Below, piece after piece: positions 1 through 64,000 of a DNA stretch of 64,000 nt; the first letter of the stretch is position 1, and every line of letters begins with the position of its first letter. Source of the stretch: a bacterium (GTDB lineage: Bacteria > UBP6 > JAFGXH01); the NCBI GenBank assembly GCA_027064085.1, contig JAMOQH010000157.1:17343-81342 (forward strand), given 5' to 3'. The translations under genes and the position numbers were made by a program. The notes beneath the pieces were generated by a model that made no database searches, was not told the origin of the DNA, and saw only the letters and a program-made list of their open reading frames with translations.

Positions 1-389
1 AATAATTTTTTTATTTTTCTTTTTCGTAATTGATTATCTCCATCTATTATAAGCTTTTGATTATAAGATTTTAAATTACTGAAATATGTTACCATAAATC
101 TTAATGCTGTTCCCGAATTTTTAAAGTTATAATTTTCTTTAATAATTAATTTGCGAGATTCTTTAATAAATAAAACATCATTTTTTTTATCAATACTGAA
201 TCCTAAGGATTTTATTATTTTTACAAAATTATCTACATCCTCACTTTTTAAAAGATTTTTTATAATAGAGCTTTTACTATATAAAGATAACAATAATGCT
301 CTAAATGAATGTGATTTAGATGGTGGTGGAAAATAATCACCTTTAACAAAACCTCTATTGCTCACAGTAATTTCATTGAAGTCACTCAA
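1..389 (-). CDS. aroA: 3-phosphoshikimate 1-carboxyvinyltransferase (EPSP synthase), N-terminal part, cut by window edge
   Basis: Shikimate-pathway enzyme that joins shikimate-3-phosphate and PEP. The minus-strand translation shows the family N-terminal signature PPSKSHSFRALLLSLYS (the K-S-x-S/R substrate-binding stretch), then SEDVDNFVKIIKSLG, NSGTALRFM (equivalent to GNSGTxxR) and DGDNQLRKRKI (equivalent to GDxSLxxRPM). About 129 codons are present and the rest lies left of base 1. I chose a TTG start at 389 because a perfect GGAGG (complement of 397-401) lies 7 nt upstream. An in-frame ATG at 416 would put that ribosome site inside the gene. The assignment rests on motif order and is firm; the start is less so. 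Confidence 0.9.
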   Translation of the reverse strand, partial: MSDFNEITVSNRGFVKGDYFPPPSKSHSFRALLLSLYSKSSIIKNLLKSEDVDNFVKIIKSLGFSIDKKNDVLFIKESRKLIIKENYNFKNSGTALRFMVTYFSNLKSYNQKLIIDGDNQLRKRKIKKL

Positions 390-465
390 AAAACGACCTC
401 CAAAATCAAACGACATTAAATAAACCAAACCAACGCCCCCCTATTCCACGCAAAGATAAAAAAAC

Positions 466-479
466 ACTCACCAGTGGGT
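466..479 (-). terminator. weak hairpin with T-run after the 498-989 gene
   Basis: ACTCAC/GTGGGT inverted repeat with a 2-nt centre. On the minus strand it is followed by seven T (complement of 458-464), placed just after the stop of the upstream minus-strand gene. One C-A mismatch in the minus-strand RNA and the tight loop make it a weak terminator candidate only. Confidence 0.3.
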
Positions 480-497
480 AAATTAAAGGCGTTTCAG

Positions 498-989
498 TCA
501 TCCAACAGCGACAATACCTTTTATTTTTGCTAAATCAAGTAATGACGGAGTTATTAATATAGGATATTGAATATCTGATGAAGTACTCAATAAATAAAAT
601 TGTTCTTCTATTTTATTTTTAATAAGTATTGTATTTAAAAAATCTAATAAAGTTTCAACATCAAACCTAGAGCCATTTATCCTAAAAGCTTTTTTATATT
701 TTTTACCATTTACAACTAGTTCTAGTTTATTTTTTTTTAAACAATTTATTTTTTCTATTTTGAATTGAGGATATCGATTAATAACATTATGAGTTAGTTT
801 ATTTATTATATAGTGATAATCTTCACAATCATTATATTCAAATAAGTCAAATTGAAAAATTGCTAAATTTATATATTTTTTTTCTGGAAAATTTAAAAAC
901 TGTTCTTTGATGATATTGATTTCAGTATTTTTAAAATTATTAAACCAATTTATATTATCATAATCTTCAAAAATTATTATATCCTTCAT
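498..989 (-). CDS. hypothetical protein, 163 aa
   Basis: I do not recognise a family. The product is an acidic/aromatic-rich soluble protein without a signal peptide or membrane segment; it begins MKDIIIFEDYDN and ends KIKGIVAVG. The second of two close ATGs (at 989) is preferred because GGGAG lies 7 nt upstream, whereas it is only 1 nt from the first ATG at 995. It lies upstream of aroA on the same strand with a gap of about 110 bases. Size and composition resemble many immunity-type or small cytoplasmic proteins, but there is no motif to support that. Confidence 0.6.
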   Translation of the reverse strand: MKDIIIFEDYDNINWFNNFKNTEINIIKEQFLNFPEKKYINLAIFQFDLFEYNDCEDYHYIINKLTHNVINRYPQFKIEKINCLKKNKLELVVNGKKYKKAFRINGSRFDVETLLDFLNTILIKNKIEEQFYLLSTSSDIQYPILITPSLLDLAKIKGIVAVG

Positions 990-1202
990 AATCATACTCC
1001 CAAATAAATATTAGTTTATTATATTTATTTATATACTTAAATCAATCTTTTTATTAATTTATTATATATCTTTTTCTTTTATTGTTATGCTTGGGGGTAA
1101 AATGTGGAAAACTTTTATAGTTAAGTAATTTCAGTGTATTAGACGCGAAAACACTGTTGGTAACTTTGTTGATAAGTCGTTATGTAGCTGTTATTAACTT
1201 CT

Positions 1203-1245
1203 TTAGTTAACACTGGTTAAGAGTATTTTACCAAGAATTAACTAA
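1203..1245. repeat. inverted repeat with nested stem
   Basis: Outer arms TTAGTTAA (1203-1210) and TTAACTAA (1238-1245) are perfect. Inside them TGGTTAA (1214-1220) can pair with TTTTACCA (1226-1233) with one mismatch. It lies between two of the DnaA-box-like 9-mers. It could be an operator or part of a replication or regulatory region; function unknown. Confidence 0.45.
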
Positions 1246-1501
1246 TTAAAGATTTAATCAAGATTAAGGAAAGGAGATATTAATCTTTCTTTAGTATTTA
1301 GTAATTGTTTATAAGGTGTTAATTAAATATTGATAAGTTTGTTGATAAGTTTTTATGCTGATTGTAATCTAATAATAATAATAACTAGTACTTATAGTAA
1401 ATAAAGAGTTAAAAAAGTATTTTTAAATCTAAAGATGGTAATAAATTTGAAAGTCGTCATCGTAATAATAAAAAGAAAAGTGCATTTACTTCTTCTTTAC
1501 T

Positions 1502-1604
1502 CATAAAAACTCCTTCCTTTTCCATTTAAACTCCTAAAAAAATCAAGAAAATCCTATTAAGAGTATAACATAAAATAGGACATTTCTACTTTGCTCCTAC
1601 AAGC
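1502..1604 (-). mobile_element. insertion-sequence end remnant, copy 1 (IS-like promoter, RBS and start of a lost transposase)
   Basis: Read on the minus strand, about 93 bases match the segment at 50314-50406 with only four or five differences. The order is GCAAAGTAGAAATGTCCT, a TATACT-type -10, AGGAG, then ATGGAAAAGGAAGGAG and a second ATG. After that ATG the frame reads MSKEEVNALFFLLLR and stops, so no transposase remains. The AAAGTAGAAATGTCC motif resembles the repeated termini of IS21/IS481-like elements; that family label is an inference. Confidence 0.55.
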
Positions 1605-1761
1605 TATTTATTGTTATTGTAATTTATTCTATTATATGATAAACTAATAATATAATGAAGCTAGAGTGTTTCATTAACCGTTAATTATATTAAACAGGTG
1701 AACTTATACCGTTTATTTCGTAAAATAAAATCAAAAAGCTTACCTAAAAAAGAGGAAAAAC

Positions 1762-3486
1762 ATGGAAAATTTTAAAAAACTAGGCCTATCTGCAAAAACT
1801 TTGGAAACTTTAAAAATAAAAGGTTTTGAAGAACCAACTGAAATACAAGAATTAGTAATTCCTGTAATTTTAAAAGATGAAACAGATGTCATTGCACAAG
1901 CTCAAACAGGAACAGGAAAAACAGCTGCATTCGGCCTTCCATTAATAGAGAAATTAAAAAAAATAGGTAAAGTACAAGCTATTATTATTGCACCAACAAG
2001 AGAATTAGTTTTACAAGTAACTGAAGAAATAAATTCATTGAAAGGTAGCAACAAGCTTGACATTGTAACAATTTATGGCGGTCAATCTATTGATATTCAA
2101 CTTAAAAGATTAAGAAGAGGAGTTGATATTGTTGTTGGAACCCCTGGAAGAGTAATTGATCATTTAAATAGAGGAACATTAAATATAAGTGAAGTAAAAT
2201 ACTTTATACTTGACGAAGCTGATGAAATGTTAAATATGGGCTTTTTGGATGATATTGAAATTATCTTTAAGAAGACACCTAAAGACAAAAGAGTTATGTT
2301 GTTTTCAGCAACAATGCCCGACAGAATAAGAAGACTTGCTGAAAACTATATGGGAAAATATACTCATGCTAAAACTAAAACTAAATTAACAACTAATTTA
2401 ACAGAACAAATATATTTTGAAGTTAATGGAAGAGATAAACTAGAAGCTTTAACTAGAATTATTGATATTGAGACTAAATTTTATGGAATTGTTTTTTGTA
2501 GAACCAAAGTCGAAGTAGATGAAATTACTAGTAAATTAACAGAAAAGGGATATTTTGTCGATGGTTTACATGGAGACATTTCACAAGCACAAAGAGAAAG
2601 AACCCTCAAGCGTTTTAAACAAGAAATTATTTCTGTTTTAATTGCAACAGATGTTGCAGCAAGAGGAATTGATGTAGATAACTTAACTCATGTTATAAAT
2701 TATTCTATACCTCAGAATCCAGAGGCTTATGTTCATAGAATAGGTAGAACCGGAAGAGCAGGAAAAAAAGGAACTGCAATTACCTTTATTACTCCATCTG
2801 AATTTAGAAAGCTAGGATTTATTAAAAAAGTAACAAATACTGATATTAAAAAAGAAGAAGTTCCGAATATTAAAGACATAATTAGTTCTAAAAAAGAGAA
2901 AATTGAAGCAGATATTAAAGATAATATACAAGAAAATAAAAATAAAGCTTATGTTGAGTGGGCTAAATCAATAATTAAATCAAATGAAGATAAAACTACT
3001 GAAGACATAATGGCTTCTATTTTGAAACTTGCTTATGGTAAAGAGTTAAATGAAGGAAATTATAATAAAATCAAACCAGTAAGAGAAAGAGGAGAAAAGA
3101 GAGAAAAAATAAAATTAAATGGAAAATCAAGATTATTTATCGCAAAAGGTTCTTCTGCAAGTATAGATACAAAATCTTTAATAGAGTTTATTGCTAAGAA
3201 AGCTAATGTTTCTAAAAAATTAATTGAGGATGTTGATATTCATGAAAATTTCTCTTTTGTAACTGTTCCATTTAAAGAAGCTAAGCAAATTTTAGATGTA
3301 TTTTCAAAAGTTAAGGCAGGTAAAAAACCATTAATTGAAGAAGCAAATCAAAAAAGAAATTCTAATGGTGGTAATTCAAGAGATAGAAACCGAGGAAGAA
3401 GTAGAGATAGTTATAAAGGTAATAAGGGTTCAAAAACAGAGGGGGGAAATAATAACAGAAGAAACTCTAAGTATAGAAAAAAATAA
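1762..3486 (+). CDS. deaD: DEAD-box ATP-dependent RNA helicase, DeaD/CsdA type
   Basis: ATP-dependent RNA unwinding in ribosome assembly and mRNA turnover. All helicase motifs are visible: AQAQTGTGKT (motif I, residues 45-54), APTREL, TPGR, DEAD (151-154), SAT (182-184), and HRIGRTGRAG near residue 330. After the helicase core a spacer (about 370-450) leads to a DbpA/CsdA-like RNA-binding domain (about 455-530, containing RLFIAKGSSASIDTKSL). A basic Arg/Gly/Ser/Asn-rich tail of some 40 residues follows and is likely to bind RNA non-specifically. The ATG at 1762 has GAGGA upstream. A long non-coding leader precedes it, as is common for cold-inducible helicases, but I see no defined thermosensor. 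Confidence 0.95.
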   Translation: MENFKKLGLSAKTLETLKIKGFEEPTEIQELVIPVILKDETDVIAQAQTGTGKTAAFGLPLIEKLKKIGKVQAIIIAPTRELVLQVTEEINSLKGSNKLDIVTIYGGQSIDIQLKRLRRGVDIVVGTPGRVIDHLNRGTLNISEVKYFILDEADEMLNMGFLDDIEIIFKKTPKDKRVMLFSATMPDRIRRLAENYMGKYTHAKTKTKLTTNLTEQIYFEVNGRDKLEALTRIIDIETKFYGIVFCRTKVEVDEITSKLTEKGYFVDGLHGDISQAQRERTLKRFKQEIISVLIATDVAARGIDVDNLTHVINYSIPQNPEAYVHRIGRTGRAGKKGTAITFITPSEFRKLGFIKKVTNTDIKKEEVPNIKDIISSKKEKIEADIKDNIQENKNKAYVEWAKSIIKSNEDKTTEDIMASILKLAYGKELNEGNYNKIKPVRERGEKREKIKLNGKSRLFIAKGSSASIDTKSLIEFIAKKANVSKKLIEDVDIHENFSFVTVPFKEAKQILDVFSKVKAGKKPLIEEANQKRNSNGGNSRDRNRGRSRDSYKGNKGSKTEGGNNNRRNSKYRKK

Positions 3487-3510
3487 ATACTTACAAATTA
3501 TGATATAGTC

Positions 3511-4713
3511 TTAAATTTTTTCAAAAACTTCTTTAATAATTGCGATTGCTTTCATTAATTCATCTTCTTTAATAGTAAGTGGAGGAGCAAATCTTATGAT
3601 ATTACCATGAGTTTGCTTGGCAAGTAAACCTGCTTCTTTTAATGCTAGGCAGGTGTTCCAAGCTTCAAAACCTTCTTCAAACAACACCGCATTAAGCAAC
3701 CCTTTTCCTCTTACTTTTACTACTTTATCACATTTAATCTTTCTAACTTCATCTCTGAATATTTCACCAAGTTTTTCAGATCTGTCAGCAAGGTTTTCGT
3801 TGTCCAAAACATCTAAACTAGCCATAGCAACCGCACATGCCAATGGGTTACCACCAAAAGTAGAGCCATGAGTTCCTGGAGTGAACAATTCCATAAATTT
3901 TTTATCTGCAACAACTGCAGAAACAGGGAAAACTCCACCACCCAATGCTTTACCTAGAGTCATAGCATCTGGCTTTACATTTTCGTGATTAACAGCGAAT
4001 TTTTTACCAGTTCTACAAAAACCTGTCTGTACTTCATCGGCAATCATCATAATATTATTTTTAGTACATATTTCTCTTACAGTTTTTAAATATCCCGCAT
4101 CGGGAACATTTACTCCTGCTTCTCCTTGAATTGGTTCAAACATAAATGCAACTGTATTTTCTGTGATAGTTTCTTCAAGGGCTTTTGTGTCATTGTAAGG
4201 TATTAATTTAATTCCTTCTGTATATGGACCATAGTTGATTCTTGCTTCAGGGTCATTTGAAGCTGAAACAATTGCAATTGTTCTTCCATGAAAGTTTTCT
4301 TTGGCAAAGATTATCTCTTGTTTACCATTTTCAACTCCTTTTACTTCAACACCCCATCTTCTTGCTAGTTTCATTGCTGTTTCAACGGCTTCTGCTCCTG
4401 TATTCATAGGCAAAGCCATTTCATAGCCAGTGTAATTACATAATTGTTCTAAAAAATCACCTAAAATATCATTGTGAAATGCTCTTGATGTTAATGTAAC
4501 TCTATCTGCTTGGTCTTTTAATGCTTTAATTATTTTGGGATGCCTGTGCCCTTGATTTACTGCTGAATAAGCAGATAAAAAATCATAATAGATATTTCCT
4601 TCTGGGTCTTCAACCATTATTCCTTCTGCTTTTGCAATAACAACTGGAAGAGGATGATAGTTATGTGCTCCAAATTTTTCTGTTTTTGCTATTATTTGTT
4701 CTGATTTAGTCAT
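3511..4713 (-). CDS. rocD: ornithine--oxo-acid transaminase
   Basis: Class III PLP aminotransferase converting ornithine and 2-oxoglutarate to glutamate semialdehyde and glutamate. Length (400 aa) is standard. Visible features: GAEAVETAMKLARRW, the FEPIQGEAG stretch, DEVQTG with the PLP-nitrogen Asp (226-231), and the Schiff-base lysine in LGKALGGG (Lys255). RocD-type ornithine specificity is suggested by the GAHNYHPLPVV N-terminus. It starts 8 bases after the torD stop with AGGAG inside the torD end, so the two are probably co-transcribed. It is convergent with deaD across a 24-base gap. Confidence 0.95.
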   Translation of the reverse strand: MTKSEQIIAKTEKFGAHNYHPLPVVIAKAEGIMVEDPEGNIYYDFLSAYSAVNQGHRHPKIIKALKDQADRVTLTSRAFHNDILGDFLEQLCNYTGYEMALPMNTGAEAVETAMKLARRWGVEVKGVENGKQEIIFAKENFHGRTIAIVSASNDPEARINYGPYTEGIKLIPYNDTKALEETITENTVAFMFEPIQGEAGVNVPDAGYLKTVREICTKNNIMMIADEVQTGFCRTGKKFAVNHENVKPDAMTLGKALGGGVFPVSAVVADKKFMELFTPGTHGSTFGGNPLACAVAMASLDVLDNENLADRSEKLGEIFRDEVRKIKCDKVVKVRGKGLLNAVLFEEGFEAWNTCLALKEAGLLAKQTHGNIIRFAPPLTIKEDELMKAIAIIKEVFEKI

Positions 4714-4721
4714 TTATACTC

Positions 4722-5267
4722 CTATAAGTTAAAAAAATTATTAACATCATTAATAAACGTTTCTAATTGATTTGCTATTTTTATAAAATATTCATTTTTT
4801 GTATTTCTTTTTATATTACTTGAAAATTCATCAAGCCATGATAAGTACTCTTTATAAAAACTTTTAGCTTCTTTTTCTAAATCATTTGTTAATAAAAGAG
4901 TCATAAATTCCATCATTGTAGGAACAAAATCAGGAAACTGTTCATTTGATAACTCTATTCCGTATTCTTCGTATAGATCATATAACTTATTACTATATTC
5001 AGATACCACCATACCGGTTTGATATGCAGAGAAATAAGGTGGACATGGTGTTTTAGGGTAACCTGTAATAAACAAGGAAGTATATTCAGCTTCTAACTCT
5101 TCTCTATTGTTATCAAATCCAATTAAAATTTCATTAAAAGTTTTTTGCGTATTCTCTTCTTTAATTTGGCTAATAGTTTTTTCAATATCATCTTTCAACT
5201 CTTTAGTTGGATATGTTAAAAACTTAGCTAAAACAAAGAATTTTTGTGCTAATATTTCTGTATTCAA
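4722..5267 (-). CDS. TorD/DmsD/NarJ-family molybdoenzyme maturation chaperone
   Basis: All-helical cytoplasmic chaperone (181 aa, normal size) of the TorD/NarJ family, which binds the Tat signal peptide of a molybdoenzyme and proofreads cofactor insertion. The diagnostic region is EYTSLFITGYPKTPCPPYFS (a family motif of the EYxxLF...PPY type) near residues 60-80, followed by helices with FPDFVPTMMEFMTLLL. The start is TTG at 5267 with GGAG 5 nt upstream. No molybdoenzyme lies in this window, so the client is elsewhere. A fused MobB-MobA (47515-48585) and TatA (44642-44881) fit the same pathway. It leads a two-gene unit with rocD. Confidence 0.82.
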   Translation of the reverse strand: MNTEILAQKFFVLAKFLTYPTKELKDDIEKTISQIKEENTQKTFNEILIGFDNNREELEAEYTSLFITGYPKTPCPPYFSAYQTGMVVSEYSNKLYDLYEEYGIELSNEQFPDFVPTMMEFMTLLLTNDLEKEAKSFYKEYLSWLDEFSSNIKRNTKNEYFIKIANQLETFINDVNNFFNL

Positions 5268-5389
5268 TATGTCTCCATCAAAATAAGAAATTAATGAGTA
5301 TCAAAAACTATATCTTTTGTCAATTTAAGTTTCAAAAAAATACATAAAGTTTCATTTTAAAACATTTTCTTTTTTATTTATTTATGTAG

Positions 5390-5431
5390 TTTTTCCTAAA
5401 ATAAGGTTTAAAAAACTTATTTTAGGAAAAA
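5390..5431. promoter_or_regulatory. 16-bp perfect inverted repeat in divergent intergenic region
   Basis: Arms TTTTTCCTAAAATAAG (5390-5405) and its exact complement (5416-5431) surround a 10-nt loop. It lies between the divergent torD (minus) and small lipoprotein (plus) genes. It can be an operator or an RNA hairpin; neither flanking gene ends here, so termination is not its obvious role. Confidence 0.5.
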
Positions 5432-5492
5432 GTTTAAATTTAGGAAATAAAATTTCTATAACTCCAATGTTTTTAATTGATTTGGAGGAAAT

Positions 5493-5834
5493 ATGTTTAA
5501 AACTTTAATTCTTGTTACAATGTTACTGTCATTAATATCTTGCTATGGAAATAATAATGACTTATATAGTAAAAGCTTAAATATTATCAATAAGGCCAAG
5601 GTATATGATGTTGATAGAATAGAAAATAGTATTGTTGTGTTGATATCAAAAGATTTGAAAGAAATAAAGAAAATAAAGTTATCTGTTTTCAAAAAAGAAA
5701 TAAGAGAGGGATATCAAGTTACTTATATTAATGGAGAAATTTATGTTAATTCAAATAAAAAGTTAGAATCTAAAGTTTCTAAAATTTTATTTGAATTAAA
5801 TCCTGAAAACAAAAAGTTTTCATTAAATCTATAA
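5493..5834 (+). CDS. small lipoprotein with DUF3006-like domain
   Basis: 113 aa. The N-terminal hydrophobic segment ends in the lipobox LISC (Cys17), so the mature protein should be lipid-anchored. The following VDRIENSIVVLI, then IKLSVFKKEIREGYQVTYING, resembles the DUF3006 pattern (DRxEGxxAVL ... LPxxxKEGD). That family has no known catalytic role. GGAGG lies 4 nt before the ATG. It is transcribed away from torD and converges on the VanX-like gene with one base between stops. Confidence 0.65.
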   Translation: MFKTLILVTMLLSLISCYGNNNDLYSKSLNIINKAKVYDVDRIENSIVVLISKDLKEIKKIKLSVFKKEIREGYQVTYINGEIYVNSNKKLESKVSKILFELNPENKKFSLNL

Positions 5835-5835
5835 G

Positions 5836-6909
5836 TTATTCAAATGAAAACTCAAGAGGGATTTTGCCTAATCTAGGCATAGGGATTCTATTTGTTTTAA
5901 TGGTTTTAAATGCTTTTAATATACAGTAATTTAAGTCATCTTTTTTATTTTTATATTTAGAATCTTGAATTGTAACATCATAAAAATAACCATTTTTTCT
6001 CACAGTATATGTAATTACTATTTGAGTGGGTAATTCAATACCTTTGTTACTTTCTTTAATAAAACAATTTATTATTTTGGGTTTTATTTTTGATATTTTT
6101 TGTTTTATTTCGGATTCTATATTTCTATTGTTGTTAATATTCCCCTTAAAGGAAACGTATGAAACATCTCTATTTTTTTTATTATTATTTTTAAATACTT
6201 GTTCTCTTTTTTCTTTTCTTATTTTTTTGACATAATCCGAAATACTAAAATTAGAAATAGGATATCTTTTTCTTGTTTTTAAAGAATAGTGCCACCACTT
6301 ACTTTTACTATATGACAGACCATTTCTTATCATTACTCTTTTTAATAAGTTTCTGTTTTTTTTAACTTTTTTATTTAATCTTTTATACTTATGCCATGAT
6401 TTTTTAGAAAAACTATCAAATTTTGTAGGCATTCTTACTTTTTTACCTTTTAAATCTACTAAGGTAACATCAACAGACAAACCTCTGTTGTGTTTAGAAC
6501 CTTTTGACGGATGTTCTATGTATTTTTTATTGTGGAACCTTTTCCATCTTTTTTTCTGAATACTCCAAGGTCTGTAGCAGTCCCAAAATTTTAATCTTTT
6601 TTTGTATTTTCTTTTTAATTTATTATTTATTCTCTTTAATTTTTGGGCTAGTCTTTTATTCACAAGACAAATATTCTTTTTATATAAAGCTCTTTTTGAA
6701 ATCCTATTTTTTTTATTATAACTTAAATCAACAATTGCATCTGGAATGTAATCTTGGATATTAACAAGCTTTGCTTTATTTACATCTTTGTTTATATTTA
6801 TTCTTATTGTTCTTCCTTTTAAGTTTTTAATTTTTTTTATATTTCCTAAAAGAAAAGTTGGCAGTAGCAACAACAGTAGTAAACATTTAATAGTTAAATA
6901 TAATTTCAT
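5836..6909 (-). CDS. VanX/DdpX-like M15D peptidase domain fused to an AgmX/PglI-type C-terminal domain; catalytic Glu replaced
   Basis: Signal peptide (residues 1-22) followed by a D-Ala-D-Ala dipeptidase-like domain. Visible are FWDCYRPW with the conserved Arg, the zinc motif SKHNRGLSVD (His140, Asp147) and the terminal zinc histidine in KWWH (His207). In VanX the last motif is ExxH with Glu181 as catalytic base. Here the position is Lys204, so normal hydrolysis is doubtful. A Lys/Arg/Asn-rich linker leads to a C-terminal domain (about 275-357) with two cysteines, TYTVRKNGYFYDVTIQDS and a PRLGKIPLEFSF end. It resembles the AgmX/PglI (TonB-C-like) domain of myxobacterial envelope proteins. 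The protein is very basic and probably periplasmic. Confidence 0.75.
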   Translation of the reverse strand: MKLYLTIKCLLLLLLLPTFLLGNIKKIKNLKGRTIRININKDVNKAKLVNIQDYIPDAIVDLSYNKKNRISKRALYKKNICLVNKRLAQKLKRINNKLKRKYKKRLKFWDCYRPWSIQKKRWKRFHNKKYIEHPSKGSKHNRGLSVDVTLVDLKGKKVRMPTKFDSFSKKSWHKYKRLNKKVKKNRNLLKRVMIRNGLSYSKSKWWHYSLKTRKRYPISNFSISDYVKKIRKEKREQVFKNNNKKNRDVSYVSFKGNINNNRNIESEIKQKISKIKPKIINCFIKESNKGIELPTQIVITYTVRKNGYFYDVTIQDSKYKNKKDDLNYCILKAFKTIKTNRIPMPRLGKIPLEFSFE

Positions 6910-6970
6910 TTTTCTCCTAAAAGAACTTATGTTAATTATAAAGATAATTTATTATTCTTTCAACTATTTG

Positions 6971-7028
6971 GTAACTATTCTGGTTGATTTCCATTAATTT
7001 TAAATATCAAACAATTATAACACAATCT
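6971..7028 (+). repeat. dispersed repeat B, copy 1
   Basis: GTAACTATTCTGGTTGATTT followed by CATTAATTTTAAATATCAA and ATAACAC; about 90% identical to 63693-63751. A shorter match lies at 29938-29960. The GTAAC end suggests an insertion-sequence or MITE terminus. It sits between the VanX-like gene and recX. Confidence 0.5.
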
Positions 7029-7077
7029 TTTTTAAACTCTTTTGTATATTTATGAATGTGAGGAGTAAATAATAAAG

Positions 7078-7521
7078 TTATAAACCTTGATTAATTTCAG
7101 ATTCGGCAGTTAAAATATCAGATATTGAAAATCCTCTTCTTACACAATAAGCAATTACTTTATTTCTATCATCTTGGCTTTTAGATTTCTTAATAATTAA
7201 AATTTTAATATTGTTATTAATTAGTTCTTGAGTATAAAACTCATCTAAAGATATTTCTACATCACTACTGTTAGCACCAAGCATAAATAATTTATTTCTT
7301 ATTCTGTTAGGACCATTTAACTTTCTTATTCCTGACTTTACGAAAGACTTTATAAAGGAATTATCATCAATATATCCCAACTCTTTTAATCTGCTAATAC
7401 TCTCTGTTATAACAACTTGACTTGCACCTTTTTTAGATAATTTATCTATTAAGGTTTTTTCTAGATATTCTCTTTGAGAGATTAATCTATATAAATATTT
7501 GAGAGCGTTTTCTTTGTTCAC
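7078..7521 (-). CDS. recX: RecX-family regulator of RecA
   Basis: 147-aa all-helical protein that binds RecA filaments and limits recombinase activity. It shows the three-repeat RecX pattern: ALKYLYRLISQREYLEKTLIDKL, SRLKELGYIDDNSFIKSFV, and a third repeat with VIAYCVRRGFSISDI. Length is normal. It starts at a GTG (7521) with a weak AGG-containing site upstream. recA is not in this window, as is common when recX is not linked to recA. It is separated from its neighbours by about 90 bases downstream of the large secreted protein's gene. Confidence 0.88.
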   Translation of the reverse strand: MNKENALKYLYRLISQREYLEKTLIDKLSKKGASQVVITESISRLKELGYIDDNSFIKSFVKSGIRKLNGPNRIRNKLFMLGANSSDVEISLDEFYTQELINNNIKILIIKKSKSQDDRNKVIAYCVRRGFSISDILTAESEINQGL

Positions 7522-7609
7522 TATCTTTCTACCTACTTAATTTACCTCTTGCGAAATGTAGAGGAATTCTTCACAAGCAACAGGTGGCTTGCTTTAAGTT
7601 TAAGCATTT

Positions 7610-9913
7610 CTATTTTTCTAGTTTTCTTGCTTTAATTTTAACTGCTCTGTTTGAATCAGTGAAAATCAAATAGGAGTTACCCTTTTTAATGATTTTCCAT
7701 ATATCTTTGTTTTTTAATTTTCTGTTTTTAAATACTTTTAAAGTATTAGCATTTTTATCAAAAATAATTAATCCATCATTTTGAGTACCAAGAAATATTT
7801 TATTATTTGAATAATTTAATGCTGTTACAAAATTTCTTTTAATTTTAGAAACATAAAGAATATAGGATTTATTTGTATTTCTATCGTATGCCGTTACAAT
7901 ACCTTTATAATGAGCTCTATAAACAACATTATTGGCAGTAATTGTTGCAATTATAGGATGAATACCTTTTGCAACAAATTTACTATCTTGGTCACCATTA
8001 TACATTCTGAGTCTTAATTGTAATTCTCTGTTTTTATTTAAAAAACCATTATCTCTAACCCATAATTGAACAGCATCCTTAGGATCATTCTGAGAAATTT
8101 CTCTTGGCTTTTTAACAAATCCAAATTTAAAAATCATTCTTTTAAACCATGGCTTTAAATTGTTAGGTGTATTTTTTGTAAATTTAAATTCAACTTCAGG
8201 ATCAAAATCACCAATTGCTTCACCCATTCTAGCATAAGCTGTATAAGTCTTTTTGTTCCCTACTGAATATAAATTTAAAAGATTATAAGCTTTTCTTTTA
8301 TCAACAGTAGTATAATAAATATCCTTTAAATTATCTTTCTGAACATCTTCCATACCATTAAAATTCATAGCCATTTTTACTCTTTTAAGCTTTATATTGC
8401 TCTTTAAATTAACTCTCCATGAATAATTTTGGTTTACTAAAATATATAATTTTCTTGTTGTAATTACAGCAATTTTTATTTGATTATTTTCTTTGTAAAC
8501 AAAAACATTTACTATAGTTTCATTTCTTCTTAATCTTACATTATTATTAAAAATATTTCTAGCTTCCTGATTATTTGGCATTTTCACAATAATAGCTTTT
8601 TTATAAACTCTTACTTTTGTAACAGAGCTATCATATCTTTCATGTGCACCATTTACAGAAAAGTTTATATGTGTTGATTTATTGGTTTTTCTTACATCAG
8701 ATAATCTTAAAGTTTTCATAGCACCTTTATAAGTTAATTTCCAAGTGCCATTTCTGTATCTTTCATGAGCTGCAATATAATTTACAGGACCATATACTTG
8801 TTGAAATATAATTTCGTATCCCTTAAAGTCATTTATGGAAATACCACAGTAGTTTCCACCAGTTCGGTATCCACCTTTTCCATTTGTAGTGATATCACAC
8901 AAATAAATGTAGCTTCCACCAAGCATTGGCTTATCTTCTTTTGGTGCTTGAACAATGACAGTATCATTAATTCCTAGTTTTTTTTTCATCCATTTATGAA
9001 ATTTACCATTAATTTTTAAATTTCCTGATTTTGTTAAGCTACCATTAGTTTTTTTCATTAATAAATAGAAACTATATTTTCCTTGCTTAGGTTTTGTATT
9101 TACAACAGATAAAACTTTATTGCCTGCATTATTTTTTACCATATAGTAAAAATCACCAAATCCATTTCCTTTAACATCATACATACCTACACTATTTAAA
9201 ATAAGTTGATATCTATTTTTTAATTTTTTATTAAAAAACTTTTTGTATGAGTTACCATTATTTAAAAATAAATATGCTTTTGAAGATGTTAATGCAAATA
9301 AGAATTTACTTCCATTTTGATTTGTATAAAAACCTGCTCTTAATACTTTTCCATCAACTAATCCTTCAGCTATTTTAACTGCATTTGGTTTAACTAATTG
9401 TAAAGGAGGTCTTTTAGATGTTTTATTTACAACATTAACATTTTGATTTAAATGTTTAACTTTATTTGTCATCCATTTATGAAATTTTCCATTGACTTGT
9501 AAGTTTCCAGATTTAACAACAGAGCCATTATTTCTTAAGGCCACTATATAAAAACTATATTTTCCTTTTTTGGGTCTTGTATTAACAACATATAGTGTTT
9601 TTTTATTATTAGATTTTGTTGCATACCATAAATCTAAAGAACCATTTTTATCTATATCGGTAAGGCCTGCAGATCTAAACAATGGTGTTTCAGTATTTTT
9701 AAAAGTTTTTGCAAAAAACTTATTAAAATTAGAACCGTGTTTAATGAATAAGTAGGCTCCACTAGAAGTAATTGCAAATAGCTTTTGACTTCCATCACTT
9801 GCATAAGAAGCAGCTAGAACTTTACCATTTGTTAAGTTTTTAGCTTGATTCATAGCATTATTACCAAGAATTGTTAAGCTAAACATCAACATAAACAACA
9901 ATAATTTACTCAT
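7610..9913 (-). CDS. large secreted repeat/beta-propeller-like protein
   Basis: 767 aa with an N-terminal signal peptide (about 1-20) and no lipobox. Residues about 25-160 and 180-320 are a tandem duplication. Each copy has FAITSSGAYLF or FALTSSKAYLF, a calcium-loop-like Asp/Asn segment (DIDKNGSLD in copy 1, degraded in copy 2), VVNTRPKKGKYSFY and SGNLQVNGKFHKWM. A middle domain contains two AHERY motifs and cysteines in YIYLCDITTNGKG. The C-terminal third reads like propeller blades (NKIFLGTQNDGLIIFDKN). FG-GAP or PQQ-type propeller proteins are the nearest guess; no function can be assigned. It lies 54 bases downstream of tlyA. Confidence 0.7.
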   Translation of the reverse strand: MSKLLLFMLMFSLTILGNNAMNQAKNLTNGKVLAASYASDGSQKLFAITSSGAYLFIKHGSNFNKFFAKTFKNTETPLFRSAGLTDIDKNGSLDLWYATKSNNKKTLYVVNTRPKKGKYSFYIVALRNNGSVVKSGNLQVNGKFHKWMTNKVKHLNQNVNVVNKTSKRPPLQLVKPNAVKIAEGLVDGKVLRAGFYTNQNGSKFLFALTSSKAYLFLNNGNSYKKFFNKKLKNRYQLILNSVGMYDVKGNGFGDFYYMVKNNAGNKVLSVVNTKPKQGKYSFYLLMKKTNGSLTKSGNLKINGKFHKWMKKKLGINDTVIVQAPKEDKPMLGGSYIYLCDITTNGKGGYRTGGNYCGISINDFKGYEIIFQQVYGPVNYIAAHERYRNGTWKLTYKGAMKTLRLSDVRKTNKSTHINFSVNGAHERYDSSVTKVRVYKKAIIVKMPNNQEARNIFNNNVRLRRNETIVNVFVYKENNQIKIAVITTRKLYILVNQNYSWRVNLKSNIKLKRVKMAMNFNGMEDVQKDNLKDIYYTTVDKRKAYNLLNLYSVGNKKTYTAYARMGEAIGDFDPEVEFKFTKNTPNNLKPWFKRMIFKFGFVKKPREISQNDPKDAVQLWVRDNGFLNKNRELQLRLRMYNGDQDSKFVAKGIHPIIATITANNVVYRAHYKGIVTAYDRNTNKSYILYVSKIKRNFVTALNYSNNKIFLGTQNDGLIIFDKNANTLKVFKNRKLKNKDIWKIIKKGNSYLIFTDSNRAVKIKARKLEK

Positions 9914-9967
9914 ATTTCCTCCAAAAAAAAAGTTGTCTTCGTATAGACTACTTTGGTTTATAAATAT

Positions 9968-10696
9968 TCATTCATTTTTTATAAAATAAATAATATACTC
10001 TTGATTTCCATGTGTCCCAGCTAAAACTGATGGAATAACATCTATTATTTTTATACTATAATCATTTAGAAAACTTTTAATATCACTAATTACATCATTA
10101 TGTATCAGCTTATCTTTAATTATTCCGTTGTATTTGTCTGCAATATCCTTGCTAACCTCAAATTGAGGCTTAATTAACATCAAGGCTTTACTTTTAGGTT
10201 TCATTGCAGGGATAAACTGTTTTAAAATTAGTTTTAGTGAAATAAAACTTAAATCTCCTGTATATAAATCAATATTTTCTAATTTCATAAAATCAAAATA
10301 TCTTGCATTTGTTTTTTCAAGCGACTTTACTTTTTTGTTTGTTCTTAATTTATATGCTAATTGATTAGTTCCTACATCTATTGCATAAACAAAGCTAGCA
10401 CCATTTTGCAATAATAAATCAGTAAATCCGCCAGTAGAAGAACCTATATCAACACAATTATAATTAGTTACATCAAGTTTAAAATTATCTAATGCTGTTT
10501 TTAACTTATAAGCTGCTCTTGAAACATAAGGACTTTTACTTTTTACTCTTATTTTATCCGTTTCTTTAAATTTTACTGAAGAATTAGCAACTTTCTGCTC
10601 ATTTACAAGTACATCACCTGCAATTACAAGAGCCTGAGCCATTTTTATAGAATCAGCAAATCCTAACTTTACAAGAAGCTTATCAATTCTTTCCAA
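9968..10696 (-). CDS. tlyA: TlyA-family rRNA 2'-O-methyltransferase / hemolysin A homologue
   Basis: Two domains are visible: an S4 RNA-binding domain (about 1-60, RIDKLLVKLG...AGDVLVNEQKV) and an FtsJ-like methyltransferase (about 80-242) with the SAM motif CVDIGSSTGGFTDLLL, then GDLSFISL and LIKPQFE. TlyA methylates ribose of 16S and/or 23S rRNA at the subunit interface. Length (242 aa) is usual. The TTG start directly follows the gpsA stop codon, with CGGAG about 8 nt upstream inside gpsA, indicating translational coupling. Confidence 0.92.
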   Translation of the reverse strand: MERIDKLLVKLGFADSIKMAQALVIAGDVLVNEQKVANSSVKFKETDKIRVKSKSPYVSRAAYKLKTALDNFKLDVTNYNCVDIGSSTGGFTDLLLQNGASFVYAIDVGTNQLAYKLRTNKKVKSLEKTNARYFDFMKLENIDLYTGDLSFISLKLILKQFIPAMKPKSKALMLIKPQFEVSKDIADKYNGIIKDKLIHNDVISDIKSFLNDYSIKIIDVIPSVLAGTHGNQEYIIYFIKNE

Positions 10697-11698
10697 TTAT
10701 TTAATCTCCGCTTTTAAATCTCTAGTCATCAATTCTTTTCCAGCCTCTTTAATTGTTAACCCCTTGTATAGAATTTTATAAATCGTATTAAATATTGGCA
10801 TTTCAACATCTATTTTTTGAGCCGCAAAGTAAATTGACTCACTATTTTTTATACCTTCTGCAATCATATTCATACTATTTAGAATATCATCTATTTTTTC
10901 ACCTTTGCCTAATCTATTTCCAACTGTCCAATTTCTAGATAACGAGCTCGTAGATGTTAGAACTAAATCACCTAAACCACTTAATCCACTTAATGTCAAT
11001 GGATTTGCACCTCTTTTTATTGCAAATTGAGTCATATTAGCAAGCCCTCTTGTTATAAGGGCTGAAGTAGTATTACTTCCATATCCTAAACCAGAAACAA
11101 TACCTGCACCAATGGCAATTACATTTTTTAATGCTCCTCCAATTTCAACACCAATAACATCGTTGGTTGTATAAGCTCTGAAAAATGAAGTTGAGAAGAA
11201 TTCTTGTACTTTTTTAGCGAGTTTTTGATTTATAGATGCTACAGTAACCAAAGTAGGATGTTCAGAAGCAACTTCTCTTGCAAATGAAGGGCCTGATAAG
11301 AAAGTTAAGTAGTAGTGATATCTTTCATGCAAAACATCTTCTAATATCTCTGATATCAAAAAGGAAGTATCTAACTCTATTCCCTTAGTTGCAGAAACAA
11401 TAGGTATATATAAAGGAATGTCATCTTTTATTTCAGTAAAAATTTTTCTTACAAATTGAGAAGGAAGAACTGATAGCAACATATCTGCATCTCTTATTAC
11501 TTCTTTTATATTATTATGAGCTACCAAATTATTAGATAAACTAAAATCTGGTAGAAATGTAATATTTTCATGTTTATTATTTATCTCTTTTTTTACAGAC
11601 TCTTCATAAACCCATATTTTAACATTATATCCTTTATCTGAAAGCAATTTAGCTAAAGCTGTTCCCCAGCTACCTCCGCCTAATACAGCTATATTCAT
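10697..11698 (-). CDS. gpsA: NAD(P)-dependent glycerol-3-phosphate dehydrogenase
   Basis: Makes sn-glycerol-3-phosphate from dihydroxyacetone phosphate for phospholipid synthesis. Rossmann motif VLGGGSWGTALA lies at the N-terminus. SGPSFAREV, the catalytic-lysine region GGALKNVIAIGAG and the substrate-binding LSGLGDLVLT...SRNWTVG all match GpsA. 333 aa is the normal length. It sits in a tight minus-strand run: 17 bases after the CNNM/CBS gene and abutting tlyA. cdsA at 46690 supplies the next lipid step. Confidence 0.97.
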   Translation of the reverse strand: MNIAVLGGGSWGTALAKLLSDKGYNVKIWVYEESVKKEINNKHENITFLPDFSLSNNLVAHNNIKEVIRDADMLLSVLPSQFVRKIFTEIKDDIPLYIPIVSATKGIELDTSFLISEILEDVLHERYHYYLTFLSGPSFAREVASEHPTLVTVASINQKLAKKVQEFFSTSFFRAYTTNDVIGVEIGGALKNVIAIGAGIVSGLGYGSNTTSALITRGLANMTQFAIKRGANPLTLSGLSGLGDLVLTSTSSLSRNWTVGNRLGKGEKIDDILNSMNMIAEGIKNSESIYFAAQKIDVEMPIFNTIYKILYKGLTIKEAGKELMTRDLKAEIK

Positions 11699-11715
11699 AT
11701 AAACTTCTCCTTATT

Positions 11716-12987
11716 TTATTTTTTATTATCTAATTTTAAAACAGTAAGCTTGGTTAAATTAACACCATCAACATCGTTTACTGTAATTTTAACACCATCT
11801 TTAATTAATTCATCACCTACTTTCGCAACTCTTCCTAGTTCATTAAAAACCAGTCCACCAATAGTTTCAAAATCATCTTCAGGTAAATTTATTTCTAATA
11901 AATCATTAATTTCACCAATATCTGCCCTACCCTTAATTAATACTTTGCCTATTGCTTTATCTAAATGAAGAACATCATCTTCTTCTTTATCGTATTCATC
12001 TCTAATTTCACCAACAATTTCTTCTAAAATATCTTCAATTGTTACAAGCCCTTCTGTTCCTCCATATTCATCAATAACAATAGCCATTTGTAAATGAGAT
12101 TTTTTCATTTCCCATAATAATTCATTTATTTTTTTATCTTCGGGTATTCTGTATGGCTTTCTCATTATTTCTTTAACGGTAATTGTTTCAATATCATTAT
12201 ACTTTTCTAAATAAACTTTAAAAATATCTTTTATGTGTACAATTCCAATTATATTATCCACAGATTCTTCAATAATAGGAATTCTACTAAAACCAACACT
12301 TGTTGCATATTCCATTGCTTCTTTAATTGTAGTATTTTTATTTAATCTTTCAATATCTACTCTTGGGGTTAATATTTCAGAAACGGTAATATCCTTAAAT
12401 TCAACAGCATTAGTAATTATTTCAGAAGCATCTTGATCAAATACTCCATTTTGGCTACTTTTTTCAAGTTGATATTTAAAATCATCTTCTGTCATATGTA
12501 GAATAATAGGAGATTTAAACTTTCTTAATATTGGATATGTAAATATATTTATTAAAACAATAAATGGTTTCATTATAAATTCAAATAATTTAATCCACTT
12601 ATAGTATTTTTTAGCAAGGGTTAAAGAATAATGTGTTGCTAATGATTTTGGAATAATTTCTCCAAAAATTAAAACAACAAAAGTAACACCAAAAGTTGAT
12701 ACTAAAACAGCATATTCTCTATTTTTAATTAACTCTATTGCTATATATGTTGAAATTGACGCAGCTGCAATATTAACAATATTATTGCCGAGTAAAATAA
12801 CTGTTAGAAATTGTTTAGGGTTATTTATTAAATTTAATATTTTTTGTGACCTTTTATCTCCATTTTTAGCATCACTTTCTAATCTTATTTTACTTAATGA
12901 AATATAAGCAGTCTCTGCCGATGAAAAGAAACTAGATAAAAGGAAAAGAATAAACAAGAGTATAAAACTCCCGACTAAATCGTCCAT
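11716..12987 (-). CDS. CNNM/CorC-HlyC family membrane protein with CBS pair
   Basis: 423 aa. Residues 1-185 form a DUF21/CNNM membrane domain with four hydrophobic segments (FILLFILFLLSSFFSSAETAYISLS, ILLGNNIVNIAAASIS and so on). A CBS-domain pair follows at about 200-325 (EILTPRVDIERL, VSGFSRIPI-type, VIDEYGGTEGLVTIEDILEEI). The CorC/HlyC-associated C-terminal domain spans about 335-415 (GEINDLLEINLPEDDFETIGG). Family members are linked to magnesium or cobalt export or homeostasis; older annotations call them hemolysins. First gene of the run with gpsA and tlyA. Confidence 0.9.
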   Translation of the reverse strand: MDDLVGSFILLFILFLLSSFFSSAETAYISLSKIRLESDAKNGDKRSQKILNLINNPKQFLTVILLGNNIVNIAAASISTYIAIELIKNREYAVLVSTFGVTFVVLIFGEIIPKSLATHYSLTLAKKYYKWIKLFEFIMKPFIVLINIFTYPILRKFKSPIILHMTEDDFKYQLEKSSQNGVFDQDASEIITNAVEFKDITVSEILTPRVDIERLNKNTTIKEAMEYATSVGFSRIPIIEESVDNIIGIVHIKDIFKVYLEKYNDIETITVKEIMRKPYRIPEDKKINELLWEMKKSHLQMAIVIDEYGGTEGLVTIEDILEEIVGEIRDEYDKEEDDVLHLDKAIGKVLIKGRADIGEINDLLEINLPEDDFETIGGLVFNELGRVAKVGDELIKDGVKITVNDVDGVNLTKLTVLKLDNKK

Positions 12988-13070
12988 TTAAATTTTACCT
13001 CCATAATCAATACACCTAAATTGGCATATTATAATTTGTTTAATAGCTTCTATCTTTGTTAATATCATAA

Positions 13071-14192
13071 TTAAAAATAAGGACTTGCCTGAACAGGCTC
13101 TAATTCTACATTTGTATTACTTGATGTATCTGTTTTTTTAAAAGAAATGTCCATAGGATCACTCTTTTCTTCAATATAATCATTTTCAACAATTAATTCT
13201 TCCACTGTTGGAGTGATATTATTATTATCATCTCCGTATGTAATAATATCATTGTTACAACTTTTCATTGCAATCTCTGCTTGCTTAACTTCATTAAATG
13301 AGGAATAAACCTTAGCTAGTAATTGTTTTGCTTTACTTAAATTAGATTTCGCAATCGCTTCATCTATTGCAACACCATTATCTTCAGCCCTTCTAACATA
13401 CCCTTTTATTGTCATTACATTACCATTAATACAATCTAATTTAGGTATATTCTTTTCTTTTCTAGTTTTCTTTAATACTGTATAAGCATTAGATAAAATA
13501 GACCTCATCTTTCCAATATATTTATTCGCAGAACTTGTTACTTCTCCTTCATTAAAAGACTTAAATTTATTTGTTTTGCTTGAATTTTTATTTTCTATAG
13601 TTTCAAATTTTGAATTAAAACTTTTTATTTGAGCCATATTTATATTTGTAACAATAGGTAAATTTTCTCCGCTTACTTCTAATACTTTATTAGAAGTAAG
13701 CTTTAGCTTATTAAATTTATCAAGAACTGATTTAACTGCAATAATTCCTTCTGTAAGAAATATTTTTACCTTTTGGGAGTGGTTAGTTAAAACAAAGGAA
13801 GTTCCTTTAATTTCTAGTGTAATATATCCACTAGTTATTTCAAAAAGGTTATTTCCAAACTTTCTTTTAACATTAACTTTAATGTCTCCAGAAATTAATT
13901 TTAAAAGTGCAAACCTTTTACTTTTGCTAGCATCGACTACAAATTTTTTAATTGATAATTTTGTTTTTTTAGCTAATGATATTTCTGTTTCATCATTAAA
14001 TTTTATTTTTATTTTACCTTTTTTAGTGTCAATTAAATCACTACTATAAATAGAATCACCTTTATTTAGTATTTCGTCTCTGCTTGTGGAGCGCACTCTA
14101 TAAACTTTTCCTTCAACAGATCTGATAACTCCAACTTGCTGTTCAAGCCCTAAAAGACTAAATGATAATAGAAAAAATATTATATATTTCAT
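13071..14192 (-). CDS. secreted FecR-domain protein
   Basis: 373 aa. Signal peptide at 1-16, then a FecR domain (about 20-165): VGVIRSVEGKVYRVRS, LNKGDSIYSSDLIDTKKGKIKIKF (typical of GDxixTgxxsxaxixF) and VKRKFGNNLFEITSGYITLEIKGTSF. The remainder (about 180-373) is a Lys/Asn-rich helical region with two cysteines (CINGN, SCNND) and no recognised domain. Outside iron transport, FecR domains in this lineage are surface or periplasmic modules of unknown ligand, so iron regulation should not be assumed. No adjacent sigma factor or TonB receptor is present. Confidence 0.78.
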   Translation of the reverse strand: MKYIIFFLLSFSLLGLEQQVGVIRSVEGKVYRVRSTSRDEILNKGDSIYSSDLIDTKKGKIKIKFNDETEISLAKKTKLSIKKFVVDASKSKRFALLKLISGDIKVNVKRKFGNNLFEITSGYITLEIKGTSFVLTNHSQKVKIFLTEGIIAVKSVLDKFNKLKLTSNKVLEVSGENLPIVTNINMAQIKSFNSKFETIENKNSSKTNKFKSFNEGEVTSSANKYIGKMRSILSNAYTVLKKTRKEKNIPKLDCINGNVMTIKGYVRRAEDNGVAIDEAIAKSNLSKAKQLLAKVYSSFNEVKQAEIAMKSCNNDIITYGDDNNNITPTVEELIVENDYIEEKSDPMDISFKKTDTSSNTNVELEPVQASPYF

Positions 14193-14262
14193 ATTAAACC
14201 TCTAAATCTATCTTAGATTATACTTTATAATAACTAAAAAATCAATATTCACAAGTAATTAT

Positions 14263-15030
14263 TTATATATTCTTAATTTTTTCTAAATCATCTTCTGTAA
14301 AATTTAAAAATAAGATAGATTTTTCTTTATTCCATAAAAATAATGAATTGTTATCTTCTATTGTAAATAAAATGTATTTATTTGTTTCTTCTGTAACTTT
14401 TTGTTTTTTAATAAAAACTTTTAATTTATTAATAGAGTCTTGATTTATTTTCAATGGCTCTATCGTTGATATAATAATTCCTTTATATTGTGCTTCCCTT
14501 TTAATATATTGCTTAAAAAAAGGAAAAGAATTATCATCATTTATAAAAAGTTTTTGATAATTGGAAATAGAATCTATTTTATTTTTAGGAAGTTTTATTT
14601 TAGTATTTGCTACAATTTTTAATTTATTTAAATCACATAATGGCAAACTTACTATGTAAATATACTCATTAGACAAAATTACAACTTTACCTGCTACTTG
14701 ATAAGCGAATTCAGATTTATCAAATTTGCCGTAACTGCTATCTCTTGCAATTGTAAATTCAGAATAAGCATAAAGAGCTGTCTTATATTTATAGCGATAA
14801 ATCTCTAGATTTTTATCATATTTTGCATTAATAAATTCTGTCATTGCATTATTTTCATTATATTTTTGATATAAATTTAACTTTTTGGAGTTGTTTTCAA
14901 TAATTTCTGATGTTTTATTATATTTATTAATTGTTTTAGGGAATACTCCTTGTATTTTTGCTTTTTTGTTATTATTACAAGAATATACAAGAACAATTAA
15001 TAACCCAAATAAAAAAAATCTAAACTTCAT
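14263..15030 (-). CDS. lipoprotein, possibly DUF6599-like
   Basis: 255 aa. The lipobox VYSC puts the lipidated cysteine at residue 18. The mature part is alpha/beta with LYQKYNENNAMTEFINAKYD, YKTALYAYSEFTIARDSS and GKVVILSNEYIYIVS. The order recalls DUF6599 proteins (an identity/YxxG segment followed by an xYxM..pxxAFG segment), but the match is loose and I would not rely on it. It lies 24 bases downstream of the cysteine-rich lipoprotein gene and 70 bases upstream of the FecR-domain gene, so it is probably part of that transcript. Confidence 0.6.
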   Translation of the reverse strand: MKFRFFLFGLLIVLVYSCNNNKKAKIQGVFPKTINKYNKTSEIIENNSKKLNLYQKYNENNAMTEFINAKYDKNLEIYRYKYKTALYAYSEFTIARDSSYGKFDKSEFAYQVAGKVVILSNEYIYIVSLPLCDLNKLKIVANTKIKLPKNKIDSISNYQKLFINDDNSFPFFKQYIKREAQYKGIIISTIEPLKINQDSINKLKVFIKKQKVTEETNKYILFTIEDNNSLFLWNKEKSILFLNFTEDDLEKIKNI

Positions 15031-15054
15031 TTAATTCTCCATTTAATTAATATC

Positions 15055-16680
15055 TTAAGGGCGAGGTCTGCAATATTTACTAGGATATGGATAAGAAGTA
15101 TTTTCATAACAATAAAAATTACTACTATAGCAATCACTATCCGTTTCGCAAGTATCCATCCAATACATCATCCAAGAATCATTTACATTCATACCTACAC
15201 ACATAACTTCATTAGGATAAGTTGTATTATCAAGAGCTCCTTGCTGAGGACAATCACTTGCCACACATATATTGTAATGTTCAAAAGCCATACATGTTCC
15301 ATTTTGATAATCACAATCAAAATCTGAATTACACTCTATACCAACTGGTTTCAATGAGCTATCATATTTACAGTAACCTAAATCATCCCAGTTATTAACA
15401 GAAATACACCTGTTGTATTCCTCACATTTAGAATTATTAATATTACCTTCACTTGGCTTGCAAGCAGGCTCACACCTTTTGGTCGTTTCTGAATTATTAT
15501 CGTGATCAACACAAATACTACCTTGTAAACAAAGATTATTTTTATTACACAATCTTCCATTTTCTAAAGTACCTGTTACAGCACAAGCATTATAACTAAT
15601 TTCATCAAAAGGATAACATGATTTTCCCACTTCTGAACAAGAATTATCAGAGAACATATCACAGTTTATGTCTTGAGTAACACATAAACCACTATTATTG
15701 TCACAAATTTGATAATCTTTACACTCACTATCACTTAAACATTTAGGCCTACATAATTTATCATTATTACAAGTAAAATCACTTCTGCAATCTAAAATAT
15801 TATTACAAGCTTGTAAACAGTATTTACCACTTAAATAATCACCACATTTATAATCATTACAAACACTATCATCTGTACATCTTTTAGTACAATAACCATT
15901 TTCTATACCGTTTAAAAGACAAATCATATCACTAGGACACTGACTTTGTGTATTACACATAGACCCCATAGTAGGAGGCGGTGTACATGCTCCATCTATA
16001 CACAGATAACCATCTATATCACATATACCAGTAGGATGCTCTGCACTGCATTTGTCAAGTTCAACAATACATAATTCACCGGTTTCATCTTTTTTAAATC
16101 CTTGTTTACAATCCCATTCACATTTTGTTGTTTCTTCCCAGGCATCATTTACCCAGTTAATTTCAAACTGGGTAACAATGATTTCTCCATTTTCAGGAAT
16201 AGTTATATGCCTATCACATTGAACAAGTTTTGTATTTTCCTTACAATTATCATTTTCACAATGTTGTGTATCTGTGCATTCTATATTACCACATAACTCA
16301 AGGCCATCTTTAACACAATTTAAACCAACAGGATGATAGCCACTTGTACAAATACAAATAGCTTTATCAAAATCATTTAAATCACATGTTCCATTACCAC
16401 TACAATCAACAGAATTACATTTAGCTTCCTTTAGAGTTTTACAAACTCCATCATAGCATTCCTTATCTTTTTCTCTGCAATAGCCAAATTTATTTGTTTC
16501 AGAACATTCCAAATCGACTTTTTCACATTTATTTTTAACACATTCATACCCTTCAAGACACTTAACAGAGTCATCACAATAAGCCTTACTTGCTGTTGAA
16601 GCAGCACATGATGATAATAATAAAAAGATAAATATTATTATATAGTGGAAATTATTCCTGATTATATTACCTAAATTCAT
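15055..16680 (-). CDS. large cysteine-rich lipoprotein with EGF-like and CxxDxxC repeats
   Basis: 541 aa from the ATG at 16680; GGG lies about 7 nt upstream, whereas an in-frame TTG four codons earlier has no better site. Signal peptide with lipobox LSSC, so surface- or outer-membrane-anchored. The mature protein contains more than 50 cysteines: an EGF-like unit (CSGNGTCDLNDFDKAICICT) and several Myxococcota-style units such as CPSDMICLLNG, DDSVCNDYKCGDYLSGKYC and SDSECKDYQICDNNSGLC. Such disulfide-rich proteins are common on the surface of Myxococcota and Bradymonadota. Function is unknown; adhesion or ligand binding is likely. Confidence 0.8.
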   Translation of the reverse strand: MNLGNIIRNNFHYIIIFIFLLLSSCAASTASKAYCDDSVKCLEGYECVKNKCEKVDLECSETNKFGYCREKDKECYDGVCKTLKEAKCNSVDCSGNGTCDLNDFDKAICICTSGYHPVGLNCVKDGLELCGNIECTDTQHCENDNCKENTKLVQCDRHITIPENGEIIVTQFEINWVNDAWEETTKCEWDCKQGFKKDETGELCIVELDKCSAEHPTGICDIDGYLCIDGACTPPPTMGSMCNTQSQCPSDMICLLNGIENGYCTKRCTDDSVCNDYKCGDYLSGKYCLQACNNILDCRSDFTCNNDKLCRPKCLSDSECKDYQICDNNSGLCVTQDINCDMFSDNSCSEVGKSCYPFDEISYNACAVTGTLENGRLCNKNNLCLQGSICVDHDNNSETTKRCEPACKPSEGNINNSKCEEYNRCISVNNWDDLGYCKYDSSLKPVGIECNSDFDCDYQNGTCMAFEHYNICVASDCPQQGALDNTTYPNEVMCVGMNVNDSWMMYWMDTCETDSDCYSSNFYCYENTSYPYPSKYCRPRP

Positions 16681-16756
16681 AAAAATACCCAAAAAACAAT
16701 AAGTTATTATACTACGAATTATACTTTATTTCAAGATAGAGTTTTAAATTATTTAT

Positions 16757-17965
16757 TTATTTTTTAATATCTTTCACTGCCAATACAGCCATACTTGAGG
16801 CCACCTGAATATTGTAGCCCCCTGTATCTCCATCTATATCAAGAACTTCTCCTGCAAAGTATAGCCCTTTTACAAGTTTACTTTCCATAGTTTTAGGATT
16901 TATCTCTTTGATATTAATTCCACCTGCTGTTGCCATACCTGAAGGAGAAATTTTATATATTTTATTTTTATATTCTGTTAACATTCTAAGCAAAGATTCT
17001 CTCATTTTTTTATTTATATCTGCAATTTTAATATTTTCATCTATATTTATAATATTTAATATTTTTAGTATAAATCTAGTTGGTAAATTATATTTTTTTA
17101 AATAATTTTTTAATAATCTCCTACCGTTTTCTTGTTGTGTGTGTAATAAATCGTCTTTAACTTCACTTTTACTAAATCCAACAAAGTTAATTTGTAAATA
17201 ATAGCCTACTTTTGCATACCTAGATATATTTAATATTACCGGCCCTGATAAATTTCTATGTGTTAATAATAAATCATTTTTTAATGTAGCTATTCTTTTA
17301 TTATTCTCATTTAAGATTATTATTTCAACATTTTTAAATGAAATACCACTAATATCTTTAAATTGATAATTTTCTATGAAAATTGGAGATAATGCTGGCT
17401 TAGGCTCAATTATTGTATGCCCAAAATATTTTGCGAATTTATAACCATCTCCCGTACTACCGGTATGGGGATATGTTATTCCACCTGTTGCAATCAACAC
17501 ATTTTTAGAGTAAAAAACTCCGTTATTTATTATAAAATTATTACTATATTCAATAGATTCAACTTTTTGATTTACAAATATATCCACATGGTTTTTTCTG
17601 CACAAATCATATAATAAAGAGACTACATCTCCTGCTTTTTTGCTTTCGGGAAATACCTTTCCATCATCTCTAATGTATAAATTCAATCCATTATCTTTGT
17701 AAAAACTCATGAGGTCAGTCGGAGTAAAATTATATAAAGAATTTCTCAAAAACTTATTGTTTTTACCATATTTTGTTAAAAATTCACTTATCTCATCAGA
17801 ATTTGTAATATTACATTGACCCGCACCAGAAATTAGAATCTTTCGTCCTAGCTTACCGTTCTTTTCAAGAAGAGCAACTTGTAACCCCTTTTCTGCTCCC
17901 TTTATTGCCCCTATAAGTCCTGCTACTCCACCACCTATTATAATTAAGTCATATAGTTTATTCAT
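16757..17965 (-). CDS. HI0933/BaiN-family NAD(P)/FAD-dependent oxidoreductase
   Basis: 402 aa. Opens with the FAD dinucleotide-binding motif IIIGGGVAGLIGAIKGAEKG. The family-specific NGKLGRKILISGAGQCN follows (HI0933 hallmark GxKxxxSGxGxCN), then FPESKKAGDVV and the C-terminal ATAGGINIKEI...LYFAGEVLDIDGDTGGYN. These are flavoproteins of unsettled substrate; one member (BaiN) acts on bile-acid intermediates, which should not be transferred here. The ATG lies 1 base past the stop of the upstream barrel gene (TTTTAAGATG), so translation is coupled. Confidence 0.92.
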   Translation of the reverse strand: MNKLYDLIIIGGGVAGLIGAIKGAEKGLQVALLEKNGKLGRKILISGAGQCNITNSDEISEFLTKYGKNNKFLRNSLYNFTPTDLMSFYKDNGLNLYIRDDGKVFPESKKAGDVVSLLYDLCRKNHVDIFVNQKVESIEYSNNFIINNGVFYSKNVLIATGGITYPHTGSTGDGYKFAKYFGHTIIEPKPALSPIFIENYQFKDISGISFKNVEIIILNENNKRIATLKNDLLLTHRNLSGPVILNISRYAKVGYYLQINFVGFSKSEVKDDLLHTQQENGRRLLKNYLKKYNLPTRFILKILNIINIDENIKIADINKKMRESLLRMLTEYKNKIYKISPSGMATAGGINIKEINPKTMESKLVKGLYFAGEVLDIDGDTGGYNIQVASSMAVLAVKDIKK

Positions 17966-17966
17966 C

Positions 17967-19259
17967 TTAAAACATATACTTTAATTCAAAAAAGAATCTA
18001 CTAAATTCTTCAAGCCGCCCAAATCTTGTACCACTAGCTCCTCTAAAATTTATTACACCTATGTAAGATTTTAATTGGCTTGATATATTCCAAGAAGCAA
18101 ACAATAAATTCATCATATTTAAATCTAATAAATCAGCAGAACCTAAAAATTGAAAACTTAACATTGGAGTAAATGAATATCTTATTCTGTAAATAGTGCT
18201 ATATGTATTTATTCTTGATACAAAAATATCATCTCCAAGCATAGGACTCAAACTATCATACTCTAACTGCCTGTTGTAATTTAATAATCTTGTGTAAGAT
18301 ATTTGTAAAGAAATAGATAAACCATTAGAAAATTCTTTTTCAAAGCCAAATGCTGTTTTTATATTTCTATTTTTAATACTAACATCTTTACCAATTTCAT
18401 CTTCTGTATGATGATATGCTAATTCAAAAAGCCAAACTGTATCAAATAATATTGTTTCAAAATCTAAACCCATTACTTGTAGCTTTTTGTATTCTGGAGT
18501 AAATGTTGCCACATTCATATCAACAACAACAGAAAAATTTCTATCATATCCTTTAAAATAATTTAATGAAAAATCAGTATCTTCTCCTACCTCAAATGTA
18601 ATTTTAGCACCAATTTCAGTATTGGTAATATTTCTTGATGAATGTTTTGCTATTGTTTTAGTTAGTGGCCCCATTTGATTTGGTAATTCCATTTTATTTA
18701 TAGGAGCAATTGGAAGAAATACTGTTTCTAATGTTGCAATATCAAAAAGATTAAAATCTAATTTTAAGGCATCAACAGCAACTCTATAGTTCTCTTTTTC
18801 TGCACTCATAGTCATAAAATTCCATGGAGAAATAACATCAAGTGCCCCACCCCATTCAAATTTTCCCCAAAAAATATACTGACGCCCTAATTTTAAATCA
18901 AGGAACCCTCCTATATCTCTAATCCCTATATAACCTTCTTTAAAATAAGTTGTCATGCCATCTGAATTCAAAGAAGTTGGTTCTTGTTCTAAAATTTTAA
19001 AATCATAATCAAATTCTAATATTGTATTAAAATAAATATCTTTAGTTACATCGTTATTAAACCTTAATTGTAAAGTTAAACCACCTCTATCATATATAAA
19101 TTTATCTTTTTTTAATTTTTGATTACTCCAATTTATGTCAGACATAGCTCCACTAATATCAGTATAATTGTAGTCCTTGATATAACCTGATATTAAATTA
19201 TTTTCTGCAAATAAATTAACAGTAAATATAAAAAATGCCAAAATAGGTATTATTCTCAT
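17967..19259 (-). CDS. outer-membrane beta-barrel protein, DUF1302-like
   Basis: 430 aa. Signal peptide (1-18, ending LFAEN), many amphipathic beta strands and the C-terminal aromatic signature FELKYMF used by the BAM complex. LKLGRQYIFWGKFEWGGALD followed by VISPWNF matches the DUF1302/DUF1302-like pattern (RxGrQxxxWGxxxxxxxxDxxxP). This family usually travels with a LolA-like lipoprotein-sorting protein and an RND/MMPL permease, and has been tied to lipid or hydrophobe movement. Here the LolA-like gene is directly upstream (12-base gap), but no permease is present. Confidence 0.82.
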   Translation of the reverse strand: MRIIPILAFFIFTVNLFAENNLISGYIKDYNYTDISGAMSDINWSNQKLKKDKFIYDRGGLTLQLRFNNDVTKDIYFNTILEFDYDFKILEQEPTSLNSDGMTTYFKEGYIGIRDIGGFLDLKLGRQYIFWGKFEWGGALDVISPWNFMTMSAEKENYRVAVDALKLDFNLFDIATLETVFLPIAPINKMELPNQMGPLTKTIAKHSSRNITNTEIGAKITFEVGEDTDFSLNYFKGYDRNFSVVVDMNVATFTPEYKKLQVMGLDFETILFDTVWLFELAYHHTEDEIGKDVSIKNRNIKTAFGFEKEFSNGLSISLQISYTRLLNYNRQLEYDSLSPMLGDDIFVSRINTYSTIYRIRYSFTPMLSFQFLGSADLLDLNMMNLLFASWNISSQLKSYIGVINFRGASGTRFGRLEEFSRFFFELKYMF

Positions 19260-19271
19260 GATTTCCTTATT

Positions 19272-20006
19272 TTATAAAGTTTTTAAATATCTTGTTGTAA
19301 ATATCTTTGAAGAGATTTTCTTTATTTTTATATTTGTTAATATAATTTCAGCCTTAACGCCCTCATCAAGGTCACTTGTTTCCATTTTAGTAATAAAATT
19401 AACATTATTTATCTTTTTTGATTCTAAAACAGTTTGTATTCTTCTTTTTTTGCCATCTTTACCAAAAAATTCTGTTTTAACAATAATGTTTTTTTTCTTG
19501 TTAATATTCAATATAAGTTTTTTATAACCTGTAATTTCTATGGTTTTATCAGATTTAGCAATAGCTTCAACAGTAACAATACTATTTTCTTCTTTTAATA
19601 ATTTGTAATTCCATAATTCAACTCTTGGTTTTAACAAATAAAGAGACAAAAAATCTCTTAACATAAAATTATCACCATTAGCAGGAACCTTTTTAACTCT
19701 TCTTAGTGCTCTTAAATAAATATACCTTTTATCTTTTAGGTTTTTATTACAATGAGCTAAAAAAGCCATCCCTTTCATGTGAGAAGGAAAAGTAAATATT
19801 GCTAAAATTTTTTGTCCATCTTTAGTATCAATAGCTTTGACTGTCATTTTTTTTATTAGGCTTTCCTTATTTCCTCTTTTTAAATCTAATTGCATATTTG
19901 CAGAAAATCCTGTCCAAGACATATTTTTTAAAATATTTTCTATATTTGATTCATAAGAAAATAATTGGAGATTAAACATAAAAACAAATAAAATCAAAAA
20001 CTTCAT
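19272..20006 (-). CDS. periplasmic LolA-like outer-membrane lipoprotein-sorting protein
   Basis: 244 aa with signal peptide (1-17). The mature protein fits the LolA/LolB-like fold family (PF17131-type): FSANMQLDLKRGNKE, KILAIFTFPSHMKGMAFLAH (equivalent to the xxxKGtxfL strand), YIYLRALRRVKKVPANGDN followed by FMLRDFLS. The RRVKKV-x-F/DF stretch is a hallmark of this family. It probably carries a lipid or lipoprotein between the membranes in partnership with the barrel encoded immediately downstream. It lies 8 bases after the small membrane-protein gene, within one operon. Confidence 0.85.
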   Translation of the reverse strand: MKFLILFVFMFNLQLFSYESNIENILKNMSWTGFSANMQLDLKRGNKESLIKKMTVKAIDTKDGQKILAIFTFPSHMKGMAFLAHCNKNLKDKRYIYLRALRRVKKVPANGDNFMLRDFLSLYLLKPRVELWNYKLLKEENSIVTVEAIAKSDKTIEITGYKKLILNINKKKNIIVKTEFFGKDGKKRRIQTVLESKKINNVNFITKMETSDLDEGVKAEIILTNIKIKKISSKIFTTRYLKTL

Positions 20007-20014
20007 AAAATCTC

Positions 20015-20374
20015 CTATTCAAATAATAATTTTTCAACCAAATAAAAATCACTTAAAAAAGCGACTATCATAAATATATTCGACCACAAAATTCTATATT
20101 TATTCTTTTTTAAAATAAAATACCAAACATTTAGTATAAATGGATACATTAAATTGAGATATTTAGGCTCATTTAACTTTATGGAAAGAACTGTAAAAAT
20201 AGTAATTACTAAAAATGACAACACCGAACCCAAAACAGAATATTTTACAGTAGTTTTTATATTTTTACTTGAAAGAAATAAAACAATAATAGCAACTATT
20301 AATAAAACTCCAGTTGTAAGAAGTGCAGGCTTTAAAACAAATTCTTCTATAAGTTTTAGTATACTTTTTAACAT
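20015..20374 (-). CDS. small integral membrane protein, unknown
   Basis: 119 aa with about four hydrophobic segments: LTTGVLLIVAIIVLFLSS, YSVLGSVLSFLVITIFTVLS, LMYPFILNVWYFIL and LWSNIFMIVAFLSDFYLV. No signal peptide beyond the first segment and no family recognised. Short spacing to both neighbours (3 bases and 8 bases) places it in the same operon as the lipoprotein and the LolA-like/barrel pair, so an accessory membrane role in that system is possible. It is far too small to be the missing RND permease. Confidence 0.65.
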   Translation of the reverse strand: MLKSILKLIEEFVLKPALLTTGVLLIVAIIVLFLSSKNIKTTVKYSVLGSVLSFLVITIFTVLSIKLNEPKYLNLMYPFILNVWYFILKKNKYRILWSNIFMIVAFLSDFYLVEKLLFE

Positions 20375-20377
20375 TTA

Positions 20378-21379
20378 TTAATCAATATCTAGTATTTCAA
20401 CATTTTCGGTAATATTACTTTCGGGTAAAACTACTGAAAATTTAACTTGAGGGTCAGTATCTTCTGCCTTAAAACCAGTTCCATCAACATCACCATAAAG
20501 CCAAATATAAAAATCACCATTATAATCAGTTGCAAGTTTAAATGTTCCTTCTTTTGTTGGGTCTAAAGTAAAGGTATATGGAAAAGTAATAGGTCCGTCT
20601 ATAAAATGAGCATATTTAGGCATTCCCCCATAAGTATCATTATCATAACCAGCAAGACCTATTCTTTTTATTTCTTTTGAACCTGTGTAATTAACGGTAA
20701 TATTCATTTCATAAGATTTTGTAGTTGCTTCACATGTTAATTGGTCTTCACTACAAATAGTACCTGCCTCACAAGTTCCACAAGTATTACCACCACAACC
20801 ATCATCGCCACAAACTTTATCTGTACAATCAGGCACACAATTGTCTTCACAAACACCTTCATTACATACTTTATTATCTTCACATTTTCCATTTGGATGT
20901 TCTTTAGAACATAAATCTTCATTAGTTGTTTGGTCTTTTAATTCAACATTAAATGTTTCATCTTTAGTTGGAGTAAAATCAGCTCCTAGATAAACCGGGT
21001 CTATACTATGAACTTCTAGTTTTCCGTCTGTTGTATCAACATCACCATAAATAACAACTAAATATTTTTTCCCTTTAAATCCTTCTAGTTTAATTTCAAC
21101 TTCTTTAGAAAAATCAACTCCACCTGTTGTAAGGGCTTCAGTAGGAAAAGAAAGCGCACTTGCAGGAGAGCCAGCAGGCATTTGATTTTGTACACTTGTT
21201 TCATAATCAAAAAAAGCTGCTCTTACTTGTTTAATTTCAGAACTTCCTTTATAGTCTATTTTATAAGTTAAGGTATAGCTTTCTTTATCTGTATTTTTTA
21301 CAATTTTCTCATCTCCACATGCAGAAAACACAAACATTGAGATTAAAGAAAGAGCTAGAATTTGGTAAATTCTTTTCAT
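20378..21379 (-). CDS. lipoprotein with duplicated beta domain around a cysteine-rich linker
   Basis: 333 aa. Lipobox FSAC puts the lipidated cysteine near residue 21. Two related domains are visible. The first starts YTLTYKIDYKGSSEIKQV and has LVVIYGDVDTTDG. The second starts YEMNITVNYTGSKEIKRI and has YIWLYGDVDGTG. Between them lies a cysteine block with CEDNKVCNEGVCEDNC and CGDDGCGGNTCGTC, the latter a motif often seen in deltaproteobacterial and myxobacterial surface proteins. It looks like a cell-surface protein; function unknown. First gene of the minus-strand envelope operon, with AGGAG before the ATG. Confidence 0.75.
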   Translation of the reverse strand: MKRIYQILALSLISMFVFSACGDEKIVKNTDKESYTLTYKIDYKGSSEIKQVRAAFFDYETSVQNQMPAGSPASALSFPTEALTTGGVDFSKEVEIKLEGFKGKKYLVVIYGDVDTTDGKLEVHSIDPVYLGADFTPTKDETFNVELKDQTTNEDLCSKEHPNGKCEDNKVCNEGVCEDNCVPDCTDKVCGDDGCGGNTCGTCEAGTICSEDQLTCEATTKSYEMNITVNYTGSKEIKRIGLAGYDNDTYGGMPKYAHFIDGPITFPYTFTLDPTKEGTFKLATDYNGDFYIWLYGDVDGTGFKAEDTDPQVKFSVVLPESNITENVEILDID

Positions 21380-21543
21380 TTTTATACTCCTATTTATAAT
21401 AAAATAAAAAATTTTTGTTATACATAATGTATAAACTATAGTTTTATAGCTTAATTTATAAAATTTGTCAATACAAATAAGTTAAAAAAATACTTGTTTA
21501 TGTTTATTCTTTGTTTTTATTTCTAGTGAATTTTAATTACTGC

Positions 21544-21572
21544 TTGACAATATTTCCTTTCTACAATATAGT
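21544..21572 (+). promoter_or_regulatory. sigma-70-type promoter of suhB
   Basis: TTGACA (21544-21549), 17-nt spacer, TATAGT (21567-21572). This is the best promoter match near the plus-strand suhB gene and predicts an untranslated leader of about 105 nt. Confidence 0.75.
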
Positions 21573-21576
21573 TTTT

Positions 21577-21667
21577 ATCTGGTATTAAAGGGGGTGACTA
21601 AGCTTAAAAATCGTTTATCCAGATTGAAATAGGGATTACACAAAGGCATTCTAAGGGAATATTTGTG
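21577..21667 (+). promoter_or_regulatory. structured 5' leader of suhB
   Basis: ATCTGG (21577-21582) pairs with CCAGAT (21619-21624). CACAAA (21639-21644) pairs with TTTGTG (21662-21667) and contains an inner ATTC/GAAT stem. The second hairpin ends about 10 nt before the ribosome site. It matches none of the riboswitch consensus sequences I can recall. Confidence 0.4.
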
Positions 21668-21685
21668 CATAAAAAAAGGAGAAAA

Positions 21686-22465
21686 ATGAATGATATAGAA
21701 AGCAGAATAGAATATGCAAAAATATTTGCAAAAGGAGCAGGAAAAGTGCTTCTTAAAAGATTTAAAAAAAGAAAATTAGTTATAGAAAAAAAGGGAGATA
21801 TCGATTTAGTTACAGATGCTGATAAAAAAGCAGAAGCTCATATAATTGGTTCTATTTTTAACAAATTTCCTGAAGATTCAATTTTGGCAGAGGAAAGTGG
21901 AGATATTCTTGTTAAAAACAGTAAATATAGATGGATAATAGACCCATTAGATGGAACAACTAATTTTGCTCAAAAATTTTATTTATTTGCTGTTTCTATA
22001 GCAATAGAAAGCGAAAGAGGCATAGAAGCAGGTGTTATTTATATTCCTTATTTCGATGAAATGTACTATGCAATAAAAGGAAAAGAAGCTTTTTTAAATA
22101 ATGACCCAATTAAAATATCACAAAAGGAAAAGCTAATAAACTCAGTTATCGCAACAGGTTTTCCATATAGTAAAAATGAAAATAATGACAATAATCTCAA
22201 AGAACACAATAAAATGATAACTAAATGTAGAGATATACGAAGAACAGGTAGTGCAGCTATTGATTTAGCTTATACTGCAAGTGGAATTTGGGATGGATAC
22301 TGGGAAAAGAAGTTAAAGCCTTGGGATATTGCAGCAGGAGCTTTAATTGTTAAAGAGGCTGGGGGAGTAATAAAGGGCTTAAAAGGTGAAAACTTTGATT
22401 ATATGAGTGGAAATATTATCGCAGGCAATGAAAAAATTGTTAATTTAATGATTAATGAACTTTAA
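21686..22465 (+). CDS. suhB: inositol-1-monophosphatase family protein (SuhB)
   Basis: 259 aa from the ATG at 21686; AGGAG lies just upstream, and an in-frame GTG at 21665 would place that site inside the gene and use the leader hairpin as coding. Li+-sensitive Mg-dependent phosphatase fold: AEESG (metal Glu), IIDPLDGTTNF (family motif with metal Asp residues) and LKPWDIAAGALIVKEAGG (C-terminal signature). Substrate in bacteria is inositol or related sugar phosphates; E. coli SuhB also acts in rRNA antitermination. Confidence 0.93.
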   Translation: MNDIESRIEYAKIFAKGAGKVLLKRFKKRKLVIEKKGDIDLVTDADKKAEAHIIGSIFNKFPEDSILAEESGDILVKNSKYRWIIDPLDGTTNFAQKFYLFAVSIAIESERGIEAGVIYIPYFDEMYYAIKGKEAFLNNDPIKISQKEKLINSVIATGFPYSKNENNDNNLKEHNKMITKCRDIRRTGSAAIDLAYTASGIWDGYWEKKLKPWDIAAGALIVKEAGGVIKGLKGENFDYMSGNIIAGNEKIVNLMINEL

Positions 22466-22562
22466 TTATTTACTCCATGCCAACAAGTTGGAGCTTATGT
22501 ATAAAATATGAATTATTTAATTTAACATATTAAGTAAATCAATATTATTATAAAGAAAATGT

Positions 22563-22581
22563 TATAATCCCACTGTAGTGG
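22563..22581 (+). promoter_or_regulatory. possible -10 element with overlapping inverted repeat before ygeW
   Basis: TATAAT (22563-22568) is followed directly by CCACT-GT-AGTGG (22570-22581), at the expected transcription start. No good -35 is visible at 16-18 nt, which would fit activator control; weak evidence. Confidence 0.35.
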
Positions 22582-22650
22582 AGAGAAAATTATAAAAAAT
22601 TATAAAAAAACTCTATTCAAAAGTTTTAAAGTATGATATATAAACTATCC

Positions 22651-22666
22651 GTCTATTTAAATAGAC
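22651..22666. promoter_or_regulatory. 16-bp perfect palindrome upstream of ygeW
   Basis: GTCTATTTAAATAGAC is its own complement and ends 48 bases before the ygeW ATG. A symmetric site of this size suits a dimeric regulator (TetR, GntR or CRP/FNR-like). No regulator gene lies beside it. Confidence 0.5.
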
Positions 22667-22714
22667 AAATTCAAGCATTTAATGTTTTAAACAATATATT
22701 TTTTAGGAGTCGCA

Positions 22715-23902
22715 ATGAATGAAAAAATTAAAAAAAATCTTGAAAGATTAAAAGAACTTAATATTGATATGTTTGGTAAAGATTTTTTATTAACTTGGGA
22801 AAAAAGTGACGATGAAATCGAAGCGACTATGCTTTTTACTGAAATAATAAAAGAAATGCACAAAAATAACATCTCAACAAAGGTTTTTGATTCTGGTATT
22901 GCTGTTCCTGTATTTAGAGATAATTCTACAAGAACTAGATTTAGCTTTAGCTCAGCTTGTAACGCTTTAGGTTTAGGCTTACAAGATTTAGATGAAAAAA
23001 AATCACAAATTGCTCATGGTGAAACTGTTAGAGAAACTGCAAATATGATATCATTTTTAGCTGATGTTATTGGAATTCGTGATGACTTATATATTGAAGA
23101 AGGTGATAGATACCAAAGAGAAGTGGCTTCTGCATTAGATTTTGGCTACAATGAGGGATTATTACACCAAAGACCAACTATAATTAATTTACAATCAGAT
23201 ATAGACCACCCAACTCAATCTATGAGTGATTTATCTAAAATTAAGGATCACTTTGGTTCTTTAGAAAATTTAAAGGGTAAAAAATTAGTAATGTCATGGG
23301 CATATTCACCAAGCTATGGAAAACCATTATCTGTTGCTCAAGGAATGATAGGTTTACTTACTAGATTTGGTATGGATGTTGTTTTGGCTCACCCTGAAGG
23401 ATATAATGTAATGGATAGTGTTATTGATGTTGCAAAAGAAAATGCTGAAAAGAGTGGTGGTAGCTTTACTATTAGCCATGATATGAAAGAAGCATTTAAA
23501 GATGCTGATGTTGTATGTCCTAAATCTTGGGCTTCTTATTCTGTTATGGAGCAAAGAAGAGATTTACTGCATGCACAAGACTTTGACGGACTTGATGCTC
23601 TTGAAAAAAGTTGCTTACTTGAAAATGCAGACCACATGAACTGGGAATACACCAAAGAAATGGAAGCATTAACTAATAATGCACTATACATGCATCCTCT
23701 TCCTGCTGATGTAACTGGCTTGAACTGCGAACACGGCGAAGTAACAAGAGAAGTTTTTGATTCTCACCTAAAAGATACTTATCATCAAGCATCATTTAAG
23801 CCTTTTGCTATGATGGCTATGATTTGGTTGAGTAAGTTTGAAAATCCTATAGCAAAAATAGAAGAAGTTTTAGAAAATAACAAAAAGAGATTAAATAAAT
23901 AG
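22715..23902 (+). CDS. ygeW: knotted carbamoyltransferase, YgeW family
   Basis: 395 aa, matching YgeW rather than the roughly 310-330 aa ornithine/aspartate enzymes. The carbamoyl-phosphate site STRTR is at 71-75 (DNSTRTRFSFSS). HPTQSMSDLSKI and HPLPADVTG (the second-substrate region, near residue 332) follow the YgeW pattern rather than OTCase HxxxxDxxT/HCLP. In E. coli ygeW lies in the purine/selenium-dependent hydroxylase cluster. Its substrate is not firmly established and may be a 2,3-diaminopropionate-type compound. AGGAG precedes the ATG. The PLP-enzyme gene follows after 56 bases, in one probable operon. Confidence 0.9.
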   Translation: MNEKIKKNLERLKELNIDMFGKDFLLTWEKSDDEIEATMLFTEIIKEMHKNNISTKVFDSGIAVPVFRDNSTRTRFSFSSACNALGLGLQDLDEKKSQIAHGETVRETANMISFLADVIGIRDDLYIEEGDRYQREVASALDFGYNEGLLHQRPTIINLQSDIDHPTQSMSDLSKIKDHFGSLENLKGKKLVMSWAYSPSYGKPLSVAQGMIGLLTRFGMDVVLAHPEGYNVMDSVIDVAKENAEKSGGSFTISHDMKEAFKDADVVCPKSWASYSVMEQRRDLLHAQDFDGLDALEKSCLLENADHMNWEYTKEMEALTNNALYMHPLPADVTGLNCEHGEVTREVFDSHLKDTYHQASFKPFAMMAMIWLSKFENPIAKIEEVLENNKKRLNK

Positions 23903-23958
23903 ATAATAGGCTTTTAACGATGATATTAGAGGCCTTGTTGATTTTTTAGGAGAAAAAA

Positions 23959-25425
23959 ATGGCAAAAAAAACAAGAGAAGAAGTTTTAGAAAACACTATT
24001 CAAAGATTTAAAGAAAAGGGACTTATTTTACCCACTTATGAACAAATGAGAAATCCTGAATTGGTTCCTCAAAAAATTAAAGAAGAGTTAAAAAATATTG
24101 GTTTATGGGACTTTAACCCTCTTAATTTATTCAGATTAACATGGAAGAACGATCCTGAAACAGGAGAATTTGGTAAAGTTAACTATATAGAACTTCCTAC
24201 TGAATTAACAGGAGTTAAAGCTAAAATATTTGTATTAACTGGTAAATTTTTTCCTACAGGAGCACATAAAGTTGGTGCAACTTATGGTCCACTAATAGAA
24301 AAATTAATTAATGGAACATTTGATCCAACAACTCAAAAAGCTTTATGGCCTTCTACAGGTAACTATTGCCGTGGTGGAGCTTATGATAGTAAACTATTAG
24401 GATGTGAAGCTATAGCTATTTTACCCGAAGATATGTCTCAAGAAAGATTTGAATGGTTAAAAGAAACAGGTGCTGAAATTTTTGCAACTCATGGTTCTGA
24501 ATCTAATGTTAAAGAAATTTATGACAAAGTTAAAGAATTAATGGCAGAGAGAGGTGATGAAATAGTTAATCTTAACCAATTTGCAGAAATAGGAAATCCA
24601 CTATGGCATTATGCAGTAACAGGGCCTGCTATGGAAGAAGTTTTTGGATACCATAAAGATGAAAACTCAAGATTTGCAGGTATTTTCTTAACTCAAGGAA
24701 GTGCAGGAACACTCGGTGCAGGTGAATACTTAAAAACAGTATTTCCTAATATGAAACTTGGTGTTGGTGAAGCTGTTCAATGTCCTACTTTATTAAGAAA
24801 TGGATATGGTTCTCATAGAATAGAGGGAATAGGTGATAAACACATTCCTTGGGTACATAATATTAGAAGTATGGACTTTGTTGCAGGTATTGATGATGAA
24901 CCAAATATGCACATTATGCGTTTGTTCAATGAGCCTGAAGGACATAAATATTTATTAGAACAAGGTGTTAAACAAGAGTTAATTGACCAACTTCATTTAC
25001 TTGGAATCTCTGGTATTGCAAATGTTATGGGTGCAATCAAACAAGCTAAATACTATGAAATGGATGAAAATGATTTTATTCTTACTATAGGTACAGATTC
25101 TATGGAAATGTATCAATCAAGAATGAAAGAAGAACAAGAAAGATTAGGAGATTTTACTCATGAAGTAGCTGCTATGACTTATTATGGTGACTTAATGGGT
25201 TTAGGTACTGATAACATTATTGAGCCTAACTATGTTGAACTTAGAAGAATGCATAATTTAAAATATTTTACTTGGATAGAGCAACAAGGTAAAACAGTTG
25301 AAGAGTTAGATGCTCAATGGTATGATAGAGATTATTGGACAAGAGAATGGCATAAAGCTGATGAGTGGGATGCCAAAATTAAAGAATTTAACGCTAGAAC
25401 AGGTGTTGAAAAGAAATTTTTATAA
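23959..25425 (+). CDS. PLP-dependent fold-type II enzyme (cysteine synthase/tryptophan synthase beta-like), YgeW-associated
   Basis: 488 aa. The PLP lysine motif is FFPTGAHKVGATYG (Lys104), close to the TGAHK of TrpB-type enzymes, and the phosphate-binding glycine loop is TQGSAGTLGAG near residue 246. It is longer than E. coli YgeX (398 aa) and has different motifs, so it is not simply diaminopropionate ammonia-lyase. The C-terminal 60 residues are Trp/Tyr/Asp-rich (AQWYDRDYWTREWHKADEWD). I recall similar uncharacterised PLP proteins beside ygeW in other anaerobes. A beta-elimination or beta-replacement linked to a carbamoylated amino acid is plausible but inferred. A terminator follows the stop. 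Confidence 0.82.
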   Translation: MAKKTREEVLENTIQRFKEKGLILPTYEQMRNPELVPQKIKEELKNIGLWDFNPLNLFRLTWKNDPETGEFGKVNYIELPTELTGVKAKIFVLTGKFFPTGAHKVGATYGPLIEKLINGTFDPTTQKALWPSTGNYCRGGAYDSKLLGCEAIAILPEDMSQERFEWLKETGAEIFATHGSESNVKEIYDKVKELMAERGDEIVNLNQFAEIGNPLWHYAVTGPAMEEVFGYHKDENSRFAGIFLTQGSAGTLGAGEYLKTVFPNMKLGVGEAVQCPTLLRNGYGSHRIEGIGDKHIPWVHNIRSMDFVAGIDDEPNMHIMRLFNEPEGHKYLLEQGVKQELIDQLHLLGISGIANVMGAIKQAKYYEMDENDFILTIGTDSMEMYQSRMKEEQERLGDFTHEVAAMTYYGDLMGLGTDNIIEPNYVELRRMHNLKYFTWIEQQGKTVEELDAQWYDRDYWTREWHKADEWDAKIKEFNARTGVEKKFL

Positions 25426-25434
25426 TTATCTCCT

Positions 25435-25452
25435 CCCACTTGTGTGGGTTTT
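25435..25452 (+). terminator. intrinsic terminator after the ygeW/PLP-enzyme operon
   Basis: CCCAC-TTGT-GTGGG followed by TTTT, starting 10 bases after the stop codon. Confidence 0.65.
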
Positions 25453-25531
25453 AACCTCATAAATGATACTCATTCAAATTTGATAAAAATATAGTTTAAT
25501 TATTTAATATATTGTTTTTATTATAAAATCA

Positions 25532-25562
25532 TAAAAAAGAAAAGCTTTGCTTTTACTTTTTT
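25532..25562. terminator. bidirectional terminator between convergent operons
   Basis: AAAAGC-TTT-GCTTTT stem flanked by an A-run on the left and a T-run on the right, so each strand sees stem plus T-tract. It serves glgB (minus) and backs up the terminator of the PLP-enzyme operon. A second inverted repeat (AGCCAA-TGCT-TTGGCT) lies nearby toward glgB. Confidence 0.6.
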
Positions 25563-25630
25563 CAGTGTAAAAGACCTATAAAGCCAATGCTTTGGCTAGG
25601 GCTTTGAAACTGCACTAAAAAAACGAAAAA

Positions 25631-27823
25631 CTACTTAATAGGCTTTAAAATTAAAGCTCCTAATGGTGGTAAAGTTAACTCTATAGCATACGGATTTTCT
25701 TGCCAAAACATTTTAACAGGTTTTAAAGGAAGCGGGGCTCCAATATTACTGCCACCATAATATTCACTATCTGAATTAAAAATTATTTCGTATTCACAAT
25801 TTTCAGGAACACCAATTTTATAACTATCCCTAACAACAGGAGTAAAATTTAAAATTGTAATAGTGTAATTATCTTCATCCTTTCCTTTTCTTATGTATGA
25901 AACAATGCTATTATCGCTATCATTAAAATCAATCCATTGAAACCCGTCATGTGAAAAATCTACTTCAAAAAGAGATGGATTTTCTTTATAAACTCTATGT
26001 AAATCTTTAACAAAATAATTAAATTTTCTATATCTTTCTTCTTCAAGTTGATACCAATCTAACTCTCTATCATGATTCCATTCTCTCCATTGTGCGATAT
26101 CCATTCCCATAAAAGTTAATTTTTTGCCTGGATGAGTAAACATATATGTGTATAACAATCTTAAATTTGCCATCTTTTGCCATGTATCACCAGACATTTT
26201 TTCAATTAATGAACCTTTACCATGAACAACTTCATCATGTGATAATGCAAGAACAAAGTTTTCGCTAAAAGCATACCATAAAGAAAAGGTCAAAGAGCCT
26301 TGATTGTATTTTCTGTAAATAGAATCCTGTTTCATATAATCTAAAATATCATGCATCCATCCCATATTCCACTTATATCCAAAACCTAGTCCTCCTGCAT
26401 ATATAGGCTTTGAAACAGATGGCCAAGATGTAGATTCTTCGGCAATAGTAACAATATCACTAAACTGCATATAAACAGTTTCATTTAATCTTTTTAAAAA
26501 TTCAATAGCTTCAATATTTTCTCTTCCACCAAACTTATTAGGAATCCATTCTCCTTCATTTCTAGAATAATCTAAGTACAACATAGATGCTACAGCATCT
26601 ACTCTTAATCCATCTATATGATATTTATCTAACCAAAATAATGCATTTGAGATTAAAAAATTTCTTACTTCATATCTTCCAAAATTAAAGATTTTTGTTC
26701 CCCAATCTTTATGCTCTCCTAGCCTTGGATCTGAATGCTCATACAGAGCAGTTCCATCAAATAGTGAAAGAGCATGCTCATCTTTAGGAAAATGTGCAGG
26801 AACCCAATCTAAGATTACTCCAATATCATTTTGATGCATAATATCAACAAAATAAGCAAAATCTTCTGGATTCCCATACCTAGATGTAGGAGCAAAATAA
26901 CCCGTTACTTGATAACCCCATGATGCAAAAAATGGATGTTCTGCAATAGGCAGTAATTCAATATGAGTATAACCCATTGATTTTATGTACTCAACTAATG
27001 GATCTGCAATTTCTCTATATGACAAATATCTATTATTCTCTCCTCGCTTCCAAGAACCAATGTGAAGTTCGTAAATAGATATAGGGGCGTTTAATGCATT
27101 TTTTTCTTTTCTTGTTTTCATCCATAATTCATCTTTCCAATTGTGTTTATCAGAGTTATAAACAATTGATGCTGTTTTAGGTGCAGATTCAATAAAAAAA
27201 GAATATGGGTCTTGTTTTAAAAGAGTTTGATTATTTTGTGTTTTAATTTCATATTTATATAATTCTCCCTCAATTAACCCTGGTATAAAAATTTCCCAAA
27301 AGCCATTCATATTTCTCATTTGATGAATTCTGCCATCCCAATGATTAAAATTACCAACAACACTAACCATCTTAGCATTAGGAGCCCATACAGCAAAGTA
27401 AACTCCAGTTATTTTATTTACTTCTTTAGTGTGAGCACCTAATATTTCATAGGATTTATAATGATTACCCTCTGATAAAAGATGCAAATCTATTTCTCCC
27501 ATAATAGGTAAAAAATGATATGGGTCATCAAATTGCCATGAATGTCCTTCAAAGTTTATTACTTCAAATTTATAATCAAAAAACTTCTTTCTTCTTTTAA
27601 ACTCAATTTCAAAAAAACCTCTTTCATCTGTTTGAACCATTTTATGCTTTTTAGATGTTTTCCTGTCAATAACAAAAGCCTGCTCAATTCTTGGTAAAAA
27701 TAATCTTACAACAAGTCCCTGTCTTTTTGTCTCATTAATATAATGAATGCCTAAAACAGAGAAAACATCCCCGCACTCTAAGTTCATTAAATTTTGTATT
27801 TTCTTTATATTTTCTTTACCCAT
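25631..27823 (-). CDS. glgB: 1,4-alpha-glucan branching enzyme
   Basis: Introduces alpha-1,6 branches into glycogen. 730 aa from the ATG at 27823 (GGGGTG just upstream; an in-frame GTG at 27832 overlaps that site). N-terminal N1 and CBM48 domains ([21 protein letters not shown]), then a GH13 barrel. Barrel motifs: DWVPAHFP (region I), [10 protein letters not shown] with the nucleophile Asp (region II), TIAEEST with the acid Glu (region III) and [14 protein letters not shown] (region IV). Length and order are those of GlgB. No other glycogen gene lies in the window. Confidence 0.97.
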
Positions 27824-27968
27824 TATGTTCACCCCAAAAATTAAGTACTACATTATAAACATTTTACTAACATTTAACAAATATTTAAATATTTTATAAG
27901 TTTTTTACAAAACTTGAATATTGGAAAAAATAATGCTATAGTAGAAATGAATGATGGCTAGGAATAAA

Positions 27969-28361
27969 ATGAAATATTTTTTAATAACAATTATAATAAT
28001 ATTATTTTTGGCATGTAATGCTAGTACAAAAAAAATTGAATTTACTAAACACTATCCTGATAATTACAATGCATTTATTAGGTGGAAAAGATTTGATAAT
28101 TTAAAGGTATTTCTCAAAGCAGAAGACTATAAAACTTTAGATAAAATCAAAAAGAAATATAAAAACAGCACTGTAAACTCATATAAATTAATTTTAATGA
28201 AAAAAATAAATAAAGATGAGTATAAAGTGATTATAGAAAGAGAAGAGGTTATTCTTCCTTCAAATACCTTAAAAACTAATAGGTACATTCAATATTGGAA
28301 TTTTAATAAAGAATTAAAACTATGGAAAATAGAGAAAGAAATAGAAGATAAGGAGGACTAA
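27969..28361 (+). CDS. small lipoprotein upstream of rpoN
   Basis: 130 aa from the ATG at 27969, preferred because AGGA lies 5 nt before it; in-frame ATGs at 27951 and 27954 would add six or five residues ahead of the signal peptide. Lipobox LFLAC. The mature part is charged, with KLILMKKINKDEYKVIIERE and WNFNKELKLWKIEKE, like small periplasmic DUF4878/NTF2-like lipoproteins, though no firm family is apparent. Its stop overlaps the rpoN start by one base (TAATG), so the two are translationally coupled. Confidence 0.68.
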   Translation: MKYFLITIIIILFLACNASTKKIEFTKHYPDNYNAFIRWKRFDNLKVFLKAEDYKTLDKIKKKYKNSTVNSYKLILMKKINKDEYKVIIEREEVILPSNTLKTNRYIQYWNFNKELKLWKIEKEIEDKED

Positions 28362-29917
28362 TGGAATTAGGACTACAACAAAAACTGGCTCTAAAACAAA
28401 AAATTACTCCACAAATGATACAATCCGTAACATTTCTTCAATATAATTTAACTGACTTAAATCAAGAGATTGATAAACAAGTTGAAGAAAATGTCCTACT
28501 AGAAAAAGAAACTCATGAAATATACTCAGAAGAAATAAATACTATTAATAGTTCAATACCTGAAACAGAAAAAGAATTTCCCATAGAAACTGCTAAACTA
28601 GAGGAAATAGAAAAAAAAAATGAGTTTAGTATTGAAGACTGGAAGGCTCACTATGAAAATGGAGGGCAAACCTTTGAAGGATATAAAACAAGAAACTCTG
28701 ATTATGATGACTTGTATGATCCAGATAAAAAAGGCAAAAATACCAAAACATTAAAGTCTCACCTTCTTGAACAAGCAAATATTCACCTTAAAGATGAATT
28801 TGATAGAAAAATTGCAGAATTATTAGTAGAAAATATAAATTATGATGGTTTCTTAGATGAAACAATAACTATTTATAGTGATAAACTTAATGATAAAAAA
28901 GAAAGAGAAATAATAAAACAGGAAAATATTTTTGACCACATAATAAATAAAATAAATAAAATTTATAATAAAATTTATAATAATGATATTATTGAAGAAG
29001 ATGATATTCAGGATGTTTTAAATAAAATCTATACATTTGACCCTATTGGTTGTGGAGCTTTTAGCAAAATAGAATCACTATACATCCAGGCTAAACTTTA
29101 CAACTATCCATCTTATGTTATTGATATAATAAAAAATGACTTGGAACTTCTTGCTGATAATAAAATTAAAGAGTTAAAAGAAAAGTATAATATTCCTGAT
29201 AGCAAACTAATAAAAGCAATAAAATTAATTAAAAAACTAGAACCCATTCCCGGAAGACAGTTTTATCCTGAAGAACCTCAAAATATTGAACCAGAAATTA
29301 GATTAATCAAAGAAGGAAATAATTATAGAGTTGAATTAATCAAAGAGAGAATCCCCTCCCTAAGAATTAGTAATCACTATAGAAAACAACTAATGGACCC
29401 AAATACGGACAAAGAAACAAGAGAATATATAGAAGAAAAAATACAAGCGGCAATTCATATTATAAATGCAATAAAACAAAGAAAAAAAACAATAATTCGG
29501 GTTATGGAAGTTATTATAAAAATACAAAAAGACTTTTTTGATAATAGTGGAAACTATGATTTTTTTAAAGCAATTACTTTAAAAGATGTCGCTCAGGAGC
29601 TTGAACTAGACGAATCAACAATTAGTCGAGCTACTTCAGGTAAATATTTAATATCAGATATTGGTATATATGAATTAAAACACTTCTTTTCAACATCGGT
29701 AAAAGTTATAGGAGGAGAAAACCAATCTATGATGCAAGTTAAAAACTTAATAAAAAAAATCATAGATAATGAAGATAAAAAGAAGCCTTTGTCTGATGCT
29801 AAAATATCTAAAATATTAAAAGAAGAACATAATCTTAATATATTAAGAAAAACTATTGGTAATTATAGAAAATATCTAGACATTCCTTCTACAACAAAAA
29901 GAAAAAAAATATTATAA
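28361..29917 (+). CDS. rpoN: RNA polymerase sigma-54 factor
   Basis: 518 aa with the three RpoN regions. Region I is Gln/Leu-rich (ELGLQQKLALKQKITPQMIQ, the activator-interacting part). An acidic region II and the core-binding region (TFDPIGCGAFSKIESL) follow. The C-terminal DNA-binding part has a helix-turn-helix (LKDVAQELELDESTISRATSGKY). The RpoN box, normally ARRTVAKYRE, reads LRKTIGNYRK here, followed by YLDIPSTTKRK. The start is preceded by AAGGAGG within the upstream lipoprotein gene. No hpf/ptsN neighbours are present, unlike proteobacterial rpoN loci, and no bacterial enhancer-binding protein is in the window. Confidence 0.95.
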   Translation: MELGLQQKLALKQKITPQMIQSVTFLQYNLTDLNQEIDKQVEENVLLEKETHEIYSEEINTINSSIPETEKEFPIETAKLEEIEKKNEFSIEDWKAHYENGGQTFEGYKTRNSDYDDLYDPDKKGKNTKTLKSHLLEQANIHLKDEFDRKIAELLVENINYDGFLDETITIYSDKLNDKKEREIIKQENIFDHIINKINKIYNKIYNNDIIEEDDIQDVLNKIYTFDPIGCGAFSKIESLYIQAKLYNYPSYVIDIIKNDLELLADNKIKELKEKYNIPDSKLIKAIKLIKKLEPIPGRQFYPEEPQNIEPEIRLIKEGNNYRVELIKERIPSLRISNHYRKQLMDPNTDKETREYIEEKIQAAIHIINAIKQRKKTIIRVMEVIIKIQKDFFDNSGNYDFFKAITLKDVAQELELDESTISRATSGKYLISDIGIYELKHFFSTSVKVIGGENQSMMQVKNLIKKIIDNEDKKKPLSDAKISKILKEEHNLNILRKTIGNYRKYLDIPSTTKRKKIL

Positions 29918-29937
29918 ACAGTTAATATTCAAATAGT

Positions 29938-29960
29938 GTAACGATTCAGGTTAATTTTTT
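29938..29960 (+). repeat. dispersed repeat B, short copy
   Basis: GTAACGATTCAGGTTAATTT shares its first 20 bases (one difference) with the repeat at 63693, then diverges. It lies 21 bases after the rpoN stop. Confidence 0.4.
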
Positions 29961-29983
29961 ATTTTTTAGTAAAACTCATTTTA

Positions 29984-30322
29984 TTACTTCTTTTCTTTCT
30001 TTTGGCATTCATCAAAAATTTTAGCTTTCATCAAACAATCAATTTTTTCACTGCTATAAAACAAACTACATTCTGTTTCTAGATTTTTAACTTTTTTAAA
30101 TTTTTCTGATATTTTTTTACATTTTCTAGATTTTTCTTGTTGATGACATTTTTTAGTTTCTTTATCAGTTTTAGCATTTATCAGGCAGGTTATTAAATCT
30201 CCGGAGTCTCCTTCTCCTATTAAGCAACCTCCATCTTTTTTATCAGGTATTACTGTATCGCAATCTGCACTGTAAATTGTGATACTTAATAATATTAAAA
30301 TCAAAAGTGATAAAAACTTCAT
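29984..30322 (-). CDS. small secreted cysteine-containing protein
   Basis: 112 aa. Signal peptide (1-18, ending IYSA), then a mature domain with eight cysteines (DCDTV, GGCLIG, TCLINA, KCHQQ, KCKKI, ECSLF, DCLMKA, ECQKK) spaced in a helical repeat-like manner and rich in Lys/Glu. No known family. The CLxxAK motif occurs twice (CLINAKT and CLMKAKI), suggesting two copies of a helical hairpin held by disulfides. AGGAGG precedes the ATG. It lies 8 bases downstream of the methyltransferase gene. Confidence 0.62.
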   Translation of the reverse strand: MKFLSLLILILLSITIYSADCDTVIPDKKDGGCLIGEGDSGDLITCLINAKTDKETKKCHQQEKSRKCKKISEKFKKVKNLETECSLFYSSEKIDCLMKAKIFDECQKKEKK

Positions 30323-30330
30323 AATTCCTC

Positions 30331-31452
30331 CTATATTATCCCATGATAGATATTTAACAATATTCCACCATTTTTTATTTTTAAATTGTCCTTTTTTAAT
30401 TTATTGAATTTATGATTTCTAGAAACTAAAATTAAATATTCCCAGTTTTTAAAATCTTTTAATAATTTATGTTCTATTTCTTTATAAAAATCTACTTCCA
30501 CCTTAATCCTTTTATTATAGGGTAAGTTCATAACAATAAATCCACTTTCTTTTGACGGAGTGATATTTAAAAAATTCTCTTTTTTTGCTTTTATTCCATT
30601 AAAAATTGATAAATTTTCATTTGAAACCTTAACTGAAGCTTCTTCTAGGTCTGATGGCATAATGTTTTTAATATTATAATTAAGATTTTTGGTATATTTA
30701 TTTTTTAGAAAATTAAATGTTTTTTCTTTAAAATTAACCCAGTTCATAAAATTAAATTCTCTATTAAATCCAGGAATTATATCATTTTTTATCATAGATG
30801 CTTCTATGGAAAATGTTGCACTTCCACACATAGGGTCAAGTAAATATTTATTTTTATCCCAGTACTTTAATAACAGGGCCGCCGCAATATTTTCTCTTAT
30901 TGGAGCTTTTGAAGTTTTCTTTTTTATATTCCTTTTATATAAAAAATCTCCACTAGCATCAAGGCTAATTGTTATTTCATTATCTTCTATTCTAACATAT
31001 AGTTTTTCTTGAGATTTTTTATCCAAAATATAATTAAAGTCATTTTTTTTACCAAAACTTAAGATTTCTTTAGCAAGAAACTCTTTTACCATATCTGTAT
31101 GATATAACTTAGAGCTTTTTGAGCTTACTATAATATCAAAATTAGTGTCTTTAGGCCAAAACAAGCAAAAATCTAGCCTTGTTAAAGCTTTTTTTATTTC
31201 AGAGAGGTGAGTTGCTTTAAAAGTTGCTAACCTGAAAAGAATTTTAGTTGCAACTCTTGTTTTTAGTGATAAATCATATAAAACATCAAGCTTTCCCTTT
31301 ACCTCTAAACCTCCATTTGTTTCTTTTGTAGTGTTATATCCGAAAGATATGATTTCATTTTTTAGAATTGATTCTAGGCCAGGCTGTACAATTAAGAAAT
31401 AATTATGTTCTTTACTCCATATTTTTTGTTTAATTTTTCTTTCAATATTCAT
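30331..31452 (-). CDS. THUMP-domain RNA N2-guanine methyltransferase (RlmL-like)
   Basis: 373 aa. N-terminal ferredoxin-like/THUMP region (YFLIVQPGLESILKNEI; about 60-165), then a Rossmann methyltransferase with SAM motif LLDPMCGSATFSIEA and catalytic motif NLPYNKR (the N-P-P-Y type for base N-methylation). This is the architecture of RlmL (23S m2G2445) and TrmN relatives. It lacks the RlmK half found in the E. coli fusion, as in many bacteria. It overlaps the upstream DUF364 gene by 11 bases. Confidence 0.88.
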   Translation of the reverse strand: MNIERKIKQKIWSKEHNYFLIVQPGLESILKNEIISFGYNTTKETNGGLEVKGKLDVLYDLSLKTRVATKILFRLATFKATHLSEIKKALTRLDFCLFWPKDTNFDIIVSSKSSKLYHTDMVKEFLAKEILSFGKKNDFNYILDKKSQEKLYVRIEDNEITISLDASGDFLYKRNIKKKTSKAPIRENIAAALLLKYWDKNKYLLDPMCGSATFSIEASMIKNDIIPGFNREFNFMNWVNFKEKTFNFLKNKYTKNLNYNIKNIMPSDLEEASVKVSNENLSIFNGIKAKKENFLNITPSKESGFIVMNLPYNKRIKVEVDFYKEIEHKLLKDFKNWEYLILVSRNHKFNKLKKDNLKIKNGGILLNIYHGII

Positions 31453-32146
31453 CTTTTATAATAGAGATAGATTCTCTTCCTTTTAAATTTTTAAAACCTT
31501 TACCTTCTTTAATACCATTAATAAATAAATCTTTATCTTTTATTATTGTTCCACTGATAATATCTATTCCATAATCAAACAGTATCGGGCTTAGAGGAGT
31601 AGAGGGACCAAGTAATATAATTTTAGTTTTATTGGTTTTATATTTTACTAATTCTTCAAATGTATGATTAATTAAAGTTGTTGCTGTTATTGCTAGTATA
31701 TCTAATTCATTTATGTAGTTTTTTAGATATTTTGAATGATACTCTCCTTTTTGTGGAAATAGTTCAAAAACATATAGCTTATTTATTTGATGTTTTAATT
31801 TTTTTATAAACGGAAAGCGTCCAACGACCCCAACATTATTATAATTTGGTAATAAATCATAGGCATTTATTTTTTTTAATTTTAAATTATCTCTATTTAA
31901 TGCCGAATTTATTGTGGCAATGCCTATTGAGGCTTCCAATTCGTTATCTGATAGAGCAAGTTTAGCTACTTTCTTAGCGGAATTACCAATAATATCAATA
32001 TTATTATATGGTTTTCTGTATGCTGGTTTTAAAGTTGAAGAAATTCCACAGTATTTACTTTCTATTATTGTTTCAAAAACTCCAACAAGGCTATCTTTTA
32101 TTTCGTAGTCTTCAATATTTTCTATTAACTTGTTTAAAATTTCCAT
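31442..32146 (-). CDS. DUF364/DUF4213 putative heavy-metal-chelation protein
   Basis: About 234 aa from the ATG at 32146; GGGA is close upstream, and a GTG ten codons earlier is possible. The N-terminal part fits DUF4213 (GVFETIIESKYCGISSTL; LSDNELEASIGIATINSALN). The C-terminal Rossmann-like part fits DUF364 (NVGVVGRFPFIKKL, DILAITATTLINHTFEELV, ILLGPSTPLSPILFDYGID). Family proteins often stand near metal, molybdate or cobalamin transport genes and may chelate metals; none is adjacent here. Confidence 0.85.
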   Translation of the reverse strand: MEILNKLIENIEDYEIKDSLVGVFETIIESKYCGISSTLKPAYRKPYNNIDIIGNSAKKVAKLALSDNELEASIGIATINSALNRDNLKLKKINAYDLLPNYNNVGVVGRFPFIKKLKHQINKLYVFELFPQKGEYHSKYLKNYINELDILAITATTLINHTFEELVKYKTNKTKIILLGPSTPLSPILFDYGIDIISGTIIKDKDLFINGIKEGKGFKNLKGRESISIIKDEY

Positions 32147-32243
32147 ATTTCCCAATATAAAAATTATATATAGCACATTTTTAAAAAAAATTGTATATTT
32201 GTTTTTCTTATTATATAATAAAATGGTTTAAAATGGAGGCGTT

Positions 32244-32882
32244 ATGATTTTTAGAAAAGAAGAGTATAATAAAATAACGGCAATTCTTTTATTTCCTGAA
32301 AATCAAATTTGGAAAGATATTTTATATATTTTTACTCAAGAGCAAGAAAATCTAGAAACAGATATTGATAAGATATCAAATGTTTCTTTAGATACCATTG
32401 ATGAATTAGAAAATGTAATTTTTTATAAAATTGAAAAATTTAATGGTGATCAGGATATTAAGTTATTTGAAATTGCTAAATATGTAATTAAATTTGTTGT
32501 TGAATTAGAAGAGTTTTTTGATACAGAACTTGAAAAGTCATGTCCTGAAGTAAGAATAATATATAATATGATATTTAAAATAGGGATTGATACAATAAAG
32601 CAAAAAAGTTTTAAGAAAATAAGAGAAGTTGTTGAAAAGCAAGTAGAGTTAGAAATACAAGGTAATCATAATCCTAGTACAATCACTGCATTAAATTGTA
32701 TTATTAATGCTACTGATAAAAACTTTAAATCTGCTTCATTTCATTCTATAAAAGAGGCTGTTAATACTTGGATACCATATTTTATACAAGAATATTCAAG
32801 TTTTGGTCATGAAGACATAAATTTAATTATAAAAGCTTTAAAGTTTACATTTTTAAAATCAATTATACCATTTTTAATATAA
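32244..32882 (+). CDS. hypothetical helical protein upstream of HDOD gene
   Basis: 212 aa, predicted all-helical, no signal peptide. Contains LLFPENQIWKDILYIFTQEQ, YVIKFVVELEEFFDTELEK and TWIPYFIQEYSSFGHEDI. No family recognised. GGAGG lies 4 nt before the ATG. It is transcribed 55 bases ahead of the HDOD gene, so it may be a partner of that signalling protein. Confidence 0.62.
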   Translation: MIFRKEEYNKITAILLFPENQIWKDILYIFTQEQENLETDIDKISNVSLDTIDELENVIFYKIEKFNGDQDIKLFEIAKYVIKFVVELEEFFDTELEKSCPEVRIIYNMIFKIGIDTIKQKSFKKIREVVEKQVELEIQGNHNPSTITALNCIINATDKNFKSASFHSIKEAVNTWIPYFIQEYSSFGHEDINLIIKALKFTFLKSIIPFLI

Positions 32883-32937
32883 ATATTTTGATTTTATCAT
32901 AAAAATTCCGAGAACATATTGTTGAGAAGGAGGTTTT

Positions 32938-33963
32938 ATGAAAAATTTAATTAATGATTTAGACCCAAATAAAAAAAATAAAAATTTATTATCCAAAGTG
33001 CTAGGTTTTATTAAAAATATAAATAAACAAGAAGATGAAAGCCAAATTCTTATAGATATTGAGAAGTATCATACCCTACAAGAAAATACTTTAAAAAATG
33101 CAAAAATTCCTATAGAAAAATTATTTCTTGACTACATTAAAACAAAATCACAAGAAGAAAGTTTTGATGTTCCTTCTTTTCCAAATATTATACTAGAATT
33201 AAATAAAGCAGTTGCAAACCCAAATAGTACTTTTTTGGTATTTTCTGATATAATTAAACTAGACCCATCTTTAACTCTTAAAATCTTAAAACTTGCAAAT
33301 TCTCCTATTTATAAAAAAAATAAAGATATTGTAAACCTGGAAGATGCCATTGGATTAATTGGCCTAAAAGCGACTAAAAACTTAATTTTAGCTGTAATAA
33401 TGAAGGGAAGTTTATTTAAATCAGGATATTCTGAAAAAATTGCTCAAAAATTTTTTAAGGATGCACTTTTAACTGCTATTATTGCAGAAAATTTTGCAAA
33501 ATTGCAACAACTAAATGAAAGTTTTTTATATACATTGGCATTGTTACATAATATTGGTGGAATTGTAGCATTAAATTTAGCAAGTAATTTTATTAAAGAA
33601 AACAATATTGAATTATCTGAAAATGAATTAATTTTAAGAATTATAAAAAAATTTCAACTTCAGTTAACAAAAACAATTTTAAAAAAATGGAAATTTAATG
33701 ATTTATATATTAAGGCTGTTGTTAATCAAGATGAGGAAAAAGAAGAAAAAGATAATGTATTATCAAAAATTTTATATTTCTCTCAAACAGTGTCTAAATC
33801 TTTACTTTCAGGAGGCTTAAAGTCTTTAGATAAAGAAGGTTTAACGATATTTTATGATGAAACACTTAAAAATGCCAAATTAAAAATATTCTCAAGAACA
33901 GCAAGAATTATCATGAATGAATCTATAAGAGAGTTTGAAGTGGTTTCCAGATTTATTTCTTAA
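32938..33963 (+). CDS. HDOD-domain signalling protein, copy 1
   Basis: 341 aa with an N-terminal extension (1-80) and an HDOD domain (about 80-300): PSFPNIILELNKAV, IIKLDPSLTLKILKLANSPIY, LEDAIGLIGLKATKNLILAVIM and TLALLHNIGGIVALNLAS. HDOD domains resemble HD hydrolases but lack the metal residues and act as signalling modules, often linked to c-di-GMP and motility. Related in layout to the protein at 52111-53124. AAGGAGG lies 4 nt before the ATG. Its last 11 bases overlap the 3' end of convergent ispD. Confidence 0.87.
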   Translation: MKNLINDLDPNKKNKNLLSKVLGFIKNINKQEDESQILIDIEKYHTLQENTLKNAKIPIEKLFLDYIKTKSQEESFDVPSFPNIILELNKAVANPNSTFLVFSDIIKLDPSLTLKILKLANSPIYKKNKDIVNLEDAIGLIGLKATKNLILAVIMKGSLFKSGYSEKIAQKFFKDALLTAIIAENFAKLQQLNESFLYTLALLHNIGGIVALNLASNFIKENNIELSENELILRIIKKFQLQLTKTILKKWKFNDLYIKAVVNQDEEKEEKDNVLSKILYFSQTVSKSLLSGGLKSLDKEGLTIFYDETLKNAKLKIFSRTARIIMNESIREFEVVSRFIS

Positions 33964-34630
33964 AGTATTTTTGAATTAGAAATTCAGCATAATCCAAATC
34001 ATTTTGAGTTGTTATTTTTATATTATTTTTTTCTCCTTCAATGTAGAAAACTTGTTCTTTAATATTTTCAACTAATTCAGAATCATCAAAGTTAATGTTT
34101 TTAAGATTAATATTAGAGTATGCTTTTTTTATTATATTAGTATGGAATCCTTGTGGTGTTTGTACGGAAATAAGGTTTTCTCGGTTTATGGTATTTATTA
34201 TTTGATTATTTTTTACTTTTTTTATTGTATTTGTTAGTTTTAATGCAGGAATTATCGCATTATGTATTTTTAATGCCTCTATTACTCTTTTTATAAGTAT
34301 ATTTGTTACAAATGGCCTTGCCCCATCATGAATAAGGGTATATGGATTTTTATTATCTAGTATTTTTATAGCATTATTTATTGATTCAGCTCTAGAGCTT
34401 CCCCCAATTATGGGAATGATTTTATTACTTAATTTTTGATATTTATTTTTATTATATTCAAACTCCAGTTGTGGCAAAACTAAATAAATTTTATCTACTA
34501 ATTTAATGTTAATCCAAGTCAATAAGTTCATTTCTAAAATTTCTATCCCTTGTATTTTTACAAATTGTTTAGGTGTTTTTTCTGAAAACCTTGATCCGCT
34601 ACCTGCTGCCGGGATAATTAAATTAATCAT
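33953..34630 (-). CDS. ispD: 2-C-methyl-D-erythritol 4-phosphate cytidylyltransferase
   Basis: MEP-pathway isoprenoid enzyme, 225 aa (normal). The nucleotide loop is LIIPAAGSGSRF followed by TPKQF (catalytic Arg and Lys). IHDGARPFV, PALKLTNTIKKV, VQTPQGFH and FDDSELVE are all diagnostic. It follows carD by five bases, a pairing seen in many bacteria. The ribosome site is weak, suggesting coupling to carD. Confidence 0.96.
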   Translation of the reverse strand: MINLIIPAAGSGSRFSEKTPKQFVKIQGIEILEMNLLTWINIKLVDKIYLVLPQLEFEYNKNKYQKLSNKIIPIIGGSSRAESINNAIKILDNKNPYTLIHDGARPFVTNILIKRVIEALKIHNAIIPALKLTNTIKKVKNNQIINTINRENLISVQTPQGFHTNIIKKAYSNINLKNINFDDSELVENIKEQVFYIEGEKNNIKITTQNDLDYAEFLIQKYFKK

Positions 34631-34635
34631 TTATT

Positions 34636-35109
34636 TTACTTTAAGCACTCTTCTAATTTGATTTCAATTACAGATTTGTTTGAATTATCAGAAACAACTA
34701 ATTCTTGTATTATTAATTCTTTAGCTTGTTTATATATTTTATCTTCACTAAATGATAATTTTTTACTCATTTTAGCAAAGCTTAATTCTTTTAAGATAGT
34801 TGCAACATCATAGATTGAGCCGTTTTTAAGTTTTTCAGTATATTCTCTTAATCTTTTATTCCAATTACTTTTTTTTATTTCAAAATCTTTATCTCCAAGA
34901 AAATCAAAAATTTCTTTAACTTCTGTTTCTGGAATAGGGCGTCTTATTGATGTTTGATTACTAGTTGGAACCATAAATTCAACATCTTTATTAAATACTT
35001 TTAAAACATAATAATCAAGATTATTCCTTTCTACAATATTAATAATCTCTGCAACTCCTTGCCCTCTGAATATAACTCTTTCATTTAGTTGGTAATTAGT
35101 TTGAAACAT
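34636..35109 (-). CDS. carD: CarD-family transcriptional regulator
   Basis: 157 aa from the ATG at 35109; GGAGG lies 5 nt upstream, so earlier in-frame ATGs are unlikely. The N-terminal CarD/RID domain (QLNERVIFRGQGVAEIINIVER, YYVLKVFNKDVEFMVP) binds the RNA polymerase beta subunit lobe. The C-terminal helical part (about 75-157, SNWNKRLREYTEKLKNG) contacts the upstream edge of the promoter bubble. It should stabilise open complexes at rRNA and housekeeping promoters, which is relevant in such an AT-rich genome. In an operon with ispD. Confidence 0.93.
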   Translation of the reverse strand: MFQTNYQLNERVIFRGQGVAEIINIVERNNLDYYVLKVFNKDVEFMVPTSNQTSIRRPIPETEVKEIFDFLGDKDFEIKKSNWNKRLREYTEKLKNGSIYDVATILKELSFAKMSKKLSFSEDKIYKQAKELIIQELVVSDNSNKSVIEIKLEECLK

Positions 35110-35201
35110 TAAAGCCTCCATATAATGTACCATATTCTACTATAAAAATAGAAAAATGTCAAATCACATTAAATTTTACTAGATTTTTTAAAGATAATCT
35201 G

Positions 35202-36017
35202 TTATAAAGGTAAATTTTTGAAAAACTTATTTGATAATTTTATATTTCTTACTGTTGATGCAACATCATGAACTCTCAATATATTGGCACCATTTTTGTA
35301 TGCAATGAATTCTGTAATTGAGTTTCCTTCAACTTGGTTTTCTCTTTTTTTATCATTTATTGTGTTAAAAATATAAGATTTATTAGAAGCCCCTAATAGA
35401 ATAGGTAAATTGAACACTTTTAAATAGTTTAGTTTTGATATTATTTCAAAATTATTATCTATTGATTTACCAAAACCAATACCTGGATCAATAATAATAT
35501 TTTCTCTTTTTATATTTTGACTTGTTAGCTCTATTATCCTTTTGTCAAAAAAAGAAATAATATTGCTCATTACACCATTTGGGTAGTGATATTTTTTTTG
35601 CATTTCATTTGGTTTCCATGGAGAGTGCATTATAATGACTGGGAGATTGGAATTTGCAACAATTTTAGTAGAATTTTTATCCCACATAAGCCCTGAGATA
35701 TCGTTTATTATATCAATTCCTTCATTTATGGCACTTCTCATCAATTCTGACTTAGTTGTATCAATAGAGAGTGTTATTTTAGGGAATTGTTTTCGTATTT
35801 CTTTTAATATTGGTATCACTCTATTGGTTTCTTCTTTTAGGGATACAGGTTTTGCAGATGGTTTTGTTGATTCTCCGCCTATATCTATAATATCAGCACC
35901 ACTTTCTATTAAGTTTTCAGTATGTTTTAATGCCTTAGTTATAGAATTATGTTTAGCTCCATCAAAAAAAGAATCTGGAGTTAAATTTAAAATTCCCATA
36001 ATTTGAATATTTTTCAT
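35202..36017 (-). CDS. folP: dihydropteroate synthase
   Basis: 271 aa. Condenses p-aminobenzoate with the pterin diphosphate in folate synthesis and is the sulfonamide target. Both signatures are clear: GILNLTPDSFFDG and ADIIDIGGESTKP. It also shows LSIDTTKSE, INDISGL, IIMHSPWKPNEMQ (usually MHMxGxPxxMQ), IIDPGIGFGKS and LGASNKSYI. It starts 38 bases downstream of the tRNA on the same strand. Confidence 0.96.
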   Translation of the reverse strand: MKNIQIMGILNLTPDSFFDGAKHNSITKALKHTENLIESGADIIDIGGESTKPSAKPVSLKEETNRVIPILKEIRKQFPKITLSIDTTKSELMRSAINEGIDIINDISGLMWDKNSTKIVANSNLPVIIMHSPWKPNEMQKKYHYPNGVMSNIISFFDKRIIELTSQNIKRENIIIDPGIGFGKSIDNNFEIISKLNYLKVFNLPILLGASNKSYIFNTINDKKRENQVEGNSITEFIAYKNGANILRVHDVASTVRNIKLSNKFFKNLPL

Positions 36018-36054
36018 AATGCTACCAATTAAATTATAAGGAAAAAATAGAAAG

Positions 36055-36127
36055 TGCCCAGGGTCGGAATCGAACCAACGACACGGGGATTTTCAGTCCC
36101 CTGCTCTACCGACTGAGCTACCTGGGC
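36055..36127 (-). tRNA. tRNA-Phe (GAA)
   Basis: Cloverleaf on the minus strand: acceptor GCCCAGG/CCTGGGC, D-arm GCTC...GAGC, anticodon stem GGGGA/TCCCC with loop CTGAAAA (anticodon GAA), T-arm GTTGG-TTCGATT-CCGAC. Discriminator A73, as expected for Phe. The 3' CCA is not encoded. Length is 73 nt. Confidence 0.97.
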
Positions 36128-36197
36128 ACGTGTGAATATGTATATATACTTTTTATAAGATAATGTCAATACTTTTTTTAAAAATCTTATATTTTTT

Positions 36198-36608
36198 TTA
36201 CGAAACAAACCATTTGTCAATAATGTTTTTTTCAGCATACTTTGTTAGTTCATTTTTAGATTTTTCTGTTCCTGCAATAAATTTAATCCCTAATTTAAGA
36301 GATTTACCATCATCAGAAAGGGTTGTGTTTGTTACTTGTCCTGCAACTGTAATAATTCCAGCATTACTTTCAGGTACAGAAAAAGACATTAAAAGTTCTG
36401 TTCCTACATCATAAGGGACTCTGCTTTCTAAAGAAATACCATTGTCACTAACATCATTTGCTTTTAATATTGTCATTGAGGTTTCTGTTTCTGCTTCAAC
36501 AACAGCATTAATAGGTACTCTGTCTGATTTTCTTCTTGAAACTCTTTTTACTACCTTAATTTTGTTATTAACTTCAATTAAGTCTATGATATTCTTCCTT
36601 CTTTCCAT
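36198..36608 (-). CDS. PilZ-domain protein (c-di-GMP receptor candidate)
   Basis: 136 aa. Both cyclic-di-GMP-binding motifs are intact: RKSDR (RxxxR) near residues 27-31, and DVSDNG ([D/N]xSxxG). They are followed by LESRVPYDVGTELLMSFSVP and LKLGIKF strands, the canonical PilZ barrel. An N-terminal 25-residue lead and a short helical tail flank it. No diguanylate cyclase or EAL gene is in the window; the nearby chemoreceptor (36751) and HDOD genes belong to the same signalling sphere. Confidence 0.88.
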   Translation of the reverse strand: MERRKNIIDLIEVNNKIKVVKRVSRRKSDRVPINAVVEAETETSMTILKANDVSDNGISLESRVPYDVGTELLMSFSVPESNAGIITVAGQVTNTTLSDDGKSLKLGIKFIAGTEKSKNELTKYAEKNIIDKWFVS

Positions 36609-36750
36609 GATTACCTCCTATCAGTATTTTTATAATAATAAAGTAAGTTGTAAAAAATCAATTTTTTGAATAAAAAAAGAAAAATTACTTTATAGCTTTA
36701 TAGAAAAATCCGAATAAAAAGTAATATGCCATTATAGAAGGAGTACAATT

Positions 36751-38958
36751 ATGAGCTTTTTTAAAAACCTTAAGATACAATATCAAATGATAATACCAGT
36801 AATATTTATATTTTTATTGGTAATTATAGCTAGAATTATTACAGGACAAGCAAATTTAACTAATTTAGGAGATATTATTATTTCTGAAACAATAGTTAAT
36901 ATGCCTGAAAAAATAAAAAGTGATATTGATGCTAAAATAAAGGTAACTGCAGAGAGAGCTAGTTTATTATCTGAAAATAGAAAGTTAATTGAATTATTTA
37001 ATGATGCAGAATATGCTAAAGATGGAGAAAAAGAAGAAAAAAGAAAAAAATTTACTGATTATTTAGACTCTATTATTGCTAGAATAAAGGAAATGTCAGA
37101 TGAAAAAACTGTTAAAATACATTTTCATACAGCAGATGTTAAATCATTTTATAGAGCTTGGAAAAAAAATAAACATGGAGATGATTTAAGTAGTTTTAGA
37201 AAAACAATCATAGATGCGAATAAAACCAAAAAAATAGTAAAAGGTATGGAAGTAGGGAAAGGAGCTATTCCTGTTAGAGCAATAGTACCAATACAATACA
37301 AAGGAAAATGGATAGGAACATTTGAGTATATGGAAGACATAAGGCCATTATTTAAAAACGAAAAAACAGAAAATATGACAGTTGCTTTTTTTGTTGATTC
37401 AAAAACAATGAAAGGAGCCCATAGAGAACTTAAAGAGAGTGAAAGATTTGGAGATTTGTATCTAACAACTAGCAATAATGATAAAATTTTAAAAAAGCAT
37501 AAAAAATTATTTACTCAAATTATAAAAAAAGCATATATTGGCAAAAAAGAAACTTTAAATGAAAATGATGACTATATTACTGCAAGACCATATAAAGATT
37601 ACTCAGGTAATATTATAGGGGTTATTTTAGTTCATTATGATAAACATGAAGTTATTAAGGCCAAAACTTCTGTTATGAAGAAAACTCTTATGTCTGCAAT
37701 GGTTGCAATTAGTATTATTTTTATTCTTTTGTTTTTTATTTCCAGATTAATATCAAAACCAATTTTGAATTTAAAAAGCTTTTTTGAAATTGCTTCTAGT
37801 GGAAAAGCTGATTTGACATTAAGGTTAAATGAAGTTTCTAATAGTAATAATGAAATAAATGAAGTTTCTATATTTTTTAATAAATTTATTTCTAATTTGC
37901 AAAAAATGATAATAGATTTAAACAGTAATGCTAGAAACTTAAATAAATCATCAGATATTTTAAAATCTGAAAGTATTGAAATGAAGGAAGGAAATAAAAA
38001 TAATAATGAAATAACTAAACAAGTAAAAGATAAATTAGAAAATATAAATAGTAAAAACACAAAAATGACTAAAGAGTTAAATACAGCAACTTCGGATATA
38101 AATAATTTAGAAAATAAATTACAAAAAATTAATAGTTCGTTTAAAGAAATTGAGCAAGACTCTAATAATATAAAAGATATGACTTTAAGTGTGTCATCGG
38201 CAATAGAAGAAATGAATGCCACAATTAATGAAATATCATCAAATACAGTACAGGCAAGTGCTCTTTCTCAAAAAGCCTCAGAAAACGGAAAAGAAACAAC
38301 CAAATTAATGAAAGAATTAAATCGTTCTACACAATCAATAACTGATATTGTAACTTTAATTGAAGAAATTGCTAGTCAAACTAATTTACTTGCCTTAAAT
38401 GCAACTATAGAAGCTGCAAGTGCAGGAGAAGCAGGTAAGGGGTTTGCTGTTGTTGCTAATGAAATTAAAAATCTAGCAAATCAAACAGCAGATGCAACTA
38501 AAAAAATATCACAACAGGTTGGTGGGATACAAACTGAAATGGAGAAATCTGTAGAGCATATTATCAATATGTCTGATGATATTGAAAGTGTTAATCATGT
38601 TAATATTAATATTGCATCAGCTATAGAGCAACAAAACTCAACTATTGCTGAAATATCAAATAATGTGCAACAAACATTGACAGCAGTTAATAATAGTACT
38701 GGTAACATTAAAGAAGTAGCTATCGAAATTGATGATGCCTCTGAAAAGATAGATTATATAACAGAAAATGTAAATAATATTATGCATAAAACTACTGAAA
38801 TAAATGAAGAGCTTGGTAATTCTATGGATTCGGTTATAGAAGCAAGTAACTTATCTATTAAGTTGTATGAAAAGAGTGAATCTGTTTATGATAAATCTAA
38901 TGAAACATCAGCTTTATCAGAAAATTTAAATGAAATTGTTAAAAAGTTTAAATTTTAA
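36751..38958 (+). CDS. methyl-accepting chemotaxis protein with Cache-type sensor
   Basis: 735 aa. TM1 (about 11-30), a periplasmic double-Cache-like sensor (about 35-310), TM2 (about 315-335, [15 protein letters not shown]), HAMP (about 336-390) and a cytoplasmic signalling domain. Sensor segments include [23 protein letters not shown] and [11 protein letters not shown]. The hairpin tip is [20 protein letters not shown] followed by [15 protein letters not shown]; the usual AAIEAARAGE is [10 protein letters not shown] here. It ends KKFKF without a CheR-docking pentapeptide. AAGGAG precedes the ATG. No che genes are nearby. Convergent with the small Lys-rich gene, with no gap between stops. 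Confidence 0.94.
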
Positions 38959-39174
38959 TTATTTTTTAATAACTTTAACTTTAACCTTTTTTTTAGTTTT
39001 GGTTTTAACTTTAACGCCTTTGTCATCTTTTTTAATTGTTGTTTTTTTAGTTTTAACTTTAACATTATCATTATCTGTTTTTACAACAACTTTTTTAGTT
39101 TTAACAACAGTTTTACCTGCATAAATTGTAGATACTGCAAATAATGCTACTAATCCAATCATAATTGCTTTCAT
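38959..39174 (-). CDS. tiny secreted Lys/Val/Thr-repeat protein
   Basis: 71 aa from the ATG at 39174; GGAGG lies 5 nt upstream, so the four extra upstream codons are not used. A signal peptide (MKAIMIGLVALFAVSTIYA) is followed by about 52 residues that are nearly half lysine. They alternate as KVKVKTK, KKTTIKKDD and KTKTKKKVKVKVIKK. The alternating Lys-Val/Thr pattern favours beta strands with one charged face. It could bind nucleic acid, LPS or other anionic polymers, or be toxic to membranes. No family recognised. Confidence 0.68.
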   Translation of the reverse strand: MKAIMIGLVALFAVSTIYAGKTVVKTKKVVVKTDNDNVKVKTKKTTIKKDDKGVKVKTKTKKKVKVKVIKK

Positions 39175-39272
39175 ACTTTCCTCCAAAAAATAAATATGAG
39201 ATAATATCTATACATAAAATTGCTATAAAATCAAATAATTATGAGTTTTTAGAGTAAAAATGAATAAAATTA

Positions 39273-41633
39273 TTAAAACCAGTTGTTATATATCATGTTT
39301 ATCCCAAAAAATAGATTATATGAATAAGACCAATTTTTTTCTTTTTCTTTATAAGCATAAGAATCTATTTTTGTAGAAAAATGAAAAAATCCTAATATTG
39401 GAATATTTATATTAAATAAAAAATTTGCTATATTTGTTTGATTAAATCCAAGGAAATAATCAAGTTTAGATGTTATTTTAATTGGAATATCTAAACTTTT
39501 AATTTCATAGTTGTTTAAGTTATATCCAATAATTGAACCTAATAAAATATCATCATCTTTTCTGAAATCTTTAGAACCTTGTAAGCCTAGTTTAAATTCA
39601 AATTTATTATCAGAAGAAAGAAATGATATTCCACTTGAGAAAAATAATTCAAAATAGTGTTTTTCTTCTATTTTGGGTTTTGTCAATTCACTGTTAAGTT
39701 TACTTTCTAAAAATGGAAGTGGGATTAATATGTTATTCTGATTATTTATTTTAAAGTAATTACTTTTGTAATTAAAAGCATAACTTATTGTGTCATTACT
39801 TTCCATAAATTCAGTATTATTTTCATTAGATTGATAGTAATGTAATTCAAATCTATTTTCAATTATATGATATTTAGAACTTCCAATAAGATTAATATTT
39901 GAATCTAGTTTTAATAATTCTGTTGGAGTTGTATCAAATCTAGGCTTACTATATACGGAGTCATTGGATACATCATTTTTTATATAGTAGATTCCTAAAT
40001 TACTATAAAATTCCCATAAAAACCTTTTAGATAAGTCTTCAAATTCAATACTAGGATTAAAAAAAGAGTTTTTCTTTTTAAATTTTTCTTTTTTTAAATA
40101 ATTTTTAAATATGTTTTTTATTCTACCATAATACTTCTTCTTTTTAATAAAAAATTCATCTTTAAAAAATCCATCACCACCATTTACAATAAATTCAGTT
40201 GTTACTACTTTGTATTTTTTTTTATCAATAATATTACGGCCATTAATTTTAATATTTTTGCCAAAATTTATATTTGTAAAAAGGAGTTTATTTTTATTTT
40301 TTTTTAAGAATTTTTTTAGTAATTTTCCTTTTATTCTGAAACTTGCGATTTTATTGTTATAAGTGATCGATTTTTCTATAGTATCGTATGTGAGTTTATT
40401 TATAGGGAAAGGTTTATTATTGAAATTACCTTCATTAATCATAGCTATTTCACTGTTTGTTTTCATAATCATTAATTTTAAAATAAAACTATAAAATGTT
40501 TTAAAAGAAAGAGATTTTATCTTCATATTATTTATAGGTAAATCATATTTTTTAAAATACTGTTTTCTATAGTTTTCTAAGATTTTTTTAAAAATAATGG
40601 AAACTTTTGATTTGTATTTAAATTTCTTGTTTAAATTTTCAATATTTTTTATTTGAAATTTATTATTTATCTTTTTGATTTTTAATAGTAATAAATTAGG
40701 GGTATATCTATCAGGATTTGCTCCTATTATATAGATGTCATTATTATATCTTCTTATTAACCTTGTGTTTTCAGCATTACTAATTATTAAATCTATATTT
40801 TTTAATTTTTCAGATAAATTCATTGTTTTTTTAGGAGAAGTCTCCTTGTCTTCTACCTGAGCTAAAAGAATAATTACATCAACGCCCTTTTTTTCTTTTA
40901 AATATTTTGCTAGTTTATTAGTTTGCTTTATTTCTGGTAAAATATTCATATTTTTAATAGATTTATAAAATGCTTTTTTCATAATAGTATGTGAAACGAC
41001 TGAAATTATTCCAATTTTTACATTATTTATTTTAAGAATTCTGTATTTTCTGTTTTTAGTTAATTTACAAAGTGGTAAATTTTGAGAATTAGTGCAATTC
41101 ATATTTGATGATAAAAACGGAAGGCTCATAATTTTTTTATTTTGAGATAGTTTTTTCATTATATTATAGGGAGTATAAAAATCCTTTTTTCCTATATTTA
41201 TTATGTCAAAATTATTTTCTTTAAGTAATGAATATACAAAATCTATGCCTTTAGGTTGTTGTAATAAAAACTTAATTGAAATACTTGGCCAAAAACTTGC
41301 TCCGTTATTTAGAGTAATAGGTTTTTCCCAGTTATTAATTAGAGGTAATATATTTTGGTAATATTTTATTTTTCCGAGTAGGTTATAGTAGCTATTTTTT
41401 TGAGTTTTATCTATGTTTATAAAACGGCCTTCAAAATCGGATATATATATAATGGGTATATTTATTATTTTTTCTTTTTCTCCCCTAGCTTGAGTTGTTA
41501 TTCCCGTAGAATAAGGTATCGCCTTATCCATACTATGATCAGGAGATTTAGAAATTTGATGTGTTACATCACTATTGGGTAAAGCCCAAACTATAATATT
41601 TAATAAAAACAAACTGATTACTAGTTTTATCAT
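39273..41633 (-). CDS. UshA/5'-nucleotidase-like protein with lost metal site and C-terminal barrel-like extension
   Basis: 786 aa from the ATG at 41633 (AGAGG 5 nt upstream). Signal peptide, then a metallophosphatase-like domain in which the metal motifs are degraded: DxHG is DFEG (YISDFEGRF), the GD motif is NGAS, GNHEFD is GKKDF, the single H is Q (IILLAQ) and GHxH is NAEN. A 5'-nucleotidase C-terminal-like domain follows (LINEG-like INEGNFNN, YDTIEKSITYNN, VNGGDGFF), missing the usual Arg. The last 260 residues look like amphipathic strands ending in YNNWF, as in outer-membrane barrels. Likely a non-enzymatic periplasmic or outer-membrane protein. It follows the amidotransferase-like gene by 10 bases. 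Confidence 0.72.
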   Translation of the reverse strand: MIKLVISLFLLNIIVWALPNSDVTHQISKSPDHSMDKAIPYSTGITTQARGEKEKIINIPIIYISDFEGRFINIDKTQKNSYYNLLGKIKYYQNILPLINNWEKPITLNNGASFWPSISIKFLLQQPKGIDFVYSLLKENNFDIINIGKKDFYTPYNIMKKLSQNKKIMSLPFLSSNMNCTNSQNLPLCKLTKNRKYRILKINNVKIGIISVVSHTIMKKAFYKSIKNMNILPEIKQTNKLAKYLKEKKGVDVIILLAQVEDKETSPKKTMNLSEKLKNIDLIISNAENTRLIRRYNNDIYIIGANPDRYTPNLLLLKIKKINNKFQIKNIENLNKKFKYKSKVSIIFKKILENYRKQYFKKYDLPINNMKIKSLSFKTFYSFILKLMIMKTNSEIAMINEGNFNNKPFPINKLTYDTIEKSITYNNKIASFRIKGKLLKKFLKKNKNKLLFTNINFGKNIKINGRNIIDKKKYKVVTTEFIVNGGDGFFKDEFFIKKKKYYGRIKNIFKNYLKKEKFKKKNSFFNPSIEFEDLSKRFLWEFYSNLGIYYIKNDVSNDSVYSKPRFDTTPTELLKLDSNINLIGSSKYHIIENRFELHYYQSNENNTEFMESNDTISYAFNYKSNYFKINNQNNILIPLPFLESKLNSELTKPKIEEKHYFELFFSSGISFLSSDNKFEFKLGLQGSKDFRKDDDILLGSIIGYNLNNYEIKSLDIPIKITSKLDYFLGFNQTNIANFLFNINIPILGFFHFSTKIDSYAYKEKEKNWSYSYNLFFGINMIYNNWF

Positions 41634-41643
41634 AAAAACCTCT

Positions 41644-43905
41644 TTAAATTTTATATCTTTTAATGTATATTTCAAGTAAAAATAATAGTATTAATAACAA
41701 TAACATATAAACATTATCCCAAATAGGAACATATTTTTTTTCTGTAATTTCTGAGATTAATTTTTTAATTTTAATTTTACTTGCACTTTCATCATAACTT
41801 AGTATTTTAATATTCTGATATTTTGATATTTCTGATAAAAACTTTTTATTAATTTGTGGATTGTCAAATTCTTTGGATTTATCTTTAACAATAAACATAC
41901 TGTAACTATTTTCTAACAACTTGCCTTTTAGATAAGTTTTAAATTCTATTTTATATCTTCCATTTTTCTTAATTTTTTCTAATATTTGGGCTGTTCCAGA
42001 ATTGTCTAGTTTTACTTCTTTTTTTATTAAAAACTTGTCATTGTCAATATTTGTTATTTGATAATATAGTTTATTATTTTTTAATGGATTATAGTGGTAG
42101 TCATATGCTTTAATTAAAATGGATAAAGTTTCCTTTTTAGAAATGATGTTAGCATCAAATGACACTTTGATTAATTTCATATCAGGGTCTTTAATTAACC
42201 ATTTTATTGCTTTATCCCAAAAATAACTATATATTTGCTTATGGGTAATATCTATTAATTTATGAAAATTCCAAGTCCATTGGCTATCTGTTGTAATTGC
42301 CATTGTTCTTCCGTTTCCTGATTGTATAGTTGCTATTAAGGGATAAGTTTTATTGTTACATACTTTATCTGTTTTAGCAATTAAAGTTGCTGTTGGTTTT
42401 AATGTCGTTTTATTGAAACCCTCTGATAATGGTAAGCCTGCTAAAGCAGATTTTTGTTTTTTATAGTTGTTTGCAAACTTAAAGAATGGAGAGTCTAAAC
42501 CATTTTTAGTTATTTTATAATGTGTATTTTTATAACAAATACTATCTTTTGCTGATTTTGAGCTTAAATTAACGGGTAAAATATCTTCTATTGGAGTGCC
42601 TTTATAGCCTCCTGCAGTAAAGGAATTTAGGCCTCCTATCATAACAAGTCCACCACCTCTTTTAGTAACAAAATCTTTAATATTTTGTAGATATGGTGAT
42701 ATTCCATAGGGAGCGTAATTAAAATTTTGTAAAATAATTAAATCAAAACTATTTAATCTATCATAAAATAATTCGTGTGCAGGAAAGGGTATAAGAGATA
42801 GTTCTCTTTCAGGTACTAAATATACATCATTAGTTGTTCTTAAAATAAAAAATGATACCAAATCAACATCTGGATGATTTTTTAATAATTGCCTCATAAA
42901 TCTAACATCCCAACTAGGTTTTCCAACAACTTGTACAACTCTTATTTTATCTCTTATTACATTAATTATAAAATCTTTTTTATTATTAATTAGTAACTCT
43001 TCATTCTTTTCAGGTGGAATAATTACCGTGTATATGTATGTTCCCACATTTTTAGGTTTAAATTTAAATGAAATTTTAATGTTTTTATTATCACTTAAAG
43101 AAACAGTTTTTCTATCAATAATTTCTTTATTTCTATACAGAAATACTTTTTTATTTATATTTTTATATCCAATAGATGATATTTCTAAGTCTATTGAAGT
43201 TGTATTTTGTACAAAAGCATAGCTATCATATTGTATTTTTTTAATGAAGATATCTTTTGTAGTCTTAATTTGTGGTAATATTAAGTTTAAGGGAATTTTA
43301 TTTTTTATTAATTTTCTTATTATACCCGTTGAGCTTGTTAATTTTTCATCTGTATCAATAAAATCAGATGCTATTATTATTGAGGATATTTCATTTATTG
43401 TATGATTTTGTAAAAATTTATTTAATGAATATCTTATTCTTGTTTCATCATCTATTGGAGTAATCTTATGTTTATTATCAATTGCTTTAAGAGTTGTTCC
43501 AATACTATAAAAGATTGTATTGTATTCTTTTCTTAATTTATCAATTATAATTTTATTATTTTTAAAAAAATAATTTAAATTTTGAAACCTATTATTTTCT
43601 GTATTTTTCAGAGGGAGGGTTAATGATTTAGAGGTATCTTTAAAGAAAAATATTGATTTTTTACCTTTATTAAATTTAACATACTCTAAAGATGGTTCTA
43701 AAAAAATAAAAAGCATTAATAGTAACAGTAGTGATCTAATGGACAATAATAAAATTCTTTTTTTAGGTAGTTTTAGATAACTATATATACTAAAAATAAT
43801 AATACCCAAAAATCCAATATATATAAAAATATTTATTGGAGATAAATTTAAATTTAAAAATGTAAATTTATTATATGCAAATTCACTTAATATTTTACTA
43901 TTCAT
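41644..43905 (-). CDS. inner-membrane protein with VWA-like and glutamine-amidotransferase-like domains
   Basis: 753 aa. Two N-terminal membrane segments (IFIYIGFLGIIIFSIYSYL; ILLLSIRSLLLLLMLFIFLE) precede a degraded VWA-like domain (KSIFFFKDTSKSL; SSIIIASDFIDTDE). A beta-sandwich region follows. Next comes a class I amidotransferase-like (GATase1-like) domain: VVQVVGKPSWDVRFMRQLL, FDLIILQNF, GGGLVMIGGLNSFTAGGY. A final membrane helix (VYMLLLLILLFLLEIYI) ends the protein. The catalytic Cys of GATases is absent. Such proteins occur in MoxR/VWA/DUF58 clusters together with DUF4159, the next gene upstream, which overlaps by 4 bases. Confidence 0.8.
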   Translation of the reverse strand: MNSKILSEFAYNKFTFLNLNLSPINIFIYIGFLGIIIFSIYSYLKLPKKRILLLSIRSLLLLLMLFIFLEPSLEYVKFNKGKKSIFFFKDTSKSLTLPLKNTENNRFQNLNYFFKNNKIIIDKLRKEYNTIFYSIGTTLKAIDNKHKITPIDDETRIRYSLNKFLQNHTINEISSIIIASDFIDTDEKLTSSTGIIRKLIKNKIPLNLILPQIKTTKDIFIKKIQYDSYAFVQNTTSIDLEISSIGYKNINKKVFLYRNKEIIDRKTVSLSDNKNIKISFKFKPKNVGTYIYTVIIPPEKNEELLINNKKDFIINVIRDKIRVVQVVGKPSWDVRFMRQLLKNHPDVDLVSFFILRTTNDVYLVPERELSLIPFPAHELFYDRLNSFDLIILQNFNYAPYGISPYLQNIKDFVTKRGGGLVMIGGLNSFTAGGYKGTPIEDILPVNLSSKSAKDSICYKNTHYKITKNGLDSPFFKFANNYKKQKSALAGLPLSEGFNKTTLKPTATLIAKTDKVCNNKTYPLIATIQSGNGRTMAITTDSQWTWNFHKLIDITHKQIYSYFWDKAIKWLIKDPDMKLIKVSFDANIISKKETLSILIKAYDYHYNPLKNNKLYYQITNIDNDKFLIKKEVKLDNSGTAQILEKIKKNGRYKIEFKTYLKGKLLENSYSMFIVKDKSKEFDNPQINKKFLSEISKYQNIKILSYDESASKIKIKKLISEITEKKYVPIWDNVYMLLLLILLFLLEIYIKRYKI

Positions 43906-44639
43906 CGTCTATTCTTCAATAAATAATCTACATGAACTTGGTCTGCCTTGTAAGCTAAACAAGTTGCATACATAATTATATTAACCCCTGTTCTGTAGGC
44001 CATTTCCCTTGTTTTATTTCCTTCAGGAACCGAGTATTTCCAGTTACTAAAATCATCTACTGTGAGTGCTCCTATTATATCATTCTTGGAATATAATATT
44101 TCTATTCTGTTGTCTTCTTCTATTATATAAAAATTTGAGCTTATATTTAATCTTCCATATGGTTTATCAAGCAAGTTAAATGTTCTGTAAATAACATGAT
44201 CTTTAGGAGCTATTTTTAATTTCTTTTTAGGATATAAGCTCTCAATTAAATTTTCTATAGATTTATTAAATGTTCCACTTGCTTCATCACTTGCAGAGTC
44301 AATAAAGAGCAAACCCCCAAAAGTTAAATAATTTTTTAAATTTTTAATTTCTGTTTTTGATAGTGAAAATTTTTTATCACCTGTTAAAAATAAAAGAGGA
44401 TGTTTAAACAGTTTCTTTTTATTTTTTAAATCTATATCAATAATATCAAAAGAAACTTCAATACTTGTTCTTTTAGAAACTTCCCAAAGCATTTTTTTTA
44501 AACCACTGTTTCTAAAGTTGTAATTTCCAGAATATTTTAAAATCCCAATTTCTAGAAATGATGATTTTCCTATTGCTTTTAGTGATTGTGAAAAAAATGG
44601 AATTGATAAAATAGATAAAATAAATTGTTTTCTATTCAC
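43902..44639 (-). CDS. DUF4159-domain protein with Tat-like signal
   Basis: 245 aa. The N-terminus MNRKQFILSILSIPFF looks like a Tat signal with RK in place of RR (consensus SRRxFLK). The DUF4159 core follows: LFKHPLLFLTGDKKFSLSKT, LKNYLTFGGLLFIDSASDE, DHVIYRTFNLLDKPYGR and FSNWKYSVPEGNKTREMAYRTG with VNIIMYATC. DUF4159 is a GATase-like domain of unknown function, typically linked to MoxR/VWA operons. It lies 2 bases after tatA and overlaps the next gene by 4 bases. Confidence 0.85.
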   Translation of the reverse strand: MNRKQFILSILSIPFFSQSLKAIGKSSFLEIGILKYSGNYNFRNSGLKKMLWEVSKRTSIEVSFDIIDIDLKNKKKLFKHPLLFLTGDKKFSLSKTEIKNLKNYLTFGGLLFIDSASDEASGTFNKSIENLIESLYPKKKLKIAPKDHVIYRTFNLLDKPYGRLNISSNFYIIEEDNRIEILYSKNDIIGALTVDDFSNWKYSVPEGNKTREMAYRTGVNIIMYATCLAYKADQVHVDYLLKNRR

Positions 44640-44641
44640 TT

Positions 44642-44881
44642 TTATGATTCACTGTTTTCATTTAATTGTTTGTTTGATTCAGAGGTTGCCAATACTTTTT
44701 TTTCTTCACTTTCTTCTTTTTTATCATCATCGGTAACACCTTTTTTAAATTCTTTTATACCTTTACCAAAACCACCCATTAATTTAGGGATTTTACTTCC
44801 TCCAAAAATAACTAAAACGATAAATAGAACTATTAGTAATTCTGGTGTTGAGGGCATTGCAAGTAATATATTTTGATTCAT
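44642..44881 (-). CDS. tatA: Sec-independent protein translocase subunit TatA/E
   Basis: 79 aa. Short periplasmic N-terminus, one transmembrane helix ([19 protein letters not shown]), the hinge GGSKIPKL and the amphipathic helix [14 protein letters not shown], then an acidic/polar tail rich in Ser/Glu. Pore-forming component of the twin-arginine pathway, which exports folded, cofactor-bearing proteins. tatC is not in the window. First gene of the unit tatA-DUF4159-amidotransferase-like-UshA-like. Confidence 0.93.
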
Positions 44882-44944
44882 ATTTACCTCAAAAATAAAA
44901 TATTCGAAATTATATTATATTTATTATTAAATTACAAGAAAGAA

Positions 44945-46519
44945 CTACTGTTCAATATAATCTTCTTCTACTAGTTTGTCTAAAATAGCATAGGTTTCTT
45001 CTTCTGATAGTTCTGTATTTTCTATAATTTCAGATATAGAACTGAAGTTATGAACAAGTTGTAAAACTTTGAGTTCATTTTTATTTAGCTCATCAAGAGG
45101 ACTAAAAAGTGGCAACGGAAGAATATATTCATCATCCAAAGGAAATTTTTCTTTTAACTCGTCTATATTTATTTCTGTTTTATTTTCTTCTTCAACTAAG
45201 TCACTACTTACTGCATTTGAATTTTCTTCACTAAGTTTATTAGGTAAACTATCATGTTCTGAAATAATTTCCTTAGGCACATCATCTAAATCATCAAGAG
45301 CAAAATCATTATCGTCATCGTCTAAATCATCAAGGTTGAAGTCATCATTTTTAGGCTTTGCTGTTTTTTGAGCATCGTCATCTAAATCATCAAGAGCAAA
45401 ATCATTATCGTCATCGTCTAAATCATCAAGGTTGAAGTCATCATTTTTAGGCTTTGCTGTTTTTTGAGCATCGTCATCTAAATCATCAAGAGCAAAATCA
45501 TCATCGTCATCTTCTAAATCATCAAGGTTGAAGTCATCATTTTTAGGCTTTGCTGTTTCTTGAGCATCGTCATCTAAATCATCAAGAGCAAAATCATCAT
45601 CGTCATCTTCTAAATCATCAAGGTTGAAGTCATCATTTTTAGGCTTTGCTGTTTCTTGAGCATCGTCATCTAAGTCATCAAGAGCAAAATCATCATCTTC
45701 TAAATCATCAAGAGCGAAGATATCATCTTCAGCATCTATGTTTTCATCGTTAAAGTCGTCTAAGCTAAGAATGTCCTCCGAATCGTCAACATTAACACTT
45801 ATTTCATCAAAACTATCTAGCATTAAATCATCGTCATCTTCTTCTAATTCAAAGTCTAGGTCATCTAAACCAACTTCATCTTCGTACTTTGCAGCTTCAA
45901 GGAGGAATGCATCTAAACTAATATTTAATCTATTTCCAAAATCACTAGGATCTTTTTGTTCAAATTCAAAAAAACCAGAATCAAGCTTTATGAGCTTGAT
46001 AAGTATTTTCTTAGGTTCTGCATTACTACTAGTCATAATAATATCTTTAAAGATTCCTTGAACTAATTGTATTTCAGCAGAAATAGAACCTGAAGTTATT
46101 CTTAAAACTCCTGTTTTTTTACTAGTTGCAAGTAATTGTAATACTTCTGGAATTGGAATATCCTCAATTGAGCCTGATACTGCATTTGTTCCAATTTTAG
46201 CCGCATCTTCCATATTTTGTCCAGTGTCATCACTATCTATAAACTTGGCAATAGATGTTCCAATTAATATTCTATCATTAAGCTTAAGCTTAATTTTTTT
46301 TATTCTATTACCGTTTACAAAGGTTCCATTGGTAGAGCCCATGTCTTCAAGTATTATATCACTTCCTGATATACTTATTTTTGCATGTTTTCTTGATACC
46401 ATATCTTCAGAGAGAACCATTTCTAAATCACTGTGACGCCCAATAACAATTACATTTTTGTCTAATGGAAATTCACCACCTTTATATTTACCCGAAATAA
46501 ACTTAAACATTAAAGCCAT
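44945..46519 (-). CDS. FHA-DUF4388 signalling protein with acidic tandem repeats
   Basis: 524 aa. FHA phosphothreonine-binding domain (about 8-95) with IGRHSDLEM, SRKH and GSTNGTFVNG. DUF4388 domain (about 115-205; GSIEDIPIPEVLQLLATSKKTGVL). An extremely Asp-rich linker (about 215-410) contains four 32-residue tandem repeats (FALDDLDDD, AQETAKPK, NDDFNLDDLEDD). The C-terminal winged-helix-like domain (about 465-524) has LNKNELKVLQLV and SEEETYAILDKLVEEDYI. FHA-DUF4388 proteins are typical of myxobacteria and relatives and partner Ser/Thr kinases; none is seen here. AGAGG precedes the ATG. Confidence 0.88.
   Translation of the reverse strand: MALMFKFISGKYKGGEFPLDKNVIVIGRHSDLEMVLSEDMVSRKHAKISISGSDIILEDMGSTNGTFVNGNRIKKIKLKLNDRILIGTSIAKFIDSDDTGQNMEDAAKIGTNAVSGSIEDIPIPEVLQLLATSKKTGVLRITSGSISAEIQLVQGIFKDIIMTSSNAEPKKILIKLIKLDSGFFEFEQKDPSDFGNRLNISLDAFLLEAAKYEDEVGLDDLDFELEEDDDDLMLDSFDEISVNVDDSEDILSLDDFNDENIDAEDDIFALDDLEDDDFALDDLDDDAQETAKPKNDDFNLDDLEDDDDDFALDDLDDDAQETAKPKNDDFNLDDLEDDDDDFALDDLDDDAQKTAKPKNDDFNLDDLDDDDNDFALDDLDDDAQKTAKPKNDDFNLDDLDDDDNDFALDDLDDVPKEIISEHDSLPNKLSEENSNAVSSDLVEEENKTEINIDELKEKFPLDDEYILPLPLFSPLDELNKNELKVLQLVHNFSSISEIIENTELSEEETYAILDKLVEEDYIEQ
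45285..45700 (-). repeat. 96-base tandem repeat inside the FHA-DUF4388 gene
   Basis: Four near-identical 96-base units; the marker TTAGGCTTTG recurs at 45351, 45447, 45543 and 45639. They encode the Asp-rich linker. Units differ by few bases (two encode AQET, two AQKT), so copy number is probably variable between strains. Confidence 0.9.
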
Positions 46520-46689
46520 TACTACCTCTAAAATAATAAAATAGACAAGATAAAGCCCATAAAATAAAATAAAGGATATATTATTTATGATTATTAATCA
46601 AGTTTTTAGTGTGTTATATGAAAATCATAATAAAAAACATTGAAAAATTATGCTTTAATTGATATTATTTCTTTTTTTAGGAGTAGGTT

Positions 46690-47523
46690 TTGTCGAATTT
46701 AACAAAAAGAATACTTTCGGCCATTGTTGGCCTAGCATTTGTTGTGGCAGTTTTAGTTTATGGTGAAGCATGGTTATGGAAACTTTTAATTTTACATTTA
46801 ACGATGCTTGGATTAAATGAATTTTTTAAAAATATGGTTACAAATAGGTATCCTAAATACAGTGATTTAAAGTGGATTTCCATTTTTCTAGGAGGTTCAA
46901 TCGCTTCTGTAATATTGTTTTATCCGAAATTTTTAGTAATCCTACCTACTGTTTTTCTTTTGGTTGTGGCTTTATACTTTTTGTTCAATTTTAAAGATAT
47001 GGAAACAGTTATTGAAAGAATGGGGTATTTAGTTTTAGGAATTATTTATATCGCATTTACTTTGCCATACATTGGGGTTATTGTTGATTTTCCTATAAGT
47101 TCTATTAATGGTAAATATTTATTAATTTTAGTTTTTGCAATAACATGGGGTAATGATACTTTTGCTTATACTTTTGGTAGGCTTTTTGGTAAACACAAGC
47201 TATATGAGAAAATGTCTCCAAATAAAACAATTGAGGGGGCTATTGGTGGTTTGTTAGGTGGAACAGGCCTTGCAATTTTAGTTAAAATATTCTTGTTAAA
47301 GGATTTATCTTATTCTGATATTTTACTAGTTGCTCTTTTTGCTGGTGCTTTTGGACAAATGGGAGATTTAGTTGAATCCATGTTTAAAAGATACTTTAAA
47401 ATTAAAGATTCGGGAATGTTTTTACCTGGACATGGAGGAGTTTTAGATAGATTTGATGCAGTAATGTTTAATGCTCCTGTTATTTATTTTTATTTTTTAC
47501 TTACTAAAGGTGGATTATTTTAA
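46690..47523 (+). CDS. cdsA: phosphatidate cytidylyltransferase
   Basis: 277 aa integral membrane enzyme making CDP-diacylglycerol. The complete CTP-transferase signature is present near the C-terminus: SMFKRYFKIKDSG, then MFLPGHGGVLDRFD. SPNKTIEGAIGG and about seven hydrophobic segments precede it. The start is TTG at 46690 with AGGAG 6 nt upstream. Not linked to uppS/dxr here, unlike many bacteria. Its 3' end overlaps the convergent mobBA gene by 9 bases. Confidence 0.95.
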   Translation: MSNLTKRILSAIVGLAFVVAVLVYGEAWLWKLLILHLTMLGLNEFFKNMVTNRYPKYSDLKWISIFLGGSIASVILFYPKFLVILPTVFLLVVALYFLFNFKDMETVIERMGYLVLGIIYIAFTLPYIGVIVDFPISSINGKYLLILVFAITWGNDTFAYTFGRLFGKHKLYEKMSPNKTIEGAIGGLLGGTGLAILVKIFLLKDLSYSDILLVALFAGAFGQMGDLVESMFKRYFKIKDSGMFLPGHGGVLDRFDAVMFNAPVIYFYFLLTKGGLF

Positions 47524-48585
47524 GAGTTTTTTCTTTTCTTCTTGAGTATTTATATTTTTAAATTCACTTGTAAAGTGGTTATCGATTATATTCAACTCTA
47601 ATTCTTTAAATGCATTTTTAATTCCATATCTGTTATTAACAATAGAATTTATTAAAAAGTTAAATGATTTAGGTTCATAAATACCTAAAAGTGGCTCAAA
47701 TTTATACTCCGAGCTAAAAAATGTTCCAAATTTCAAGAAATTTCTATTTTTTATTAACTCATTAAGCATTTTTTCATTTACTAATGGAATATCACAAGCG
47801 ATAACCAAAAAAGCATTCTTTTTATTATTAAAAAATGCACTTGTTATTCCACCAATAGGACCAATTTCTTGGATTTTATCTTTTATTAAATTAAACTTGT
47901 TGTATTCTGGTAAAACGGCTTGTGAAGGGTTTACTGATACAAAAATATTGTTAACAAATGGAGATAATAAATTATATAAAAAATCAACTTGAATTTTACC
48001 ATTATAATCAATCAATCCTTTATCTTCTCCCATTCTTGAACTCTTTCCTCCAACTAAAATAAGGGCATCTAATTTAGTTTTTTTTGAATTAATATTAGTT
48101 ACTATATCATCATAAATTGCATCAATATCATTTCTATTAAAGGTCTTTATATCTTTTAACTTTTTTTCATTATTTACTATCACTCCAAGAAGGTTTTTGT
48201 ATTTATTTAACTTAAAATCAAGGTTTTTCACTTTCTCATAATCAGAAATTAAATATTTAGCAATATTTTCATCTTTGTATCCTTCAATTATCACTATATC
48301 ATATAACAATAATTCTTGCTTAAAAATGGAATAATTTAATGGCTTTTTTGATAAATAAGCTCTTTCTTTAGGGCTAGAAATATAGGCAGAATCAGCTCCT
48401 GCGTGATAAATCCTATAAGTGTCTTTCCCCTCTTTATCCATCTGAAAACCATGAATATCATTTTTAATAAATGCAATGCTATAGGTTTTTGACAATCTTT
48501 TCATTAATTTTTCAATTAAAGTAGTTTTACCACTACCTGAATACCCCGAAAATGCTATTTCAAAGGGATGAAATTTATGATTCAT
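47515..48585 (-). CDS. fused MobB-MobA: molybdenum-cofactor guanylyltransferase with MobB GTPase domain
   Basis: 356 aa, about the sum of MobB and MobA. The N-terminal MobB domain (1-155) has the P-loop GYSGSGKTTLIEKL, DTYRIYHAGAD and DIVIIEGYKDE. The C-terminal MobA domain (about 165-356) has LILVGGKSSRMGEDKG (nucleotide loop), PIGGI and LVIACDIPLV (metal Asp). MobA attaches GMP to molybdopterin to give the bis-MGD cofactor of DMSO-reductase-family enzymes, clients of TorD-type chaperones such as the one at 4722-5267. It trails the rplU-rpmA-obg operon by 25 bases. Confidence 0.92.
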   Translation of the reverse strand: MNHKFHPFEIAFSGYSGSGKTTLIEKLMKRLSKTYSIAFIKNDIHGFQMDKEGKDTYRIYHAGADSAYISSPKERAYLSKKPLNYSIFKQELLLYDIVIIEGYKDENIAKYLISDYEKVKNLDFKLNKYKNLLGVIVNNEKKLKDIKTFNRNDIDAIYDDIVTNINSKKTKLDALILVGGKSSRMGEDKGLIDYNGKIQVDFLYNLLSPFVNNIFVSVNPSQAVLPEYNKFNLIKDKIQEIGPIGGITSAFFNNKKNAFLVIACDIPLVNEKMLNELIKNRNFLKFGTFFSSEYKFEPLLGIYEPKSFNFLINSIVNNRYGIKNAFKELELNIIDNHFTSEFKNINTQEEKKKLLK

Positions 48586-48610
48586 GAGTTTTTCCTTTGA
48601 TTTTTATAAT

Positions 48611-49627
48611 TTAATAACCGTTATTTAAATCCTGTAGTTTTTTAAATAGGGCATTAATCAGCTCTTGAGTTCCTTCTTGTAGTGGTGCAGATATAAAAAA
48701 TAAATTATCAGTATATGGTTTGAATAATTTTCTGAGTTCATCATAGGCGCTATCATCTTCTATCATATCAATTTTTGATATTGCAATAAAATATGGCCTT
48801 TCACCCATTTCGTCTTTATATTTTAACAATTCATTATTTATTTTTTTATATCTGTTTAAAAGCTCTTCATGAGCAACATGAATATCATATTCTATAAGGT
48901 GTAAAAAGATTTTGGTTCTTTCTATATGTTTTAAGAATTTTATTCCTAAACCCTTTCCTTGATGAGCACCTTCTATTATTCCTGGAATATCAGCAATAAC
49001 AAAAGTTGTCCAATTATCCATACTCACAACTCCTAAATGAGGAGTTAATGTTGTAAATGGATAATCTGCTATTTCAGGTTTTGCATTTGATACAACAGAA
49101 ATTAAAGTTGATTTTCCAGCACTAGGATAACCAACTAATCCAACATCTGCAACAGATTTTAATTCAAGCTTAAGCTCTTTCGTTTCTCCTTCTATTCCTG
49201 ATTGAGAATATTTTGGAGCTTGATTTATTGAATTTTTAAAGTGCCAATTACCTAAACCACCCTTTCCACCTTTTAATATCAAAACTTTTTTATCTGGCTC
49301 TAGTAAGTCCATAATAATTTCATTTGTTTCAGCGTCTCTTATGATAGTTCCAAGAGGAAGTTTTATAACTACATCTTCCCCCCTTGCTCCAGTTCTTCTG
49401 TTACCCTGACCTGGTCTACCATTTTTAGATTTATAGACTCTTCTACCTTTTAGGTGATATAAGGTATTATAAGATGTTGTGCCAATAAAGTAAACACTAC
49501 CACCATCTCCACCATCTCCACCATCTGGGCCACCTCTAGGAACAAACTTTTCTCTTCTGAAACTGCTTGAACCGGTGCCACCATTACCAGAAATGATGGT
49601 AATTTTTACCTCATCAATAAATTTCAT
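48611..49627 (-). CDS. obg: GTPase Obg/CgtA, 50S assembly factor
   Basis: 338 aa. Glycine-rich Obg fold at 1-158 (GNGGTGSSSFRREKFVPRGG, PDGGDGGDGGSVYF), then a G domain with GYPSAGKST (G1), the conserved threonine stretch YPFTTLTPHLG (G2), DIPGIIEGA (G3) and SKID (G4). No C-terminal OCT domain, as in many Gram-negatives. Directly after rpmA (2-base gap) in the classic L21-L27-Obg order. Confidence 0.97.
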   Translation of the reverse strand: MKFIDEVKITIISGNGGTGSSSFRREKFVPRGGPDGGDGGDGGSVYFIGTTSYNTLYHLKGRRVYKSKNGRPGQGNRRTGARGEDVVIKLPLGTIIRDAETNEIIMDLLEPDKKVLILKGGKGGLGNWHFKNSINQAPKYSQSGIEGETKELKLELKSVADVGLVGYPSAGKSTLISVVSNAKPEIADYPFTTLTPHLGVVSMDNWTTFVIADIPGIIEGAHQGKGLGIKFLKHIERTKIFLHLIEYDIHVAHEELLNRYKKINNELLKYKDEMGERPYFIAISKIDMIEDDSAYDELRKLFKPYTDNLFFISAPLQEGTQELINALFKKLQDLNNGY

Positions 49628-49629
49628 TA

Positions 49630-49884
49630 TTATCTTTCAGCATAAACTGATATCCTCTGTCTACCATTATGTACTTCAAACTTTACATAACCATCTAATA
49701 ATGAGAATAAAGTATAATCTTTACCTGTTCCTACATTATTTCCAGCATGGAAAGTTGAACCAACTTGGCGAACTAGAATATTTCCAGCACTTACATATTC
49801 ACCACTGTATTTCTTTACTCCTCTGTATTGAGGATTACTATCTCGACCGTTCCTTGATGAACCCTGTCCTTTTTTGTGAGCCAT
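49630..49884 (-). CDS. rpmA: 50S ribosomal protein L27
   Basis: 84 aa. [20 protein letters not shown] with [19 protein letters not shown] is unmistakable. The N-terminus begins directly AHKKGQGS, so the cleavable extension of Firmicutes L27 is absent. The N-terminal tail reaches the peptidyl-transferase centre. Nine bases separate it from rplU. Confidence 0.98.
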
Positions 49885-49893
49885 AACTACTCC

Positions 49894-50208
49894 TTACTTA
49901 TTAATTTGTTCAACTTTAAGTTCTGTAAAAGAATGACGGTATCCAACTCTTCTCATATACCCTTTTCTTCTTTTAGAACGCCAAATTTTAATTTTAGGAC
50001 CTCTAAAGTGTTTTACAACTGTCAACTTAACTGAAGCACCCTCAACAACTGGTTGTCCGACTTTAATATCGTCACCATCACTGATAAGAAGCACCTCGTT
50101 CAGGTCGAAAGTTTCACCTTCGTTCTTGCCTTTTAAATGGTCTACCTGGAATAGATCCCCTTCTTTTACTTTGTACTGCTTTCCAGCAGTTTTTACAATT
50201 GCATACAT
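49894..50208 (-). CDS. rplU: 50S ribosomal protein L21
   Basis: 104 aa. MYAIVKTAGKQYKVKEGD, and the 23S-binding C-terminal HFRGPKIKIWRSKRRKGY followed by RRVGYRHSFTELKV are diagnostic. First gene of the ribosomal unit; GGAG precedes the ATG. Its promoter (50239-50267) gives a leader of only about 25 nt, too short for an L21-type autoregulatory leader. Confidence 0.98.
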   Translation of the reverse strand: MYAIVKTAGKQYKVKEGDLFQVDHLKGKNEGETFDLNEVLLISDGDDIKVGQPVVEGASVKLTVVKHFRGPKIKIWRSKRRKGYMRRVGYRHSFTELKVEQINK

Positions 50209-50238
50209 TTATACACTCCAACAACAAAATAGGACAAA

Positions 50239-50267
50239 ATTATACATAAATCAATGTTTTTAGTCAA
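50239..50267 (-). promoter_or_regulatory. strong sigma-70-type promoter of rplU-rpmA-obg-mobBA
   Basis: On the minus strand TTGACT (complement of 50262-50267), 17-nt spacer, TATAAT (complement of 50239-50244). Near-consensus, as expected for a ribosomal-protein operon. Confidence 0.82.
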
Positions 50268-50289
50268 GTGATTTTTTCTCATTGTAGTA

Positions 50290-50406
50290 GCAAAGTAGTA
50301 ATGTCCTATTTGGGCAAAGTAGAAATGTCCTATTTTATGCTATACTCTTAAGAAGATTTTCTTGATTTTTTTAGGAGTTTAAATGGAAAAGGAAGTAGTT
50401 TTTATG
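50290..50406 (+). mobile_element. insertion-sequence end remnant, copy 2
   Basis: Two direct copies, 24 bases apart, of GCAAAGTAG[A/T]AATGTCCT (50290- and 50314-). They are followed by TATACT, AGGAG, and ATGGAAAAGGAAGTAG with a second ATG, after which the frame stops at once. The part from 50314 matches 1502-1604 (opposite strand) with four or five differences. Multiple terminal repeats followed by a promoter and start codon are what one end of an IS21/IS481-like element looks like. Confidence 0.6.
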
Positions 50407-50708
50407 TTCTAGAATATTATTTATTAGCTCATAAAAATTATTATTGTTTTGTGAGTCTTTAAATTTAGACCTTTCTAAAAAAAATCACTTAAAGATAAAT
50501 TAATACTCATTTAAAACCTCATAAAGTATCGATGGTACAATAAGGTAAATGAAAATTACAACTATTAGATATCTTTCTTTAGTTTTAGCTAGAATTTATT
50601 CTTGAAATACGGGTAATTAAAGGTTCTGTCTAGATTTAAGTAAATATTTGATTTATTTGTAATAAAACGATAATATAGCTTTGTTACTTTTTATTTACAT
50701 GGAGGTTC

Positions 50709-52127
50709 TTGGGAATTTTCGATTCTAAAGTTTGTCCAATAACAGGATTAAAACTAGATACAAGGAGTGAATGGCAAATAAAACACCTAGAATATACTTG
50801 TAAAATTGGAGTACTTGCAGAAAGTATTATTATTGTTGAACCAGCAGGCAATTCAGTACTAGAAACATTTAATTTATTTTGGAAATCAATTATAGTAATA
50901 ATGGATACATTTCGTGAAACAGAAAACTTTATATTGATTGATAATTATAAAAATTTTAATAGAGCATCTCATAAGGCAAGAAAGGCTTATGTAAAAAATT
51001 TAAATAAAAATAAAAAAATTGCAATGGTAGTATACATAAATCTACCGAGAGCCTTACATGTTTTGGTAAATGTTGGAATCACACTAAATTATACTAAATA
51101 TCCTGTAAAAATAACTAAGACCTATACAGAGGCGATAACGGAATCAATAATCCAATTTGAAAGATTAAATTTAAAACCTAAAACATTACAAAATTTTCAT
51201 ATAAAAAAAGAAAAAATTGAAAGAAAGTTGAAAGAAGACTTAATTGGAATTGATTTACAAGAAATAATAGGAAATCCAAGGATTATTGGATATATCAAAA
51301 GATTTAATGAATATTTAAGAAATATAAAATGGACAGAATATGATGAATCATTGCACTTAATTCCCGGTCTTGCAGAAAGCCATCCTTTAAATACACTAAT
51401 AGAAACATTGTCTATGATAAAATTTGATATTACCCAACTAATAAAGGATTTTACTAATCAAGAAAAGAAATTAATAAACACACAAGTGGAGTTAAAAAAA
51501 TTAAATAAAAACCTAGAAAACATAATAAAAATAAGAACAGATGAACTGTTAGATGCCAATGAAAAGTTACGAAAACTCAATAAAGAATTAAAAAAAGCTA
51601 AAGAAGAAGCAGAGCAAGCGAATAAAGGGAAAGCAATATTTTTGGCAAGTGTTTCTCATGAATTAAAAGTAAGCCAAAAAGCTATTTCTGAAATAACACC
51701 ATTATTCGAGAAAAAAAATATTAAAATAATCTTAAATAATAAGCTAGAAAATACAATTTTTACATTTGATTCTTTCCGAATACTGCAAGTTTTCATAAAT
51801 ATTTTATCAAATGCAATAAAATTTACTCCAAATAATAAAAAAATTTACATTACACTAACAGAAGATAATGAAAATCTAATATGTTCTATCAAAGATGAAG
51901 GAATTGGCTTAGAAGAAGCAGAGCTGGTATCAATTTTTGAAATTTTTAAAATGGGAAAACAATCAAATTATTCTTCAGGTACAGGTTTAGGACTTGCAAT
52001 CTCTAAAAAGATAATCAATACTCATAAAGGAAAAATTTGGGCAGAAAACGGTAAAGATAATGGGGCAATTTTTTATTTTACAATTAATAAATATTTAAAT
52101 AAAAAACAACTTAGCCGAATACAGTAA
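50709..52127 (+). CDS. sensor histidine kinase with shortened dimerisation/phosphotransfer region
   Basis: 472 aa, no membrane segment, so cytoplasmic. An N-terminal sensor-like domain of unrecognised type (1-160) is followed by a helical region and a coiled coil (about 255-310, NTQVELKKLNKNLENIIK). The H-box FLASVSHELK has His317. After it the protein jumps almost directly to PLFEKKNIKI, so most of HisKA helices 1-2 and the linker (about 70 residues) are missing. The ATPase domain is complete: NILSNAIKFTPN, DEGIGL, GTGLGLAISKKI. The start is probably TTG at 50709 with GGAGG only 3 nt upstream, so it is uncertain. No response regulator adjacent. Confidence 0.82.
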   Translation: MGIFDSKVCPITGLKLDTRSEWQIKHLEYTCKIGVLAESIIIVEPAGNSVLETFNLFWKSIIVIMDTFRETENFILIDNYKNFNRASHKARKAYVKNLNKNKKIAMVVYINLPRALHVLVNVGITLNYTKYPVKITKTYTEAITESIIQFERLNLKPKTLQNFHIKKEKIERKLKEDLIGIDLQEIIGNPRIIGYIKRFNEYLRNIKWTEYDESLHLIPGLAESHPLNTLIETLSMIKFDITQLIKDFTNQEKKLINTQVELKKLNKNLENIIKIRTDELLDANEKLRKLNKELKKAKEEAEQANKGKAIFLASVSHELKVSQKAISEITPLFEKKNIKIILNNKLENTIFTFDSFRILQVFINILSNAIKFTPNNKKIYITLTEDNENLICSIKDEGIGLEEAELVSIFEIFKMGKQSNYSSGTGLGLAISKKIINTHKGKIWAENGKDNGAIFYFTINKYLNKKQLSRIQ

Positions 52128-53124
52128 AAATAGCGGAAGATTCTTTATCTAAAAATTCTTTAAGGCCTAACAATGCTTCTAAGTCTATATCTACTAGCCC
52201 TGTAATATCCATTAACGCTTCATAAAAACTTGCTTGATTTAAAACTTCAAATCGATTTTTATAAAACAAAAAGGATACTTTATCAGCAAAAAAGATAATT
52301 CTTTCTTGCTTTGTTTCTAATTTCTTTAAACCACCCTCTAAATGTGCAATACTCATATAGATATCTTTACTAAAATTCCATTCTTTTAATACAATTGAAG
52401 AAATTTTATACTTAAAGGAATTTATTAACCTATAAATAAAAGTATCATCAGGAACAGGAGCACCTTCATTTATTTTAAGGTAATCATCTAGTATGGCAAG
52501 AACGATAAACTCTCCAATTCCTTTTAACAGAGATGTTGTATAAATAGCTTCCAAATCAATTTCATTATCCTTTAGAAGTTTTATTATTTCTTGAGATGTA
52601 AGAGCAGTATACACCGAATATTTCCAACTTTCTAAGACAAGCTCTTTTCCTTTTTGGGTATTAAAAACAATTTTATCAAAAGCTAACACCATTACAATTT
52701 CTTTTAGTTTCTTCAAACCAAGCCTAGTTATTGCCATTTCTATAGAAGTTATTTCATAATTTCCTCTATAAAAAGAAGAATTTGCCAATTTCATTATTTT
52801 GGCAGCAATAAAAGGCTCTAATTTAACAAGAGCAGCATAGTCATCAAATGGAGCATCTTTATTGCTAAGTAGTTCAATCAATTTTGTTGTTGTTGTTGAT
52901 AATTTAGGTATTTCAAGCTCTCTTTTTATTAATTTATCTATTATGTAATAAAGAAAATCAGAATTTCCTTTATATGGGTCTTCTATTGTTTCAAGAGATT
53001 GAATCAAAGATTTTGTACTTTCTAATGGAAGAATAAAGCTTTTAAAAACTTTATTTATTATTTCAACATCTTTTTCAATAGCTCCTTTTATCATTTTATT
53101 ATTTTTATCATAAAAAATATCCAT
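52111..53124 (-). CDS. HDOD-domain signalling protein, copy 2
   Basis: 337 aa. HDOD domain at about 75-290: IPKLSTTTTKLIELLSN, LVKLEPFIAAKIMKLANSSF, SIEMAITRLGLKKLKEIVMV and TTSLLKGIGEFIVLAI. Same layout as the protein at 32938-33963 (N-terminal extension of about 75 residues, HDOD, short tail), so they are paralogues, though only the domain core is clearly alike. GAGGAAG precedes the ATG. Its 3' end overlaps the convergent histidine-kinase gene by 17 bases. Confidence 0.86.
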   Translation of the reverse strand: MDIFYDKNNKMIKGAIEKDVEIINKVFKSFILPLESTKSLIQSLETIEDPYKGNSDFLYYIIDKLIKRELEIPKLSTTTTKLIELLSNKDAPFDDYAALVKLEPFIAAKIMKLANSSFYRGNYEITSIEMAITRLGLKKLKEIVMVLAFDKIVFNTQKGKELVLESWKYSVYTALTSQEIIKLLKDNEIDLEAIYTTSLLKGIGEFIVLAILDDYLKINEGAPVPDDTFIYRLINSFKYKISSIVLKEWNFSKDIYMSIAHLEGGLKKLETKQERIIFFADKVSFLFYKNRFEVLNQASFYEALMDITGLVDIDLEALLGLKEFLDKESSAIFTVFG

Positions 53125-53194
53125 ATCTTCCTCTTCAGCAACTTATTCTATTATACGGTATAAATATATTTTATGTAAAGTTTTATTACAAATC

Positions 53195-53223
53195 TTGCAA
53201 GTAAAGTGTTAATTTAGTATAAT
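53195..53223 (+). promoter_or_regulatory. promoter of the glycosyltransferase gene
   Basis: TTGCAA (53195-53200), 17-nt spacer, TATAAT (53218-53223). The -10 ends only 21 bases before the ATG at 53245, so the leader is very short. Confidence 0.6.
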
Positions 53224-53244
53224 AGATTTTTATTTTTGTGTGGT

Positions 53245-54342
53245 ATGAAAACAAAACGAATTAAAATAATATCCAAATCACCATCTCCTCCTTGGAATGA
53301 TTCTGCAAAAAACATTATAAAAGCAATTTTAGAAAATATTGAAAACTTTGATATTGAATACTACTCTGATGGAAAAACTAGATTTTCTGCCAATCATATA
53401 GAAAATAAAATATATAATGAAAACACTTCTTACTCTTTGTCCCTATCTCAGCAACTTTCAGTATTTTTAAATTTACTAAAGCCTGATTATAAAAACTCAA
53501 TTTATCATTATTTTTTCTCTCCAAATATAAAAACCTCCTTTGCAACATCATTTATTCAAAAACTGAAATATCAACCCTCAATACAAACAGTTTTATCACT
53601 TCCTAAAACATTTGATAATCCAGGGTTACTTTTTTTTGGAAATCAAATAGTTACAATGAGTGATACGGCTAAATTAAAGTTAAATAAACTTGGTTTTGAA
53701 AATATAACAAGAATCTATCCCGGTATAGATATTGAAAGCTTTAACAAAGATGAAATACTATACGAAAGAAATAAATTTGGAATAAATAATGAAACCCTAA
53801 CCATTCTTTATGCTGGCGACTATAACGATTCACTTTATTCGTTTTTAGAATTTATAAAAGAACAAGAAACTAAGAATAAAAAATACAAATTTATATTTGC
53901 AATAAGAGAAAAGAGTGAAAATGATAAAAAAGAGCTGTATAATTTAAAAATAAGAATAAAGCAACTTGGAATATCAAGGTCTTTTTTAAAATTATATCAA
54001 GAATTAAAAGATTTTAAAAAACTTTTATTAGCAAGCGATATACTTATTATGACTCAAACAGATTTATATGCAAAAATGGATATTCCTCTTGTTGTATTAG
54101 AAGCTATGGCTTATAAAAAAAGCATTATCCTTTTTGACAATCCATTTTTTAGAGAAATAAATAAAGATGATAATATTTTCATTGCCAAAAGCTTTCAAGA
54201 GTTATCAGTAATACTAAATAATGTTGAAAAATTATCAATCAGAACAGAAACAGGACTTAAAAATTTAAGTATTGTAAAAAAATATTTTACAAATAAAATT
54301 ATGGTAGAAAATTATGAAAAACTTTATCAAAAATTACTATAA
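53245..54342 (+). CDS. glycosyltransferase, GT4/GT-B fold
   Basis: 365 aa from the ATG at 53245; a TTG three codons earlier is in frame, and no clear ribosome site is seen for either. The N-terminal half is atypical and lacks a strong glycine loop (KIISKSPSPPWNDSAKN). The C-terminal GT4 nucleotide-sugar domain is clear: ITRIYPGIDIESF, LTILYAGDY, LLLASDILIMTQTDLYAKMD and the E-x7-E-like LVVLEAMAYKKSIILFD. It probably transfers a hexose to a lipid or glycan; specificity cannot be read. It overlaps the methyltransferase gene by 29 bases, so the two are coupled. Confidence 0.82.
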   Translation: MKTKRIKIISKSPSPPWNDSAKNIIKAILENIENFDIEYYSDGKTRFSANHIENKIYNENTSYSLSLSQQLSVFLNLLKPDYKNSIYHYFFSPNIKTSFATSFIQKLKYQPSIQTVLSLPKTFDNPGLLFFGNQIVTMSDTAKLKLNKLGFENITRIYPGIDIESFNKDEILYERNKFGINNETLTILYAGDYNDSLYSFLEFIKEQETKNKKYKFIFAIREKSENDKKELYNLKIRIKQLGISRSFLKLYQELKDFKKLLLASDILIMTQTDLYAKMDIPLVVLEAMAYKKSIILFDNPFFREINKDDNIFIAKSFQELSVILNNVEKLSIRTETGLKNLSIVKKYFTNKIMVENYEKLYQKLL

Positions 54343-55072
54343 AAACAAAGAAGTATCGCATATAGAAAATCAAGACTATTACGATTCATTTGCCCAAACA
54401 TACGAAAATAAAAGAGGGCAAGGATATCACCAAATGATTGATGATTTAGAAATATCCATTTTAGAAAATTATTTACATAAAACAGATAAAGTTCTTGAAT
54501 TAGGCTGTGGTACAGGCTTAATATTAAAAGAAATAGATAAAAAGGTGAGTAAAGCAATAGGTGTTGACTTATCTGAAAAAATGCTAGAAAAAGCTAAAAA
54601 TAGAGGATTAGAAGTTTATCAAGCAGAGGCTTCTAACATGCCTTTTGAAGACAATACATTCGACTTAGTATACTCCTATAAGGTATTAGCCCATATTGAA
54701 GCTATCGAAAAGACTTTGCATGAAATAAAAAGAGTATTAAAGCCTAATGGAATAGCTGTTTTAGAATTTTACAACAGAAATTCAATAAGAACTTTGGTAA
54801 AAAAAATAAAACCCTCAAACATAATATCAAAAAATATTACCGATAACTCTGTTTATACTAGATATGATACGCTAAAAGAAATTAAATGTTTTTTCCCAAG
54901 AGCATTTAATGTAAAAGCAATAAAAGGCATTAGAATTGTTAGTCCTGCATTTTTTATTTATGATTTACCAGTTATAAAAGATATATTTTATAAATCAGAA
55001 AACCTACTAAAGGATACACCACTTGCACAATTTGCAGGTTTTTTAATTATTGTTGTTGAAAATAATAAATAA
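54314..55072 (+). CDS. class I SAM-dependent methyltransferase
   Basis: 252 aa. SAM motif I is VLELGCGTGLILKEID, with AIGVDLSEKMLEKAK, DNTFDLVYSYKVLAHI (motif II) and EIKRVLKPNGIAVLEFYNRN (motif III). This is the UbiE/BioC-like methyltransferase-11 pattern. The N-terminal YYDSFAQTYENKRGQGYH is also typical. Overlap with the glycosyltransferase gene suggests a joint role in modifying a glycan or lipid. A hairpin (AGAAAGC-GTT-GCTTTCT, 55109-55125) lies downstream. Confidence 0.88.
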   Translation: MKNFIKNYYKNKEVSHIENQDYYDSFAQTYENKRGQGYHQMIDDLEISILENYLHKTDKVLELGCGTGLILKEIDKKVSKAIGVDLSEKMLEKAKNRGLEVYQAEASNMPFEDNTFDLVYSYKVLAHIEAIEKTLHEIKRVLKPNGIAVLEFYNRNSIRTLVKKIKPSNIISKNITDNSVYTRYDTLKEIKCFFPRAFNVKAIKGIRIVSPAFFIYDLPVIKDIFYKSENLLKDTPLAQFAGFLIIVVENNK

Positions 55073-55108
55073 TTTTTAGACATTAGGCTAAAAATTCCAT
55101 GTAAAATA

Positions 55109-55125
55109 AGAAAGCGTTGCTTTCT
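55109..55125 (+). terminator. hairpin after the methyltransferase gene
   Basis: AGAAAGC-GTT-GCTTTCT, a 7-bp perfect stem, lies inside an outer CCAT...ATGG pairing. There is no T-run directly after, so termination is only possible. A similar AAAGC-NNN-GCTTT core occurs in the bidirectional terminator near 25540. Confidence 0.35.
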
Positions 55126-55219
55126 CTAGTTGAAATGGCATAAAAGAACAAAAAAAGATAAAAAAGTTTGTTAAAATTATCCTCAAATGATATATTTACT
55201 TGTATTTTTAGGATTTGAA

Positions 55220-58200
55220 ATGGACAATCAATTACTACAAGAAGTTTTAAGCAAAAACACAACAGATAGAGATATTTTTCATGATTTAATGCAGTACAGA
55301 GTTAGAGAAATATTATTAATATCAACTGTTTACGATGCATACATAATAGAACAAGAAGGAAAGTTATCAGAATTAATTTTTAGAGAGTTTTATCAATTGA
55401 ATATATCAAATGCTCCCAGAATCACATCTGTTCCGTCTTATGAAAAGGCAGAGGCCAAAATAAAAAAAAGAAGTTATGATTTAGTTATCATTATGATGGG
55501 AGTAGATAAAAAATCTCCCTTTGAAATATCTAAAAAAATCAAAGAATTAAAAAAGAGAATGCCTATATTATTGCTCCTAAATAACAATAGTGATATAAAA
55601 TATCTTGCCAAGCATGAAGACAAATTAAAATATATAGAGAAATTGTTTGTTTGGAATGGAGACAGTAAAATATTTTTGGCAATGATAAAATACATTGAAG
55701 ATAAAATTAATGTAAAAAAGGATACTAAAAAAGGTATGGTAAGAGTTATTTTACTTGTAGAAGACTCTATTAGATACTATTCTAGATATTTACCAATAAT
55801 TTATACTGTTGTTATGAAACAAATACAAAATTTAATTGAAGAAGAAAGTGATGAATTTAGCAAAATGCTTAGAATGAGAGCTAGACCTAAAATATTAACT
55901 GTTTCTAACTACGATGATGCAGTGAAAATGTATCAAAAATACAAAGATTATTTATTGTGCGTAATCAGTGATGTTAAATATAAAAAAAATGGCATTATAG
56001 ATGAAAAAGCAGGAATTAAATTTATAAAATATGTAAAAAAAAGAACTCCAACTATTCCAACATTACTTCAATCATCAAATATTTTTAATGCTCCTAAAGC
56101 ATTTGAAAATGAAAGTAGTTTCTTGTACAAAAATTCAGAATCTTTACATCAAGAATTAAAAAAATACTTTGTTGATAATTTAGGATTTGGAAACTTTATA
56201 TTTAGAAATAAAGAGGGTGAAGAAATTGGATCTGCTCATACAATAGAAGAATTTGAAGAGTTACTAGAAACACTACCTAATGAATCAATAAAGTATCATG
56301 CTTATAAAAATCATTTTTCTGCTTGGCTTATTGCAAGAGGACATATTAAAGTTGCTCAAAAACTAAGGTCACAAAATGCAAATTCATTTGGTTCTATAAA
56401 AAAACTAAGAGCATCAATACTTTTACCCTTAAAAAAGATTATTTATGAAAGTAAAAAAGGTGAAATTATTGAATTTGAAAACTCTCGTTACCGAGAAGAT
56501 AGCTACATAACAAGACTTGCTCCAGGCTCACTTGGTGGAAAGGGTAGAGGAATGGCATTTTCTAGCTCAATGGTTGAAAATATTAATTTTTCAGAGTTAA
56601 TACCAAATATTTCAATAAAAATTCCCAAAACAGCAATAATTGGAACTCATGAATTTGAACAATTTATAGAAAACAATAAGTTTTTAGACGAAACAATATA
56701 TTTTGAAAAAGATTACTTAAGAACTAAAAATAATTTCTTAAAAGCAAAACTAACAAATAAGTTAATAGATAAATTAAAAAAATACCTAAAGGATATAAAT
56801 CGCCCTATCGCTGTTAGATCCTCGGGATTATTTGAAGACTCTTTACTTCATCCCTTTGCAGGCGTTTACCATACTTACTTATTACCTAATACCCACAAAG
56901 ATATTAATGTTAGATTAAAACAATTAACAGATGCAATAAAATTAGTTTACTCATCAATATTTACAGAAACAGCAAAAAATTATTTTGAAGCTGTTGATTA
57001 TAAAATTGAGGAAGAAAAAATGGCTGTAATTATTCAGGAGGTTATTGGTGAAAAATATGATGACTTGTATTATCCCCACATAAGCGGTGTTGCTCAATCT
57101 TATAATTACTATCCATTTTCCTATATGAAACCTGATGATGGAATAGTAGTCTTAGCACTTGGATTAGGAAGATATGTTGTAGAAGGCGAAAAAACATTTA
57201 GATTTTGCCCTAAATATCCAAAACTTGAAATATTATCAACAAAAGACCAATTTACAGCCAGTCAAACGGATTTTTATGCAATAGATTTAACAAAAAATGA
57301 ACCAAATTTATTAAAAGGTGAAGATATCACTCTTGTAAAGAAAACTATTGCAAGAGCAGAGGCAGACAAGGTATTAAATGACCTTGCATCAACTTATGAT
57401 ATAAAAAATGGAAGAGTTGTTCCAGGTACTTATACCCAAGGGCCACGAGTTATAAATTTTGCAAATACGATAAAATATAATAAATATCCTATTGCAAAGA
57501 CGGTTAGTTTAATTTTAGAGTTATTTAAAACAGCAATGGGTTCTCCTGTTGAAATAGAATTTGCTATAAACCTAAAGCCAAATAAAGAAAACAAGGCAAC
57601 ATTTTACATACTGCAAATAAAACCACTAATTAAAGGAGAGCATATTTTTGATATAAAAATGGATGAAATAAAAAAGGAAAATCTAGTTTTATATACAGAG
57701 TATTGTTTAGGTAATGGGTTAATTGATAGCATAGAAGACATTATTATTGTTGATCACGATAAATTTGATAAGTCTAAAACCCTTGACATGGTTAATGAAG
57801 TAGAATATTTTAATAATAAGTTTAAAAAATTGGATAAAAAATACATACTTGTAGGGCCTGGCCGTTGGGGCACAAGCGATAGGTGGCTTGGAATTCCTGT
57901 TTTATGGACACAAATATCAAATGCAAAAGTAATAGTAGAAACAGACTTAAAAGACTTTTCTCCCGATGCCTCATTAGGTTCTCACTTTTTTCATAATATT
58001 GTATCAATGGATGTTGGTTATTTTACAATAAAAAGAGACAGTAAGACAAATTATATTGATTTTGATAAGATTTTAGAAAATTCAGAATTGGTTGAAGAGT
58101 TAAAATACTGTAAACACCTTAAGTTTAAAAAACCTATCTCAATAATGATGGATGGAAAGCAGGGCATTTCTTTAATAGAAATACAGAGCAATAAGAAAGA

Positions 58201-58246
58201 AGATTGTGAAAATTGTTTAGACAATAGCGACTTTATGTTTCATTAA
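55220..58246 (+). CDS. receiver-like / PEP-synthase-type ATP-grasp protein (pyruvate phosphate dikinase N-terminal domain)
   Basis: 1008 aa from the ATG at 55220 (AGGA 6 nt upstream; an earlier in-frame ATG at 55187 has none). Two receiver-like domains occupy about 25-165 (ILLISTVYDAYI; YDLVIIMMGVD) and about 170-330 (VILLVEDSIRYYSRYL; LLCVISDVKY). The PPDK/PEP-synthase nucleotide-binding domain follows: LAPGSLGGKGRGMAF, RPIAVRSSGLFEDS, FAGVYHTYLLPN and VEIEFAINL...FYILQIKPL. The phospho-histidine swivel domain and the PEP-binding barrel are absent. A conserved C-terminal module (VGPGRWGTSDRWLGIPVLW; GSHFFHNIVS) replaces them. Probably regulatory rather than gluconeogenic. Confidence 0.82.
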   Translation: MDNQLLQEVLSKNTTDRDIFHDLMQYRVREILLISTVYDAYIIEQEGKLSELIFREFYQLNISNAPRITSVPSYEKAEAKIKKRSYDLVIIMMGVDKKSPFEISKKIKELKKRMPILLLLNNNSDIKYLAKHEDKLKYIEKLFVWNGDSKIFLAMIKYIEDKINVKKDTKKGMVRVILLVEDSIRYYSRYLPIIYTVVMKQIQNLIEEESDEFSKMLRMRARPKILTVSNYDDAVKMYQKYKDYLLCVISDVKYKKNGIIDEKAGIKFIKYVKKRTPTIPTLLQSSNIFNAPKAFENESSFLYKNSESLHQELKKYFVDNLGFGNFIFRNKEGEEIGSAHTIEEFEELLETLPNESIKYHAYKNHFSAWLIARGHIKVAQKLRSQNANSFGSIKKLRASILLPLKKIIYESKKGEIIEFENSRYREDSYITRLAPGSLGGKGRGMAFSSSMVENINFSELIPNISIKIPKTAIIGTHEFEQFIENNKFLDETIYFEKDYLRTKNNFLKAKLTNKLIDKLKKYLKDINRPIAVRSSGLFEDSLLHPFAGVYHTYLLPNTHKDINVRLKQLTDAIKLVYSSIFTETAKNYFEAVDYKIEEEKMAVIIQEVIGEKYDDLYYPHISGVAQSYNYYPFSYMKPDDGIVVLALGLGRYVVEGEKTFRFCPKYPKLEILSTKDQFTASQTDFYAIDLTKNEPNLLKGEDITLVKKTIARAEADKVLNDLASTYDIKNGRVVPGTYTQGPRVINFANTIKYNKYPIAKTVSLILELFKTAMGSPVEIEFAINLKPNKENKATFYILQIKPLIKGEHIFDIKMDEIKKENLVLYTEYCLGNGLIDSIEDIIIVDHDKFDKSKTLDMVNEVEYFNNKFKKLDKKYILVGPGRWGTSDRWLGIPVLWTQISNAKVIVETDLKDFSPDASLGSHFFHNIVSMDVGYFTIKRDSKTNYIDFDKILENSELVEELKYCKHLKFKKPISIMMDGKQGISLIEIQSNKKEDCENCLDNSDFMFH

Positions 58247-59705
58247 TATCTTTTATAGCCTTTTTCTTAAATATTGACTTAAAATCATCTAAATCCTTCT
58301 TTTTAAACTCGAATAAAGTAAAAAATAAAATATAAATAAATACTCCACCTACAATTAATGATATTAAACCTTCAATTATATTTAAACGCTCTTTAAATAA
58401 CTGAAAACTAAAGTGAAAGACTAAAAAGATTAACAAAAAACGAATAAGAGTTTTTATTGGAACAAATGCTTTATATACGTTAAAAACATAGATAGAAGAA
58501 AGTAGCCATGCCATAAAAAAAGAAATACTAGTAGCAATTACAGCTCCATATAAGTAATACTTTGAAATAAGAAAATAATTTAATAAAACGTCAATAGGGA
58601 TAATAATAATTGTTATAAACATTGAAATTTTGGGACTTCCTGATGCTGTAATAATAGTTATATTAATCATAAAAAGAGCTAAAAATAAAACACCTACAAC
58701 AAGAATAGACAAATAAATAGAATTTTCAACAAAAGTAGAACCATAAATTATTTTTAAAAAAATAGAAGGGTAGGCCGAAATTAAAATAACAAATGGCGCC
58801 GCAATTAAAAGACTATACCTCAAGCTTGTTTCAATATATGTTTTTATCAATTTATTATCATTTAATTGAGATAGTTTTGAGATAAAAGGAAAAATAATAA
58901 ATGTAATTGAAATTACAATTTGATAAGGAATCCTAGATAGGGTAGTAACGGTTAAGTAGTTTCCTCCATTAATTAAAACAGTTTCTTTATTGGATAAAAT
59001 ACCTAGGATCCAGGTATCCAAATTTAATAGTATATAAAAAAATAATTGAGATACGATTATTGGCAAAGAAAACTTTACTAATTCTTTGTATTTTATATCA
59101 TTTTCTCCATTTGTTTTTTTAGTTATTGATAATAAATATGCCAAAACCGTAATAATAGCAGTAGCAAGAACCCAAGCCCATAAAAGCCCGTAGAGCTTAA
59201 AGCCTAAAAACAAAGAAATAGAAACAAGTAAAACCTTTAATGTGCTATAAGTCATATCAAACAGAGCCTGGTTTTTAAATTTCTTTTGACCATTAAAAAC
59301 ACCTATTAAAACAGCATAAACAGAGTAAAACAATACAATTATTATAGCTATTCTAAAATAAGTACTATTTTGGGTATCTTTGGTGATAATTAGAGATATT
59401 TTATCAGCAAAAAACTGTAAAAATAGAAATAAAGTAATAGAAATAGAAACAAATAATTTTAATATCTTATTTTTAATACTTTTTATATCTTCAGGCTTAG
59501 CTCTTGATATGAAATGAGAGGCTGTTTGGACGCCTCCTTGCACTAAAATCATATTCATAGGTGAAACAACACTGTTTACATAATTAAACATTCCTATTAA
59601 AGATTTACTCAAAAGCCTTGCTATTACCATTTGAAAAACATAACCGGTAATCATAAAATATATTTTAGCAACAGGAATGAGTAAAGCATCTTTTTTTATA
59701 GCCAT
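58233..59705 (-). CDS. polysaccharide/lipid flippase of the MOP superfamily (Wzx/MurJ-like)
   Basis: 490 aa with about 14 hydrophobic helices. The N-terminus AIKKDALLIPVAKIYFMITGYVFQMVIA and the VVSPMNMILVQGGVQTASHF region fit the oligosaccharide-flippase branch (Polysacc_synt) of the MOP family. It should move a lipid-linked glycan across the inner membrane. The nearby glycosyltransferase and methyltransferase could make the substrate. GGAG precedes the ATG. The 3' end overlaps the convergent receiver/PEP-synthase-like gene by 14 bases. Confidence 0.88.
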   Translation of the reverse strand: MAIKKDALLIPVAKIYFMITGYVFQMVIARLLSKSLIGMFNYVNSVVSPMNMILVQGGVQTASHFISRAKPEDIKSIKNKILKLFVSISITLFLFLQFFADKISLIITKDTQNSTYFRIAIIIVLFYSVYAVLIGVFNGQKKFKNQALFDMTYSTLKVLLVSISLFLGFKLYGLLWAWVLATAIITVLAYLLSITKKTNGENDIKYKELVKFSLPIIVSQLFFYILLNLDTWILGILSNKETVLINGGNYLTVTTLSRIPYQIVISITFIIFPFISKLSQLNDNKLIKTYIETSLRYSLLIAAPFVILISAYPSIFLKIIYGSTFVENSIYLSILVVGVLFLALFMINITIITASGSPKISMFITIIIIPIDVLLNYFLISKYYLYGAVIATSISFFMAWLLSSIYVFNVYKAFVPIKTLIRFLLIFLVFHFSFQLFKERLNIIEGLISLIVGGVFIYILFFTLFEFKKKDLDDFKSIFKKKAIKDINET

Positions 59706-59866
59706 TTAAGCTCCATAAATAAATATATTTATTAACATAATTGAAGCTAAATAATCCAATAAGGAGTTTTTTAATAAGTTTTTTATTTTAGAATCTCTTA
59801 ATTTTGAGACTTTAGGCTTAAAATTCAAGCGAAAATGTTATTTATAACAGTTAAGCGAATAAATAA

Positions 59867-62800
59867 TTACTTTACAACTGATAATCCTATCTCTTTTCTT
59901 AACTCTAAATAATCATCACTAACTGAATAATTTAAAATATCTGCAATTTTAGCCTTATAATCAGCTTTTGATAATACACCAACGGTTTCTCTTTTAAACA
60001 TGTTTTCTAATAATTCCAAATCTTGAGTAAGCAAAAATGCAATTCTATCACTTGTAAATTCAACCGCATTTAACCACTTATTTAAATCTATGCTACCCTT
60101 TGCTTTAAAAAAAGCCTCAACTACATCTCTGATACTTTCTAATGTTTCAGGTGAAGTATATTTTTCAAAAAAGTTTGTAATTGCTTGCAACTGTTCTAAA
60201 TCACCCGATAAACTTAAAGTTGGCTTAACATAGGATAATACTCCTAAAAATATATTTTTAACTACTTGCCCTGGTACAATTTTAGCTAGTAAAAACTCAG
60301 GCTTTAAATATGTTAAATTTTTACCTAACAAATATAATAATTCCTTATCTCTGTTGTTATTGTAAACATCAAAACCTATTTGTAATGACATAGACCCATC
60401 ATTTCTGTTTATAAAATTAACTCCACTTACTCCTTGTTTTAGATATAGGGGATACAACGGCCTGTTTAAAAATACAGAAATTTGTTGATAAACAGTTGAA
60501 AATAAATTATTGTTTTTATTCAAATCAAGAATTTCTTTAGGATTAAGCTTATAATCTTTCTCGGATTTAGAGTATAATGTTGCCATTGGTACACTAATTG
60601 AATTAAATATATCTGTAATTTGATTTTTTAATCTATGATGAATAATTTTATCCCAATGATAATCAGAAAGAACCATATTAAAGTCTAATCTAGATTTATT
60701 TTTAAATTTCTTTAATATTGTTTCTTGTTCTGAGTTTAACTTTCCAAGATATCTTAAATTTCTGGCAACAACATAGGCCGCATCATATTTTTTACTTGCA
60801 ACAAAGGCATTAAATAATATTTGATAATTATTTACATCTAGTGGATTCGTTTTTATGTTTTTTCTTAATAATTCTATTTGTCTTTTAGGATTTTTATTAA
60901 GTTTCATATATACATTTACAATCATAGATCTTAATTTTGTGTTTTTACTATCAATTTTTAAAGCTTGCTCTAAAGCAGTTACTGCTTGCTCTAAATTATT
61001 TAATCTAGATGCATAAATATCTGCAATTGTTAACCAATATACCTTATTATTCTTAACGCTATCACTTAATTTAATTTTATCAATATAAAAAGAAATTAAT
61101 TGAGGCCATAAACCTAATTTTTTTAAATATTTTTCATATCCTGAAATGACTTCTTCATCATCTGGTAGTTCATCGTATAATTCTTTATAAATAAGAATAG
61201 TTTGCTTATCATCTTTTAAGTTGTTTTCATAAATACTTAAAAGTTCAAATTTATAATCAATAATTTTATCACTATCTTTTTCTATCTCTATCAATCTTTT
61301 TATAATTTGAACAGATTTTTCAAAATTTTTAGAACTCATATACCTATCAAGTAATACAAGTAATTGCTCCTCACTATTTGCTCCTAACTTATATACCTCA
61401 TTATAATACTTTAATGATTCTTCTGAGTTATTAAATTTTTTCTTATAAATTTCTGCAATTTCTGTATACAAATCAATTAATTCTTGTTTATCATCTATCA
61501 AATCAATAATTTCAAGCCTTACTTTAATAGAAGACTCATAATCATCTTCAGTATCCAATAATTTATAATATTCTTTTAAAAAATTAACATCCGCTCTAGA
61601 TATAGTAAGAGCCTCTTCAAAAAACTTTCTAGCCTTTCTATCTTTTAGTTTTGCAGAAACAGTTGCAATATTAACTAAAACTTCATACCTTTGATCTTCT
61701 TCAATTGATTTGAATTGAGTTAATATAAACTGATAAGTTCTTTGAGCTTTTTGATATTCCTCAAGCTCTTTGTATACATTAGCCAAATTCCAAATAGAAT
61801 CAAAATCTTTTTTATTTAAATCATTAGCTTTTTTATAAAATACTGCAGCATCTTCTTTTTTACCAAGATTATATGAAATTTGAGCAAGTTTAAAGTATAA
61901 ATCAAAATTCTTTTTTAAAGTTATTGCCTTTCCTATTTCAGAAAGAGTATCCTCAATCATTGAATATAATTCATTTTCAAATACGAATTCTAATATTTTT
62001 ATTGCTAAATCCGTATCTTTAGGATTATATTTAATAGATTTAATAAAAAACTCTATCGCCTTCTCTGGTTCCATCATTTTTTCTTGATATATTTCACCAA
62101 TTTCTTTTAATGAGACAGCTTTTTCCCTTGGAGTTCTAAGTTGCTCAATCGATGATATTTTATACTCTAATAATATATCATAATTATCAGATTCTTTGGA
62201 AATTATCTCAATATATTTTAAAGCTTTAACCTCTCCTTCTTTATAAGCATCTATAAAAAATTGAAAACTATCTTCTTTGGCATCTAATTGCTTATATAAT
62301 ATCTCTGCTAAGATAAATGATAATTTTCCCTTTTCTGCACCTTCAATATTTTGAACCTTTAATTTTAATAAGTCAGCTTTTTCATCCCACATTTTTTTCA
62401 TAGTAAAAAGTTTATCTAAAGCTTTAAATGCAGGCTCATCATTAGAATTAAGGTTTAGTGTATTGTAGTAAAAATCAATAGCTCTTGCCTCATCTTTACC
62501 ACGAGTAAGATAATAGTGTCCTAATTTATTATTTAATTCTATTAATTTTAATTTATTTTCATCAGTTTTTTCTTTTTTAGATAAAATCTCTACTTGTTTT
62601 TCAAGAGCTGTTATTTCATTAGGAACTAAAGATAATAATTTTTCATAAATATCATAGGCATCATCATCTTCTTCAAGTTTATAAAATAATATCTCACCTA
62701 TCTTTAAATATAAATCTTTTTTAATATTTCTATCAACAATATTATCAATGATTCCTTCATAGAATCCAAGAAGCTCTTCATGCATTCCTGTTTCTTCAAC

Positions 62801-63601
62801 CATGTCTTCTAGTTGTTCTTTTATTCTTTTATCTTTTGGATTTTTTTGCAACTCTTTTGATAAACTCATAAAAACTTTATCTTTATTCTGAGTCTTATTT
62901 TGATAAATATCAACTAATTTATCTGTATAATATTTTTTAGTTTTAGGATCTAATCTTTCTTCAAGTCTCTTTTCTATTAATTTTGCAAGAACTTGCCATT
63001 CTTCTAGGTTTTCAAGTAATTCTTCTAGTTTTGAAAAATGTTCTTTAGACTTTGGTTTATCTTCTTCAACAAGTAATTTATAATAATCAATTACTTTATT
63101 CATTTCGCCTAAATTTTCAGCAACCTCTTTCATTTTTAATAAAGAGGCCACTCTAACTCTTTTATTTTTTTCATAAGAAAGAGCTTTTTCACTTATATCT
63201 AACCACTCATCGTAAATTTCAGCTTTATACAGTGTATCAGCTAGTGGAGCATAAGGTTTATCAAAGTCAGGATTATTTTCAATAGCAAGCTTTAAAAGCT
63301 CAATTTGTCTTTCAATATCATCAGGTTGATTTTTTTCTATAAAAATTGCCCATTCATAGTAAAGCTTTCCAAGAAAAACAAAAACAGACTCCCCATTGTA
63401 AAGGGTGGGTACCTCTCCTGTTTCCTCAAGAGCTGTTTGCAAAATACTATTAACTAAATCTACAATTAATTCAAATCCTTCAAGAGCTTCATCGTATAAT
63501 CTTGATTTTATACATAAATTTTTATATTCAACATACAGGGAAAGATCTTCAGGATTGTTTTCAATTTGTTCTAATAATAATTCTATCTTATTTTCATTCA
63601 C
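59867..63601 (-). CDS. 1244-residue TPR-repeat protein with Myxococcota-type C-terminal domain
   Basis: No signal peptide. Residues about 1-1000 are helical repeats of TPR/HAT type; clear units include EKAIEFFIKSIKYNPKDTDL, KEDAAVFYKKANDLNKKDFD and EQAVTALEQALKIDSKNTKL. The last 240 residues form a separate domain with DKELLYLLGKNLTYLKPEFL and LNKWLNAVEFTSDRIAFLLT followed by QDLELLENM. I recall the same pattern (RElxFxxGrxLxxxRPEH; WxxAVExTxDRxGLLLxGD) at the end of giant TPR proteins from Myxococcota; it resembles a metalloprotease fold without HExxH. GTG start with GGAGG 5 nt upstream. Probably a scaffold. Confidence 0.85.
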   Translation of the reverse strand: MNENKIELLLEQIENNPEDLSLYVEYKNLCIKSRLYDEALEGFELIVDLVNSILQTALEETGEVPTLYNGESVFVFLGKLYYEWAIFIEKNQPDDIERQIELLKLAIENNPDFDKPYAPLADTLYKAEIYDEWLDISEKALSYEKNKRVRVASLLKMKEVAENLGEMNKVIDYYKLLVEEDKPKSKEHFSKLEELLENLEEWQVLAKLIEKRLEERLDPKTKKYYTDKLVDIYQNKTQNKDKVFMSLSKELQKNPKDKRIKEQLEDMVEETGMHEELLGFYEGIIDNIVDRNIKKDLYLKIGEILFYKLEEDDDAYDIYEKLLSLVPNEITALEKQVEILSKKEKTDENKLKLIELNNKLGHYYLTRGKDEARAIDFYYNTLNLNSNDEPAFKALDKLFTMKKMWDEKADLLKLKVQNIEGAEKGKLSFILAEILYKQLDAKEDSFQFFIDAYKEGEVKALKYIEIISKESDNYDILLEYKISSIEQLRTPREKAVSLKEIGEIYQEKMMEPEKAIEFFIKSIKYNPKDTDLAIKILEFVFENELYSMIEDTLSEIGKAITLKKNFDLYFKLAQISYNLGKKEDAAVFYKKANDLNKKDFDSIWNLANVYKELEEYQKAQRTYQFILTQFKSIEEDQRYEVLVNIATVSAKLKDRKARKFFEEALTISRADVNFLKEYYKLLDTEDDYESSIKVRLEIIDLIDDKQELIDLYTEIAEIYKKKFNNSEESLKYYNEVYKLGANSEEQLLVLLDRYMSSKNFEKSVQIIKRLIEIEKDSDKIIDYKFELLSIYENNLKDDKQTILIYKELYDELPDDEEVISGYEKYLKKLGLWPQLISFYIDKIKLSDSVKNNKVYWLTIADIYASRLNNLEQAVTALEQALKIDSKNTKLRSMIVNVYMKLNKNPKRQIELLRKNIKTNPLDVNNYQILFNAFVASKKYDAAYVVARNLRYLGKLNSEQETILKKFKNKSRLDFNMVLSDYHWDKIIHHRLKNQITDIFNSISVPMATLYSKSEKDYKLNPKEILDLNKNNNLFSTVYQQISVFLNRPLYPLYLKQGVSGVNFINRNDGSMSLQIGFDVYNNNRDKELLYLLGKNLTYLKPEFLLAKIVPGQVVKNIFLGVLSYVKPTLSLSGDLEQLQAITNFFEKYTSPETLESIRDVVEAFFKAKGSIDLNKWLNAVEFTSDRIAFLLTQDLELLENMFKRETVGVLSKADYKAKIADILNYSVSDDYLELRKEIGLSVVK

Positions 63602-63624
63602 TTAAACCTCCACATTTAAGTGGA

Positions 63625-63653
63625 ATTATACATACTTTAATGTCAAGAATCAA
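63625..63653 (-). promoter_or_regulatory. promoter of the TPR-protein gene
   Basis: On the minus strand TTGATT (complement of 63648-63653), 17-nt spacer, TATAAT (complement of 63625-63630). Downstream, TCCAC-TTAAAT-GTGGA forms a hairpin whose right arm overlaps the GGAGG ribosome site, which may damp translation. Confidence 0.6.
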
Positions 63654-63692
63654 ACATTTATCTCTTTTGTACCTGAAAATAACTTAAAATTA

Positions 63693-63751
63693 GTAACTAT
63701 TCAGGTTAATTTTCATTAATTTTAAATATCAAGCAGTCATAACACGGCATT
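63693..63751 (+). repeat. dispersed repeat B, copy 2
   Basis: GTAACTATTCAGGTTAATTT, then CATTAATTTTAAATATCAA and ATAACAC. About 90% identical to 6971-7028 over some 53 bases, same orientation. Confidence 0.5.
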
Positions 63752-64000
63752 TACATCATCAAAACAAGGCTATTTTCTGTTAAATATGTCAATATTTTTC
63801 TAAATTTTAGTTAAATTATAATATTTATATCATGAGCAAATCCCAAGTTCGCGTTACGAATTGCAGAGTTAATAAGATAACTTATTACATTAATTTTTAA
63901 GTTTAAAATTTTAAAAATCATTAAAAAACAGAATTAATTTTCCTGAAAGCGAGTTTTTCGATGATTTTTTGTATAAAAAAGCTATGAAAAAACAGTTAAT

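Follow-up and report, generated by a model that had tools for sequence, protein, structure and literature searches.

Four genes on the minus strand of the window (the 64,000-nucleotide stretch of bacterial DNA analysed here) lie close together and encode a Tat pore subunit, a DUF4159 protein, a membrane protein with VWA and GATase-like domains, and a UshA-like protein. The first-pass annotation proposed that the MoxR ATPase and DUF58 partners usual for such a DUF4159 protein were missing, and that the Tat subunit and a dead nucleotidase stood in their place. The locus thus raises the question of whether these genes form a new envelope system that works without MoxR or whether they are pieces of a known module beside unrelated neighbours.

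The open reading frame coordinates (Table 1) agree with the packing first described. A gap of 2 nt separates tatA from the DUF4159 gene, the DUF4159 and GATase-like genes overlap by 4 nt, and 10 nt lie between the GATase-like gene and the ATG of the UshA-like gene at 41633; an alternative, longer TTG start extends the last frame to 41675. A GAGG ribosome-binding site precedes this ATG and is also found before tatA and the upstream FHA gene. The DUF4159 and GATase-like genes have no ribosome-binding site, which fits translational coupling. Family searches gave E-values of 4e-37 for DUF4159 (PF13709), 2e-11 for GATase1_like, 2e-12 for 5_nucleotid_C (PF02872) and 5e-14 for TatA_B_E. The promoter scan was uninformative (62 matches vs. 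61.7 expected). The sampled window genes around the cluster were ordinary housekeeping-like genes or belonged to no family. The second half of the FHA/DUF4388 protein contains several near-identical acidic repeats (DDFALDDLDDDAQ...AKPKNDDFNLDDL).

Table 1. Features of the locus; nucleotide positions refer to the window and residue positions to the GATase-like protein
Feature	Position	Strand	Description
UshA-like gene	39273-41633	minus	ATG start; catalytically dead UshA/CD73-like two-domain protein with beta-rich C-terminal domain
GATase-like/VWA gene	41644-43905	minus	inner-membrane protein; GATase1_like
TM1	residues 23-43
TM2	residues 48-68
VWA domain	residues ~81-210
CARDB-like domain	residues 214-319
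GATase1/GIFT-like domain	residues 319-573
Alpha-2-macroglobulin-like domain	residues 578-676
TM3	residues 732-751
DUF4159 gene	43902-44639	minus	GTG start; exported protein with Tat-like NRKQFIL signal; PF13709
tatA	44642-44881	minus	79-aa Tat pore subunit; taken as sole TatA of the genome; TIGR01411
FHA/DUF4388 gene	44945-46519	minus	63 nt upstream of tatA
MobB-MobA-like gene	47515-48585		single gene with N-terminal MobB and MobA-like nucleotidyltransferase domain

Residues ~54-539 of the UshA-like protein have a two-domain fold with Z scores of 20-21 to CD73, NadN, SoxB and UshA. The phosphoesterase motifs with the metal ligands and the catalytic His (NDxHG, GGD, GNHEFD and GHxH) are replaced by SDFEG, NGA, GKKDFY and NAEN, and the metal ligands are similarly replaced in the homologue of the sister-genus genome G001, as compared with active-looking relatives of the same phylum. 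With the metal ligands lost in both proteins, the description of this nucleotidase as dead was borne out. All three parts of the protein are 29-32% identical between the window genus and its sister genus, and identity kept at this level across genera indicates a maintained pseudo-enzyme rather than a decaying gene. In the C-terminal substrate domain the GGDG[FY] loop is still present. The C-terminal ~250 residues show nine long beta strands (~615-780) in a low-confidence model, and the proteins of both genera end in WF; an outer-membrane beta-barrel is plausible for this region. The fold search matched the barrel-like tail to no solved barrel, its lists being taken up by matches to the nucleotidase part. 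In G001 the gene has unrelated neighbours on another contig, and a fragment of it in genome G002 adjoins the same gene that lies downstream of it in G001. We consider it fairly likely that the UshA-like protein acts independently in the outer membrane or at the surface, where it would bind, but not cleave, nucleotides or some other small ligand, and that its gene lies 3' of the pair by accident. The conservation of all three parts, the same catalytic losses in a different neighbourhood and the retained loop argue for this reading; on the other side, ligand binding is putative and the barrel is a low-confidence prediction. It concerns this gene alone and does not conflict with the explanation that we prefer for the others.

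The AlphaFold2 model of the GATase-like protein, built on 25 sequences (mean pLDDT 81), matched 3rht (Z 24.5), 2gk3 (24.3), IFT52 (15.2), OST48 (14.8) and 3idu (14.3). Its VWA domain has an intact MIDAS, with the DxSxS, T and D residues of the motif present as D90-x-S92-x-S94, T155 and D181. Among 47 aligned sequences D90, S94 and D181 are invariant, and T155 and S92 are conserved in 98% and 87%, respectively. The same alignment contains no Cys column; the nucleophile elbow reads GGxxSF, and the protein fails the class I glutamine amidotransferase criterion of a nucleophile Cys at the elbow. As judged from the alignment, loss of the nucleophile is a trait of the family and not a local decay. 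The initial description of a membrane protein with VWA-like and GATase-like domains and no catalytic Cys was therefore correct. The loop between TM1 and TM2 is rich in K/R, which suggests that the VWA domain and the soluble part should face the periplasm. This predicted topology is the same as that of BB0173 of Borrelia, for which three TMs and a periplasmic VWA domain have been shown experimentally (PMC5700661). The partner of the GATase-like protein, the DUF4159 protein, has a homologue of known structure, 4i66 (Hoch_4089), with an E-value of 2e-38. Profile comparison of DUF4159 with the GATase-like domain gave a probability of 5.6%, which is not significant. No experiment on a DUF4159 or GATase-like member was found in the literature searched.

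The conservation of this pair was surveyed across 58 public-genome loci, most of them from Nitrospinota MAGs and some from delta-proteobacterial or myxococcal-like genomes. The GATase-like gene lies directly 3' of the DUF4159 gene in 57 of them; the remaining locus (L096) is cut off by the end of its contig. The complete order MoxR-DUF58-BatA-DUF4159-GATase-like was found in seven distant MAGs (L088, L097, L107, L112, L115, L118 and L120). These results support the earlier statement that the two proteins are companions in MoxR/VWA operons. The public record of a close relative (L069) is labelled Anaeromyxobacter dehalogenans, probably wrongly; its DUF4159 and GATase-like proteins group with the window family. 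The pair lies apart from MoxR and DUF58 in Nitrospinota, where an unlinked operon-type DUF58 was seen in 13 of 14 pair-bearing genomes tested and BatA stood alongside it in 12. Overall, DUF58 was present in 17/17 pair-bearing genomes tested, and most of them had the operon type with BatA. About 20 Nitrospinota loci have nuoA, nuoB, nuoC and nuoD a few kb downstream of the pair (e.g. L083:6506-8846, L078:12481-13110, L124:13911-14264), and this neighbourhood may be a single inherited arrangement within Nitrospinota.

Whole-genome searches found both MoxR and DUF58 in the window genome, and their supposed absence was rejected; they are absent only locally. DUF58 genes are located on contigs C47 and C120, the latter in the order DUF58-BatA-acyltransferase (PlsB-like). 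Three clear MoxR genes are present, of which the C153 gene comes nearest to the operon type: it is 48-55% identical to MoxRs of intact operons, as compared to 42-45% and 33-39% for the other two. The MoxR-DUF58-BatA-DUF4159-GATase-like module is split over three contigs in the window genome. The assembly is fragmented (195 contigs), although each piece of the module sits in the interior of a contig among other genes. The same split into a lone MoxR, DUF58-BatA-acyltransferase and DUF4159-GATase-like was found in G001 and G002, the sole other family members examined. Nothing had been replaced by tatA and the nucleotidase gene; the operon is split. In all three family genomes a PlsB-like glycerol-3-phosphate acyltransferase gene follows DUF58-BatA (L035:5024-10271; L147:1688-6896; L148:1054-6441), an assignment checked against Pfam in the window genome only.

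DUF4159 was absent from the 25 other genomes of the phylum examined. The best DUF58 in those genomes was of another type, a fragment (G003), a weak match (G012) or none at all (G025, 65% complete). Within the phylum, a divergent DUF58 with BatA was found in each of the three genomes with DUF4159 and in no other, so that both blocks occur together or not at all. From these data the pair is probably the periplasmic half of a five-gene MoxR-DUF58-BatA-DUF4159-GATase-like module that has been split in this family, and we propose an envelope-maturation role for it. The MoxR/BatA-type operon that includes the pair is widespread and uncharacterised. Alternatively, the pair might act alone, as periplasmic binding proteins without MoxR, wherever it is unlinked. 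Its separation from MoxR and DUF58 in both Nitrospinota and the window family is in line with such a role, but the DUF58 found in every pair-bearing genome tested and the joint presence or absence of both blocks in the phylum make it unlikely.

The assignment of the first gene as a Tat pore protein held up, since the window TatA scored 63.2 bits with TIGR01411, above the cut-off of 53.9. The whole genome has two TatA_B_E matches, the window tatA and a gene on C172. The C172 gene scored higher with the TatB profile (54.0, just below the cut-off of 56.5) than with the tatAE profile (43.1); because this second match is TatB-like, an extra, dedicated TatA was rejected. The TatC gene is on C126. 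On these profile scores the window tatA is taken as the only TatA of the genome, which would make it a housekeeping gene and not a dedicated part. Among the genomes examined, tatA adjoins DUF4159 only in the window genome. No TatA was detected near DUF4159 in 71 loci (67 distinct), even at an E-value of 1, and Tat genes were found elsewhere in 28/28 named genomes searched. The TatA gene of G002 is at another place, away from the DUF4159-GATase-like pair. No TatA/B match was obtained in any of the six phylum genomes tested that belong to other families (G003, G010, G012, G013, G020 and G024), and Tat may be restricted within the phylum.

The DUF4159 protein had been annotated with a Tat-like signal. 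Its family assignment stood, but the signal reads NRKQFIL (NRK at 44631-44639), with Arg-Lys in place of the Arg-Arg of the Tat consensus used for comparison, S/T-R-R-x-F-L-K. Both sister-genus DUF4159 proteins have RR at this place and start with NRRDFIK and DRRDFIK. A twin-arginine signal was found in the DUF4159 proteins of ten of the 11 non-Nitrospinota relatives (L068, L069, L070, L071, L088, L097, L107, L112, L115 and L118) and was not seen in that of the eleventh, L120; none of the Nitrospinota members has one. In most bacteria one Arg-to-Lys change reportedly makes Tat export slower without blocking it, and just one native cargo carrying a KR motif is named in a review (PMC6708511). 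Tat export of the window DUF4159 protein is not certain with an RK signal, and a native Arg-Lys Tat signal, if true, would be unusual.

These findings bear on the idea that the four genes make up a dedicated new envelope system, in which TatA would export DUF4159, and DUF4159 and the GATase-like protein would bind a ligand and pass it to the pseudo-nucleotidase and its barrel in the outer membrane. The tight packing of the genes and the envelope nature of all four products agree with this idea, as does the resemblance of the GATase-like fold to the GIFT domains of IFT52 and OST48, for which sugar binding has been proposed (PMC7226087). However, none of the 67 distinct DUF4159 loci has a nearby TatA, and the sole TatA of a genome cannot be dedicated. 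When the four genes were followed into relatives, neither tatA nor the pseudo-nucleotidase gene lay with the pair in G001 or G002, but the pair itself was not scattered. A dedicated system is largely refuted by these data, and we regard it as very unlikely. Two oddities are left over: the sole tatA is next to a gene with an Arg-Lys signal, and the pseudo-nucleotidase, with its barrel-like tail, is conserved. Even less credible is the reading that the pair and the sole tatA share one transcript with a native Arg-Lys DUF4159 signal and that the barrel-bearing dead nucleotidase is the outer partner of their complex.

We thus return to the pair as part of a split MoxR module. The two genes that flank it, tatA and the dead nucleotidase gene, look like the outcome of a rearrangement in the genus and not like parts of a new machine. 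Cytoplasmic MoxR with DUF58 would remodel, at the expense of ATP, a client in or at the inner membrane. It would do so by way of two membrane proteins, BatA and the GATase-like protein, whose VWA and GIFT-like domains are predicted to face the periplasm. The exported DUF4159 protein, the soluble periplasmic member, may bind at those domains. The module would serve to mature a complex of the inner membrane or envelope, or to control its quality. In the window genus the housekeeping tatA just upstream of DUF4159 would be co-transcribed with it, and DUF4159 appears to be a Tat-type substrate in most of the non-Nitrospinota relatives. The downstream pseudo-nucleotidase would be a separate envelope protein carried on the same transcript by chance or convenience. 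That the DUF4159 and VWA/GATase-like genes stay paired, and are kept with DUF58-BatA and MoxR despite the break-up of the operon, makes a functional link between them testable, and the notion of a MoxR-free replacement system in the window genome is corrected.

The window system resembles the MoxR-DUF58-BatA (Bacteroides aerotolerance) operons in having the same partners in the genome, namely MoxR, DUF58 and the BatA N-terminal double-TM protein, and both have a three-TM VWA protein with intact MIDAS. The window branch differs in adding DUF4159 and the VWA/GATase-like protein, and in its family the module is split over several contigs, with tatA adjoining in the window genome only. A MoxR ATPase with a VWA partner is also found in RavA-ViaA, which has been proposed to aid complex I maturation and in which RavA forms a MoxR subfamily of its own (PMC3893208). 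The VWA protein of the window system has three TMs and is predicted to face the periplasm. The case for the complex-maturation role suggested above is an analogy with RavA-ViaA, complex I being the precedent for a respiratory complex (PMC3893208), to which the nuo genes near the pair in about 20 Nitrospinota loci may be added. Residues 319-573 of the GATase-like protein share the fold of the GATase1-like proteins 3rht, 2gk3 and 3soz (Z up to 24.5) and of the GIFT domains of IFT52 and OST48/Wbp1 (Z about 15). Unlike in those proteins, the window domain is set among the VWA, CARDB-like and macroglobulin-like domains of a membrane protein, in a family without the nucleophile Cys. Similarly, the UshA-like protein has the two-domain fold of UshA, CD73, NadN and SoxB (residues 54-539, Z about 20), but it lacks the metallophosphatase ligands and carries an extra beta-rich C-terminal domain of about 250 residues.
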